In this document: positions 1 to 44,871 of the stretch, piece by piece
How positions within the stretch are numbered: position 1 is the stretch's first letter
Layout of the letters: each line of letters opens with the position of its first letter
Source: an uncultured bacterium
Lineage (GTDB): Bacteria > Cyanobacteriota > Vampirovibrionia > Gastranaerophilales > Gastranaerophilaceae
Length of the DNA: 44,871 nucleotides
NCBI GenBank assembly: GCA_902797575.1
Contig: CADBTL010000028.1
Location: forward strand, 1 to 44,871
Direction of reading: 5' to 3'
Made by a program: the position numbers and the translations under genes
The notes under the pieces: generated by a model
Told to the model about the DNA's origin: nothing
The model's input: only the letters and a program-made list of their open reading frames with translations
Databases searched by the model: none

Positions 1-19
1 CGGATTTGAAAAGCGGATT

Positions 20-74
20 GTCGGCAGAGAGTGACAGAATTGCGCAAGCAATTCGAAACTCGTTTCTCGCCGAC
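20..74. repeat. Nested inverted-repeat segment at window start
   Basis: Three inverted repeats lie together. GTCGGC (20-25) pairs with GCCGAC (69-74). Inside it GAATTGC (37-43) pairs with GCAATTC (48-54) around a GCAA loop, and GAAAC (55-59) pairs with GTTTC (62-66). The stretch is richer in GC than its surroundings. It lies downstream of the minus-strand asmA-like gene and beside the 20-bp dispersed repeat at 105-124. It could fold as RNA or be the edge of a dispersed element. It lacks a T-run, so it is not a normal terminator. Confidence 0.45.
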
Positions 75-97
75 AACCAAGCAAGTTTGAAAAATTG

Positions 98-212
98 TCA
101 TTTTTCGACTTTTTCCGCATCCTCATTTGCTAAAAATAAATTTACAGTTCCGTTTGAATTTTTGTATCCTGCTTTTGCAGCTTCTTCTGCAAACTTAAAT
201 TGTTTACAAATC
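98..212 (-). pseudogene. Possible 3' remnant of a coding sequence
   Basis: On the minus strand, in a frame different from the upstream asmA-like gene, the sequence reads as plausible protein ending at a TGA at 98-100. It includes an alanine/glutamate-rich stretch (FAEEAAKAGYKN) and the C-terminus NEDAEKVEK. No start codon belongs to it, because the frame runs back into the asmA-like gene. It may be the tail of a gene cut off by deletion, or of an older, longer frame. The final EDAEKVE codons coincide with the 20-bp repeat also found at 26048-26067. The plus-strand frame at 6-227 over this region has no ribosome binding site and looks like a shadow. Confidence 0.3.
105..124 (+). repeat. Dispersed 20-bp repeat, copy 1
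   Basis: TCGACTTTTTCCGCATCCTC is identical to 26048-26067. Its 15-base core also occurs in reverse orientation at 23879-23893. All copies lie outside intact genes. A chance recurrence of this GC-containing 20-mer in 45 kb is very unlikely. Confidence 0.7.
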
Positions 213-3200
213 TTAATATGGCAATGATTCAAGAAAATCAGGAAGTTTTGTATTTGTAAGCGGAACTTCTTTTTGTTTCAATGATTTATGTGAGTATGAA
301 ATCCAATTAAATCGAATGACGGAACTTGGTTTTTCAAGGATTCCGTTTATTACAGCTTTGAATTCTTTTGTATTTCGTGCTTGCAGTTGAGGTAATTTTT
401 CAATATCTTCAGCCGGCAAGCTAAAATTATTATTTTCTTCTCCTGTGAGCATTACCATTAATTTATTAAATGAAAATTCACCAAAAGCTCCTAAGCTTTC
501 TACAATTTCATCTGAAATTCTTCCGAGTATGTTTAATTTGGCATAGTCTGTTTGCGGATTATATTCTCCCTTAATAAACATTGCCATTAAAGGCCCTTGT
601 GACTGAAGTAAATTAATATTGGCAATACCGTTTTTCATTGTAATATCACCTCGTAAAAACCTAAATAAACCTGTATCTTTTAATGTTATTGCTTTTGTAA
701 TACCGCTCAAAGATGTTCGTAACATACTATCGGCAATAACGTTTTGAGCATATAACAAATGCTCAAGTTTACCTAAAGTTCCAAGATGACCATTGTGAAC
801 TATAAATTTTATATTACCGTTTATACTTTGTTTTGATTGTAAATTACCATTGACATCTGCATCAAAATCCATTGCACCGCTTAGGGCATCTTTTTTAGTT
901 GTAATCAAAGCAAATATTGGTGATGCGCTGACATTTCTTGCTTGCATTTTAGAATTAAAATTATTATTAGATAAATTATAGTTTAGATTACCTGCAATTT
1001 TTCCATTGAACATTTCTGCTGAAAGATTTTTTATATCTAAAATATTTTTTTCCATTTTAAAGTCACCATTTAATGCAGACAGATTAAGTTCACCATCATA
1101 AATAGCAGCTGCAGCTCTTTCAATATAGAACTTTCCGTCTTGAACAGTAATTGGATAACTTGCCAGAATAGGATTTTCTTTAAACATTAAAACCGTATTG
1201 GTATTAAGATATTTTGATTTAATACCTATATTTTTAATTAGTATACCTTTTGAAAAATCTGTCAGAATAGTTCCGTTTATTCCTGCACTGGAATCACCTA
1301 TTTTTACAACAGGTGCATTAAGGATAGCAATATTTTTGTTAAAATCAACTATAGCGTTGCTAACTGCTAATTGCATAAATTGGTTGATTATATTTGTTGC
1401 AGTAATTTGACCAACTATTTCGGGTTGTTTAACAGAACCGTTTATAAATAAATCTCCTTTAATTTGCGCAATAGTGTCATTAATATTTAGATTTAATTGC
1501 TGTGGAACAAAAATTCTAATATTTTTAAATACCGGATTTTCAAAATTTTCTATATTTCCTGTAAGTATAAGTTTTTTATTTCCTTTAATATTTGATTTTA
1601 AATTATTTGAAAATTTATCATTAAAAGTCAGAACGCTTAAGTCTTCTATTTTTAGATTATCTTTTTCAACTTTGCCTTCAAAATTGATTAGTGAAGGTTC
1701 ATCTAATATAAGTGCATCTGCCATTTGGATTTGAGATTCTATATTTTGAATATCTTTACAGCCATATATATTTATTTTCACAGGGTATATTGAAGATACT
1801 GTTGTTATGCTGCTTAAATCTTTTGAATTAATATAACCGTCGATATTTAAGTTAAAGATAGTATTTTTAGTACCAATATTTGAAATATCCGCATGTGCTT
1901 GTAATTTAGAATTAGGCATAAAAATATTTGCACTATTTATATTAATTCTATCACCTTCCACTAAAATTTTAAGAGATGGGATTTTGATTATTTCTGTTAA
2001 CTTTGGTTTTATTATAATATTTGACACTAAAGCAATATTATCTTTATTTGTGTTTATATTTAATGAATCAAACTGTACTGAATTGTTATTTTGTTTAGCT
2101 TTAAACTTATCAATACGGATATTTTCTTTGTGAACAATATTATCAAATGTACCTTTGATATTAGCATCTAAAGAGATTAAACCGTTTTCTACACCGTGAT
2201 TTTTAGGCAGCAGGTTTTTTAATTCTACCTTATCCATTAATATTTGCAGGTCAATTTCTTTTTTAATTTGCCCTTTTAACATTATAGGTGCATCATTGAC
2301 ATAACCGATTGCATTTGAAATGTTAATTGTGTTATTTGAAAAATCTACATTAGAATTAATATTTTTTATATTGACACCATTTGCATTTATTGCTGCGTCA
2401 CTGATTGTTAAATATCCTGTTGATTTGAGCTTACTTAAATCACCTTTTATATTAAAATCAGCATTTAACTTTCCTGACGTGAGTTCTAAGCCTTTGTATT
2501 TTGAACAATCAACCAATAGCTTAATTTTTTTATACATATCAGGCAGAATAATTTCATCTGTTTTAACTTTTAAATCAATTTCAGGTTTTTTAGAGTTATT
2601 TATCATTCCTTCTGCATATATTTTTTTATCGGAAGATGTATAAATATTAGAAAGTATGCCTGTTTTATTACCTAAAAATGTGAGATATACAAAGCTTTTA
2701 GGATTTTTCTTTTCTAAATCTAATGCTGAAATATTATCAATATTGATTAATCCTGATATTTGTATTTCTTTTTCGTTATTATAATAAAGTTTTAAATCAG
2801 CAATAATATCAGAATGAAAATCTAAGTTTTTGATTTGATCTACAAATTCTTGGATATTTAAATTAGTCTTAGAATTCTTATCCATTGTAATATTCGGAGT
2901 TATTGATAAATTGTAGTTTATATATTGTTTGTTGTTGATATAGAAATCCCCATCTGTTATAAGTTTTAAATTTTTATAGCTTTCAATTTTTGCGATTTCA
3001 AGGTTTGAACCTTTAATCATATACAAATTATTTTTTTCCGGATAATTGTAGCTTATACTGTAATTTTTCAGTTGCAGATTAGGATACTCTTCATAATTTT
3101 TCTTATTTATTTTTTCTAATAGATTATTTAAATATTTATCAGTTGAATTTGTTTTAATGATTAATTTATCTGCATATATTCGTTTAACTTGTACGTCATT

Positions 3201-3482
3201 CTTTAGTAAAGTAGACCAATTAACGAAAAATTTTACATTATCAAGTTGCGCAAATTTTTGTCCGTCTTCATACATTAGATGCACAACCGGAGCTTTAATT
3301 TTGAGAGAAGGACCAAATCTAAAAATCAATTTTTCTATGTGTGCTTTTACACCAAGCTCTTGTGTTATTTGTTTTTCAACTATAGGTATAAGTTTTGATG
3401 CTCCGATTGGTATAAAACATATCGATATGCACAAAACTGCTATAATTATAACTGATATTATATATACCCTGTATTTTTTCAT
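213..3482 (-). CDS. AsmA/TamB-type large envelope protein (1089 aa)
   Basis: Large, probably inner-membrane-anchored protein of the AsmA/YhdP/TamB group, whose members are thought to carry lipids across the envelope. One N-terminal membrane helix (about residues 4-28) is followed by an AsmA-like start (an amphipathic stretch, then LKIKAPVVHL). A long beta-rich, Ile/Asn/Lys-rich body follows. The C-terminal ~250 residues hold the conserved AsmA C-terminal region, with SALNGDFKMEKNIL and later GITKAI...FRFLRGDITMKNG. The frame can be extended to a GTG at 3503, but the ATG at 3482 is preceded by GAGGG at good spacing and is preferred. It is the last of three minus-strand genes and starts 55 nt after the ABC ATPase. 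The family is clear; the substrate is not. Confidence 0.8.
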   Translation of the reverse strand: MKKYRVYIISVIIIAVLCISICFIPIGASKLIPIVEKQITQELGVKAHIEKLIFRFGPSLKIKAPVVHLMYEDGQKFAQLDNVKFFVNWSTLLKNDVQVKRIYADKLIIKTNSTDKYLNNLLEKINKKNYEEYPNLQLKNYSISYNYPEKNNLYMIKGSNLEIAKIESYKNLKLITDGDFYINNKQYINYNLSITPNITMDKNSKTNLNIQEFVDQIKNLDFHSDIIADLKLYYNNEKEIQISGLINIDNISALDLEKKNPKSFVYLTFLGNKTGILSNIYTSSDKKIYAEGMINNSKKPEIDLKVKTDEIILPDMYKKIKLLVDCSKYKGLELTSGKLNADFNIKGDLSKLKSTGYLTISDAAINANGVNIKNINSNVDFSNNTINISNAIGYVNDAPIMLKGQIKKEIDLQILMDKVELKNLLPKNHGVENGLISLDANIKGTFDNIVHKENIRIDKFKAKQNNNSVQFDSLNINTNKDNIALVSNIIIKPKLTEIIKIPSLKILVEGDRININSANIFMPNSKLQAHADISNIGTKNTIFNLNIDGYINSKDLSSITTVSSIYPVKINIYGCKDIQNIESQIQMADALILDEPSLINFEGKVEKDNLKIEDLSVLTFNDKFSNNLKSNIKGNKKLILTGNIENFENPVFKNIRIFVPQQLNLNINDTIAQIKGDLFINGSVKQPEIVGQITATNIINQFMQLAVSNAIVDFNKNIAILNAPVVKIGDSSAGINGTILTDFSKGILIKNIGIKSKYLNTNTVLMFKENPILASYPITVQDGKFYIERAAAAIYDGELNLSALNGDFKMEKNILDIKNLSAEMFNGKIAGNLNYNLSNNNFNSKMQARNVSASPIFALITTKKDALSGAMDFDADVNGNLQSKQSINGNIKFIVHNGHLGTLGKLEHLLYAQNVIADSMLRTSLSGITKAITLKDTGLFRFLRGDITMKNGIANINLLQSQGPLMAMFIKGEYNPQTDYAKLNILGRISDEIVESLGAFGEFSFNKLMVMLTGEENNNFSLPAEDIEKLPQLQARNTKEFKAVINGILEKPSSVIRFNWISYSHKSLKQKEVPLTNTKLPDFLESLPY

Positions 3483-3537
3483 ACCTGTATTACCCTCTTT
3501 CACGTATAATTAACAGTATTCAACTAAATGCTGTTAA

Positions 3538-4566
3538 TTAAATAATATTTTCGCTATTCTTATCAATAAAATACATATTTTCTTCTGACAATCTTAATGT
3601 AATACTATCATTTATAAAATAATCCAAAGGAATTCTTGCAGAGCATTTATTGTTATTTAGATTGAAATAAACTATTCTTTCTCCCCCTGTCATCTCTACT
3701 ATATCTATTGGTACTGTGATTGACTTATCCCCAGCAATCATTTTTTCGGCACGAATTGCAATTATAGCCTCTCCTTCAATATTTTTATTTATATTAAATT
3801 CAATTCCTTCAATATTAAATTTTCCATTTTGGATATTAATATCAATAAAGTTCATTTGACCAATAAATCCTGCGACAAATTTGTTTTTAGGGTTATTATA
3901 TATTTCTTCTGGACTATCAGCTTGCTGAATTTTTCCTTTATCAAGAACTACAATCCTATCTCCCATTGTAAGTGCTTCTGTTTGGTCATGTGTAACATAA
4001 ATAAATGTTGTTTGAAGTTTTTGATGTAATTTTTTTATTTCCGAACGCATTTGTACACGAAGATTTGCATCAAGATTCGATAATGGTTCATCCATGAGAA
4101 AAACTTTAGGATTTCTGACAATTGCCCTTCCTAAAGCAACTCTTTGGCGCTGCCCGCCTGATAACTGGCGAGGTTTTCTATCTAACAAATCTTCAAGATT
4201 AAGTGATTTTGCAACATCACGAACTTTTGAGTCAATAGTTTTTTTATCGTACTTTCTCATTTTTAAACCGAAAGCAATATTGTCATATACGCTCATATGC
4301 GGATAAAGAGCATAACTTTGAAAAACAAAGGCTATATCACGGTCTTTAGGATGAATATTGTTAACAACTTTTCCGTCTATCAGTATTTCACCGGAGGTGA
4401 TTTCTTCAAGTCCGGATATCAAACGCAAAATTGTAGATTTTCCGCAACCGGAGGACCCTACAAGAACAATAAATTCTTTGTCTTTTATCTCTAAATCAAT
4501 ATTATCAATTACATTTTTTTTGCCATCATAACTTTTAACTAAGTTTTTTAAAACGACACTGCTCAT
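3538..4566 (-). CDS. ABC transporter ATPase, MalK/UgpC/MsmX type
   Basis: A 342-aa ATPase of the carbohydrate-importer class that energises sugar or glycerol-phosphate permeases at the inner face of the membrane. Every nucleotide-binding element is present: Walker A GSSGCGKS (38-45), Q-loop Gln83, signature LSGGQ (135-139), Walker B VFLMDE (155-160) and the switch His193. A C-terminal regulatory OB/TOBE-like region (about 235-342) is present but divergent. The start is an ATG with GGAG 10 nt upstream. No permease or sugar-binding protein lies nearby, so it probably serves distant transporters, as MsmX-like shared ATPases do. It lies 40 nt downstream of the kinase-like gene and may be cotranscribed with it. 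Confidence 0.85.
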
Positions 4567-4606
4567 TTAGTTTAAGCTCCATTACTTATAACAATATAAC
4601 TGAGTT

Positions 4607-5683
4607 TTAACCTTCAGGAATAATAACATTCAAACTCGTGCTTTTTAAAATTTGAGATTCTGTCCAAATAATACCGCCTAAAGCTTGTGTATAATTTTTT
4701 ACAGATGCTAAAACAATTGCTCTTAAAACATTTTTTCTGTTTGTGGAATCAAGAATTCTGTACGGATCAAACATACAATCTAAATCATTTTCAGTGAGCA
4801 GAAATGAATTGCTTGAAATTGAAAGTTTTGTGTAAGTTCCTGCCGGAAGTCCTTTTGGGGTAATCTCTTCTTCCTCAGGAGTTGATAAATTTATTACTAT
4901 TTCGCCCATATCTAGTGATTTCAGCATGACTTCCAATAAATCTTGCACTATATTTTTTAAAAGTTCTTGGTCTGTAGAAATATTTTTTTTGTAGTTTTCT
5001 TCTTGTTTCACAGATATTTTTACATCTTTTCCCTTGAACAATTGTTCATTATATTTAACAATTGATTGAACAAGCGCATAAGCATCAATTGGTTTTCTTT
5101 CAGGTTTATAATTAGTTGATTCTGTTTGTGAAAGTTCCAAAAGCTTGCCTACAAAATACATTAAATCTGTTGAGTTTTTGTTGATTATTCTAATGTATTT
5201 TTCTTGTTGTTCGCTCATTTCGCCGCCGAGACCGTCAGACATTGCCTGAGAAAAACCTACAATTGATTGAATAGGCGCTTTTAAATCATTTGATAATTTT
5301 ATAAGAAAGTTATTTTTTTCTCTGTTAATAACTTTAGGTTCTTCTATTATTGGCTCCGATTTATCCCATGCAGCACGAAAATCTAAAACGTAGCCGTCTT
5401 CAATCTCTCTAACGGTCATATCGTAATACATTTCTTTATCTTTTAATTTTGTAATAACCGGTTTATGCATAATAACAGCATTCGATATAATACTAACTGC
5501 ATTTTCAATAAAATCTGCAATATTAGATGTCATAAGGTGCATTTTTGAAGTTTCAAAGATTTCTGATGCAACGTCATTTACCCATTGGATTTTACCGTCT
5601 TTATTTGTATATATTAAAGCATCCGGAAGAGCTTTTTCTACATCTATTGAATTTGTTTTAAATAATATTTTTTTAAAATCCAT
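4607..5683 (-). CDS. PAS protein with degenerate histidine-kinase module
   Basis: A 358-aa cytosolic protein with no membrane segment. A PAS-like sensor fold spans about residues 19-104 (DALIYTNKDGKIQWVN). A HisKA-like helix pair follows, then a HATPase-like tail. The H-box reads FLIKLSNDLKAPIQ (about 126-139), where active kinases have S-H-E-L-R-T-P. The phospho-acceptor His is therefore Asn (about residue 132). The N-box Asn is Glu (QDLLEVML). No DxGxG or GxGL box is found before the end, although an F-box-like CMFDPY remains. Catalysis looks lost, so a binding or scaffold role is inferred. The chosen ATG has GAGGGG 6 nt upstream; an ATG 18 nt earlier overlaps this Shine-Dalgarno sequence. 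No response regulator is adjacent. Confidence 0.8.
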   Translation of the reverse strand: MDFKKILFKTNSIDVEKALPDALIYTNKDGKIQWVNDVASEIFETSKMHLMTSNIADFIENAVSIISNAVIMHKPVITKLKDKEMYYDMTVREIEDGYVLDFRAAWDKSEPIIEEPKVINREKNNFLIKLSNDLKAPIQSIVGFSQAMSDGLGGEMSEQQEKYIRIINKNSTDLMYFVGKLLELSQTESTNYKPERKPIDAYALVQSIVKYNEQLFKGKDVKISVKQEENYKKNISTDQELLKNIVQDLLEVMLKSLDMGEIVINLSTPEEEEITPKGLPAGTYTKLSISSNSFLLTENDLDCMFDPYRILDSTNRKNVLRAIVLASVKNYTQALGGIIWTESQILKSTSLNVIIPEG

Positions 5684-5846
5684 ATTTTTCCCCTCATCCA
5701 ATCTAATTTTAACATAAAAAATATTATTATTATCTAAAATTTTATATTGGAAAATATATTAACTATATTTTTTTCGTGCGTTATATACTTTTAATAGGAA
5801 TTAGAATTACTGGATATATAAAAAAGATTTAATGGAGAAAGCTGTT

Positions 5847-6116
5847 ATGAAAAAAAATCGTAAAAGTGACGCTTTGTCATATCAAGATAAAGTTTTTAAT
5901 GAATTATATGATACAAATGCATTAGTTAACGCTACAAAAATATATTGTCAAGAAAGAGAATTTAACGGTGAATATTATGGCATGCCGAAAATTTATACTG
6001 CAAAAGTGAGTGAAGAGCGGAACCAATATATTTCGCTTTTGACTATTATATCGGATAAATTAAATAATATTAACAGTATAAATTTGAACTTGGAACGAGA
6101 GATCTCTTCTCTATAA
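5847..6116 (+). CDS. Small hypothetical protein (89 aa)
   Basis: No family recognised. It is a charged soluble protein with a lysine-rich N-terminus (MKKNRKSDALSYQDK) and a helical C-terminus. There are no signal peptide or cysteine motifs apart from one Cys in IYCQE. The ATG at 5847 is preferred because GGAGAAAG sits just upstream; an in-frame ATG at 5832 would place that Shine-Dalgarno sequence inside the gene. It is a single gene. Its 3' end overlaps the convergent nucleoside transporter by 6 nt (6111-6116), so each gene's stop codon lies within the other gene's last codons. Confidence 0.6.
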   Translation: MKKNRKSDALSYQDKVFNELYDTNALVNATKIYCQEREFNGEYYGMPKIYTAKVSEERNQYISLLTIISDKLNNINSINLNLEREISSL

Positions 6117-7379
6117 TAATACTCCAACTATTGCGGCAGATAAGTAACAGCTTAATGTGCCGCATATTAACGCTCTCAGTCCTAACCTTGCCAAATTTTT
6201 TCTTTGATTTGGAGCCAATTCTCCAATGCCTCCAATTTGTATGGCAATGGAACCGAAGTTTCCAAAGCTGCATAGTGCGAAACTTGCTATCATGAAGCTT
6301 TTGGCTTGTAGAGTTGAGGCAACCTGAGTTAAATTAATATAAGCTACCATTTCATTTAAAACAATTTTAGTTCCCATTAATGAACCGACGATAGATGCGT
6401 CTTTAAATGGCACTCCTAAAATCAAAGCGAACCACATAAATATTTTACCAAGTATATAACTTAGCGATAAATGTGTCAGGAATCCAAAATTAGAAGCACC
6501 TGGGATATATTTGTACAGAAGCATGCCGCCAAGTCCAAGTACCCAGTCAATAAAAGCTACAAGAGCAACTAAAGCCAATATCATTGCAGTTACATTAATA
6601 GCAACTTTCATACCATCTCCAGCTCCATTCGATATTGCGTCAAAAACATTAGTAAAAGTCTTTCTTTTGGATATTTTAATGTTATCACGTGTTTCAGGTT
6701 CACCGGTTTCAGGATAAATGATTTTTGCAAGAATTAATGCTCCGGGGGCTGCCATAACTGATGAAGCTAATAAGTAGTGTGCAGGAATACCCATTCCGAT
6801 GTATATTGGCATTATTGCACCTGATATACAAGCCATGCTGCCTGCCATTGAAGCTAAAAGTTCAGAACGTGTAAGTTTTTCCAAATATGGTTTAATCATA
6901 ATTTGAGCAACGATTTGTCCTACAAAAGCACTGGCTACATTTGAAAGAGCTTCTGCACCTGAGACTTTCATAACTTTATTCATTGCTTTGCCGAGAACGG
7001 CAACAATTCTTTGCATTATACCGTAGTAGTAAAGTATGTTTACAAGCACCATCATGAAAATGCTTGAACAGATTAATTGTAGTGTGAAAATGCTGCTATT
7101 TTTTCCGAACAATTCACCTAGTCGGATATTATTCAATAGAGGACCAAATACAAAAGTCCCGCCCTCATATGCAAATTCAAGAATCTTGCGGATAAATTCT
7201 CCAATCAGAAGAAACATTTTTTCTCCCAGCGGAACTTTGAATATAAATACAGCAAGTAATATTTGTAGCAGAAAACCCATTCCGATTGTTTTTAAGTTAA
7301 TAGCTTTTTTGTTATTAGACATAAGAAATGCTATTAAAAATATAACAACTATGCCAATTAGCCCTACAAATCTTTCCAT
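6111..7379 (-). CDS. Concentrative nucleoside transporter (CNT/NupC family)
   Basis: A 422-aa integral membrane symporter expected to import nucleosides with Na+ or H+. Order of elements: an N-terminal helix (MERFVGLIGIVVIFLIAFLM), a Nucleos_tra2 N-domain, the gate region, then the conserved core ALSNVASAFVGQ... with TRSELLASMAGSMACISG, and the C-terminal domain ending in hydrophobic helices. The length suits bacterial NupC proteins (about 400). The start at 7379 is set by AGGAG five or six nt upstream; upstream extension to 7454 has no such signal. It stands alone. Substrate preference cannot be read from sequence. Confidence 0.88.
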   Translation of the reverse strand: MERFVGLIGIVVIFLIAFLMSNNKKAINLKTIGMGFLLQILLAVFIFKVPLGEKMFLLIGEFIRKILEFAYEGGTFVFGPLLNNIRLGELFGKNSSIFTLQLICSSIFMMVLVNILYYYGIMQRIVAVLGKAMNKVMKVSGAEALSNVASAFVGQIVAQIMIKPYLEKLTRSELLASMAGSMACISGAIMPIYIGMGIPAHYLLASSVMAAPGALILAKIIYPETGEPETRDNIKISKRKTFTNVFDAISNGAGDGMKVAINVTAMILALVALVAFIDWVLGLGGMLLYKYIPGASNFGFLTHLSLSYILGKIFMWFALILGVPFKDASIVGSLMGTKIVLNEMVAYINLTQVASTLQAKSFMIASFALCSFGNFGSIAIQIGGIGELAPNQRKNLARLGLRALICGTLSCYLSAAIVGVLL

Positions 7380-7529
7380 ATTTACTCCTATACAAATTCC
7401 TGTTTGATTATAACAAAAAGATGCTGCAGGGTAAAGTAACATTAAAAGTGGCATGTCAATGAAATCTTTTGCTTTACATGATAAACATATGGTGGTATAT
7501 TTTAACTTGAATGTGTGAAGGAGTTATGA

Positions 7530-8051
7530 ATGCGAACGGTACTAATAGTTTTAGCTGTAATAGTTATTATTGCTGTTTTAAGATTTGCTTATGCGTATAT
7601 TAATTTAGTATACAAGCGTCAGGATGTCCTAAATATGCTCAATAAAATGTATAAAATAATTCAAAAGCACTATGAAAATATAAATATACTTATAGATTCA
7701 TTGCAAAAAGCACAAATGATCGACAATATATTAGCAGAGCGCATTGACAATTTAAAACAAGAGGCAATTACGCTTGGCAATTCAATATCCGATGCAGACA
7801 GACGAATTGCTTATGAATGTGAAATTTTTAAAATAGCAAAAGATGCTGCAAAAAAAGCTTACGATTCTGCTGACGATAATCTTAAAGAAGTCATTAATTC
7901 ATATTTAGAGTTTGACAATAAAGTGGCGGTATCAGCAAAATTATATAATCAAAAAGCTCAAAAACTAAAAACAACAGTAGAAGTTTTTCCGATGTCTTTT
8001 ATTGCACGTCTTCTAAGAATTAAACATTTCGATTTTTATCGAATAGTGTAA
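7530..8051 (+). CDS. LemA-like membrane-anchored protein
   Basis: A 173-aa protein with one N-terminal membrane helix (about residues 3-26) and a helical cytoplasmic or periplasmic body. The C-terminal YNQKAQKLKTTVEVFPMSFIA segment and the N-terminal position of YINLVYKRQDVLNML match the LemA pattern (YN..V..YN....FP). It is divergent, so a LemA-like label is safer than LemA. The role of LemA proteins is poorly known. AAGGAG lies 6 nt before the ATG. Its stop codon directly abuts the stop of the convergent 58-aa gene. Confidence 0.65.
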   Translation: MRTVLIVLAVIVIIAVLRFAYAYINLVYKRQDVLNMLNKMYKIIQKHYENINILIDSLQKAQMIDNILAERIDNLKQEAITLGNSISDADRRIAYECEIFKIAKDAAKKAYDSADDNLKEVINSYLEFDNKVAVSAKLYNQKAQKLKTTVEVFPMSFIARLLRIKHFDFYRIV

Positions 8052-8228
8052 TCATAGCAATAAGTAATTTTTTTCAATATTTTGTATAAATGTTTTTCTT
8101 ATTTCTTTTGGGATATCTATGTATACGTATTCTGCTTTATTTTTAAATCCGCTCAATCCTATAATAGTGTTATCTTTGCCAAAATTATCATTTACAAAGT
8201 TAAACAAATTTTGAAGTTTTCTGTTCAT
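8052..8228 (-). CDS. Small hypothetical protein (58 aa)
   Basis: A short minus-strand gene with an ATG at 8228 preceded by AAAGGA at 5-6 nt. The protein begins MNRKLQNLFNFVNDNF and ends IEKNYLLL. It is soluble and charged with no recognised domain. The good ribosome binding site, the protein-like composition and the exact tail-to-tail fit with the LemA-like gene support coding. An identical frame without selection would be easy to find in AT-rich DNA, so confidence is moderate. Confidence 0.5.
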   Translation of the reverse strand: MNRKLQNLFNFVNDNFGKDNTIIGLSGFKNKAEYVYIDIPKEIRKTFIQNIEKNYLLL

Positions 8229-8313
8229 CTGTATCCTTTCTAAATATTCTATGATATAATTACAATGTTGTTTTAATGATTGTTGTTATATAGTCAATAT
8301 AAAGGAGTAAAAA

Positions 8314-8514
8314 ATGGCAAAAGTTACAAAAGATATGGGAATTATAGAAATAGTTCAAGCTCATCCTGAGGCTGCAATGGTATTTCAAAAATATGGTATG
8401 GGTTGTTTAGGTTGTGCAGCTGCTAGATTTGAAAATCTTGAAGCAGGTGCAAAAGTTCATGGTTTTGATGCAGAAGAAATGGTTGCAGAAATTAATGAAC
8501 TTATAGGTGAATAA
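8314..8514 (+). CDS. DUF1858 redox-disulfide domain protein
   Basis: A 66-aa protein made almost only of a DUF1858 domain (the small domain often associated with hybrid-cluster proteins). The CxxC pair is Cys31 and Cys34 in YGMGCLGC, following the usual HPEAAMVFQKYG helix. Such proteins are thought to bind or transfer redox equivalents or metal; the exact role is unknown. AAAGGAG precedes the ATG. It is followed by a terminator-like hairpin, so it is probably a single-gene unit. Confidence 0.85.
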   Translation: MAKVTKDMGIIEIVQAHPEAAMVFQKYGMGCLGCAAARFENLEAGAKVHGFDAEEMVAEINELIGE

Positions 8515-8527
8515 AATTTGAATTTAT

Positions 8528-8573
8528 GCCGAAAATAGTTTTTTGTTTTTATGGAATGCTGTTTTCGGCTTTT
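8528..8573 (+). terminator. Terminator-like hairpin after the DUF1858 gene
   Basis: GCCGAAAA (8528-8535) pairs exactly with TTTTCGGC (8562-8569), followed by TTTTAAATATTTTT. The loop is long (26 nt), so strength is uncertain. Confidence 0.55.
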
Positions 8574-8598
8574 AAATATTTTTAAAGGGAGAGTATAT

Positions 8599-9024
8599 AT
8601 GACTTTGTGGGAGTTTATTTCAATTTGCGGAATAATTTTTGTCTTTTTAGAATTGTTTATTCCGAGTATGTTCTTTTTGAATTTTGCACTAGCAGCATTT
8701 ATAACGGCAGTTGTTTCAATTTATACATCGAGTATGACGGCTTTGGTGTTGGTATTTTTCGTATTTTCTTTCTTGTCATTTGCATTTTTAAGGCCGCTTT
8801 TATTGAGGAGAAATGGAAAAGGTATTGAAACCGGAATCAACGACAAATATATAGGTAAAAGAGCTAAAGTAATAGAAGATGTTTCGCAAGACAATGGCGT
8901 TATATCTATATATGATGAAAGATGGAGCGCAAGAACAGAAGACGGTTCTACGATTCCAGCAGGTACTGAAGTTATAATTGTAAAAAATGACAGTTTAATA
9001 ATGTATGTAAGAAAACAAGCATAA
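8599..9024 (+). CDS. NfeD-like membrane protein
   Basis: A 141-aa short-form NfeD protein. Two or three membrane helices (about residues 5-70) precede a soluble OB-like domain (about 80-141, with GKRAKVIEDVSQDNGVI). It lacks the protease domain of long NfeD proteins. NfeD proteins work with stomatin/SPFH partners in membrane domains, and such a partner follows 27 nt downstream. The ATG at 8599 is chosen for its GGGAG Shine-Dalgarno sequence. A frame from 8551 would run through the terminator hairpin and is unlikely. Confidence 0.8.
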   Translation: MTLWEFISICGIIFVFLELFIPSMFFLNFALAAFITAVVSIYTSSMTALVLVFFVFSFLSFAFLRPLLLRRNGKGIETGINDKYIGKRAKVIEDVSQDNGVISIYDERWSARTEDGSTIPAGTEVIIVKNDSLIMYVRKQA

Positions 9025-9051
9025 AAAACATAAAATAAGAAAGGAGTTTTT

Positions 9052-10035
9052 ATGGAATTTGGTTTTGTTTTTTCTGTATTTTTGATAGCATTAGCGTTAC
9101 TCTTTATTTCAAAAGGAATCGTTATTGTTCAACAAGCAGAAGTTGTTGTAATTGAAAGACTCGGTAAATTTGATAGGGTTTTGGAATCAGGCTTTAACTT
9201 TATTATTCCAATTCTTGAAGCACCACGAGCTATTGATTGGAAAACTACAAAAAGGGGTTTTGATGGCTCTCAATATGCGTATATTGAAAAGAAAACCAGA
9301 ATTGACTTAAGAGAAGCTGTGTATGATTTTCCCCGTCAAAACGTAATTACTAAAGATAATGTTTCTATAAGTATTAACGCACTTTTGTATTTTCAAATTA
9401 TTGATCCAAAATCTGCAGTGTATGAGATTCAAAATCTACCCGAGGCTATAGAAAAGCTTACGCAAACAAATTTGAGAAATCTCGTTGGTCAACTTGATTT
9501 GGATGAAAGCTTAGTTTCAAGAGATAAAATAAACCATGAACTTAGGGCAATTCTTGATGATGCAACAAACAAATGGGGTGTAAAGGTTAACAGAGTAGAA
9601 CTTCAAGATATTATTCCTCCAAGTGATATTCAGTCTGCTATGGAAAAACAAATGAAAGCAGAACGTGACAGACGTGCTGCAATTCTTGAAGCGGAAGGTC
9701 TTAAAAAATCTGCAGTTTTAAAAGCAGAAGGTGAAAAAGAAGCTGCTATTAACAGAGCTGAAGGTGATAAACAAGCAAATATTTTGCGCGCAGAAGGTGT
9801 TGCACAGGCTCGTATACTTGAGGCAGACGGTGAGAAAGAAGCAATTCAAAGAATTATCAATGCACTTGCTGATAAAGGCCAACCGGACAAATATCTTATT
9901 GCAATGAAATATTTAGAAACGATGAAGGCTATTACTAGCGGCAAAGATAATAAAGTTGTTTATATGCCATATGAAGCTACAGGAATATTAAGTTCTGTAG
10001 ATGGTATAAAGCAAATGTTTGACGTTAAAAAATAG
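9052..10035 (+). CDS. SPFH/band-7 (stomatin-like) protein
   Basis: A 327-aa stomatin-like scaffold of the QmcA type. An N-terminal membrane helix (about 5-25) precedes the SPFH domain (VVVIERLGKFDRV..., LDLDESLVSRDKIN). A long Ala/Glu-rich coiled coil then repeats a KAEGEKEAAINRAEG-like unit (about 205-270), and a short hydrophobic tail follows. It pairs with the NfeD gene just upstream, as is usual. It has a good AAGGAG site and is followed by a terminator at 10062. Confidence 0.9.
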   Translation: MEFGFVFSVFLIALALLFISKGIVIVQQAEVVVIERLGKFDRVLESGFNFIIPILEAPRAIDWKTTKRGFDGSQYAYIEKKTRIDLREAVYDFPRQNVITKDNVSISINALLYFQIIDPKSAVYEIQNLPEAIEKLTQTNLRNLVGQLDLDESLVSRDKINHELRAILDDATNKWGVKVNRVELQDIIPPSDIQSAMEKQMKAERDRRAAILEAEGLKKSAVLKAEGEKEAAINRAEGDKQANILRAEGVAQARILEADGEKEAIQRIINALADKGQPDKYLIAMKYLETMKAITSGKDNKVVYMPYEATGILSSVDGIKQMFDVKK

Positions 10036-10061
10036 ACGTGAATTTGTACATTTCAACTATT

Positions 10062-10093
10062 AAAAAGGTATGACAGTTGTTGTACCTTTTTTT
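10062..10093 (+). terminator. Intrinsic terminator after the SPFH gene
   Basis: AAAAAGGTA (10062-10070) pairs with TACCTTTTT (10083-10091), and the T-run continues to 10093. The loop is 12 nt. It separates the NfeD/SPFH operon from the ribosomal genes. Confidence 0.75.
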
Positions 10094-10165
10094 ATTAAAT
10101 GTAAATTTATTGTTTAAATTTGCCCCAAAAGCTTGCATTAAAAATATGTTTATACTAAAATCTTC

Positions 10166-10276
10166 ATGTCAGAAAATAACCCACAATTGAATATGTTTGA
10201 AGTACCGAAGAATCGGCACTTTTGTATTGACAATTTATATTCAATTGCAGAAAATATTAAAAGCCGAAAAAAGTAG
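10166..10276 (+). CDS. Possible 36-aa leader peptide upstream of rpsE
   Basis: An ATG-to-TAG frame of 36 codons begins [16 protein letters not shown] and ends in a basic SRKK. It ends 34 nt before rpsE. No Shine-Dalgarno sequence precedes it. A TATACT box (10151-10156) sits 9 nt before the ATG, as at other possible leaderless genes here, but the -35 box is weak. The residue mix looks protein-like, yet the frame is short and no family is recognised. It may be a leader peptide or a chance frame. A small hairpin (CCGA/TCGG, about 10208-10219) lies inside it. Confidence 0.3.
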
Positions 10277-10310
10277 TGTTACAACTGTTAAAGGATTAGA
10301 AAGGTATAAC

Positions 10311-10967
10311 ATGTCTGAAGAAAAAATTGAAAATGTTACAGAAGAAGTTGTTGAAGAAACTGCTGAAGAAGTAACTGAAGAAAAAGCAGAAGTTGAAGAA
10401 GATGTAACAGAAGAAGTAGTTACAAAACTTCCTTCAAAGAAACAAAGAAACAGAAAGAAAAACGTTGAAACTCAAGAAGCAAAACCTGAGTCAGAATGGA
10501 AAGAACAAGTTGTTCAAATTAGCCGTGTAACAAAGGTTGTTAAGGGTGGTAAAAAATTGAGTTTCCGTGCTGTTGTTATTGTAGGTAACAAAAAAGGACA
10601 AGTTGGTGTAGGCTGTGCCAAAGCTGCTGAAGTTATCATTGCTATTCAAAAAGCTATTGCTGACGGAAGAAAGAACCTAATTACTGTTCCTATATTTAAG
10701 ACTACAATTCCTCATCCGATTGTGGGTCGTTCAGGTGCCGGTAAGGTAATGTTAAGACCTGCATCTCAAGGTACTGGTATTATTGCAGGTGGTGCAGTTC
10801 GTCCTGTTTTGGAACTTGCAGGTATTGAAAACATTTTAACAAAATCTCAAGGTTCAAAATCACCTCTTAATGCAGCATATGCTACAATGGATGCTCTTAA
10901 GTCTTTAAGAATGTTCTCTGATGTTGCTAAAAAACGTGGTTTAACAATGGCTGAGTTATTAAACTAA
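10311..10967 (+). CDS. rpsE: Ribosomal protein S5 with acidic N-terminal extension
   Basis: 30S subunit protein S5, involved in decoding accuracy and in mRNA unwinding at the entry site. The core (about residues 60-218) holds the double-stranded-RNA-binding part ([20 protein letters not shown]) and the C-terminal domain ([19 protein letters not shown]). It is 218 aa against about 165 in common S5 proteins. The extra is an N-terminal tail of about 35 mostly Glu/Val/Thr residues followed by a Lys/Arg-rich patch ([11 protein letters not shown]). The start at 10311 has AAAGG at 6 nt; an upstream TTG frame is rejected. It opens the rpsE-rpmD-rplO-secY run. Confidence 0.95.
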
Positions 10968-11019
10968 TAGGCTTATTTAAGTAATCAATTTAACGATAAA
11001 TATATAAAGGAAAGTAAAA

Positions 11020-11211
11020 ATGGCAAAAACAGCAAATAAAAAAATACAAATTAAACTTGTAAAGAGTTTAATCGGATGCTCTGAAGCTCAACGCAAAGTT
11101 GCTAAAGCTTTAGGTTTTACAAAAAAAGATCAAGTTGTTGAACATGAAGAAAGCCCTATTATTATGGGTATGGTTAACAAGATTTCACACTTATTAGAAG
11201 TAACAAAATAA
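11020..11211 (+). CDS. rpmD: Ribosomal protein L30
   Basis: A 63-aa 50S protein L30 of normal length. It shows the family pattern KIQIKLVKSLIGCSEAQR, then KALGF and the C-terminal MGMVNKISHLLEV. The start has AAAGGAAAG upstream. It sits between rpsE (52 nt upstream) and rplO (23 nt downstream), the standard spc-operon order, so cotranslation is expected. Confidence 0.95.
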   Translation: MAKTANKKIQIKLVKSLIGCSEAQRKVAKALGFTKKDQVVEHEESPIIMGMVNKISHLLEVTK

Positions 11212-11234
11212 GTTAATAGAAAAGGACTAGAAAA

Positions 11235-11687
11235 ATGACAGATAAAATAGAATTAACAGATTTAAGACCTGCTGAAGGTGCAACCAAAAAAACAGTAAGA
11301 GTTGGTCGTGGTCGTTCATCAGGATGCGGTAAAACTTCAAGCCGAGGTAATAATGGTGAAGGACAAAGATCAGGCAGAACTTCAAAAAGAGGTTTTGAAG
11401 GCGGACAAATGCCGGCATACAGAAGACTTCCAAAATTGAAAGGATTCCAAATTATAAATAAGATTAACTATGAAGCAATTAATGTTGGCAGATTAGATGC
11501 TCTTAATTTAGAAGAAATTTCTTTGGAAACTCTAAAGGCAGCTAAAAAAGCTCATCCTTCTAGCGAAGGCTTAAGGATTTTAGGTAATGGCGAAATCAAA
11601 AAAGCTCTAACTATTAAGGCTAACTATGTAACTCCTTCTGCTAAAGAAAAAATTGAAGCTGCAGGCGGAAAAATTGAGCTTATTTAA
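11235..11687 (+). CDS. rplO: Ribosomal protein L15
   Basis: A 150-aa 50S assembly protein L15. The Gly/Arg-rich N-terminus (RVGRGRSSGCGKTSSRG) that threads into 23S rRNA is present, as are the GFEGGQMPAYRRLPK motif and the C-terminal globular part ending in AAGGKIELI. The length is normal. AAAGGACTAG precedes the ATG. A 143-nt spacer with a large inverted repeat separates it from secY, which is unusually long for this operon. Confidence 0.95.
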   Translation: MTDKIELTDLRPAEGATKKTVRVGRGRSSGCGKTSSRGNNGEGQRSGRTSKRGFEGGQMPAYRRLPKLKGFQIINKINYEAINVGRLDALNLEEISLETLKAAKKAHPSSEGLRILGNGEIKKALTIKANYVTPSAKEKIEAAGGKIELI

Positions 11688-11714
11688 TGAAAACTAAGCC
11701 AAAAATATTGTTTT

Positions 11715-11800
11715 AATTGAAAATGGAAAATGTAAAATGGAAAATGATAAATAATTTCACAAAGAATCTTTAGTTGATTTTAAGTTTTCCATTTTCAATT
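11715..11800. repeat. 16-bp inverted repeat between rplO and secY
   Basis: AATTGAAAATGGAAAA (11715-11730) is the exact reverse complement of TTTTCCATTTTCAATT (11785-11800), 54 nt apart. A second partial copy (AAAATGGAAAATG) lies at 11734-11746. The motif resembles short AT-rich dispersed repeats seen in many bacterial genomes. It may fold in the mRNA and affect secY expression, or be a tiny miniature element. No T-run follows. Confidence 0.6.
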
Positions 11801-11830
11801 TTATTAGTTATAAAAAAGGGGATTTTATAA

Positions 11831-13162
11831 ATGGCAACTATGAGAATGCCTACGACGGCAGATTTGATGTCAATGTGGAACGCATCAGGCTTAAAGGAGA
11901 AATTAATATTTACTTTTGGTATGTTGGTGTTGTTCCGTTTTGGTATTCATTTACCTGTGTATGGTATTAATAATACAGCATTTGCAAACCTTGCTGCTCA
12001 AAATAACTTGTTAGGGTTTTTAGACTTATTTACAGGTGGTGCGTTAGGCAAGGTTTCTATTTTTGCTTTAGGTATCGGACCATACATAACATCATCAATT
12101 ATTATACAATTAATGGCAGTAATTATACCGTCATTGGAAAAACTTCAAAAAGAAGATGGTGAGGCTGGCAGGCGCAAATTATCTCAGTATACAAGATTGT
12201 TTACAGTTGTTCTTGCTATTTTTCAAGGAATAATCTTTATGAGCTATCTTGTTCATCTTCCAAATTCAATAATGCCGGGTGTAAATCATACAATGTTTTA
12301 CATCTCGTCAATAGTTTCACTTACAGCAGGCTCGGTTCTTGTAATGTGGATGTCTGAGTTGATTACAGAAAAGGGTATCGGTAACGGTGGTTCGCTCATC
12401 ATCTTTGTTGGTATTATATCCGGTATTCCGCTTTACTTTTCAAGAACTGCTTTGATGGTTCAGCAAGAATCTTCTCTAATGTGGGGACTTGCCTTATTAC
12501 TTCTTATCTTCTTTGTAACTATGATTTTTATCGTAATTATGCAAGAAGCTGTAAGAAAAGTAATAATAGTTAACCCTAAAAGACAGGTCGGTAATAAGGT
12601 ATATGGCGGAGTTAATACTTATATTCCGTTCAAGTTAAATCCGGGTGGAGTTATGCCGATTATCTTTGCAATAGCAATACTGTTATTCCCATCTACCGTA
12701 TTAAGTCTTGTTGGTCAGGCTCATTTGACAGGTATAGCAGAAACTGTATTTATGTATTTGAATAAAATATTTAATCCGAGCGGACTTACATATTATGCCA
12801 TATATTTCTTAATGATTGTTGCGTTAACATTCTTTTATGCTTCAATCATGCCTAATATGCAGCCAAAAGAAATAGCAGATAATCTTAAAAAATATGGCTC
12901 GTCTATTCCAGGTGTAAAACCCGGTAAACCAACAGCTGATGCTTTAGATAAAATACTTACTAAAACTACTTTTATTGGTGCAATAGCACTGGGTTTTATA
13001 GCTTTAGTGCCGGCTTTTGCAAGCTATGCAACAAAGATTACAACGTTTCAAGGCATTGGTGCTACGTCACTAATAATCATGGTTGGTGTTGCGTTGGATC
13101 TAATTAATCAAATAAGAACACACCTGCTTGCAAGAAATTATGAAACTTTCTTGAAAGAGTAG
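11831..13162 (+). CDS. secY: Protein translocase subunit SecY
   Basis: A 443-aa channel subunit of the SecYEG translocon with about ten membrane helices. Conserved features include the N-terminal FRFGIHLPVYGI, the plug and helix-2 region (FTGGALGKVSIFALGIGPYI), GIGNGGSLIIFVGI and the cytosolic loop VNPKRQVGNKVYGG. The length is normal. The start has AAAGGGGAT upstream. It ends the ribosomal run and is closed by a strong terminator. adk and map, often found next, are absent here. Confidence 0.95.
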   Translation: MATMRMPTTADLMSMWNASGLKEKLIFTFGMLVLFRFGIHLPVYGINNTAFANLAAQNNLLGFLDLFTGGALGKVSIFALGIGPYITSSIIIQLMAVIIPSLEKLQKEDGEAGRRKLSQYTRLFTVVLAIFQGIIFMSYLVHLPNSIMPGVNHTMFYISSIVSLTAGSVLVMWMSELITEKGIGNGGSLIIFVGIISGIPLYFSRTALMVQQESSLMWGLALLLLIFFVTMIFIVIMQEAVRKVIIVNPKRQVGNKVYGGVNTYIPFKLNPGGVMPIIFAIAILLFPSTVLSLVGQAHLTGIAETVFMYLNKIFNPSGLTYYAIYFLMIVALTFFYASIMPNMQPKEIADNLKKYGSSIPGVKPGKPTADALDKILTKTTFIGAIALGFIALVPAFASYATKITTFQGIGATSLIIMVGVALDLINQIRTHLLARNYETFLKE

Positions 13163-13193
13163 CTTACAAAAGAACAAAGTGATAATGTTATTG

Positions 13194-13223
13194 AAAGAGG
13201 GTGACTTTTTAGCCACCCTCTTT
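13194..13223 (+). terminator. Terminator after secY
   Basis: AAAGAGGGTG (13194-13203) pairs perfectly with CACCCTCTTT (13214-13223) around a 10-nt loop. The complementary A/T flanks could make it work for the convergent gene at 13248 as well. Confidence 0.85.
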
Positions 13224-13247
13224 ATCATATTGTGTTATTGATAATTT

Positions 13248-13643
13248 TTACAGCATATTTTTTCTGATTTTTTCTTTAGCTTTATCGATTTCTTTGATTC
13301 TTTTTTCAACTGAACGGACTTGTTTTTTTAATGCTGAACGCTCTGTTTTTATTAATTTATATTGAGCATCAATATCAGCATATTTTGTTTTTACGTTCAA
13401 TAATTCATTTCTGATATCAATTTGTGCATTATCAAGTTGCTGTATTGCATTTTGGATGTTTCCATTACCTGTTGCTTCAGTTTCTTGAATTGTATTAGCT
13501 GCTGAATTTGCTTTGTTTGATACAGTCGTTGTTGTTCCGTATGCTGTATCATTAAAGTTTAATGGTGTAAAAGCATTTCCATCGGCATATGCTAAGCCTG
13601 AAAGCATTGTTGCTGCACAAAGTGTTAAAACTAATTTTTTCAT
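13248..13643 (-). CDS. Exported coiled-coil protein, unknown function
   Basis: A 131-aa protein with a clear signal peptide (MKKLVLTLCAATMLSGLAYA, cleavage after AYA). A Ser/Thr/Asn-rich linker (about 25-55) and a Lys/Glu-rich coiled coil (about 60-131, KTERSALKKQVRSVEKRIKE) follow. It is probably periplasmic or surface exposed. No family is recognised. The start is set by the signal peptide and by an AGGAG about 8 nt upstream. It is divergent from the YkgJ-like gene, with an 84-nt shared promoter region. Confidence 0.65.
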   Translation of the reverse strand: MKKLVLTLCAATMLSGLAYADGNAFTPLNFNDTAYGTTTTVSNKANSAANTIQETEATGNGNIQNAIQQLDNAQIDIRNELLNVKTKYADIDAQYKLIKTERSALKKQVRSVEKRIKEIDKAKEKIRKNML

Positions 13644-13692
13644 TTTTTTTCTCCTATTTTTTGTTATTAACATAATACTATATCTTATGTAT

Positions 13693-13720
13693 TTCATACA
13701 TCCTATATAAAATGTATAAT
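13693..13720 (+). promoter_or_regulatory. Promoter for the YkgJ-like gene (leaderless type)
   Basis: TTCATA (13693-13698), a 16-nt spacer, then a consensus TATAAT (13715-13720). Only seven bases (TATACTC) separate the -10 box from the ATG, and there is no Shine-Dalgarno sequence. Transcription would begin at or next to the start codon. Confidence 0.55.
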
Positions 13721-13727
13721 TATACTC

Positions 13728-14180
13728 ATGGGTAACAAATTTTGTAAAAAATGTGGAGCATGCTGCAAACATATTATAATTGACAAGGAAAGAAAAATTA
13801 TCTGTTGGGATGCCGAATTACCATTGACTGAAGAATTTGAAGCAATGCTTTTTCCTGCAGATGAAGAAAATAATATTTATGCATGCCGTTTTTTAGTGAA
13901 TAATTTATGTACTAATCCTAATAGACCTGAGGTTTGCATAAATTATCCTTCTTTTCCTTTTGTTCAACTTCCCGAAAATTGCGGTTATGAAGGATATATC
14001 TTTGTGCAAAAAGAAAAATTAAAGCATAAGATAAGAAAATTAAAAGAAGAAATCTTGCATTATACTGTTTTAAGTGAAACCACCAATGATAAGCGTGAAA
14101 GACAGCAATATCAAAAAATTATAAATACTCATGTTAGATATATTGATAAATACAAGAATTATGGTTCTGACAATTGGTAA
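13728..14180 (+). CDS. YkgJ-family cysteine-cluster protein
   Basis: A 150-aa cytosolic protein of the YkgJ/UPF0153 zinc- or iron-binding family. The N-terminal CxxCxxCC is present (Cys6, Cys9, Cys12, Cys13). The family's later cysteines are also visible: Cys53, Cys61 and Cys70 in ACRFLVNNLCTNPNRPEVC, and Cys85. The C-terminal 50 residues are charged and helical. The biochemical role of the family is unknown. The gene lacks a ribosome binding site and has a TATAAT box seven nt before the ATG, so the mRNA may be leaderless. Confidence 0.85.
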   Translation: MGNKFCKKCGACCKHIIIDKERKIICWDAELPLTEEFEAMLFPADEENNIYACRFLVNNLCTNPNRPEVCINYPSFPFVQLPENCGYEGYIFVQKEKLKHKIRKLKEEILHYTVLSETTNDKRERQQYQKIINTHVRYIDKYKNYGSDNW

Positions 14181-14186
14181 CTGTGT

Positions 14187-14311
14187 ATTAAGACAAAAGA
14201 AAACAGGTCGGTTAAATCCTTCCTGTTAAGATTTTACACTAGCCGAAATATAAATAGCAATATTATTGTACTATAAATTTGATAAAAACACAAATATAAA
14301 TTTGTCTTAAT
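14187..14311. repeat. 125-nt element bounded by 11-bp inverted repeats
   Basis: ATTAAGACAAA (14187-14197) and TTTGTCTTAAT (14301-14311) are exact reverse complements and enclose 103 nt. A nested hairpin pairs AACAGG (14202-14207) with CCTGTT (14222-14227). It fills the gap between two convergent genes (YkgJ-like and folP). It may be a structured RNA, a bidirectional terminator region or a miniature element. No coding frame is convincing inside. Confidence 0.5.
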
Positions 14312-14363
14312 GTAACATAAATTTAGCATTTAAAAATCTGCTTGAATATAGCATTATACTTTG

Positions 14364-15485
14364 TTACATCAAGTTTAGTAATGCTTTATGCAGCTTAACA
14401 TTATGTACTCTTAAATAATCTATTTTATTAATAAGCGTAAATGAAAGTGCAGCGCTAAGAGAATCTTTTAATCCGTTATCATGTTCTTTTATGCCTAACA
14501 AGCTTTTACGTGATAATCCGACCATAATCGGTGCGTTTAAAGAATGAAATTCTTCGATTCTGTTAAGTATTTCAAAATTATTTTCTCTTGTTTTACCAAA
14601 ACCAATTCCCGGATCAATAATAATATTATTAATACCCTTCTTTTGCGCAAATTCAATTTTTTCCTTAAGTTTAAAATAAATATCTTCTACAACGTTTTTA
14701 TACTGTGGATTTTCTTGCATTTTTCGGGGTATTCCATAAGAGTGTTGAATAATTATAGTGGCATTATATCTTGCAGTAACTTCAGCAATCTTGGTATCAT
14801 AGTCAAATCCGGATACGTCATTAATAATCTTTACTCCTCTGTCGAGAGCAAATTCTGCTACAATCGAGCTTCTTGTATCTATGCTGATAGGTGTTTTTAT
14901 TTTTTCTTCATTTATAAAATTTAATATTGGTTTCAGACGTTCTATTTGAACCTCAGGAGAGATTTCTTCTGAATATGGTCTTGTGCTTTCTGCTCCGATA
15001 TCAATTATATCTGCACCGTCTTCTATCAGTTTTATTAGATGTTTTTGCGCGTCTTCTATTTTGTAATATTCGCCTCCATCAGAAAACGAATCGGGTGTGA
15101 TATTGAGAATTCCGACAAGTTTAGTTTCATGGCTTTGCTGTTTTAATATTGAAAGTAAATTTTCTCCGAGTAAATTTAATTTAAAAGGCTGTGGTTTAAG
15201 TTTTTGAGCAATTTTTTTTATCTGAGATATGTTTCCGCATAATATTGCGTCAGATTTTTCAACCTTTCCTGTAATTACTTCTCTATGAGTGCCGCAGTCT
15301 GCTCCAACGCTTAATGCAAGTTGTTTAAGTATATTTGCTTGTGCCGGTGTTAGATTATAAATTTTAATGTTTTTATGTCTAAGTTTATCTGTAAATACAT
15401 TTCGATACCCTTCGTCAAAGCCTATTTGAAGAAGTTCTTCGGATAAATTATTGGATGTCAGTTCTTTTATTATAAATCGTTCCAT
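14364..15485 (-). CDS. folP: Dihydropteroate synthase with N-terminal extension
   Basis: Makes 7,8-dihydropteroate from the pterin diphosphate and p-aminobenzoate in folate synthesis; target of sulfonamides. Catalytic-core motifs are intact: NITPDSFSDGG (128-138), DIGAESTRP (162-170), a SIDTRS strand, IINDVSGF, the pterin-site DPGIGFGKT, and SRKSLLG near the C-terminus. It has about 115 residues before the core, making 373 aa against about 280 for minimal enzymes. Longer forms exist in other phyla. The gene has no obvious Shine-Dalgarno sequence; a TGTTAAAAT extended -10 lies six nt before the ATG. No other folate genes are adjacent. Confidence 0.93.
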   Translation of the reverse strand: MERFIIKELTSNNLSEELLQIGFDEGYRNVFTDKLRHKNIKIYNLTPAQANILKQLALSVGADCGTHREVITGKVEKSDAILCGNISQIKKIAQKLKPQPFKLNLLGENLLSILKQQSHETKLVGILNITPDSFSDGGEYYKIEDAQKHLIKLIEDGADIIDIGAESTRPYSEEISPEVQIERLKPILNFINEEKIKTPISIDTRSSIVAEFALDRGVKIINDVSGFDYDTKIAEVTARYNATIIIQHSYGIPRKMQENPQYKNVVEDIYFKLKEKIEFAQKKGINNIIIDPGIGFGKTRENNFEILNRIEEFHSLNAPIMVGLSRKSLLGIKEHDNGLKDSLSAALSFTLINKIDYLRVHNVKLHKALLNLM

Positions 15486-15491
15486 AAGTAA

Positions 15492-15500
15492 ATTTTAACA
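15492..15500 (-). promoter_or_regulatory. Extended -10 promoter of folP (leaderless type)
   Basis: On the minus strand TGTTAAAAT (15500-15492) fits an extended -10 (TGnTAAAAT). It is followed by TTACTT and the folP ATG. The -35 region is poor. The geometry implies a transcript starting at the ATG. Confidence 0.45.
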
Positions 15501-15536
15501 TAAAGGGGCATAATAAAAATTACTATATATAATTAA

Positions 15537-16844
15537 TTATTCTTCGTGAAAACCAAAATAATCAAGAATATCAATTAATGTTTTACTTTTTCCCAAATTG
15601 CCTGATTTTGTTACAATCCATTGGCTGTTAGAATCAGAACAAATAGATATAGCGGGTGCAACTTCATCAACTAGTCTCAACATTCTGGAGTTAATTTTAG
15701 AGCAGCATTTGTATGATGTTTCGCCGCCTAGTGTAATTAGTATAACTTGTATTTCCGCAAGAACATGTTTTGTAAGTTCTGCAAGATAATCTGTAATCAT
15801 AGATGCAAACTTTTCTTTTGTTAAATCTGCCATATCTGAATCATCGGAAAAGCCGTCAAAGTTTGATATTAAATGCGATGTATGAATACAAACCGTAACT
15901 CCGCTTTTTAAATTTGTTACTATTCTTGATATAAGTTCATCATCAATACCGCACAAAATATCTCTTACTTCAAGTGATATAAAATTAACATTCTCATAGT
16001 CATCTGATTGTTCAAGTTTTTGAATCTGCTCCGCAGTTATTTGTGTTGCTGTTCCTGATACGATTAGCTTTGGTAATTTAGGCAGCTTAAGAGTATTATT
16101 GTTTGATTCAATATCTGCAAGCCATATTTTTCCAAATACTTGAGCGCCGGCTGCTGTTCCTGCTGGTAGAAGCTTTTTATCACATTTTTTAACTGCCAGA
16201 GCTATTTGTTCTATATCAGTAATAGAAGTAGAATCTGCAATGATTAACTTTTTACCTTCTTTTATAAGTTCATTTATACGAAGAAGAATTGGTCCGGCAC
16301 CGTTCATAACTGTTTTTAAATCCAATGTGCCAATCAAATCTTTTTGTTCGTCGTTGAGTTGTGACTTTAAAAGAGTCGGAATATGTGATTCTAAGATTGG
16401 CGAATGAGGATCCATTGCAATTTCTGTTCGTCCGATAGGGAGACCTTTTAATAAATGGTATCCGCCAACAGTTATTCTGCCTTCTTGAGGGAAGGCAGGA
16501 ATTACTATTGCAGCATCGTATTCAAGAATATTGAGCATTGTAAGAGTCTCTAGCGCAATATGACCACGTACTGTAGAGTCGATTTTTTTATAGTAATATT
16601 CAAAAGAAAAATTCTCAGCAAACGTTTTTACTGCTTTTTCAACACGAATAATAGCCTCTTCCGTACTGCAATTTCTTGATTCACTTGATATTGCCCAAAC
16701 TTCTGTTAAGTCTTTTCTATCAGGTTGGTACGAAGTATCTAATAGAATTTTTGTTTTTGCACCTTGATTGTGGAACTGTAATGCTGTATCATTAGCTCCG
16801 GTAAGGTCGTCTGCAATTATTCCTACTAAATCAGTAAATATCAC
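15537..16844 (-). CDS. Four-carbon acid sugar kinase family protein (DUF1537)
   Basis: A 435-aa ATP-dependent kinase of the OtnK/DtnK/DUF1537 family, which phosphorylates four-carbon acid sugars such as erythronate or threonate. The N-domain shows GIIADDLTGANDTALQF and YKKIDSTVRGHIALE, then VIPAFPQEGRITVGGYHLLKG. The C-domain has SGTATQIT and, near the end, TLGGETSYKCC and the SICSDSNSQWIVTKSGNLG nucleotide-binding strand. The length is normal. It starts with GTG, preceded by AAGGAAG. The usual partner dehydrogenase, aldolase and isomerase genes are missing, so the substrate is unknown. Confidence 0.85.
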   Translation of the reverse strand: MIFTDLVGIIADDLTGANDTALQFHNQGAKTKILLDTSYQPDRKDLTEVWAISSESRNCSTEEAIIRVEKAVKTFAENFSFEYYYKKIDSTVRGHIALETLTMLNILEYDAAIVIPAFPQEGRITVGGYHLLKGLPIGRTEIAMDPHSPILESHIPTLLKSQLNDEQKDLIGTLDLKTVMNGAGPILLRINELIKEGKKLIIADSTSITDIEQIALAVKKCDKKLLPAGTAAGAQVFGKIWLADIESNNNTLKLPKLPKLIVSGTATQITAEQIQKLEQSDDYENVNFISLEVRDILCGIDDELISRIVTNLKSGVTVCIHTSHLISNFDGFSDDSDMADLTKEKFASMITDYLAELTKHVLAEIQVILITLGGETSYKCCSKINSRMLRLVDEVAPAISICSDSNSQWIVTKSGNLGKSKTLIDILDYFGFHEE

Positions 16845-16917
16845 TTTTGCTTCCTTTTTTAATAAGTAAAGTAGATGAATATGGCTTTGTTATACTTCAT
16901 TTGCCCCTTTTTCAACA

Positions 16918-16976
16918 GGCGGAGCAGCCGGATGTGATGGACTCCATTCCTCATTTACCCCTTTACCCCTCTACGT
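16918..16976. repeat. GGCGGAG ... CATTTACCCCT block next to the ssb stop
   Basis: GGCGGAG (16918-16924) and CATTTACCCCT (16952-16962) stand 34 nt apart. The same two blocks recur at 26005-26011 and 26038-26048, 33 nt apart. TTTACCCCT is duplicated here in tandem (16954-16962 and 16963-16971), and the second copy encodes the final residues and stop of SSB. The spacer is GC-richer than its surroundings. It is a probable degenerate dispersed repeat. Confidence 0.5.
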
Positions 16977-17292
16977 CTCTTTTTGAGCCGAGTAATCTTA
17001 TTTGGTTTGCAACAATTAAAAATCTTTCTCTTTCTTCTCCGGTTTGGTCAGTCCACTTACTTATGGAAATTCTTCCGTCAACAGCTACTTGTCTGCCTTT
17101 TTTTACGTATTCGCCTGCAAACTCAGCTTGTTTATCCCAAACTTCTATATTAAACCAATCAGGAATTTCTGTTTTAGTTTTTGAATCAAAGCGGTTAACT
17201 GCAAGTGAAAAAGTTGTTTTCACTTTTCCTGATTCAAAATATTTAATTTCTGCGTCTTGTCCTGCTCTGCCAACGATAGTTGCTGTATTCAT
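16963..17292 (-). CDS. ssb: Single-stranded DNA-binding protein, no acidic tail
   Basis: A 109-aa SSB with one OB-fold: MNTATIVGRAGQDAEIKYFE, TFSLAVNRFD, PDWFNIEVWDKQAEFAGEYV and KKGRQVAVDGRISISKW. It would coat ssDNA in replication and repair. It stops just after the OB-fold with GSKRDVEG. The Gly-rich linker and the acidic DDIPF-type tip that recruits partners in most bacterial SSBs are absent. The last codons run into a repeat block, so the tail may have been lost; short SSBs are also known in Cyanobacteria. AAGGAG lies before the ATG at 17292. It lies about 70 nt downstream of tgt. Confidence 0.9.
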   Translation of the reverse strand: MNTATIVGRAGQDAEIKYFESGKVKTTFSLAVNRFDSKTKTEIPDWFNIEVWDKQAEFAGEYVKKGRQVAVDGRISISKWTDQTGEERERFLIVANQIRLLGSKRDVEG

Positions 17293-17363
17293 AAATTCTC
17301 CTTTTCCTAATCCAATAAAGAGATTATACCATAATATAGTATAAAGTAACATTTAATTATTGA

Positions 17364-18497
<1,134 letters not shown>

Positions 18498-18569
18498 TTA
18501 TGATTTTAGCAAAAACCTAAGTAAAGTGAAAGCTTGGAATCTTTTAAAATATGAGTGTACGGAAAAAGT

Positions 18570-19545
18570 TTAGTTACCTATTTGGTAATACTTAAACCCT
18601 TTTTCTTCTAATCTGGTTCTATCGTATTGATTTCTGCCATCAAAAATAAACGGTTGTTTTAACAAGGTTTTAATTTTGTCAAAATCAGGGCGTCTGAACT
18701 CGTTCCATTCAGTAAGTAAAACTAGCGCATCAGCGCCTTCTAATGCTGAATAAGCGGATTCAGTGTATTTAATTCTATTTTCAAAATAGAATTTTGCGCA
18801 ATCAAAAGCTTTTGGGTCGTATGCTTGAATTTTTGCTCCTCGATTTAATAATTCATTTATAATCGTAATCGCCGGAGCTTCTCTCATATCGTTTGTTTTT
18901 GGTTTAAAAGCCAGTCCCCAAATTGCAAATGTTTTGCCATTTAAATTTTCGCCAAAATTGGATATTATTTTATTTAAAAATACCTTTCTTTGGAGTTTAT
19001 TAACCTTATCAGCAGCATTTATGATACTCATATCACAATCGTGTAATCTTCACCTGTCTTAATCAAAGCTTTAACGTCTTTAGGGAAGTAGCTTCCGCCA
19101 TAGCCTAATCCGGGAAATAAAAATTTGTTTCCGATTCTGCTGTCTGTAGACATTCCGACACGAACCATTTCTGCATTTGCTCCGACTTTTTCACATAAAT
19201 TTGCTATTTCGTTCATAAATGAAATTTTTGTTGCTAAAAATGAATTGGAAGCGTATTTTGTTATTTCTGCAGATTTAACATCCATAACAATAACTCTGTT
19301 TCCGGTTCTGAAGAACGGAGCATAAATATCTTGCATAATTCTTGTAGCTTTATCGGAATTTGAGCCAATAATAACTCTATCAGGATGTAAAAAGTCATCA
19401 ACTGCGTTACCTTGTTTTAAGAATTCCGGATTGGAAACAACGTCAAATGGATAAGTGGTGTTTGCTTTAATAATCTCCGTAACCTTTTCTGCAGTTCCGA
19501 CAGGAACGGTTGATTTGTCAACAATAACTTTGTATTCTTCATAAA
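18570..19545 (-). pseudogene. UDP-glucose 6-dehydrogenase remnant, frameshifted and truncated
   Basis: Recognisable UDP-glucose/GDP-mannose dehydrogenase sequence in two frames. The upstream part (down to 19028) runs from EYKVIVDKSTVPVG to GGSYFPKDVKALIKTGEDY. The downstream part (18570-19031) starts SIINAADKVNKLQ and holds the C-terminal NAD-sugar domain (FAIWGLAFKPKTNDMREAP). The N-terminal Rossmann domain (about 110 aa with GxGxxG) is missing. The frame is broken by an extra AC in ACAC (19041-19044); removing it restores GEDYDCDMSII. The catalytic Cys of GGSCFPKD is Tyr (TAC at 19088-19090). Three independent lesions make an active enzyme very unlikely. Confidence 0.88.
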
Positions 19546-19783
19546 GTTGATTTAATTTTCCGATATCAATTTCTGTTTTTTTCCCAAAAATAACAAGTGT
19601 GTCAGTCGTTTCGACTATATCCAAAAATTCTTCTATAATATGGTAATATTCTCTAAAAGTATAATCATGTATCATTAGGTATTTGATGTTTGGACAGTTA
19701 ATTATTGTTTTGATAGCACAAGCGACTCTGAATCTTCCGTCAATTAAACACGTATCTATAGCGTTACAATCTTTTTGTGCATA
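19546..19783 (-). pseudogene. Fragment of an LIDGRFRVAC-type surface-polysaccharide protein
   Basis: In frame with both flanking remnants, this stretch reads ...CLIDGRFRVACAIKT, then IKYLMIHDYTFREYYHIIEEFL and ends around LNQLYEEYK, where UDP-glucose dehydrogenase sequence begins. The DGRFRVAC and HDYT..YY pattern resembles a family often found near glycosyltransferases in polysaccharide loci; its function is not established, and this is from memory of the pattern. It is fused on both sides, and the shared EEYK-like end may mark the recombination point. An ATG at 19675 could still initiate a 215-aa chimera without function. Confidence 0.55.
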
Positions 19784-19936
19784 CTATTTCAAAATCTCCA
19801 GAGAACTATCAGTTGAACCATCGTCCACGCAGATTATCTCAATATCTTTAAGTGTTTGATTAACTACGGAATCCAAACATTCTCTTAAATACTTTTCAAC
19901 ATTATAAACCGGTATAATTACACTAACCTTAGGCAT
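19784..19936 (-). pseudogene. Glycosyltransferase family 2 N-terminal fragment
   Basis: Starts MPKVSVIIPVYNVEKYLREC and continues with the GT2 hallmark CVDDGSTDSSLEILK, then meets a TAG at 19784-19786. The family normally continues KEYAQKD; here the reading after the stop is YAQKDCN in the same frame. The TAG probably replaced a Glu codon (GAG to TAG). Only 50 aa of a domain of about 220 or more remain before the stop, and the rest is replaced by other sequence. AGGAAACAA precedes the ATG. Confidence 0.85.
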
Positions 19937-19994
19937 TTGTTTCCTTTAGTGATTTTAAATCTTTTTCTATTCTTAATTCCAATCAAAACGACAT

Positions 19995-20031
19995 GTTCTA
20001 ATACAAGAACACTCTGTTATTATATTAGAAC
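19995..20031. promoter_or_regulatory. Inverted-repeat operator upstream of the XRE regulator
   Basis: GTTCTAATA (19995-20003) and TATTAGAAC (20023-20031) are exact reverse complements. An extra half-site AGAAC (20006-20010) lies between them. The position just before a helix-turn-helix gene suggests autoregulation, and possibly control of the divergent, now broken glycosyltransferase gene. Confidence 0.5.
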
Positions 20032-20071
20032 GATAATATAAAGTACGCAAGAATCACGTAAAAAGCTTCAG

Positions 20072-20323
20072 TTGGCAGTAGCAAAGGTTGTTAAAAAACA
20101 TAGAATTCTATCCATCACAAAAAGTTCGGATGAAATAGGAATGGGAAAATCTATGTGGTCGGATCTTGAAAAAGGACGAAAAGATCCTCAATTATCAACT
20201 TTATGGAGAATTGCAGAAGGATTAAATATAAAAATGCATATATTGATTGAAGAAATTGAAGAAGATTTGGGCGAAAATTTTTCGTTTATTGAAGACTTTG
20301 CTGACGGACATCTGATAGTATAA
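20072..20323 (+). CDS. XRE-family helix-turn-helix regulator
   Basis: An 83-aa Cro/C1-type DNA-binding protein. The HTH runs about residues 5-60, including LSITKSSDEIGMGKSMWSDLEKGRKDP and STLWRIAEGLNI. A short acidic C-terminal tail follows. The start is uncertain: the frame is open from 20042 (codons STQESRKKLQ, which look like part of the domain), but no ATG or GTG occurs there. TTG at 20072 is the only candidate and lacks a Shine-Dalgarno sequence. The 5' end may be damaged, or a rare start is used. It lies between the decayed polysaccharide locus and a tRNA. Confidence 0.65.
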   Translation: MAVAKVVKKHRILSITKSSDEIGMGKSMWSDLEKGRKDPQLSTLWRIAEGLNIKMHILIEEIEEDLGENFSFIEDFADGHLIV

Positions 20324-20353
20324 TTGTTTTTTGAAATATTATTATTTAAATAT

Positions 20354-20428
20354 GCTCCCGGCGAGAGTCGAACTCGCGACAGACACGGTTTAGGAAACCG
20401 CCGCTCTATCCTACTGAGCTACGAGAGC
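20354..20428 (-). tRNA. tRNA-Arg (anticodon CCT)
   Basis: The minus strand folds as a 75-nt cloverleaf. The acceptor arm is GCTCTCG/CGGGAGC. The D-arm contains TAGCTCAGTAGGATAGAGC. The anticodon stem GCGGT/ACCGT encloses the loop TTCCTAA, giving anticodon CCT. The T-arm is TCGCGAGTTCGACTCTCGC-like. The 3' CCA is not encoded. It reads AGG codons. It borders the decayed gene cluster. Confidence 0.95.
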
Positions 20429-20439
20429 ATTACATAAAA

Positions 20440-20467
20440 AGTATAACACAAAGAGAATTTACGTGAA
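20440..20467 (-). promoter_or_regulatory. Promoter of tRNA-Arg
   Basis: On the minus strand TTCACG (20467-20462), a 16-nt spacer, then TATACT (20445-20440), about 11 nt before the mature 5' end. Confidence 0.55.
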
Positions 20468-20494
20468 AATTTTAACTTTTTCTGCACACTCAAG

Positions 20495-20523
20495 TTGTAA
20501 TCGCAAGTTAAAAATGTTAAAAT
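20495..20523 (+). promoter_or_regulatory. Promoter of the CgeB-like gene (short or no leader)
   Basis: TTGTAA (20495-20500), a 17-nt spacer and TAAAAT (20518-20523), preceded by TGT as an extended -10. The ATG follows after only 10 nt and no Shine-Dalgarno sequence is seen. Confidence 0.55.
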
Positions 20524-20533
20524 AAATCTTAGA

Positions 20534-21478
20534 ATGAGCAGAAAGAGTAAGAAAAAGATTTTAGCTATATTGCCCGAGAGTATTGGCGGAAGGCTTACGA
20601 CAAACAGTATAATCTCAGGTTTTACGCAAAATAATTGTCAAGTTCAAGTGTATGATGAGCTATTTGATAATAACTTGGATGAAGTGTTGGATAAAAAGTA
20701 TGATTATATTGCAGGATACGATTTTTCAGGGCTGAAAATAAAGGTAGACAATAAGTTATCAATACCTTCAATTAATTATTTTTCTGATGATATAAGAAGT
20801 AATACTTCCGGAAAAGAATGGAAAAAATATTTGCCGTATTTGGAAGACGATGACAATTATACATTTTATTGGGATCGGCAGCTTACAGAATATGAGAATA
20901 TTAAAAATTTACACTATCTTCCTCATTTTGTTGATTTTGATATTTATAAAGATATGGGAAATGAACCTGAATTTGATTTAATGTTTGCAGGACGTTTAGA
21001 TACAAATTACAGGCTAAACTTTTTTGAAGAACTTGTTTTAAAAATGCCTCATCTAAAAGTAGCTTGGTATGCAATAGATAGACACTATAGGGATGCAAGA
21101 GGACGCTCAGAATATCCTGAAATAATAGATTTGTGTTATATGGGATTTATTGATAATGAACCTGAGATGGCAAGGGCAATTAATAACACGAAAATAGTAT
21201 TTAATATGCATTCTCAAGGTCTTACATCTTTAAATTACAGAACCTTCCAAACCGTAGCTTGCAAAAGGTTAATGATTACAGACTATAGGGATGAATTAGC
21301 TTTGTTTGAAGGGTATATGCCATTTTATGAAGATATGTCTGACTTAATTTTTAAGATTGAAAATTATCTTGACGATAAAGAAGCATATAAAACTATTACG
21401 GAAAATTGCTACAAAATAGCAAAACAAAGCCACAATTCTAAGGATTGCATAAGATATTTATTGAGCGTTATAAAGTAA
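20534..21478 (+). CDS. CgeB-like glycosyltransferase
   Basis: A 314-aa soluble glycosyltransferase with a GT-B-like layout. The C-terminal Glyco_trans_1_2/CgeB signature is clear: SLNYRTFQTVACKRLMITDY, then FYEDMSDLIFKIENYLDD. The central LMFAGRLDTNYRLNFFEEL strand matches the start of the second Rossmann half. The N-terminal half is DUF3880-like (KKKILAILPESIGG). Such proteins sit in surface-glycan or spore-coat loci; donor and acceptor are unknown. It is close to the decayed glycan genes but separated by a tRNA. It is convergent with tyrA, with two nt between the genes. Confidence 0.75.
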   Translation: MSRKSKKKILAILPESIGGRLTTNSIISGFTQNNCQVQVYDELFDNNLDEVLDKKYDYIAGYDFSGLKIKVDNKLSIPSINYFSDDIRSNTSGKEWKKYLPYLEDDDNYTFYWDRQLTEYENIKNLHYLPHFVDFDIYKDMGNEPEFDLMFAGRLDTNYRLNFFEELVLKMPHLKVAWYAIDRHYRDARGRSEYPEIIDLCYMGFIDNEPEMARAINNTKIVFNMHSQGLTSLNYRTFQTVACKRLMITDYRDELALFEGYMPFYEDMSDLIFKIENYLDDKEAYKTITENCYKIAKQSHNSKDCIRYLLSVIK

Positions 21479-21480
21479 AA

Positions 21481-22251
21481 CTAGTTTTTATACAAATTCT
21501 CTCTAAAATTTTTTATTTTTTCTGCTTCTTTTTTATAATCTGAGTTAAATAAATTTTTAATATTTTTATCAAGCAAATTTACGACATCTTTAATATTTTC
21601 TTTGTTCATAACAATCATATCATTTGCCATTTCGACATTTGACATAGCAAGACGTGTTGTATCTCTGAAACCTGATGCAGCGAGCTGTTGAGCAAGTTCA
21701 TTGTCTTCTATATTTTTGCATAGAGCTTGAGAAATAAGCATTGGTGCGTGAGATATCAAAGCAACTGCTTTATCATGCTCCTGAGGCGTTGTAAGAATTG
21801 TTTTTGCACCGAGTTCTTCAATAACGGATTTTAATAATTCAAAATCATTCATGTTTGTGTCATCTTTTGGAGTTACGGCCCAAGTTGCACCTTCAAATAA
21901 ATCAGGAAATGCGTATTCCCAGCCTTGATGTTCTGTTCCTGCCATAGGATGAGACGGGATGAATTTATAATTGTAACTTTTTTTTGATACAAATTCTTTG
22001 AGTGAGCAAACATCGGTTACAATTGTGTTTTTATCCAGAATATTATTTAACTTATCTAAAACATCTAAAGTTACATTCATCGGAGTACAAACAAAAACGA
22101 TATCACATCCTTTTAAGTTATTGTAATCTTTGCTTACATTAAATTCGTTTACGCTGCGTGAGATTCCGACAATATCATGTTTTTTCCCTTCCAGCAAATT
22201 CTTAAATATTGAACCTCCAATTAACCCTAAACCTATAACTCCGATTCTCAT
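21481..22251 (-). CDS. tyrA: Prephenate/arogenate dehydrogenase
   Basis: A 256-aa NAD(P)-dependent enzyme making the tyrosine precursor (4-hydroxyphenylpyruvate or arogenate). The Rossmann GLGLIGGS begins at residue 7. The substrate-site HPMAGTEHQGWEYA is complete, as is the helical dimer domain with LISHAPMLISQAL and SGFRDTTRLA. There is no fused chorismate mutase or ACT domain. The length fits the short form. It lies 31 nt downstream of proA on the same strand, probably cotranscribed. Substrate preference is not determinable by eye. Confidence 0.92.
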   Translation of the reverse strand: MRIGVIGLGLIGGSIFKNLLEGKKHDIVGISRSVNEFNVSKDYNNLKGCDIVFVCTPMNVTLDVLDKLNNILDKNTIVTDVCSLKEFVSKKSYNYKFIPSHPMAGTEHQGWEYAFPDLFEGATWAVTPKDDTNMNDFELLKSVIEELGAKTILTTPQEHDKAVALISHAPMLISQALCKNIEDNELAQQLAASGFRDTTRLAMSNVEMANDMIVMNKENIKDVVNLLDKNIKNLFNSDYKKEAEKIKNFRENLYKN

Positions 22252-22282
22252 AATAAAATTTCCTTATATTTATATAATATTT

Positions 22283-23545
22283 TTAAATTAAATCTTTATG
22301 ACGGAAATGCTTTTTACCTTCTGCATAGTCTTTTACGACTTGTCCATTTCCTTCTATTGTGTATTTGTATATAGTTAATCCCTCAAGACCGACAGGACCT
22401 CTGGCATGAGTCTTATTTGTAGAGATTCCGACTTCTGCGCCAAACCCGTATCTAAAACCGTCGGCAAAGCGTGTTGAAACATTATGGTAAACTCCGGCTG
22501 AATCAACCATATTCATAAATTTTTTTGCGTTATCGTTATTTTCTGTAACGATTGATTCAGTATGTCCTGATGAATTTTCATTTATATGTTCAATAGCTTC
22601 TTCAAGAGAGTTAACAATTTTATAAGACAATTTCTTTTCGCCATATTCTATATGCCAACTTTCAGGCTCAAATACAACCTCTATGTCTGCATTTTGCAAT
22701 GAATCAATAATGTCCTTACCGTATTTGTTTTGAATGTTTTTATGAACTAAAACTGTTTCAACAGAATTACAAGCACTTGGATATTGTGTTTTTGCGTCTA
22801 TAATAATTTTTTTAGCTTTTTCTATGTCTGCGTATTCATCAATATATATGTGGCAAATTCCGTCAGCATGCCCCAAAACAGGAATTTTAGTGTTTTCTTT
22901 TATAAATTTGACAAGTTTATTTCCGCCTCTTGGGATAATTAAATCAATAAACTTATCCTGTTTAAGCATTTGAGCGACATCATCTCTTGTAAAGACTTGA
23001 TTTAAAACATTTTTTGGAAAACCATCCGTGTTATCCAATGCTTTTTGAATAATAGACATTATCATTTTATTTGTATTAATAGCTTCTTTCCCGCCTTTTA
23101 AAATTACAACATTGCCTGATTTGATGGCAAGAGAAGATATCTGCGTAATTACATCCGGACGAGACTCGAATATTATACCCAAAACACCTATAGGACAAGT
23201 AGTTTTAGTAAGTATTAATCCGTCATCAAGCTCTCGTTTTAGAAGAACTTTATGAGTCGGATCGTCCAATAGAATAATATCCCGAATTCCTTGAATCATA
23301 TCACGCATTTTATTTTCGTCAAGTTTTAAACGATTATACGCAGATATATTTATTTCACCGCTTTCAACCAAACTTTTTGCTAACACTAAATCCTGTTTAT
23401 TAGCTTCAAATATTTTCTCTTTGTTTTGTTCAATACTATTAGCGATGTTAGCTAGTGCATTATTTTTTATTTCAGTAGAAATCCCTGCAAATTTTTTTGA
23501 TGCAGTTTTTGCATTATATGCAATTGTGTAAAAATTATCTTCCAA
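22283..23545 (-). CDS. proA: Glutamate-5-semialdehyde dehydrogenase (gamma-glutamyl phosphate reductase)
   Basis: The second step of proline synthesis: NADPH reduction of gamma-glutamyl phosphate. It is 420 aa, the usual length. Motifs: FESRPDVITQISSLAIKSGN, ILKGGKEA, LIIPRGGNKLV, and catalytic Cys259 in QYPSACNSVETVL; the C-terminal region has TNKTHARGPVGLEGLT. The start is TTG at 23545, 9-10 nt after AAGGGG, and overlaps the end of the upstream 77-aa gene by 11 nt, suggesting translational coupling. proB is not in the window. Confidence 0.95.
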   Translation of the reverse strand: MEDNFYTIAYNAKTASKKFAGISTEIKNNALANIANSIEQNKEKIFEANKQDLVLAKSLVESGEINISAYNRLKLDENKMRDMIQGIRDIILLDDPTHKVLLKRELDDGLILTKTTCPIGVLGIIFESRPDVITQISSLAIKSGNVVILKGGKEAINTNKMIMSIIQKALDNTDGFPKNVLNQVFTRDDVAQMLKQDKFIDLIIPRGGNKLVKFIKENTKIPVLGHADGICHIYIDEYADIEKAKKIIIDAKTQYPSACNSVETVLVHKNIQNKYGKDIIDSLQNADIEVVFEPESWHIEYGEKKLSYKIVNSLEEAIEHINENSSGHTESIVTENNDNAKKFMNMVDSAGVYHNVSTRFADGFRYGFGAEVGISTNKTHARGPVGLEGLTIYKYTIEGNGQVVKDYAEGKKHFRHKDLI

Positions 23546-23768
23546 AATCTGATACCCCTTTCATACGGTATACATCGCACATTGCTCTATATTTTAATCT
23601 GCGTAAATTAATCATTGCGGAACATTTCTTTTTAAATAAACTGGCTTTAATTGATTGCGCGGGGTGGTTTTCTATTTCGGTTTTTTGATTCATTACAAAA
23701 CCGGATAGATCCATAAAAGGAATACAATTTCTATAGTCCATGTATGGATTTCTGCCAAACGATTCCAT
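23535..23768 (-). CDS. Small hypothetical protein coupled to proA (77 aa)
   Basis: No family recognised. The protein is basic, with KKKCSAMINLRRLKYRAM in the middle and FGRNPYMDYRNCIPFMD near the start, and has two cysteines before the C-terminus at about 49 and 64 besides one at about 15. A strong AAAAAGGAG precedes the ATG. Its 3' end overlaps proA by 11 nt, so it is probably translated just before proA. The clear ribosome binding site and overlap support a real gene. Confidence 0.6.
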   Translation of the reverse strand: MESFGRNPYMDYRNCIPFMDLSGFVMNQKTEIENHPAQSIKASLFKKKCSAMINLRRLKYRAMCDVYRMKGVSDFGR

Positions 23769-23878
23769 ATTATTAACTCCTTTTTACGATGATAAATGTT
23801 AGGATTTTCTCTCTCTTGTTTTAATTTTATATAAAATTTTTTTGATAAACAATATAATGTAAAATAAAGTTACAAAAA

Positions 23879-23893
23879 GAGGATGCGGAAAAA
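23879..23893 (-). repeat. Dispersed repeat, 15-bp core copy (reverse orientation)
   Basis: GAGGATGCGGAAAAA is the reverse complement of the last 15 bases of the repeats at 105-124 and 26048-26067. It lies in the intergenic region between the 77-aa/proA operon and the TerC-like gene. Confidence 0.55.
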
Positions 23894-23978
23894 TATAAAA
23901 TTAAGTGTGATATTCAATAATCTTTATATTTACTCTTTTTAATAATTATAATATAATCCTTTTATTAGGAGAGTTATC

Positions 23979-25016
23979 ATGTTTAAGTATTTTATAGGTT
24001 CTTTTATTGTTACTATTTTAGGTTTATCCTCTGCATATCTATGGGGAGAACATGTACATAACGGAACAGGACTAACTTGTATATTTATAGCATCAGTACT
24101 AGCAATTTTAGAGATAAGTTTATCTTTTGATAATGCTGTTGTTAATGCAATGAAACTAGAAAGCATGTCAGAAAAATGGCGTCACAGATTTATAACGTGG
24201 GGTATTTTGATTGCTGTATTTGGTATGAGATTTTTGTTCCCGCTTCTTGTAGTATCAATTTTTGCAGGTTTAAATATTTTATCCGTATTGGATATGGCGC
24301 TTAATGATGTTGGTAAATATGCACATTATTTAGAGCTTACACACGCTCCTATTGTTACATTTGGCGGTGCATTCTTGTTAATGTTGTTTATGGATTACTT
24401 TACTGAACAAAAAAAAGAGGTGCATTGGATAAAACCTATTGAGTGCAAACTGCAAAAACTGCATAGTTTTAAAGGAATTTGTACTATTTCAACGCTTTTT
24501 ATTTTAGGCATAGTTCTTAATATTTTGCCGTTAGGACAGAGATTATCTGTATTTATATCAGGTATTTCAGGAATAATAACTTATCTTGTTATAGATGGTC
24601 TGGCAGAATGGCTTGAACGCAGGCAAGAAGAACGAGCTAAATTGTGTGCAAATGCCGTTAAATGTTCAGGTTTAGTTGGTTTTTTATATCTTGAACTTAT
24701 AGATGCGTCTTTTTCTTTAGATGGAGTTTTGGGTGCGTTTGCTCTTAGTCAGGATATTATAATTATTACAATTGGTTTATTTATTGGTGCAATGTTTGTT
24801 CGTTCACTTACAATAATGCTTGTAGAGAAGAAAACTTTGGATCAGTTTTTGTATCTCGAACATGGCGCACATTGGGCAATCGGTACATTAGCAATTTTAA
24901 TGTTTATTTCAACATTTAAAGAAATACCCGAAGTTGTAACAGGACTTTTGGGGTTAGTATTTATAATAAGTGCGCTGGCTTCTTCTATATTACATAATAA
25001 GAAGAAGGTTAAATAA
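23979..25016 (+). CDS. DUF475/TerC-family integral membrane protein
   Basis: A 345-aa protein with about eight or nine membrane helices. The two TerC-type acidic motifs are present: LEISLSFDNAVVNA (about 47-60) and LIDASFSLDGVLGAFA (in the second half). These form the putative metal path of the TerC/LysE superfamily. Relatives are linked to tellurite resistance or manganese export, so metal-ion efflux is plausible but unproven. TTAGGAGAG precedes the ATG, with an AT-rich TATAAT region further upstream. cca follows after 22 nt. Confidence 0.85.
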   Translation: MFKYFIGSFIVTILGLSSAYLWGEHVHNGTGLTCIFIASVLAILEISLSFDNAVVNAMKLESMSEKWRHRFITWGILIAVFGMRFLFPLLVVSIFAGLNILSVLDMALNDVGKYAHYLELTHAPIVTFGGAFLLMLFMDYFTEQKKEVHWIKPIECKLQKLHSFKGICTISTLFILGIVLNILPLGQRLSVFISGISGIITYLVIDGLAEWLERRQEERAKLCANAVKCSGLVGFLYLELIDASFSLDGVLGAFALSQDIIIITIGLFIGAMFVRSLTIMLVEKKTLDQFLYLEHGAHWAIGTLAILMFISTFKEIPEVVTGLLGLVFIISALASSILHNKKKVK

Positions 25017-25038
25017 GTTTAAGTAGTTGGTGTAAAGT

Positions 25039-25920
25039 ATGCTTAGTTTAATACAAGATAAAAATCTGTATTACATAGGCGGTGTTGTAAGAGATGAAAT
25101 TCTTGGTGCCGAAAGTTTTGATACAGATTTATGTTATGAGGGAAATGCAATAAATTTTGCTCAGTCGCTCGGTTTAAATGTTATTAAAACAAATCCTGAT
25201 TTTGGAACGGTTAGAGTGCTATTAACCGATAAAGAAATCGATATAGCTTCAACAAGAACAGAAACATATCCTAAAAAAGGACACTTACCGGAAGTTAAAA
25301 ATATAGGATGTTCGCTAAAGGAGGATTTGATAAGGCGGGATTTTACTATTAATGCCATGGCAAAAAGGACAACTGACGGAGAACTGATAGATTACTACGG
25401 CGGAATTAAAGATATAAAAGATAAAAAAATAAAAATTCTGCATGATAACAGCTTTATTGATGACCCAACAAGAATAATACGGGCTTTAAAATTTTCAGTC
25501 AGGTTTGGTTTTGAACTTGATGAACATACAAAAAAACTTCAGGATGAATATTTGGATAATATAAATTATGATATGAGTTATCATAGATTGCGAAAAGAAC
25601 TTGTAGAAACTTTTGGTCTGAACTCAGCTCATGCATTTGATAAATTTTTGGAACAGAAAATGTATAAGCTTTTAGGAAGTAATATCAAAAGTGTTACAGT
25701 AAAAGGTCAAGATATAAAAGAAGCTCTAAAAAGTTACAAAGGTGAGCATCTTTGGTTTATGTACGTTGCGCCTTTTTTGGATATTGATACAAAACTTCCG
25801 CTAATAAAAAGTGAAAAAAGAATCTTAGAGTGGGTAAAACGATTAAAAACTCAACCTTCCGGAAATAATACGCCAAAAGAAAGTATAATTTTACGAGAAT
25901 TGTTTGATAACAATGTTTAA
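25039..25920 (+). CDS. cca: Class II CCA-adding-type nucleotidyltransferase (short)
   Basis: A 293-aa tRNA nucleotidyltransferase/poly(A)-polymerase family member that would build or repair tRNA 3' ends. The active-site set is GGVVRD (14-19), the metal carboxylates Asp28 and Asp30 in FDTDL, Asp68 in EIDIAS, RRDFTINAMA (99-108) and DPTRIIRALKFSVRFGFEL. The neck and body domains are shorter than in typical enzymes of 380-450 aa. It could be a full CCA enzyme, or a CC- or A-specific form. This matters because the tRNA in this window lacks an encoded CCA. Only a weak GGTG lies before the ATG; coupling to the upstream gene is likely. Confidence 0.85.
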   Translation: MLSLIQDKNLYYIGGVVRDEILGAESFDTDLCYEGNAINFAQSLGLNVIKTNPDFGTVRVLLTDKEIDIASTRTETYPKKGHLPEVKNIGCSLKEDLIRRDFTINAMAKRTTDGELIDYYGGIKDIKDKKIKILHDNSFIDDPTRIIRALKFSVRFGFELDEHTKKLQDEYLDNINYDMSYHRLRKELVETFGLNSAHAFDKFLEQKMYKLLGSNIKSVTVKGQDIKEALKSYKGEHLWFMYVAPFLDIDTKLPLIKSEKRILEWVKRLKTQPSGNNTPKESIILRELFDNNV

Positions 25921-25934
25921 AAAATAAAAATTAA

Positions 25935-26067
25935 AATTTTCCCTGCAAACTCTGGGGAACGGTTTCAAATCAGACTACGTGAGTCTTGGATTATTCGGGG
26001 TGTCGGCGGAGTAGCTTAACGTAGCTCTGTCATAATTCATTTACCCCTCGACTTTTTCCGCATCCTC
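25935..26067. repeat. GC-richer remnant block with two dispersed repeats
   Basis: A segment richer in GC than the flanks. The plus strand reads LQTLGNGFKSDYVSLGLFGV and then SAE before a TAG at 26011-26013, like a broken gene tail without a start. It then carries GGCGGAG (26005-26011) and CATTTACCCCT (26038-26048), as next to ssb, and runs into the 20-bp repeat at 26048-26067. No intact gene is present. It is probably decayed repeat or mobile DNA. Confidence 0.4.
26048..26067 (+). repeat. Dispersed 20-bp repeat, copy 2
   Basis: TCGACTTTTTCCGCATCCTC is identical to 105-124. On the minus strand both copies read in-frame as EDAEKVE before a stop codon. Confidence 0.7.
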
Positions 26068-26068
26068 G

Positions 26069-26092
26069 TTTTGTAACAAATTTGTTACAAAA
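26069..26092. promoter_or_regulatory. Perfect 24-bp palindrome, likely operator
   Basis: TTTTGTAACAAA (26069-26080) is followed directly by its exact reverse complement (26081-26092). It lies 77 nt before the 77-aa gene at 26170 and next to a second small palindrome (TTTCATGAAA, about 26111-26120). It looks like a dimeric repressor site. Confidence 0.55.
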
Positions 26093-26169
26093 ATGCATAT
26101 ATATGGCAATTTCATGAAATAAAATGTTTTTAAGTATATAAGGGAAAATTTATATACGGAGAAATAATT

Positions 26170-26403
26170 ATGGCAGTCGGAGCAAGAGATTACATCGATA
26201 AGTTACTTGTGAAAAAGTACGCAGATGAAAAAGTAGATAACCATGAAGCAGTTGAGTCAATGGTTGATCCTCAAAAGATGTTAGAAGCAATGAATGATGT
26301 TGCCGAAATTCAAAAAAATATGTTTATGTTATCTCAAAGATTGTATGCAACATGCTATGCTATTAACGCAAAAGCACGATATAAAGATAAAAATCGTGCT
26401 TAG
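26170..26403 (+). CDS. Small hypothetical protein (77 aa)
   Basis: No family recognised. It is a soluble, mostly helical protein: MAVGARDYIDKLLVKKYADE, then VESMVDPQKMLEAMNDVAEIQ and a Met-rich stretch, ending KARYKDKNRA. ACGGAGAAA precedes the ATG by 6-7 nt. The upstream region carries a 24-bp palindrome, so it may be tightly regulated. Its last codons contain a hairpin that can terminate the convergent gene. Confidence 0.6.
   Translation: MAVGARDYIDKLLVKKYADEKVDNHEAVESMVDPQKMLEAMNDVAEIQKNMFMLSQRLYATCYAINAKARYKDKNRA
26373..26400 (-). terminator. Terminator for the 26429 gene, inside a coding end
   Basis: AGCACGAT (26373-26380) pairs with ATCGTGCT (26393-26400). Read on the minus strand the hairpin is followed by TTTTGCG. 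It lies within the final codons of the convergent 77-aa gene. Confidence 0.5.
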
Positions 26404-26428
26404 ATAACAGTTAATATATAATTATTGT

Positions 26429-26977
26429 TTAATCAAGGATATGAACACCTGTGGAAGAGCCTATTCCGTAATTATTTGTGCTGTATCCTTTGCCAAACGG
26501 GGTTACATAATTTGTTGTAGAGCTTTTTCCATAAGGATATACATCAGAATAATCGTTTGAACTAATTGGAGGTGTAAAACCTGTTACTTGACCGTTGAAA
26601 TAATCACTAATACTTCTTAAAATGGATGTTTTATAATTTTGTTTTGGTCTTGTTAGTATTGCTTCACGAACGTTATCGTATCTGGTAGTAATATCTCCTT
26701 GTTGGACAGCGCCGAATGCTTGCATTTCTAAACGCTCTAAGCGAGTTCGATCGCTGTCTCTGGTAAAATTTCGATTTAATGCGTACCTCTCTAAATCATT
26801 TATATCAGGAAATATTGAACGATTGGTTCTGATAGTACGATAATTAGGGATGTAATCCCCGCCATAATATGCTCCATAGTATGGATTATAATATGGTCTC
26901 TGGGTTACAATTGTTCTTGATGCAAATGCCGGCATGGAAATTGCAAGCAGCATAAGAAAAGTCATATAACGATACAT
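26429..26977 (-). CDS. Exported protein with RLERLE motif
   Basis: A 182-aa protein with a signal peptide (MYRYMTFLMLLAISMPAFA, then SRTIV). A Tyr/Gly-rich stretch follows (PYYNPYYGAYYGGDY). A conserved-looking block LERYALNRNFTRDSDRTRLE and LEMQAFGAV comes next (about 60-95), then a Ser/Tyr/Gly-rich C-terminus. The paired helix pattern (LE..AL.RNF....RLERLE...FG) resembles a motif seen in many exported proteins of Cyanobacteria and Melainabacteria. Its function is unknown. AGGAGG-like sequence lies before the ATG. Confidence 0.65.
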   Translation of the reverse strand: MYRYMTFLMLLAISMPAFASRTIVTQRPYYNPYYGAYYGGDYIPNYRTIRTNRSIFPDINDLERYALNRNFTRDSDRTRLERLEMQAFGAVQQGDITTRYDNVREAILTRPKQNYKTSILRSISDYFNGQVTGFTPPISSNDYSDVYPYGKSSTTNYVTPFGKGYSTNNYGIGSSTGVHILD

Positions 26978-27184
26978 AAAATCCTCCTTAGCATATTTAT
27001 TTAATAACTAAAGAAAAGTTTTTATATTATCCGGATTACTAATTCTTGCGGGTATAAGTTTAGGAGCTTGTTGTTAACAAGTCTTTGCGAAATATACAAA
27101 AGCAGATGGCTCGGTAAAAAAATCCTATTATTAATATCTTAATATCTTTTGGTATTAATATCATTAAGTTAAAGAAATCAGACA

Positions 27185-27237
27185 AAAAAGGTGACTTAGT
27201 CATAATTAACTTTTTAGTCACCTTTTTAGTTATTATA
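27185..27237 (-). terminator. Terminator of the 27250 gene
   Basis: AAAAAGGTGACT (27185-27196) pairs with AGTCACCTTTTT (27226-27237), 12 perfect base pairs. On the minus strand it ends in a T-run. The rest of 26978-27249 holds no convincing gene. Confidence 0.8.
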
Positions 27238-27249
27238 AATTTTACTTTA

Positions 27250-28443
27250 TTACCAAATTTGGTATGAACCGCCAAGTCTGGCAAATGTTTCTTGTACTCT
27301 GCTTTCGTTGGCAATTATTTCTGCTTCGCCGTATGGTGGAACAATTCTGTATGCTTGCGGTTGTCTTCCTCTAAAATTATAAAATTCTATTTTTGAGCCG
27401 TCTTTCATTGTAAATTCAGCAGAAGAGAATTTATACATACCCGGCTCAGCCGCCGTTGCTTCTATAGTACCTGAAACAGCGTCTGATTGTTTCGGACAAG
27501 TAATATGTACATTATAATTAGGCTTGACAACCCCGAAATCATCAAGTTCTCTTTGGAATTTGACTTTGTAACCGGTGTTTTTTATCTCTTTTTCATATGA
27601 TTTTATGTAATTTGCGCCTATTATATCTTTTGCAGTTTCTTTTGTTGCATGGAAATGTTGGTTATCGGTTGTTTCTAATATATGATTATCACCTAATCTC
27701 TCACGAACGTATCTACCATATTCATTTCGAGCAGTCTGTTCATATCTTAATTCGGTTTTGCCATCACGAGCATATTTATAAAGTTCTTGTACTTCACCTG
27801 TATTTTTCTCTCCGTTAGGGAAATAAACTTCTTTTGTACCATCTGAATATAATTTTTCAACAGTTGGAACTCCTTCTTTTGTTTTTGGTTCCATTGAAAC
27901 TAGTGTCGGTTTTGTATCAGTTATTGTTTCAGCTTGCTTGGTTGCTTTATTGTATTTAAATTGTTTGGATGTTCCGCCATCACCTAATCTGGCAGTTACG
28001 ATGACTTCATTACTACCGGGCTCAGATACTACTTCAGCTTGAAATCCGGTTCTTGGCTTAGTATACGTTGTTTGAACTTTACCTTTACCTAAATCTTGCG
28101 TTTTAGGAACTTTTTTATTTAAGGTTTGACGCAACTCAGTCTTTGCATCTTGAACTGCTTTTTGAGCTTCAGCCTTTGCTTGTTGTGCGACTCCTTGTTG
28201 ATATGTTATTTGCGCTTGTGCTTCTCTTAGCTTCTTAGCTGCTTCTTCGCCAGTTTGGTTTAACTTTAATATTTGACTAGACTGTGATTTAACCGTATCT
28301 TGAAGTCCGCTAACAGTTCTTTCAACTTCACCTGTATATTCGGAAAATCTTTGAGTTGCTTCAGTAACAGTTTTTTTATTAAACATTCCCTCTGTTTTTT
28401 TAATTGCTGTTTCCACAACTACTTTACCTGTTTCTAAATTCAT
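27250..28443 (-). CDS. Large coiled-coil protein, unknown function (397 aa)
   Basis: No family recognised and no signal peptide. Residues 1-110 are helical, with a coiled coil (SQILKLNQTGEEAAKKLREA, then Ala/Lys/Gln-rich repeats). A Lys/Thr/Pro linker follows. The second half is beta-rich, with repeats such as KLYSDGTKEVYFPNGEKNTG and YKYARDGKTELRYE that resemble MORN/YD-like strand pairs, and it ends ETFARLGGSYQIW. The ATG at 28443 is chosen for GGAGGTT 6 nt upstream. A promoter lies at 28490-28518 and a strong terminator follows, so it is a single-gene unit. Its size and order suggest a lineage-specific structural or interaction protein. Confidence 0.65.
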   Translation of the reverse strand: MNLETGKVVVETAIKKTEGMFNKKTVTEATQRFSEYTGEVERTVSGLQDTVKSQSSQILKLNQTGEEAAKKLREAQAQITYQQGVAQQAKAEAQKAVQDAKTELRQTLNKKVPKTQDLGKGKVQTTYTKPRTGFQAEVVSEPGSNEVIVTARLGDGGTSKQFKYNKATKQAETITDTKPTLVSMEPKTKEGVPTVEKLYSDGTKEVYFPNGEKNTGEVQELYKYARDGKTELRYEQTARNEYGRYVRERLGDNHILETTDNQHFHATKETAKDIIGANYIKSYEKEIKNTGYKVKFQRELDDFGVVKPNYNVHITCPKQSDAVSGTIEATAAEPGMYKFSSAEFTMKDGSKIEFYNFRGRQPQAYRIVPPYGEAEIIANESRVQETFARLGGSYQIW

Positions 28444-28489
28444 TTTTTCAACCTCCATACATTTCTTCTTGTATACATAAAAACATCTA

Positions 28490-28518
28490 GATATAAAAAA
28501 TTGACTAAAAAATATCAA
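28490..28518 (-). promoter_or_regulatory. Promoter of the 397-aa coiled-coil gene
   Basis: On the minus strand TTGATA (28518-28513), a 17-nt spacer, then TATATC (28495-28490). The leader of about 40 nt contains GGAGGTT. Confidence 0.55.
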
Positions 28519-28588
28519 TTGTTTACAAAAGTTTACGTATAGAGTGGGCTTTTTTGTGTTTTTTGAATTTTTAAAAAATTCGTAATAT

Positions 28589-29254
28589 TTACTTCATATA
28601 TTTAGCAATTTCCAACTGAATCGTATTTGCTCTGGCTATATACTTGGTAAGTTGTTCATATTTTTCACCGGCTTCTCCGTATGGATATTTATTTTTTATA
28701 AGCTCATCAACATTTTTATTTATGCTTTCAAGCATATTAAGAGAATTTCTTATTGTAATAAAATTTATCAGCTTTTTAGGAAGCTTTGATGCAACTTTCG
28801 TTTCCAAAAATTTAAAAAATTTGTCTAAACCGCTTTCTTGAGATTCTTTTTTTGAAGTTAATTTACCTGATATTTTTGCAGACAAACTTGCATCTTTATA
28901 TACTGTAGTTAGGTTTTTTAAATCTTTTTCCATCTGTAATTTTTGTGCGGTTAAATCTAAAACCAATTGTTCATCTTTAATCTCTTCGGCAGTTTTTAGT
29001 TGTTCATTTAGTTCCTTTATTTTAGATTCTGCACGAGTTATTTTATATTCAAGTTTAAAAAGAGTGTCCTGAACGTCTCTATATGCGCCTTCTTGCAGGA
29101 TATTTGAATCATAATCGTTTAAGTGTCTCAAAGGTTCCGGAGTTGAAACCGGCACAGAAACCGCATCCGAATTTAAGAAAAAATTATTCTTTTTCGTTGT
29201 TAAGTCGGATATTACGTCAGAGCTTCTTGTATTTGAGAATTTATCGCTATTCAT
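28589..29254 (-). CDS. Coiled-coil protein downstream of csrA (221 aa)
   Basis: No family recognised. A Ser/Asn/Thr-rich, probably disordered N-terminus (1-50) precedes a long coiled coil (about 65-125: YKITRAESKIKELNEQLKTA, then AQKLQMEKDLKNL). A helical C-terminus follows (KFFKFLETKVASKLPKKLI). It is soluble. The ATG at 29254 is used; a TTG at 29269 lies upstream. There is no Shine-Dalgarno sequence, but a near-consensus promoter inside the preceding gene places the transcript start at this ATG. It is the last gene of the fliW-csrA cluster and may have both operon and private transcription. Confidence 0.65.
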   Translation of the reverse strand: MNSDKFSNTRSSDVISDLTTKKNNFFLNSDAVSVPVSTPEPLRHLNDYDSNILQEGAYRDVQDTLFKLEYKITRAESKIKELNEQLKTAEEIKDEQLVLDLTAQKLQMEKDLKNLTTVYKDASLSAKISGKLTSKKESQESGLDKFFKFLETKVASKLPKKLINFITIRNSLNMLESINKNVDELIKNKYPYGEAGEKYEQLTKYIARANTIQLEIAKYMK

Positions 29255-29260
29255 ATCGTG

Positions 29261-29289
29261 ATTATACAATCAAAAATTTATTTCTTCAA
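29261..29289 (-). promoter_or_regulatory. Internal promoter within the preceding gene
   Basis: On the minus strand TTGAAG (29289-29284), exactly 17 nt, then a consensus TATAAT (29266-29261). Six bases later comes the ATG at 29254. The boxes overlap the last codons of the TPR-like gene. This is the best leaderless promoter in the window. Confidence 0.65.
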
Positions 29290-29851
29290 TTTTTTCTTTC
29301 ATTATTTTTGCAGGATAATAACTCGGTAATAATTTCAAGCATTCATTTATATAAAAATATGCGTCGTTATAGTAATGTTTGTCCATATAATATTTTGCAT
29401 ACATAAAATGGAGTTCCGGATCATTGTAATATAGCTGTTTTGACTTATCCATATATTTTAAAGCTGCAGAATATAATTTGTTATTAAGCATAACTCTAGC
29501 TGTAAATTTGTACGTTTCCTGATTTATTGCGGACAATATCTCTAAAGCTCCTAAAAACAACTCAACGTAACCTATTTTCTCATTTTTTAATAAAAAGTCT
29601 ACATCTATTTCTAAAAAATTACGAATTCCAAAGTATGTAGGATATTCTTGTAAAAAACCTTTTAAAATTGAACAAAATACATTCCCCCACTTACTGCGTG
29701 GTGAATCGTTTTTTGAAAAGACAGCTTTTGCACTATCCAAATCGTCATTTAATATGGCAAGATATGCATGCTCAACAGAACCCGGAATGATTTCCAAGTT
29801 GGAACAATTTTCGCCAAAAAAGAAAAAATTTTCTCTGTTAAGACCCTTCAT
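29270..29851 (-). CDS. TPR-like protein overlapping csrA
   Basis: A 193-aa helical-repeat protein. At least two or three tetratricopeptide-like helix pairs are visible, the clearest being YSAALKYMDKSKQLYYNDPE with HFMYAKYYMDKHYYNDAYFY (about 130-175). The N-terminus has an odd FFFFGENC run. It is soluble, and its partner is unknown. Its first codons overlap the end of csrA by 14 nt, so translation is probably coupled, which ties it to the CsrA/FliW module. Confidence 0.7.
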   Translation of the reverse strand: MKGLNRENFFFFGENCSNLEIIPGSVEHAYLAILNDDLDSAKAVFSKNDSPRSKWGNVFCSILKGFLQEYPTYFGIRNFLEIDVDFLLKNEKIGYVELFLGALEILSAINQETYKFTARVMLNNKLYSAALKYMDKSKQLYYNDPELHFMYAKYYMDKHYYNDAYFYINECLKLLPSYYPAKIMKEKIEEINF

Positions 29852-30176
29852 ACTTTTTGTTAATTCTTATTGATTGAGGTTTTTTATCTTGGACAACTAC
29901 TTCTTCTGATACAGGTGCAGTTTCTATCTTTTTATCGTTTAAGTTTGAACCGTTCTTTATTAATTCGGATACAGAATCAACTGCAGAAACTTTTGAGCCT
30001 GTGCCCATTAAGTTTGCAAGTTTTATTTGTAAATATATTTCTTCACGATAGATTTTAACGTTTTTGTCAGCCTTTATAGCGACTTTACAAACACCATTCT
30101 TCGCTTCGACAATAGTTATTTCAATATTGTCGTTTATCATTATTTTCTGACCATTTTTTCTGGTAATTACAAGCAT
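29838..30176 (-). CDS. csrA: Carbon storage regulator CsrA with long C-terminal tail
   Basis: An RNA-binding translational regulator that blocks ribosome binding sites carrying GGA motifs. The CsrA fold is complete in residues 1-60: MLVITRKNGQKIMINDNIEI, VAIKADKNVKIYREEIY. A Ser/Asn/Lys-rich tail of about 50 residues follows (ending KKYEGS), making 112 aa against 60-75 normally. FliW, its protein antagonist, is encoded 14 nt upstream. In other bacteria the pair couples flagellin level to translation; no flagellar gene is visible here, so the target may differ. Confidence 0.93.
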   Translation of the reverse strand: MLVITRKNGQKIMINDNIEITIVEAKNGVCKVAIKADKNVKIYREEIYLQIKLANLMGTGSKVSAVDSVSELIKNGSNLNDKKIETAPVSEEVVVQDKKPQSIRINKKYEGS

Positions 30177-30190
30177 TTTATTCCTTAAAA

Positions 30191-30622
30191 CTAAACTTCT
30201 TTAAACATAGGATGACTAATATCGTATCCTGAACCTGAAAGCACAATCTGTCCGGCTTTTTGATTATCAATATTGAATATCAAAGGTGCCAGCAGATTTA
30301 TTGTAGTTCCTCTCGGATTATCCTGAGGAATTGACGTAACGTTCATAACTAAAATACTATCAGCATTAGTTATTTCTAGAGCCTGAACAACATCATCAGA
30401 AACATCTATAGAGTAATCATAATTAAGTGATGTTACAGATATTACCGGAAATGCAAGCCCAGGATCTTCAACTGATTGAAGCCATTTGAAAAGTGTATCA
30501 GGACTAGGATCAAGTAAAATATACTTGCTTAATTCATCAAATCCTATTATTGGCAACACAAAGTCAAATATACGACTTTCATCAATTTCTATTTCACCAA
30601 ATTTTACTGTATTTAAAATCAT
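30191..30622 (-). CDS. fliW: Flagellar assembly factor FliW (CsrA antagonist)
   Basis: A 143-aa single-domain FliW of normal length. It binds CsrA and flagellin in partner switching. Typical features: MILNTVKFGEIEIDESRIFD, the FDELSKYILLDPSP segment, LQSVEDPGLAFPVISV and the late NLLAPLIFNIDNQKAGQIVL strand. It lies directly before csrA and 10 nt after an exported TPR gene, forming a compact minus-strand operon. Confidence 0.93.
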   Translation of the reverse strand: MILNTVKFGEIEIDESRIFDFVLPIIGFDELSKYILLDPSPDTLFKWLQSVEDPGLAFPVISVTSLNYDYSIDVSDDVVQALEITNADSILVMNVTSIPQDNPRGTTINLLAPLIFNIDNQKAGQIVLSGSGYDISHPMFKEV

Positions 30623-30632
30623 CTTCTACTTT

Positions 30633-31400
30633 CTAAAAACTTGCTGTCATTTGATTGGTTAGCATAGACTGGATAATTTGAGGATCTATATTCGAATTTC
30701 TGCCTTGATTACCATTCATTAATAAATTTAAAACCTCGTATCCGGATCTATTTGCACTATTATTAACACCCAACAGGCTATCTATATCAGAAATTTGTCT
30801 ATTGCCAAAACCAATTCCTGCTGCTTGTAATACTCTCATCGCAGCAACAATTTCATCATTTGTAGGTGCTTGAGATGAGAAGTCTCTATATTCTTTAAAC
30901 TGTTGAGGCGGTATCTCATTATTTCTATTGATTTCTCTTCTTATGTTTTCAATTTTTTCTTTTTCATGAGTTCCTCTTGCTTTTTGAGAAAAACCGGAAC
31001 CAAAAGAACTTCTTATAAATTTGTCTTCAGGAGATTCATTATCATTATTAGAATTTGTACTTGCGTGGCAGCTTTCAGGTTCTTCTATACATAAAATACC
31101 TTTTTTTGCGTAGCTGCCAAGTATTCCGTTAGGTGATAAATCTACTGCTTTTTGATAATTTTCGATTGCTTCATCCCTTTTTCCTAATTGTACTGAACTC
31201 ATGCCTAGATAATAGTATGCTAAAGCATTAGATGGGTCTTTATTTACAATATTAGAAAAAGATACATAAGAGTTTGTATAATCTCCTGCTTTATACAATT
31301 TTATAGCAGCAGAAGTTTGCTGGTTTGTTGCAGCCGGTTTTGCAAATACAGTACCAGTTATAACTAACATACCAATTAAAACGATTAGTGTTTTTTTCAT
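30633..31400 (-). CDS. Exported TPR protein upstream of fliW
   Basis: A 255-aa secreted or periplasmic protein. A signal peptide (about 1-20, cleavage after VFA) precedes two or three TPR units (about 28-105: AIKLYKAGDYTNSYVSFSNI, YYYLGMSSVQLGKRDEAIEN). A Cys pair follows (CIEEPESC). The remainder is low-complexity Ser/Asn-rich with a helical segment (NDEIVAAMRVLQAAG) and a polar C-terminus. No family is known for the C-terminal half. It is the first gene of the fliW-csrA operon; whether it senses an envelope signal is speculation. Confidence 0.75.
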   Translation of the reverse strand: MKKTLIVLIGMLVITGTVFAKPAATNQQTSAAIKLYKAGDYTNSYVSFSNIVNKDPSNALAYYYLGMSSVQLGKRDEAIENYQKAVDLSPNGILGSYAKKGILCIEEPESCHASTNSNNDNESPEDKFIRSSFGSGFSQKARGTHEKEKIENIRREINRNNEIPPQQFKEYRDFSSQAPTNDEIVAAMRVLQAAGIGFGNRQISDIDSLLGVNNSANRSGYEVLNLLMNGNQGRNSNIDPQIIQSMLTNQMTASF

Positions 31401-31492
31401 TTATTTAAATCCTTTTACGCTTTGCTCTTCTTATATATTAACCTATTTAATTTATAGGAACATACATCATATAATTGAATTATACACCATAT

Positions 31493-32446
31493 TTATAAGG
31501 ATAACAAGTTTTTAGTCAACAAATAATCTGATATTTCTTGTTCCAAATGAATGTTATATAAGTTATTAATCTCTTTTATAAAGTAACAAGGGCTTGTTAC
31601 ATTTACTTCAATTATCTTTCCGTTAATGACATCTAATCCTGCCATTTTGATTCCTAAAGAATTAAGTTTTTGTGCTACAGGTGTAAAAGCATTTAGCTCT
31701 GCAGCAGTTAATCCTGAATCAGTGATATAATTGTCATTGTGTGTATTAAATTTAAAATCATCTTTTGTCGGCAGTTTTTTTATTGAATATGGAAGTATTT
31801 TGTCTCCTAGCGTTAAGACTCTGATATCCCCCTGTTTTACTTCCGGAATGTATTCTTGCACCATAACCAGTGTAGTTTCATTGTTTGTCATGGTATTGAT
31901 AATTGTTCTTGTATTTGGATCACCTTCATGTAAATACATGACGCCGGAACCAAAACATCTGTTTAATGGTTTTAAAACAAGTTGTTTATGCATGCTTAGA
32001 AAATCTTCTATTTCCTTTAATGACGAAGTTACAATGTTGTCTGACATATATTCTTTAAAATAAACGCTGTGCAATTTTTCGTTGAAATCTCGAATTGCGC
32101 GAGGAGAATTTATTACCTCTGCTTTTTTTACAAAATCAAATATGTAAGTTGCATTAATATAGTCAATATCAACAGGCGGATCCGGACGAAACATCACCAG
32201 ATCAAAATCATCAATTTTAGATTCAATTAGAACATTTTTGTAAAAGATATTACCATCTTGCATAAATGTTTCGTAACATTTTGCAAATGGAATATCTTGC
32301 TTTAACGATAGGTTAGGATTTGTCGTGATATACACATCGCAACCGTTATTAAGAAAACTTTTAATCATCCAAAAGTTTGTAACAAGGTTGTTAAATTCAA
32401 AGTATTTCAGTTCAATCTTGTCTATTACAAATAGTATTTTTTTCAT
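31493..32446 (-). CDS. gshB: Glutathione synthetase-like ATP-grasp enzyme
   Basis: A 317-aa ATP-grasp ligase matching glutathione synthetase. The ATP-binding part has VLKPLNRCFGSGVMYLHEGD, where the usual K-P-L-D-G-x-G-G is changed to K-P-L-N-R-C-F-G. Then come VMVQEYIPEVKQGDIRVL and metal-site residues in GLDVINGKIIEVNVTSP. The start at 32446 has GAGGAG upstream. gshA is not seen, so it may add glycine to gamma-glutamylcysteine made elsewhere, or act on a related peptide. It lies 47 nt after murF. Confidence 0.85.
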   Translation of the reverse strand: MKKILFVIDKIELKYFEFNNLVTNFWMIKSFLNNGCDVYITTNPNLSLKQDIPFAKCYETFMQDGNIFYKNVLIESKIDDFDLVMFRPDPPVDIDYINATYIFDFVKKAEVINSPRAIRDFNEKLHSVYFKEYMSDNIVTSSLKEIEDFLSMHKQLVLKPLNRCFGSGVMYLHEGDPNTRTIINTMTNNETTLVMVQEYIPEVKQGDIRVLTLGDKILPYSIKKLPTKDDFKFNTHNDNYITDSGLTAAELNAFTPVAQKLNSLGIKMAGLDVINGKIIEVNVTSPCYFIKEINNLYNIHLEQEISDYLLTKNLLSL

Positions 32447-32493
32447 AATTACTCCTCGTGTATTAATTTTATCACGAATATATTGAAGCAAGC

Positions 32494-33798
32494 CTATAAG
32501 AGTTCAATAATCCTTTCAAACTTCATGCTGCGTGAAGCCTTTAAAAATAATGTAGTTCCGTCTTTTATTTCTGATTTTATATATGGAACGGCATCTTCTA
32601 TAGTATTAAAGTGGGCAGTTTTACATTTACTGATGGAATCTGTTATATTTGCTGAAAGATTACCTATTGATATAATAATTGTGTTTTTATCGATGTTATT
32701 CTTGTTATTTATGTATTCTCCAAGTTGTTTATGATACTTTATTTCGTCATTACCCAGTTCTCCCATATCGCCCAAAATCAGGGCATAATTTTTGTAATGT
32801 TCAAAAATGGTGTCTATAAAAGCCCTCATTGATTCAGGGTTTGCATTGTAGCTGTCATTAATTATCTTTATTCCGTGAATATCTACGGCTTCCCAACGTT
32901 TTTCAATAGGCTTGTATTTTTTTAATCCATCTTGTATTTGGTCAATTGTTAACCCTAATTGAATTCCGACATTAATTGCAGAAAGAGCATTCTCTATATT
33001 ATAATCTCCGCCTACATTTAACTCGTATGGATTCCCTTTATATTCAAATTTTGAATAATTTGCACTCTTTTCTACCACCGTAACATTTTTTATTGAATAA
33101 AATATTTTGTCACCATCAAATTTAACGGTATTTTTAATAAGCTCATCATCATGAGCTATAAAAGTATTGCCGCGCTGATATGAAACTATTTCACACTTTG
33201 CTTTTGCAATATTTTCTCTTGAACCCAGTCTTCCTATGTGTGCGGTTCCTACATTGGAAATGACTGTAATATCCGGCTCGGAATATTTCGAAAGCAATTC
33301 AATCTCGCCTAAGCCTCTCATGCCCATTTCCAGAACGAGTACTTCTGTATCATCAGGCATTTCAAATATAGTTTGACAAAATCCGATTTCGTTGTTGTGA
33401 TTGAGCGGTGTTTTATAAGTTTTATATTTTTCGCTTAAAACAGATGCTATTAGCTCTTTTGTGGTGGTTTTACCGGAACTTCCCGTAACTGCAATTACTG
33501 TAGGATTTAATATTTTCCTTCTGTGGTTTGCAAGTTGGAGATATGCTGTAAGCGTGTCAGGCACCTTTAGCATTAATGCATTAATATTATAATCTTGAGT
33601 ACAAAAAGTACCAACAGCTCCTTTTTCTATTGCTTGAGAGATAAATTTTTCTCCGTCAAAGGAGGTTCCTTTAAGCGGTAAATAAAAGTCTCCATTTTTA
33701 ATGGTTCTTGTATCAGTTGAAATACTTACATCTCTATTTATATCAATATTCCCAAAAACTTCCGCATTAGTAACTTTAGCAATCTCTTTTATATTCAT
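32494..33798 (-). CDS. murF: UDP-MurNAc-tripeptide-D-Ala-D-Ala ligase
   Basis: A 434-aa cytosolic Mur ligase that completes the UDP-MurNAc-pentapeptide with D-Ala-D-Ala. The ATP loop TGSSGKTTT is at 105-113; the LNHNNEIGFCQTIF and VLEMGMRGLGEIELL segments are typical of MurF; the C-terminal domain has INDSYNANPESMRA and LGDMGELG. The ATG at 33798 follows GAGG; an ATG 18 nt earlier is less suited. It is divergent from mnmE across a 59-nt gap. Other mur genes are absent. Confidence 0.94.
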   Translation of the reverse strand: MNIKEIAKVTNAEVFGNIDINRDVSISTDTRTIKNGDFYLPLKGTSFDGEKFISQAIEKGAVGTFCTQDYNINALMLKVPDTLTAYLQLANHRRKILNPTVIAVTGSSGKTTTKELIASVLSEKYKTYKTPLNHNNEIGFCQTIFEMPDDTEVLVLEMGMRGLGEIELLSKYSEPDITVISNVGTAHIGRLGSRENIAKAKCEIVSYQRGNTFIAHDDELIKNTVKFDGDKIFYSIKNVTVVEKSANYSKFEYKGNPYELNVGGDYNIENALSAINVGIQLGLTIDQIQDGLKKYKPIEKRWEAVDIHGIKIINDSYNANPESMRAFIDTIFEHYKNYALILGDMGELGNDEIKYHKQLGEYINNKNNIDKNTIIISIGNLSANITDSISKCKTAHFNTIEDAVPYIKSEIKDGTTLFLKASRSMKFERIIELL

Positions 33799-33857
33799 TT
33801 TCCACCTCTTTTGCATGCTTAATTATACTTTGAACTTTTTTGATATACAATTATTTT

Positions 33858-35189
33858 ATGAATGTTTTAGATGAATTTGATACTATAGCTGCTATTTCAA
33901 CTCCAATCGGAACCGGTGGTGTAGGTGTTATTCGTATATCCGGAGATAATGCTTTTGATATTATTCAAAAGATTTTTACAAATCCAAAGTTTGAACCAAG
34001 AAAATTTAATCATGGCTGGATTATCGAAAATGAAACAAAAATAGATGAAGTTATTGTTTTACCGTTTTTTGCGCCCAATAGTTATACTGGTGAAAACGTT
34101 ATAGAAATTCAATGTCATGGCGGTATAAATGTTGTAAGAAATATTCTTAACCTTGTTTTAAAGAACGGTGCACGAATGGCTGAAAAAGGTGAGTTTACAA
34201 AACGAGCTTTTTTGAATAAAAGAATGGATTTGTCTCAAGCAGAATCAGTTGCTGATATAATACATTCAAAAACTTCGAGCTTTGCAAAAGCTTCTGCTAA
34301 AAATCTTTCGGGTGTATTAAAAAATAAAATTGATAATATACGTAACACTATTTTTGAAGTTTTATCCAAAATAACTGCCGGAATTGATTTCCCTGAAGAT
34401 GTTAGAGAACCTGAATATGAGTACTTAATTGACTCATTTGAGAAAATACTATCATCAATCGATTCAGTTCTTTTAGGCGCTGATACGTCTAATATCTTTA
34501 GACAAGGGGCTTCTGTCGCAATAGTTGGTAAACCAAATGTCGGAAAATCTTCCCTTTTTAATGCTCTTTTAAATCTTGATAGAGCAATTGTAACAGATAT
34601 AGCAGGAACAACTCGTGATGTGTTGCGAGAAACGCTTGATTTAGGAATACCTGTTACACTTGTTGATACTGCAGGCATTAGGGATGAAGGAGATAATAAG
34701 GTTGAGCAAATAGGAATAGAATACTCTAAACAGACCCTTGAAGAAGCTGATTTGGTTCTATTTGTATATGATGCGTCAGCAGGAATTAATGATGAAGATA
34801 AAGAAGTCATAGAGCTTTTAAAAGGGAAGAAGTATCTTCTTATTGCTAATAAATCTGATTTGGTTGCTGATAAAAATGACGATGCTATATATATTTCTGC
34901 AAAATCCGGAGAAGGTGTAAGCGAATTAAAACAAAAATTGTCGCAAAAAGTTTGTGATATTAATCCTGAGAATTTAGAATTTGTGACCAACACTCGCCAA
35001 CAAGAATGCCTAAAAAAAGCTCGTAATTCAATAGAACAAGCATTGCTTGCTTCGCAACTAAGAGAATTACAAGATTTGATATCAATTGATGTAAAATCTG
35101 CAATACTTGCTCTTGATGAACTTACAGGCGAATTAATTACAGATGACATTTTGAATAATATCTTTGATAACTTTTGTATAGGAAAATAG
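33858..35189 (+). CDS. mnmE: tRNA modification GTPase MnmE
   Basis: A 443-aa GTPase that works with MnmG to modify U34 of tRNAs. The N-terminal formyl-THF domain (1-115) and helical domain are present. The G-domain has G1 GKPNVGKS (224-231), switch TTRD, DTAGIR (270-275) and NKSD. The C-terminus ends with the essential CIGK. The length is normal. The ATG at 33858 is chosen because family homology starts at EFDTIAAISTPIG. There is no Shine-Dalgarno sequence; a TATACA box lies eight nt upstream, so this may be another leaderless gene, although the -35 is poor. Confidence 0.95.
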   Translation: MNVLDEFDTIAAISTPIGTGGVGVIRISGDNAFDIIQKIFTNPKFEPRKFNHGWIIENETKIDEVIVLPFFAPNSYTGENVIEIQCHGGINVVRNILNLVLKNGARMAEKGEFTKRAFLNKRMDLSQAESVADIIHSKTSSFAKASAKNLSGVLKNKIDNIRNTIFEVLSKITAGIDFPEDVREPEYEYLIDSFEKILSSIDSVLLGADTSNIFRQGASVAIVGKPNVGKSSLFNALLNLDRAIVTDIAGTTRDVLRETLDLGIPVTLVDTAGIRDEGDNKVEQIGIEYSKQTLEEADLVLFVYDASAGINDEDKEVIELLKGKKYLLIANKSDLVADKNDDAIYISAKSGEGVSELKQKLSQKVCDINPENLEFVTNTRQQECLKKARNSIEQALLASQLRELQDLISIDVKSAILALDELTGELITDDILNNIFDNFCIGK

Positions 35190-35302
35190 CTATATTTAAG
35201 CATTTTAGGGTTTAACAGAATCTCTTAATGTAAATCTTTGTAACAATATTATAACTTAACTAGCAAATTTTTTTATTTACACGTTTTTAACTAACTGGAT
35301 AG

Positions 35303-35329
35303 TTGATAATTCCTAAAAAATGGTATAAT
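35303..35329 (+). promoter_or_regulatory. Promoter of the 109-aa protein gene
   Basis: TTGATA (35303-35308), a 15-nt spacer and TATAAT (35324-35329) with an upstream TG making an extended -10. Confidence 0.55.
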
Positions 35330-35355
35330 AGAATAGTTAAAACGAGGTAGTAAAC

Positions 35356-35685
35356 ATGAGTGAAGTTAATGGTCCAAATTTTAGTATTAATCAAGTAAAT
35401 TTCAGAAGTAATCAAAAGCAAAATGGAGAGTCTTTACCTGAATTTACAGAGGGAGAAGAGCCAAAATTAAAAGATTTTTCCGATCCAAAAGCAGAAGCAT
35501 TAGGACGTTCAATGTTGGTTAAGGATAATGACAACATTAATAACGACTTAAAAGCTCTTATTAAAAACCCTCAGATTGCAGACAATTCTGATGAAATGTT
35601 TGAAACAGCATATCAAGCTGCAGCTGATGCAGGAGTAGAAAATCCCTATGAAGAGGCTGCTTCTTTTTCTACAGGTAGTGTTTAA
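35356..35685 (+). CDS. Small acidic hypothetical protein (109 aa)
   Basis: No family recognised. It is a soluble, acidic, probably partly disordered protein with no membrane segment or Cys. The N-terminus (NFSINQVNFRSN) is Asn-rich. The middle is Glu/Lys-rich (FTEGEEPKLKDFSDPKAEAL), and the C-terminus has a helical AYQAAADAGVENPYEEAA. GAGGT before the ATG and a good extended -10 promoter support expression. It is a single gene between mnmE and thyX; its frame ends 62 nt before the thyX ATG, and thyX has its own promoter. Confidence 0.6.
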   Translation: MSEVNGPNFSINQVNFRSNQKQNGESLPEFTEGEEPKLKDFSDPKAEALGRSMLVKDNDNINNDLKALIKNPQIADNSDEMFETAYQAAADAGVENPYEEAASFSTGSV

Positions 35686-35696
35686 GTTTTACAATT

Positions 35697-35725
35697 TTGC
35701 AACTGTTATAAAGTCGTGATATGAT
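35697..35725 (+). promoter_or_regulatory. Promoter of the thyX operon
   Basis: TTGCAA (35697-35702), a 17-nt spacer, then TATGAT (35720-35725), followed after a short leader by AGAGAGGGAG and the thyX ATG. Confidence 0.65.
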
Positions 35726-35747
35726 TTAAAAGAGAGAGGGAGTTTTT

Positions 35748-36443
35748 ATGGAAGAGAATAATAAACCCATTGTACATTTAATATCACGACCGGAGAACAT
35801 GTTAAAAACTATTTATACGGCAGCAAGAACATGCTATAGCGCAGACATGCCCATAAATATCTATAATAATGCTGATGATGAAGAAAAAATGCTCAAATTA
35901 ATTGAACGAGTTGTTGGTTCAGGGCATTATTCTGTTATTGAACATATTCAAGTAACATTTGCTATATCAAATGTTTCACGAGCTTGCACACATCAGCTTG
36001 TAAGACATCGTCATATGTCATTTTCTCAAAAGTCTCAGAGGTATGTAAAAGAGAAAGGGCAGTTTGATTATTTAATACCGCCGACAATTGAAAAGAATGA
36101 GGTATTAAAGCAAAAATTTGTTGATTTTATGGGTGAAATTTCCAAGATATACAACGAATTTACGGAAGCCGGAATACCTGCAGAAGATGCACGTGCAGTA
36201 TTGCCAAATGCTGCTGCTACATCTATTGTTACGAGTTTGAATTTAAGAGAATTGATTCATGTTGCAAACCTAAGATTATGTTCACGTGCTCAAACAGAGA
36301 TAAGACTTATGGTAAAGGCAATGTGTGAGGAACTTATAAAAGTAGAACCGTGGTTAAAAAATTATCTTGTGCCTAAGTGTGAGCGATTAGGATTCTGTGA
36401 CGAAGATAAATCATGCGGAAGGAAACCAAAACTGGAATTATGA
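35748..36443 (+). CDS. thyX: Flavin-dependent thymidylate synthase ThyX
   Basis: A 231-aa FAD-dependent enzyme making dTMP from dUMP using methylene-THF and NADPH. The ThyX signature RHRxxS(x)S is intact: RHRHMSFSQKSQRY (86-99). The VGSGHYSVIEHIQVTFAIS segment and the late LRLCSRAQTEIR (dUMP site) are conserved. The length is normal. It replaces ThyA, so no dihydrofolate is produced in this step. Its TGA stop overlaps the next gene's ATG in an ATGA, showing translational coupling. Confidence 0.96.
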   Translation: MEENNKPIVHLISRPENMLKTIYTAARTCYSADMPINIYNNADDEEKMLKLIERVVGSGHYSVIEHIQVTFAISNVSRACTHQLVRHRHMSFSQKSQRYVKEKGQFDYLIPPTIEKNEVLKQKFVDFMGEISKIYNEFTEAGIPAEDARAVLPNAAATSIVTSLNLRELIHVANLRLCSRAQTEIRLMVKAMCEELIKVEPWLKNYLVPKCERLGFCDEDKSCGRKPKLEL

Positions 36444-37231
36444 AGCAATTTGGATTAATATTATTAGCAATTTTTGTGTGCATGGTAGCATTTCACATGT
36501 TTTTCTTAAAGCCTGATAAATATATTCAGTCAGACATGTATGAAGATATTATAAAAAATAATGTTATAAAAATTGGTGTAAATACTGAAATAAAGCCATT
36601 TGCATATAAAGATGATAAAGGCAATTTGTGCGGTTATGATATTGAATTAGCTCATTATATAGCAGATTATCTTTTAAACAATAGGAATGCTGTAATATTT
36701 GTACCGGTAACTCCTGACAATCGTTTGCTTAAATTATCAACAGGAGAAGTAGATATTATTATTGCAGCTATGACAATTACTCCTGCAAGGAAACAATTGA
36801 TAAACTTCTCGATTCCATATGATAATGCCGGTCAAGCTCTGCTTGTTAAATCATCGAGTAAAATAGTTTCTATGTCGGATTTAGCAGGGCAAAATGTTGG
36901 TGTAATATGGGGCACTACAGCAGAAAGAAACATGCAAACAATGGCGCCGTCTGCAAATATTATAGGATTTAAAACTTATAGAGAAGCTTATGTTGCACTG
37001 AAAGACGGTTACGTTAATGCTGTAACGTCTGATGATACAATTTTAAACGGATATGCTCTTGATGATGAACAAGTTAAACTTTTAACAAAAAGGTTTACAA
37101 AAGAACCATATGGCATTGGATTTAGAAAAGGAAAAGGTGCTCAGAAGCTTGAACATGCACTTAACTATGCTATTAATGATATGAAACAAAAAAATATTAT
37201 TATTAATTTGCATAAAAAATGGATAGGATAA
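36440..37231 (+). CDS. Family 3 solute-binding protein (amino-acid type)
   Basis: A 263-aa periplasmic-type binding protein. An N-terminal hydrophobic segment (LILLAIFVCMVAFHMFFL) is a signal or membrane anchor; no lipobox Cys follows. The SBP_bac_3 fold is clear: IKIGVNTEIKPFAYKDDKGN, YDIELAHYIADYL, IIAAMTITPARKQLINFS and GIGFRKGKGAQKLEHALNYA. It would bind polar amino acids or similar. No permease or ATPase is adjacent. The start overlaps thyX by four nt, and surE begins directly after its stop, so the three form an operon. Confidence 0.85.
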   Translation: MKQFGLILLAIFVCMVAFHMFFLKPDKYIQSDMYEDIIKNNVIKIGVNTEIKPFAYKDDKGNLCGYDIELAHYIADYLLNNRNAVIFVPVTPDNRLLKLSTGEVDIIIAAMTITPARKQLINFSIPYDNAGQALLVKSSSKIVSMSDLAGQNVGVIWGTTAERNMQTMAPSANIIGFKTYREAYVALKDGYVNAVTSDDTILNGYALDDEQVKLLTKRFTKEPYGIGFRKGKGAQKLEHALNYAINDMKQKNIIINLHKKWIG

Positions 37232-38023
37232 ATGAAAATACTTGTATCTAATGATGACGGCATATTATCAAACGGTATAAGAGCACTCATTGAGTCTCTT
37301 TCCGTATGCCATGATGTTTATGTAGTGGCTCCGGATAGAGAAAGAAGTGCGGCAGGGCATTCGCTAACGTTGCATTCGCCGTTAAGAGTTGAGGAAATAG
37401 ATTCAAAATACGGGGCAAAACGTTGTTGGATGACGACAGGAACTCCTGGTGATTGTGTGAAACTTGCGGTTAATGCAATACTGTCTGAAGATGAAAAGCC
37501 GGATTTTGTCATCTCAGGAATAAACCATGGTCCCAATTTAGGCGCAGATATTTTATATTCCGGAACTGTCAGTTGCGCAATGGAAGGTGCAATGATGGGG
37601 ATTCCGAGTATAGCCACTTCGCTTGCAAGTTTAAGAAATGAGTATGAAGATTTTAAATTTGCATCTGAGTTTATAGCAGAATTTTTAAATCGAATAGATG
37701 CGTATAAAATTCCAAGAAAGACGATATTAAATGTAAATATTCCTGGGTTAGAAAAAGATGATATTGCAGGAATTGCAATAACAGAACTTGGCAATCGAAT
37801 TTTTACGGATGATTATGAAAAAAGAATAGATCCGAGAGGAAAAGTTTATTATTGGATGGCAGGCGAGCTTATTAATGAACCTGAAAATGCCTCAACTGAC
37901 ATTGCAGCAATAAGAAATAATATGATATCAGTAACTCCTGTAACATATGAAATGACCAGAAAAAATATTATTCAGGATTTGGAAACAGCTTTGTGCAAAG
38001 AAAATGTTTGTTCTTGGTTTTAG
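37232..38023 (+). CDS. surE: 5'/3'-nucleotidase SurE
   Basis: A 263-aa metal-dependent phosphatase acting on nucleoside monophosphates in nucleotide salvage and stress. The motifs are present: ILVSNDDG (3-10), the APDRERSAAGHSLT loop, TTGTPGDCVKLA and SGINHGPNLGADILYSGTVS. AGGATAA precedes the ATG, which abuts the previous stop codon. The link to thyX in one operon fits nucleotide metabolism. Confidence 0.95.
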   Translation: MKILVSNDDGILSNGIRALIESLSVCHDVYVVAPDRERSAAGHSLTLHSPLRVEEIDSKYGAKRCWMTTGTPGDCVKLAVNAILSEDEKPDFVISGINHGPNLGADILYSGTVSCAMEGAMMGIPSIATSLASLRNEYEDFKFASEFIAEFLNRIDAYKIPRKTILNVNIPGLEKDDIAGIAITELGNRIFTDDYEKRIDPRGKVYYWMAGELINEPENASTDIAAIRNNMISVTPVTYEMTRKNIIQDLETALCKENVCSWF

Positions 38024-38028
38024 TTATA

Positions 38029-38200
38029 TTAAAATCTAAAATATATAAACGGATTATAAGTATTAGATGCAATTGTTACCGTTGATATAAAGAACAGTAT
38101 TAGTAACCAAAGATTTATAAATACTTTTGCTAAAGTATTTAAATAAATTAAAAAACCTGAATTCCCTAATATAGTGAAAACTAAATAAACATTTTTATAA
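38029..38200 (-). pseudogene. Possible remnant of an MBOAT acyltransferase C-terminus
   Basis: In the gap between surE and the Tic20-like gene the minus strand is open in a frame with no ATG, GTG or TTG. It encodes hydrophobic sequence (FTILGNSGFLIYLNTLAKVF, then LILFFISTVTIA) ending NPFIYFRF and TAA. The ending resembles that of MBOAT O-acyltransferases such as AlgI, as I recall it. With no start codon it is either a decayed gene end or, less likely, a frameshifted extension of the upstream membrane protein. Confidence 0.35.
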
Positions 38201-38218
38201 TTTTTATGAATAATAAAA

Positions 38219-38632
38219 TTATCTTCTTCCTGTATTACTGTTGATTATGTCTGAAACATAAGGAACGTAGGAATACATTCCAATAAAAGAAGTAATAGCT
38301 AAATATAAAATGATTGCTGTTGTTATAACTTGAACAATAGATAAATTATACATAAGCGGAAGCGGCATATTTATAAAATAAGGAATTGTATTTATTAATG
38401 GTATCTTATACAAAATAATAAACAATAATTTTGACAGTTCTACAAGAATAAAATATGCTATTGACAGAAAAATAGATTGCAAAATATGGTACATTAAAAA
38501 AGGTGTTACTTGTTTTTTTAATACAGCACCGATAATTAACCACACAAAACCCGCCATGCCTGCGGTTAAGTATGATACAGATGAGATTATTCTTTCTATT
38601 AATGATACATTATGCTGATTCAAGCAGGTCAT
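38219..38632 (-). CDS. Tic20-like membrane protein
   Basis: A 137-aa protein with about four membrane helices (LTAGMAGFVWLIIGAVLKK, FLMYHILQSIFLSIAYFILV, and two later). The opening IERIISSVSYLTAGMAG, the TPFLMYHILQSIFL stretch and the ending YVPYVSDIINS fit the Tic20/Ycf60-like family of Cyanobacteria and plastids, whose chloroplast members are part of the protein import machinery. The bacterial role is unknown. Its start overlaps the TPR gene by 23 nt, suggesting coupling. Confidence 0.65.
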   Translation of the reverse strand: MTCLNQHNVSLIERIISSVSYLTAGMAGFVWLIIGAVLKKQVTPFLMYHILQSIFLSIAYFILVELSKLLFIILYKIPLINTIPYFINMPLPLMYNLSIVQVITTAIILYLAITSFIGMYSYVPYVSDIINSNTGRR

Positions 38633-39680
38633 CCTTTCTTGCTTCTTTTATATAATCTTCTAATACTTGAATGAATACAAGTTTGTATTCATCATTTTCA
38701 GGACGCATATTAACTGCGGCTCTATAAGAATTAATTGCTCTTTCAATTTCATTATTCATATAGTATACGTTAGCTACAAGAACGTAAATGCTTGGGTCAA
38801 GTTTATTAATCTTAAGTGCATTTTTATATTGTTCTTCTGCTTCTGCAAATTTTTTGATATTTGAATAAAGGTTACCAAGCAGGATATACGCATTAGCCTC
38901 TTTAGGGTTAACTTCTATTGCTTTTTTGTATAATTCAACAGCTTCATCATAGTCTTTAAAATCTGATTTTGCTATTGCATAACAGATGTATGCTTTGTAA
39001 TTATCACCTTCAAGTTCAATAGCTTTATCAAAGTATTCATAACTTTTTTCTTTTTCTTTGCAAGCAGAAAGAGTATTTGCAATACACAACGCAACTGTTT
39101 TATTTTTCGGAGCAAGCTCAAATACTTTATAATAATTATCTAATGCAGTCTTGTAATCGAATAATTTGAAGCATACATTGCCTAAATCTATTAAGGCAGT
39201 CAAGTTATTCGGGTCAATGGAAAGAGATTTTTCGTAATAGGCTTTAGATTCTACATAATCCTCAAAGTCATGGTATAAGAGTGCAATTGCATTATATACT
39301 TCAGGATCTTCGGAATTAAAATCAAGAGTTCTGTTATAAAAATGCAAAGCACGAGCAAAGTTTTTAAGTTCAGCATATGTGTTAGCAATATTATAATAAA
39401 CAAGGTAGTTGCTCGGGTTTACAAGCATTGCTTGATTAAAGTATTTAAGCGCTTTTCTGTATTCCTTAGAATAAAACCATATACTGCCTAAATTTAATAA
39501 TGTTTGAATATCCTTCGGGTCAATTTGTAAAAGGCTTTCGTATACTGAAATGACTTTTTCATATTGATTATCCAATGCATAATATTTTGCAAGTTCATGG
39601 TAGTGTTCTGTATTGTTAGGCTCCATAGCCATTTTTAATACTGTTTTTTCGATTGCTTTGTTTAATTCACTCTTTTCCAT
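38610..39680 (-). CDS. Tetratricopeptide-repeat protein (356 aa)
   Basis: A soluble all-TPR protein with about nine repeats in register from residue 20 to 340. Each shows the W/L-G-Y-A-F-A-P pattern, for example VYYNIANTYAELKNFARALH and AYILLGNLYSNIKKFAEAEE. There is no signal peptide. It is a protein-interaction scaffold with unknown partners. It sits between rsfS (stop and start share a base in TAATG) and the Tic20-like gene, suggesting a link with membrane or ribosome-associated work. Confidence 0.85.
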   Translation of the reverse strand: MEKSELNKAIEKTVLKMAMEPNNTEHYHELAKYYALDNQYEKVISVYESLLQIDPKDIQTLLNLGSIWFYSKEYRKALKYFNQAMLVNPSNYLVYYNIANTYAELKNFARALHFYNRTLDFNSEDPEVYNAIALLYHDFEDYVESKAYYEKSLSIDPNNLTALIDLGNVCFKLFDYKTALDNYYKVFELAPKNKTVALCIANTLSACKEKEKSYEYFDKAIELEGDNYKAYICYAIAKSDFKDYDEAVELYKKAIEVNPKEANAYILLGNLYSNIKKFAEAEEQYKNALKINKLDPSIYVLVANVYYMNNEIERAINSYRAAVNMRPENDEYKLVFIQVLEDYIKEARKDDLLESA

Positions 39681-40087
39681 TATTTTTCAACTCTCTCATA
39701 TTCTGAATATTCTACTGACTCTTTTAACCATGTTTCTTTAGGAATACTGTATGCATGATTCCAAAATTTTTCTATTGCGTATGTAGAACGCTCTTCTTCT
39801 TGAAGTATGTGAACTACTACATCACCATAGTCTATAAGATTCCATCTGTTTTTTGCATCATTTTCTTTACCTAACGGTAAGCGTGAGAATGTATTTTTAA
39901 CTTTTTCAGCAAGATTTTCTGTTAAAGCTTTAACTTGTGTACTTGTTTGTGATGAACATATTACAAAATAATCCGCAAATGAAGATACGTTACTGATGTT
40001 AAGTATCGATATATTACTTGCAATTTTTTCATCCAAAAATCTTGCTATAATACATGCAAATTTATATGATGTTAAATCTTTTGTCAT
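39680..40087 (-). CDS. rsfS: Ribosomal silencing factor RsfS
   Basis: A 135-aa RsfS/Iojap protein that binds L14 and blocks 30S joining under starvation. Key features: DYFVICSSQTSTQVKALTEN (the substrate-like core), then RWNLIDYGDVVVHILQEEER and FWNHAYSIP. The length is slightly above the usual 105-120. It is translationally coupled to the TPR gene by a one-base overlap and lies nine nt after rpiB. The common partner nadD is not present. Confidence 0.94.
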   Translation of the reverse strand: MTKDLTSYKFACIIARFLDEKIASNISILNISNVSSFADYFVICSSQTSTQVKALTENLAEKVKNTFSRLPLGKENDAKNRWNLIDYGDVVVHILQEEERSTYAIEKFWNHAYSIPKETWLKESVEYSEYERVEK

Positions 40088-40096
40088 TAGTTTTTC

Positions 40097-40528
40097 CTAT
40101 ATCATCTCTATTCTTTTCTGATGTCTTCCGCCTTCGAATTCAGTATTAAGCCAAATATCTACTATATCAAGAGCTAATCCGATTCCGGTTATTCGTTCTC
40201 CTAAGCATAATATATTTGAATCATTGTGCATTCTGGTCATTCTTGCAGAAAACGTATCCGTGCAATGAGATGCTCGTATGCCTTTAATCTTATTTGCTGC
40301 AATTGACATTCCTATTCCTGTTCCGCAAATGAGGATTCCTTTTAAATCGCCCTTAACACCTAATGCGACATCATTTGCAACAAGTTTAGCATATATAGGA
40401 TAATCGCAAGATTCTGTGCTATAGCATCCGTAATCCTCTATATCAACACCTTGTGCTTTAAGATGTTTGACTATTTCGCATTTAAGATTGTATCCTCCGT
40501 GGTCGGAAGCAATAATGATTTTTGGCAT
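40097..40528 (-). CDS. rpiB: Ribose-5-phosphate isomerase B
   Basis: A 143-aa enzyme that interconverts ribose-5-phosphate and ribulose-5-phosphate. The RpiB/LacAB motifs are IIIASDHGGYNLK (4-16), the catalytic Cys68 in ILICGTGIGMSIAANK, and HCTDTFSARMTRMHNDSNIL. The length is normal. The ATG at 40528 is preferred over extension to 40579, because homology starts at PKIIIASDHGG. It is the first gene of the rpiB-rsfS-TPR-Tic20 operon. Confidence 0.94.
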   Translation of the reverse strand: MPKIIIASDHGGYNLKCEIVKHLKAQGVDIEDYGCYSTESCDYPIYAKLVANDVALGVKGDLKGILICGTGIGMSIAANKIKGIRASHCTDTFSARMTRMHNDSNILCLGERITGIGLALDIVDIWLNTEFEGGRHQKRIEMI

Positions 40529-40698
40529 ATAGAGTCTCTTCTTGTTTAAAATTGTAACATTTTCGAAACAATTTAGCAATATGAAAAGTTAATAGAGATT
40601 CTGTTGAATATTTTTATGTTGAAAAAAAATATTTAACACGATAGTGTAAAAACAGTAAGGTATTTTATTTAAACGTTCTCATGTGGACAGCTATTATC

Positions 40699-40724
40699 GG
40701 TATTTAGTCAAAAGCTTAAATACC
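40699..40724 (+). promoter_or_regulatory. Hairpin/operator upstream of the drug exporter
   Basis: GGTATTTA (40699-40706) pairs with TAAATACC (40717-40724). It lies just before the Shine-Dalgarno sequence (GGAAGGAAG) of the exporter. It could be a repressor site or an mRNA hairpin limiting translation. The rest of 40529-40743 shows only AT-rich promoter-like DNA. Confidence 0.45.
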
Positions 40725-40743
40725 CCTTACGGAAGGAAGATTT

Positions 40744-42306
40744 GTGGAAAACGGAATAGCAGAAGGAAGGCAAAAGCCTGCTGTAAACCCGTGGTTAATA
40801 ACGATACCTCTTGTAACTGCAGCTTTTTTGTTTGCATTAAATGAAACGATTGCAAACGTTGCTTTGCCATATATTGCGGGAACTATATCAATAAGCAGGA
40901 ATGAGTCAACTTGGATTGTTACAAGTTATTTAGTTGCCAGTTCTATAGTAATTCCGGCAATAGGGTTTTTCTGTAAAGCTTTTGGACGAAAAAATTATTT
41001 TATTTTTTCTATCGTTCTGTTTACTATTGCGTCTTTAATGTGCGGTTTATCTCGTTCAATGCCTATGGTTATATTATCAAGATTTTTACAAGGAGTCGGC
41101 GGTGGTGCAATATTACCGCTTGTGCAAGCTATAATGATGGAAATATTCCCTCAAAAAGAATGGGGTAAAGCAATGTCTTTGTACGGCTTTGCTTTTGTTA
41201 TAGCACCAATTCTCGGCCCTGTAATTGGTGGTTGGCTTACTGAAAATTGGTCCTGGCCTTGGATATTCTTTATTAATGTTCCGTTTGGAATTGCCTGTGC
41301 GCTTTCAGTTAATAAGCTTGTTTCAGATCCGCCATATGCACAAAAACAATCTGGCGCAAAAATGGATTATTTCGGTTTTGGTATGCTTGTTGTTTGGATT
41401 TTATTGCTTCAAATTGTTTTGGATAAAGGTAATGATGCCGGCTGGTTTGGTGCAACTTGGATTTGTTGGCTTACAGGAATATCAACAGCAGCGGGTATTT
41501 TATTTTTCTATTCACAGTTTAAAAATAAGAAAGATCCTTTATTGAATCTAGCGTTACTAAAAGATGTAAATTTTTTATTCGGAACGTTAATTCAAATGGT
41601 ATTATTATTTGTTTTAATTGCATCTGCTATGCTTCTTCCATCAATGCTTCAAAGTTTAATGGGATATACGGCATTTCTTGGCGGTATATCAATGCTTCCG
41701 AGAGGTCTTGGCAGTTTATTTGGTCTTATAACTTTAGTAGGTGTTGCAGGAAAAATACCGGAAAAAATTTCGTGTTTGATTGGTTTAATTTTAATTGGTT
41801 TAGGAGGCTATTTATTCGGTTTACTAAATATGCAGATATCGCTTGCAAATGTGTTTTTACCGAATTTTCTATATGGTGTAGGGATGGTAATGTCCATGAC
41901 TCCTGTTATTAACTTATCTTGTGCAACATTAAAAAAAGAAGATTTAACAATGGGAAGTTCAATGCAAAACTTAATGAAAAATTTGGGTGCATCTTTTGGT
42001 ACTTCTATTGCAACGACTTGTATTTCAAGATTTTCACAAATGCATCAAAATATGATGGTCGGATATCTTCATAACCTAAATAACGTATTTGTTGAAAGAG
42101 TTCACGAGTCGGCAACAAATTTAATGCGATATGTTGTAGATCCGAATACTGCAAACTATATGGCACAAAAACAAATGCATTTTGCCCTGATGGAGCAATC
42201 GACTCTTTGGGCATTTATTGATACATTTAGAATTTTTGCTCTGGCAAGTTTTATAATTATACCTTTACTGCTTCTAATGAAAGAAGAATTTAAAAATAGA
42301 GAATAA
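40744..42306 (+). CDS. DHA2-family drug:proton antiporter (EmrB/QacA-like)
   Basis: A 520-aa major facilitator with 14 predicted helices. The early NETIANVALPYIAG stretch matches motif D1 (normally LDxTIVNVALP), with Asn in place of Asp in N-E-T. Motif A is degenerate (CKAFGRKNYF). Motif C in helix 5 is clear (GFAFVIAPILGPVIGGWL). EmrB-type partners (EmrA adaptor, TolC) are not adjacent. It starts with GTG after AAGGAAG, behind a hairpin. It is likely to export toxic organic compounds; the substrate is unknown. Confidence 0.88.
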   Translation: MENGIAEGRQKPAVNPWLITIPLVTAAFLFALNETIANVALPYIAGTISISRNESTWIVTSYLVASSIVIPAIGFFCKAFGRKNYFIFSIVLFTIASLMCGLSRSMPMVILSRFLQGVGGGAILPLVQAIMMEIFPQKEWGKAMSLYGFAFVIAPILGPVIGGWLTENWSWPWIFFINVPFGIACALSVNKLVSDPPYAQKQSGAKMDYFGFGMLVVWILLLQIVLDKGNDAGWFGATWICWLTGISTAAGILFFYSQFKNKKDPLLNLALLKDVNFLFGTLIQMVLLFVLIASAMLLPSMLQSLMGYTAFLGGISMLPRGLGSLFGLITLVGVAGKIPEKISCLIGLILIGLGGYLFGLLNMQISLANVFLPNFLYGVGMVMSMTPVINLSCATLKKEDLTMGSSMQNLMKNLGASFGTSIATTCISRFSQMHQNMMVGYLHNLNNVFVERVHESATNLMRYVVDPNTANYMAQKQMHFALMEQSTLWAFIDTFRIFALASFIIIPLLLLMKEEFKNRE

Positions 42307-42318
42307 TTATTGGCGTAT

Positions 42319-43641
42319 CTACTGTGGACATAACACGCTAATGACTGCGTGTTTTAAATCAAGATATTTTTTAGCTGCTTCCTGTAAGTCATTTGCAGTG
42401 ATACTTTCGCATATAGGGATATACTCTTCTGCTAAAGCCAAATCATCACAAACAGTCATATAATATCCGATAGTCTCTCCTATATCTGAAACAGTTTCTA
42501 CTTCGCAAGCAAATCTTGATTTAAGTTTCTTTTTTGCTTTATTTAATTCACGTTCAGTTAAATTAGACTTAACTTTTTCAATTTCTTCTTTGACAAGTTC
42601 AATGGCTTTTTCTTTATATTCAGGATTAAAGTTTGCTTGTATAAAGAAATTGCAGCCATCGCGGAATGTATAATTTTCTGCATCTATTATATTAAAAATT
42701 TGTTCTTCTTGGTTTTCTATTAAATTTTGGTAAAGTCTTGAGCTTGTACCTTCTCCCAGTATTATTGCAAGCATTTCAAGTGCAATTACATTTTTCAAAT
42801 CTTTAGCAACAGCTCCCAGAAATCCGAACATCATAAATGATGAATTAATATTAGCCTTATTTTCAATATAGACTTGTGAATGAACAGGCTCGTCAGGAAG
42901 GATATTTCTTTCCGGTGGTTCAGGTCTTTCACCCCAATTAAATTCTTTTACTACTTTATTCAGAACTTTTTCTGAATCAAAATCTCCTACAACTATTGTT
43001 GTAACATTTTTAGGAGAATAGAATCTTCTGTAATAATTCATTACTTCTTCTTGAGAAACTTGGGATATTATCTCCGGAGTCCCGATAACATCTCTTTTAT
43101 ATGGATGCGAAGTATACATTGCATGGTTAGTTTCATTATACACTTTTGTCCAAGGTTGGTCTTTTCGCATCCTGATTTCTTCAATAACAACGTGGCGTTC
43201 TCTTTTATCTGTAACATTTTTATCATTTACGTCAAAAGGTGCTCCCATTTCATAATCAGGGATAACGGGGTCTGTCATCATATCAGCATGTAATTCTATA
43301 GCAGTGTTAAAATTTTCATCTCCATCACCTTTAGGCAATGTTACATAGTAAAAAGTATAGTCTTTCCATGTAGCAGCATTTACTACAGCCCCCTTGGCTT
43401 CTAAGATTTTATCAAATTCTCCGGCTTTGTGCTTATGAGTGCCTTTAAACATTAAATGTTCAAGAAAATGTGATATGCCGTTATTTTGATCATTTTCATT
43501 AATAGAACCGGTTTTTACCCAAGAAGATACATTAACCATGTCTCCTTCTTTATGTGCTAAAACTATTTTATGACCGTTTTCTTGTTCATATATTTCAACA
43601 TCTTGTGTTAAGTACGGATATTTTACTAATGTTTTCTTCAT
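42319..43641 (-). CDS. M16-family zinc peptidase
   Basis: A 440-aa insulinase/MPP-like metallopeptidase. The inverted zinc motif HFLEH spans 58-62, with the third ligand probably Glu around 154 in RHVVIEEIRM. A 15-20 residue insert (about 128-147) before it is unusual. The second, inactive half has the typical FSSPKNVTTIVVG-like strand and EGTSSRLYQNL. There is no signal peptide, so it is cytosolic and probably degrades peptides. Start: AGAGGT before the ATG. It is convergent with the exporter, with a 12-nt gap. Confidence 0.9.
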   Translation of the reverse strand: MKKTLVKYPYLTQDVEIYEQENGHKIVLAHKEGDMVNVSSWVKTGSINENDQNNGISHFLEHLMFKGTHKHKAGEFDKILEAKGAVVNAATWKDYTFYYVTLPKGDGDENFNTAIELHADMMTDPVIPDYEMGAPFDVNDKNVTDKRERHVVIEEIRMRKDQPWTKVYNETNHAMYTSHPYKRDVIGTPEIISQVSQEEVMNYYRRFYSPKNVTTIVVGDFDSEKVLNKVVKEFNWGERPEPPERNILPDEPVHSQVYIENKANINSSFMMFGFLGAVAKDLKNVIALEMLAIILGEGTSSRLYQNLIENQEEQIFNIIDAENYTFRDGCNFFIQANFNPEYKEKAIELVKEEIEKVKSNLTERELNKAKKKLKSRFACEVETVSDIGETIGYYMTVCDDLALAEEYIPICESITANDLQEAAKKYLDLKHAVISVLCPQ

Positions 43642-44037
43642 TATATACCTCTCATCTTCTCTTTATTATAGCAGTATCAATTAGTACGGGCAAGTATTGT
43701 ACCGGAATTTATTAATTTATGTTCTTTAAAATTAAACATGCCAACATCGTTACATTTCTTAATCTAAATTTAAAGCATGGAAACATGCGTGCAACATGGT
43801 TTTTCATGTTTTAAATTGCTAAAACCATGTAAACATGGGGAATTGCCATGACACAAAAAGCCTTTTTCCAACAGTGTTCTGGTTTTTCAAGTTTGTAAAA
43901 AAACTTTACAAATAAGGTTTTGCGGGTTGTAAATGAATGGTAATTAAATATAATAATAATATAGATTGAGGGCTAAGGGGAAAAATTCTTAGTTTTATTG
44001 TTATTAGTATTTTGAAATTTTTTTTTGGAGGATATAA
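43642..44037. other. 396-nt non-coding regulatory region
   Basis: No gene is seen in this stretch between divergent genes. It contains eight CATG sites in 114 bp (43737-43850), a 10-bp inverted repeat ACATGGTTTT/AAAACCATGT (43794-43803, 43821-43830), an 8-bp inverted repeat TTTGTAAA/TTTACAAA (43892-43899, 43905-43912), a promoter (43927-43954), a weak hairpin with a T-rich tail (CTAAG 43973-43977, CTTAG 43988-43992), and the Shine-Dalgarno sequence GGAGG of the next gene. Confidence 0.6.
43927..43954 (+). promoter_or_regulatory. Promoter of the cysteine-rich protein gene
   Basis: TTGTAA (43927-43932), a 16-nt spacer and consensus TATAAT (43949-43954). The leader is about 75 nt and contains a small hairpin followed by TTTTATTGTTATT, which might act as an attenuator. 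Confidence 0.6.
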
Positions 44038-44253
44038 GTGTTTCAGAGTCGTGATATTGGGAGAGCTATTGCCGTCAAAAGGTGGACTCCGACTGCTTTA
44101 GAATGTTATAAAAGAGGGTGTGTATGTGAAGGTTGTTTTTACAGCGACTTTTTTAGTGCGACTGCTCAAAAATGCCAAATGAAAGCAGCTGTATTAGAAC
44201 TTGTAAGAACAATAGGTGCTCCAAAAGTAGAAATGCAGCAAGTTATTGAATAG
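44038..44253 (+). CDS. Small cysteine-cluster protein (71 aa)
   Basis: A 71-aa soluble protein with five cysteines: Cys23, Cys28, Cys30 and Cys33 (ECYKRGCVCEGCF) and Cys46 (KCQMKAAVLELVR). The C-x4-C-x-C-x2-C plus a later Cys pattern, preceded by a WTPTALE helix, suggests a bound metal ion. I recall similar small proteins in other gut bacteria, but no function is established. It starts with GTG behind a strong GGAGG. dCMP deaminase follows after 56 nt. Confidence 0.7.
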   Translation: MFQSRDIGRAIAVKRWTPTALECYKRGCVCEGCFYSDFFSATAQKCQMKAAVLELVRTIGAPKVEMQQVIE

Positions 44254-44309
44254 CTTTACACAAAGATTCTTAAAAGGTATAATTACTTGTGAATAACAAG
44301 GAGTATATT

Positions 44310-44762
44310 ATGCCTATAAAATCTTGGACTGACTATTTTTTGGATCTGGCAAAAACGTGTTCATCACGCTCAAATTGCTTAAGAGCTCAGGTTGGTGCTG
44401 TAGTTGTAGGTCAAGACAGAAAAATAAAAGCCACCGGTTATAACGGAACTCCAAGTGGTGTAGAGTCTTGCTATGAACGAGGCGAATGCTATCGAATAAA
44501 AAATAATATTCCTTCCGGCACATGTTATGAAACTTGTCGTTCAATACACGCTGAACAAAATGCAATTATACAAGCCGGTCAAGACAGATGTATGGGAGCG
44601 ACAATGTACATTTGGGGGCATAATTTTATCTGTATTTTATGCAAAAGATTTATTGTTCAAGCAGGTATTAAAGATGTATATCTAAAAAAGGATGAAAATT
44701 CAGAAATAGTTTACGTTTCCGTAGAAGATATAAAAAAGGAGCTTGAAGAAACGACAGTATGA
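44310..44762 (+). CDS. comEB: dCMP/deoxycytidylate deaminase family protein
   Basis: A 150-aa zinc deaminase converting dCMP to dUMP, the substrate of thymidylate synthase. The zinc site is His80-Ala-Glu82 (IHAEQNAIIQA) with Cys108 and Cys111 in CILC, where PCxxC is common. ATGYNGTPSG (41-50) and CYERGECYRI match the ComEB/dCMP deaminase group. The ATG at 44310 follows AAGGAG; an upstream GTG is rejected. It fits functionally with ThyX at 35.7 kb. The N-terminus and length are complete. Confidence 0.9.
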   Translation: MPIKSWTDYFLDLAKTCSSRSNCLRAQVGAVVVGQDRKIKATGYNGTPSGVESCYERGECYRIKNNIPSGTCYETCRSIHAEQNAIIQAGQDRCMGATMYIWGHNFICILCKRFIVQAGIKDVYLKKDENSEIVYVSVEDIKKELEETTV

Positions 44763-44871
44763 GCTTGCGGAAAAATTAAAATTGTGTCTTGAAATTCCTC
44801 CTGCTCAAACCTGTCACTCGCTCCGCTTACGCTATCGTTCGTTTCGGTTTTCGCAATCCGGCAAAGCCGTA
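44763..44871 (+). other. Window end: no certain gene; GC-richer tail
   Basis: After comEB, TGCGGAAAAATTAAAATT (44767-44784) resembles the sequence following the repeat at 23885. From about 44811 the DNA is clearly richer in GC (CTGTCACTCGCTCCGC...) than the rest of the window, as at positions 20-74, where the minus strand also reads CTGTCACTC. A frame continuing from within comEB (QYELAEKLKLCLEIPPAQ) is open to the edge and could be the start of a gene, but it has no convincing start. Confidence 0.3.

Follow-up and report, generated by a model that had tools for sequence, protein, structure and literature searches.

Several genes in the window (the whole stretch of DNA analysed, 44,871 nucleotides) carry a -10 box six or seven nucleotides before the ATG and lack a Shine-Dalgarno (SD) site. 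The geometry of these promoters, their excess over chance, their conservation and the absence of SD sites lead us to read them, with a probability of about 0.9, as ordinary sigma-70-type promoters at which transcription would start at, or about one base from, the A of the AUG. The observation holds for five of the six loci that an earlier note on this DNA had named, and at four of these (the ykgJ-like gene, folP, a coiled-coil gene and mnmE) the distance is 6-7 nt (Table 1). By its SecY, whose relatives reach 97% identity, the host belongs to the Gastranaerophilales, non-photosynthetic relatives of cyanobacteria (PMC4040986); its genome is 1.83 Mb in 166 contigs, with a GC content of 32% in a 491 kb sample.

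Table 1. Start regions, genes and the leader RNA discussed in the text, in window coordinates
Feature	Position	Strand	Details
Apparent 5' leader RNA, conserved, of the rpsE-L30-L15-secY operon	10168..10247	+	GTCAGAAAA..AACCCAC; stem 10184-10194 with 10237-10247
ykgJ promoter	13693..13727	+	TTCATA 13693-13698, N16, TATAAT 13715-13720, gap TATACTC (7 nt), ATG 13728
ykgJ-like gene, 150 aa	13728..14180	+	CxxCxxCC, putative zinc- or iron-chelating domain; Pfam PF03692, E=6e-6
folP, dihydropteroate synthase	14364..15485	-	Pterin_bind, E=6e-67; TIGR01496 above cut-off
folP start	15483..15500	-	TGT 15500-15498, -10 TAAAAT 15497-15492, 6-nt gap, ATG 15485-15483
CgeB-like gene start	20495..20536	+	-35 TTGTAA 20495-20500, N17, TG-extended TAAAAT 20518-20523, 10 nt, ATG 20534
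Coiled-coil gene start	29252..29289	-	TTGAAG 29289-29284, N17, TATAAT 29266-29261, 6-nt gap, ATG 29254-29252
murF/mnmE intergenic region, 59 bp	33799..33857	.	Divergent starts; murF (-) start 33798, SD-led here
mnmE start	33846..33860	+	-10 TACAAT 33846-33851, 6-nt gap, ATG 33858

RNA polymerase carrying sigma-70 begins transcription some 7 nt downstream of the -10 hexamer, preferably at a purine that follows a pyrimidine. With a gap of 6 nt whose last base, next to the ATG, is T, +1 would therefore fall on the A of that codon. A messenger made from such a box would begin with AUG, would leave no room for an SD site and would presumably be translated by the leaderless route, in which the ribosome binds a 5'-terminal AUG; most other genes would use SD-led initiation. 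Both the exact 5' end of the RNA and this route of translation are what we infer from the sequence.

The strings reported upstream of the ykgJ-like gene (TTCATA-N16-TATAAT, seven bases from the ATG), of folP (-10 box TAAAAT, 6 nt) and of the coiled-coil gene (TTGAAG-N17-TATAAT, 6 nt) lie where the earlier note had placed them, and none of the three genes, read by eye, has an SD site. Their distances recur in orthologues. The folP gap, followed through the window's genus and its family, is 6 nt in 57/66 orthologues and 7 nt in 7/66, with the promoter reading TTGTTA-N17-TGCTAARCT in other genera; in distant families, several folP orthologues have other or SD-like upstream regions. The coiled-coil gene has a gap of 6 nt in 20 of 30 orthologues and of 7 nt in 9, and the ykgJ-like gene one of 6-8 nt in 10 of 11, with a block, CATCCTATATTAAATGTATAAT, conserved in the orthologues of the genus. 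The mnmE gene (NF003661 and TIGR00450, both above cut-off) had been listed as a weaker case. Its box and its lack of an SD site stand, and the weakness does not: the gap is exactly 6 nt in each of the 42 orthologues, which come from the genus of the window and from further genera of its family; this makes mnmE a strong case. At 16 of these 42 loci a terminator-like hairpin and its T-run come to an end 18-30 nt upstream of the ATG. This leaves no room for a leader or for an earlier promoter: the 5' end of a normally leadered mRNA would fall within or ahead of that terminator. The bases within the gap vary freely (pairwise identity of the last 6 nt is 0.36-0.45 in the sets measured); it is the distance that is conserved.

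To place these loci in a wider setting we used 491 kb of the window's genome, in which a simple gene caller found 446 genes, 444 of them scored from the 5'-most ATG; starts outside the orthologue sets are those of the caller. Chance was gauged with 300 dinucleotide shuffles, with intergenic ATGs that are not starts and with decoy offsets. Exact TATAAT at -13 to -11 occurs in 16/444 genes against 3.6±1.8 in the shuffles (maximum 9 of 300) and 1.9 per 444 at intergenic non-start ATGs. A second genome of the same genus (G005, 345 genes) has 14 matches against 2.1±1.4, 13 of them at -12, a peak of one base in width. A genome from another family of the order has 8/362 against 1.5 expected. Counts also exceed those at decoy offsets in the three genomes. 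The equally AT-rich, SD-using megaplasmid of Ligilactobacillus salivarius (Lactobacillaceae) has no TATAAT at these positions in 219 genes. Deinococcus deserti plasmid 1, taken as a positive control from a clade known for leaderless genes, shows a peak at the same offset, where TAnnnT stands in 12/136 genes against 2.5. With one mismatch allowed, or with a matrix trained on the folP and coiled-coil orthologues, the excess in the two genomes of the genus amounts to about 2-7% of genes. The lack of any excess over shuffled upstream regions had been named in advance as refuting the claim; such an excess is present, both in the genome of the window and in those of two relatives. So is the coexistence of two initiation signals borne out, an SD-like core being found in 59% of genes beside TATAAT at -13 to -11 above chance. 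We infer that SD-led and leaderless initiation coexist in this genus and that, going by the signal, about 2-7% of genes are leaderless.

These figures also bear on the idea that the boxes are chance matches in AT-rich DNA, to which we give almost no credence. Some of the matches must be random, as the shuffle mean of 3.6 against 16 indicates, and TAnnnT alone is not in excess in the AT-rich genomes, where only the TATAAT-like box is enriched; against this stand the counts above those of shuffles and of decoy offsets in the three genomes and the unvarying spacing in the mnmE orthologues. For mnmE, folP, the ykgJ-like gene and the coiled-coil gene, chance can be regarded as already refuted by conservation.

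Other marks of a promoter, independent of how the sites were selected, were sought in 60 genes with a box at -12, pooled from the three genomes. A TTG separated from the box by exactly 17 nt is seen in 10/60, where hexamers in coding sequence would predict about 1.2, and a TGn extension is found in 25/60; -35 boxes are often weak. By this -35 element at 17 nt and the TG extension, the box qualifies as a predicted part of a sigma-70 promoter. An SD core is found in none of the 60, compared with 49% of all genes, a difference that is partly trivial, as the box fills the SD position. The base at -1 is T in 85-86% of the -12-box genes and in 42-51% of SD genes (P=0.0025 and 2e-5 in the two genomes of the genus); the preference is less marked in the other family (75% against 44%, P=0.07). 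Genes bearing the box are rarely found inside operons: a same-strand upstream gene lies within 25 nt of only 1/28 high-scoring box genes, against 175/534 SD genes, in the three genomes.

A different reading of the same strings is that these genes have leaders but no SD site, the TATAAT-like string acting as an A/U-rich translation enhancer, unstructured or S1-binding, with the promoter further upstream. The genome is AT-rich, and in several phyla the region from -20 to -10 of non-SD genes is biased towards A and T, which might be a trace of S1 binding (PMC5397173). An enhancer, however, needs no position fixed to a single base, no -35 element at 17 nt and no TG extension; moreover, the AT-rich SD-using control is without a peak, and terminator-like hairpins lie directly upstream of the box at the 16 mnmE loci described above. 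We consider an enhancer of this kind improbable.

The starts themselves could be misplaced, so that transcription begins at the boxes and translation at a later in-frame codon behind a normal leader. This is true of one gene in the window. The minus-strand gene at 32494-33816 is murF, and its ATG at 33816, 5 nt from a TATAAT, was rejected as the start, because the orthologues begin 18 nt later behind an SD-like AGAGG. At the other loci such an error is very unlikely. ATG 13728 is the first ATG, GTG or TTG in the ykgJ frame, and it is fixed because the cysteine motif (CxxCGxCC) begins at residue 6; the folP and mnmE orthologues align from residue 1, with 50-80% identity, and have no later conserved ATG behind an SD site.

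From its corrected start, murF in the window is SD-led, with a -10 box about 23 nt upstream, and in some relatives the box lies 6 nt from the ATG. Four relatives have the start codons of murF and mnmE 42 bp apart and both boxes at 6 nt, and therefore in these four the two promoters must overlap. The gene shows what appears to be turnover of the initiation mode within one genus.

Two of the named loci departed from the simple leaderless picture. At the CgeB-like gene the TTGTAA-N17-TAAAAT string is in place 10 nt before the ATG, as described; a strictly leaderless start, with the box 6-7 nt away, was not found there, and the spacing is 8-11 nt in 26/30 orthologues. The length of the N-terminus varies among these proteins, and since the spacing is kept nonetheless, the start codon follows the promoter. 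The gene probably has a very short leader, of about 2-5 nt, rather than none. A 36-aa frame at 10166, also proposed as leaderless, had to be given up as a gene: its start codon is not conserved, the ATG being GGG, CTG, AAG or TTG in relatives, and conservation is at the level of nucleotides and not of codons.

The frame lies at the 5' end of a conserved element that seems to be a 5' leader RNA belonging to the rpsE-L30-L15-secY operon. This element starts directly downstream of a -10-like region, occurs once in the genome, has no match in Rfam, and is conserved and covarying in about 70 Gastranaerophilales loci. RNAalifold gave no structure from a long, gappy alignment of the S5 leader and gave one from the trimmed alignment; helix 1 consists of 11 pairs, in which 95.6% of the cells are paired, and the covariation score of the whole structure is 0.273, against 0.170±0.012 in shuffled alignments (0/500 as high) and at most 0.129 in slid controls. 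The element is perhaps an autoregulatory site for ribosomal protein, as a candidate. Ribosomal protein S5 (10311-10967) is extended at its N-terminus by about 60 residues rich in glutamate, and the gene ahead of it encodes an SPFH/Band 7 protein, so that the spc operon does not keep its usual L18-S5 order in the window.

Further features were seen at two of the start regions. Upstream of the ykgJ-like gene, a block, ATCCTATATTAAATGTATAAT (13699-13720, which includes the -10 box), is nearly invariant in the genus, and the proteins are only about 48% identical; it may be the site of a regulator or belong to the promoter of a divergent gene on the minus strand (13248-13643), which is itself conserved. 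In other genera of the family (for example at the loci L315, L317 and L326), folP carries an inverted repeat with the consensus AAAATCGTGC-N14-GCACGATTTT and arms of up to 13 bp, which spans the -10 box together with the first codons (MHDF). The repeat has exact matches in 7/59 genomes, one in each, and those checked by coordinates sit at folP. The repeat looks like a candidate operator overlapping a putatively leaderless start. The dihydropteroate synthase itself has about 120 extra N-terminal residues ahead of the pterin-binding domain, and these are conserved in relatives.

Genes of this kind have been described before. Zheng et al. (2011) defined TA-led genes, which carry a Pribnow-like box some 12 bp ahead of the start codon, lack an SD site and were read as leaderless; in low-GC genomes the box is TAtAAT with a TG extension, and no leaderless genes were found in Lactobacillus (PMC3160421). 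The Gastranaerophilales genes have in common with these the position of the box, the absence of an SD site and the TAtAAT with its TG extension; the present analysis adds to that survey that single genes are conserved to one base from genus to genus. In Deinococcus and Actinobacteria more than 20% of genes are of this kind, with a loose TAnnnT (PMC3160421), whereas the share here is about 2-7%, with the full TATAAT; the offset of the peak is the same in the Deinococcus deserti control. In Synechococcus elongatus UTEX 2973, 19 leaderless transcripts were detected by mapping of transcription start sites (PMC6091082), a likewise small number. Unlike the Gastranaerophilales, the photosynthetic cyanobacteria examined have no conserved box next to the mnmE start. 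A motif pairing with SD sites was also looked for on the ribosomal side: the anti-SD pattern was absent from 38 genomes, but 16S rRNA itself is lacking or incomplete in almost all of the 28 tested, so we draw no conclusion from the absence. The mechanism is one already known in other bacteria. The list of bacterial groups with leaderless genes in Zheng et al. omits Cyanobacteria and Gastranaerophilales (PMC3160421), and among open-licence papers we found no report that treats leaderless genes, Shine-Dalgarno sites and Melainabacteria together; for the Gastranaerophilales it is unreported in the literature searched.

Leaderless initiation might itself be under selection in a fixed set of genes: in mnmE and folP many genera share the layout to the base, and the neighbouring murF switches within one genus. 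We hold such selection to be unlikely. If it were true, group control of such genes through the route of initiation could arise, for instance when initiation factors or small subunits are limiting. For the annotation of the Gastranaerophilales, an order abundant in gut and rumen, the consequence is that gene finders which expect an SD site can misplace starts. The murF/mnmE locus offers a natural pair, in which murF switches its initiation mode within the genus and mnmE does not, and the conserved cases lend themselves to tests of leaderless translation in a lineage that borders the cyanobacteria and is little cultured.
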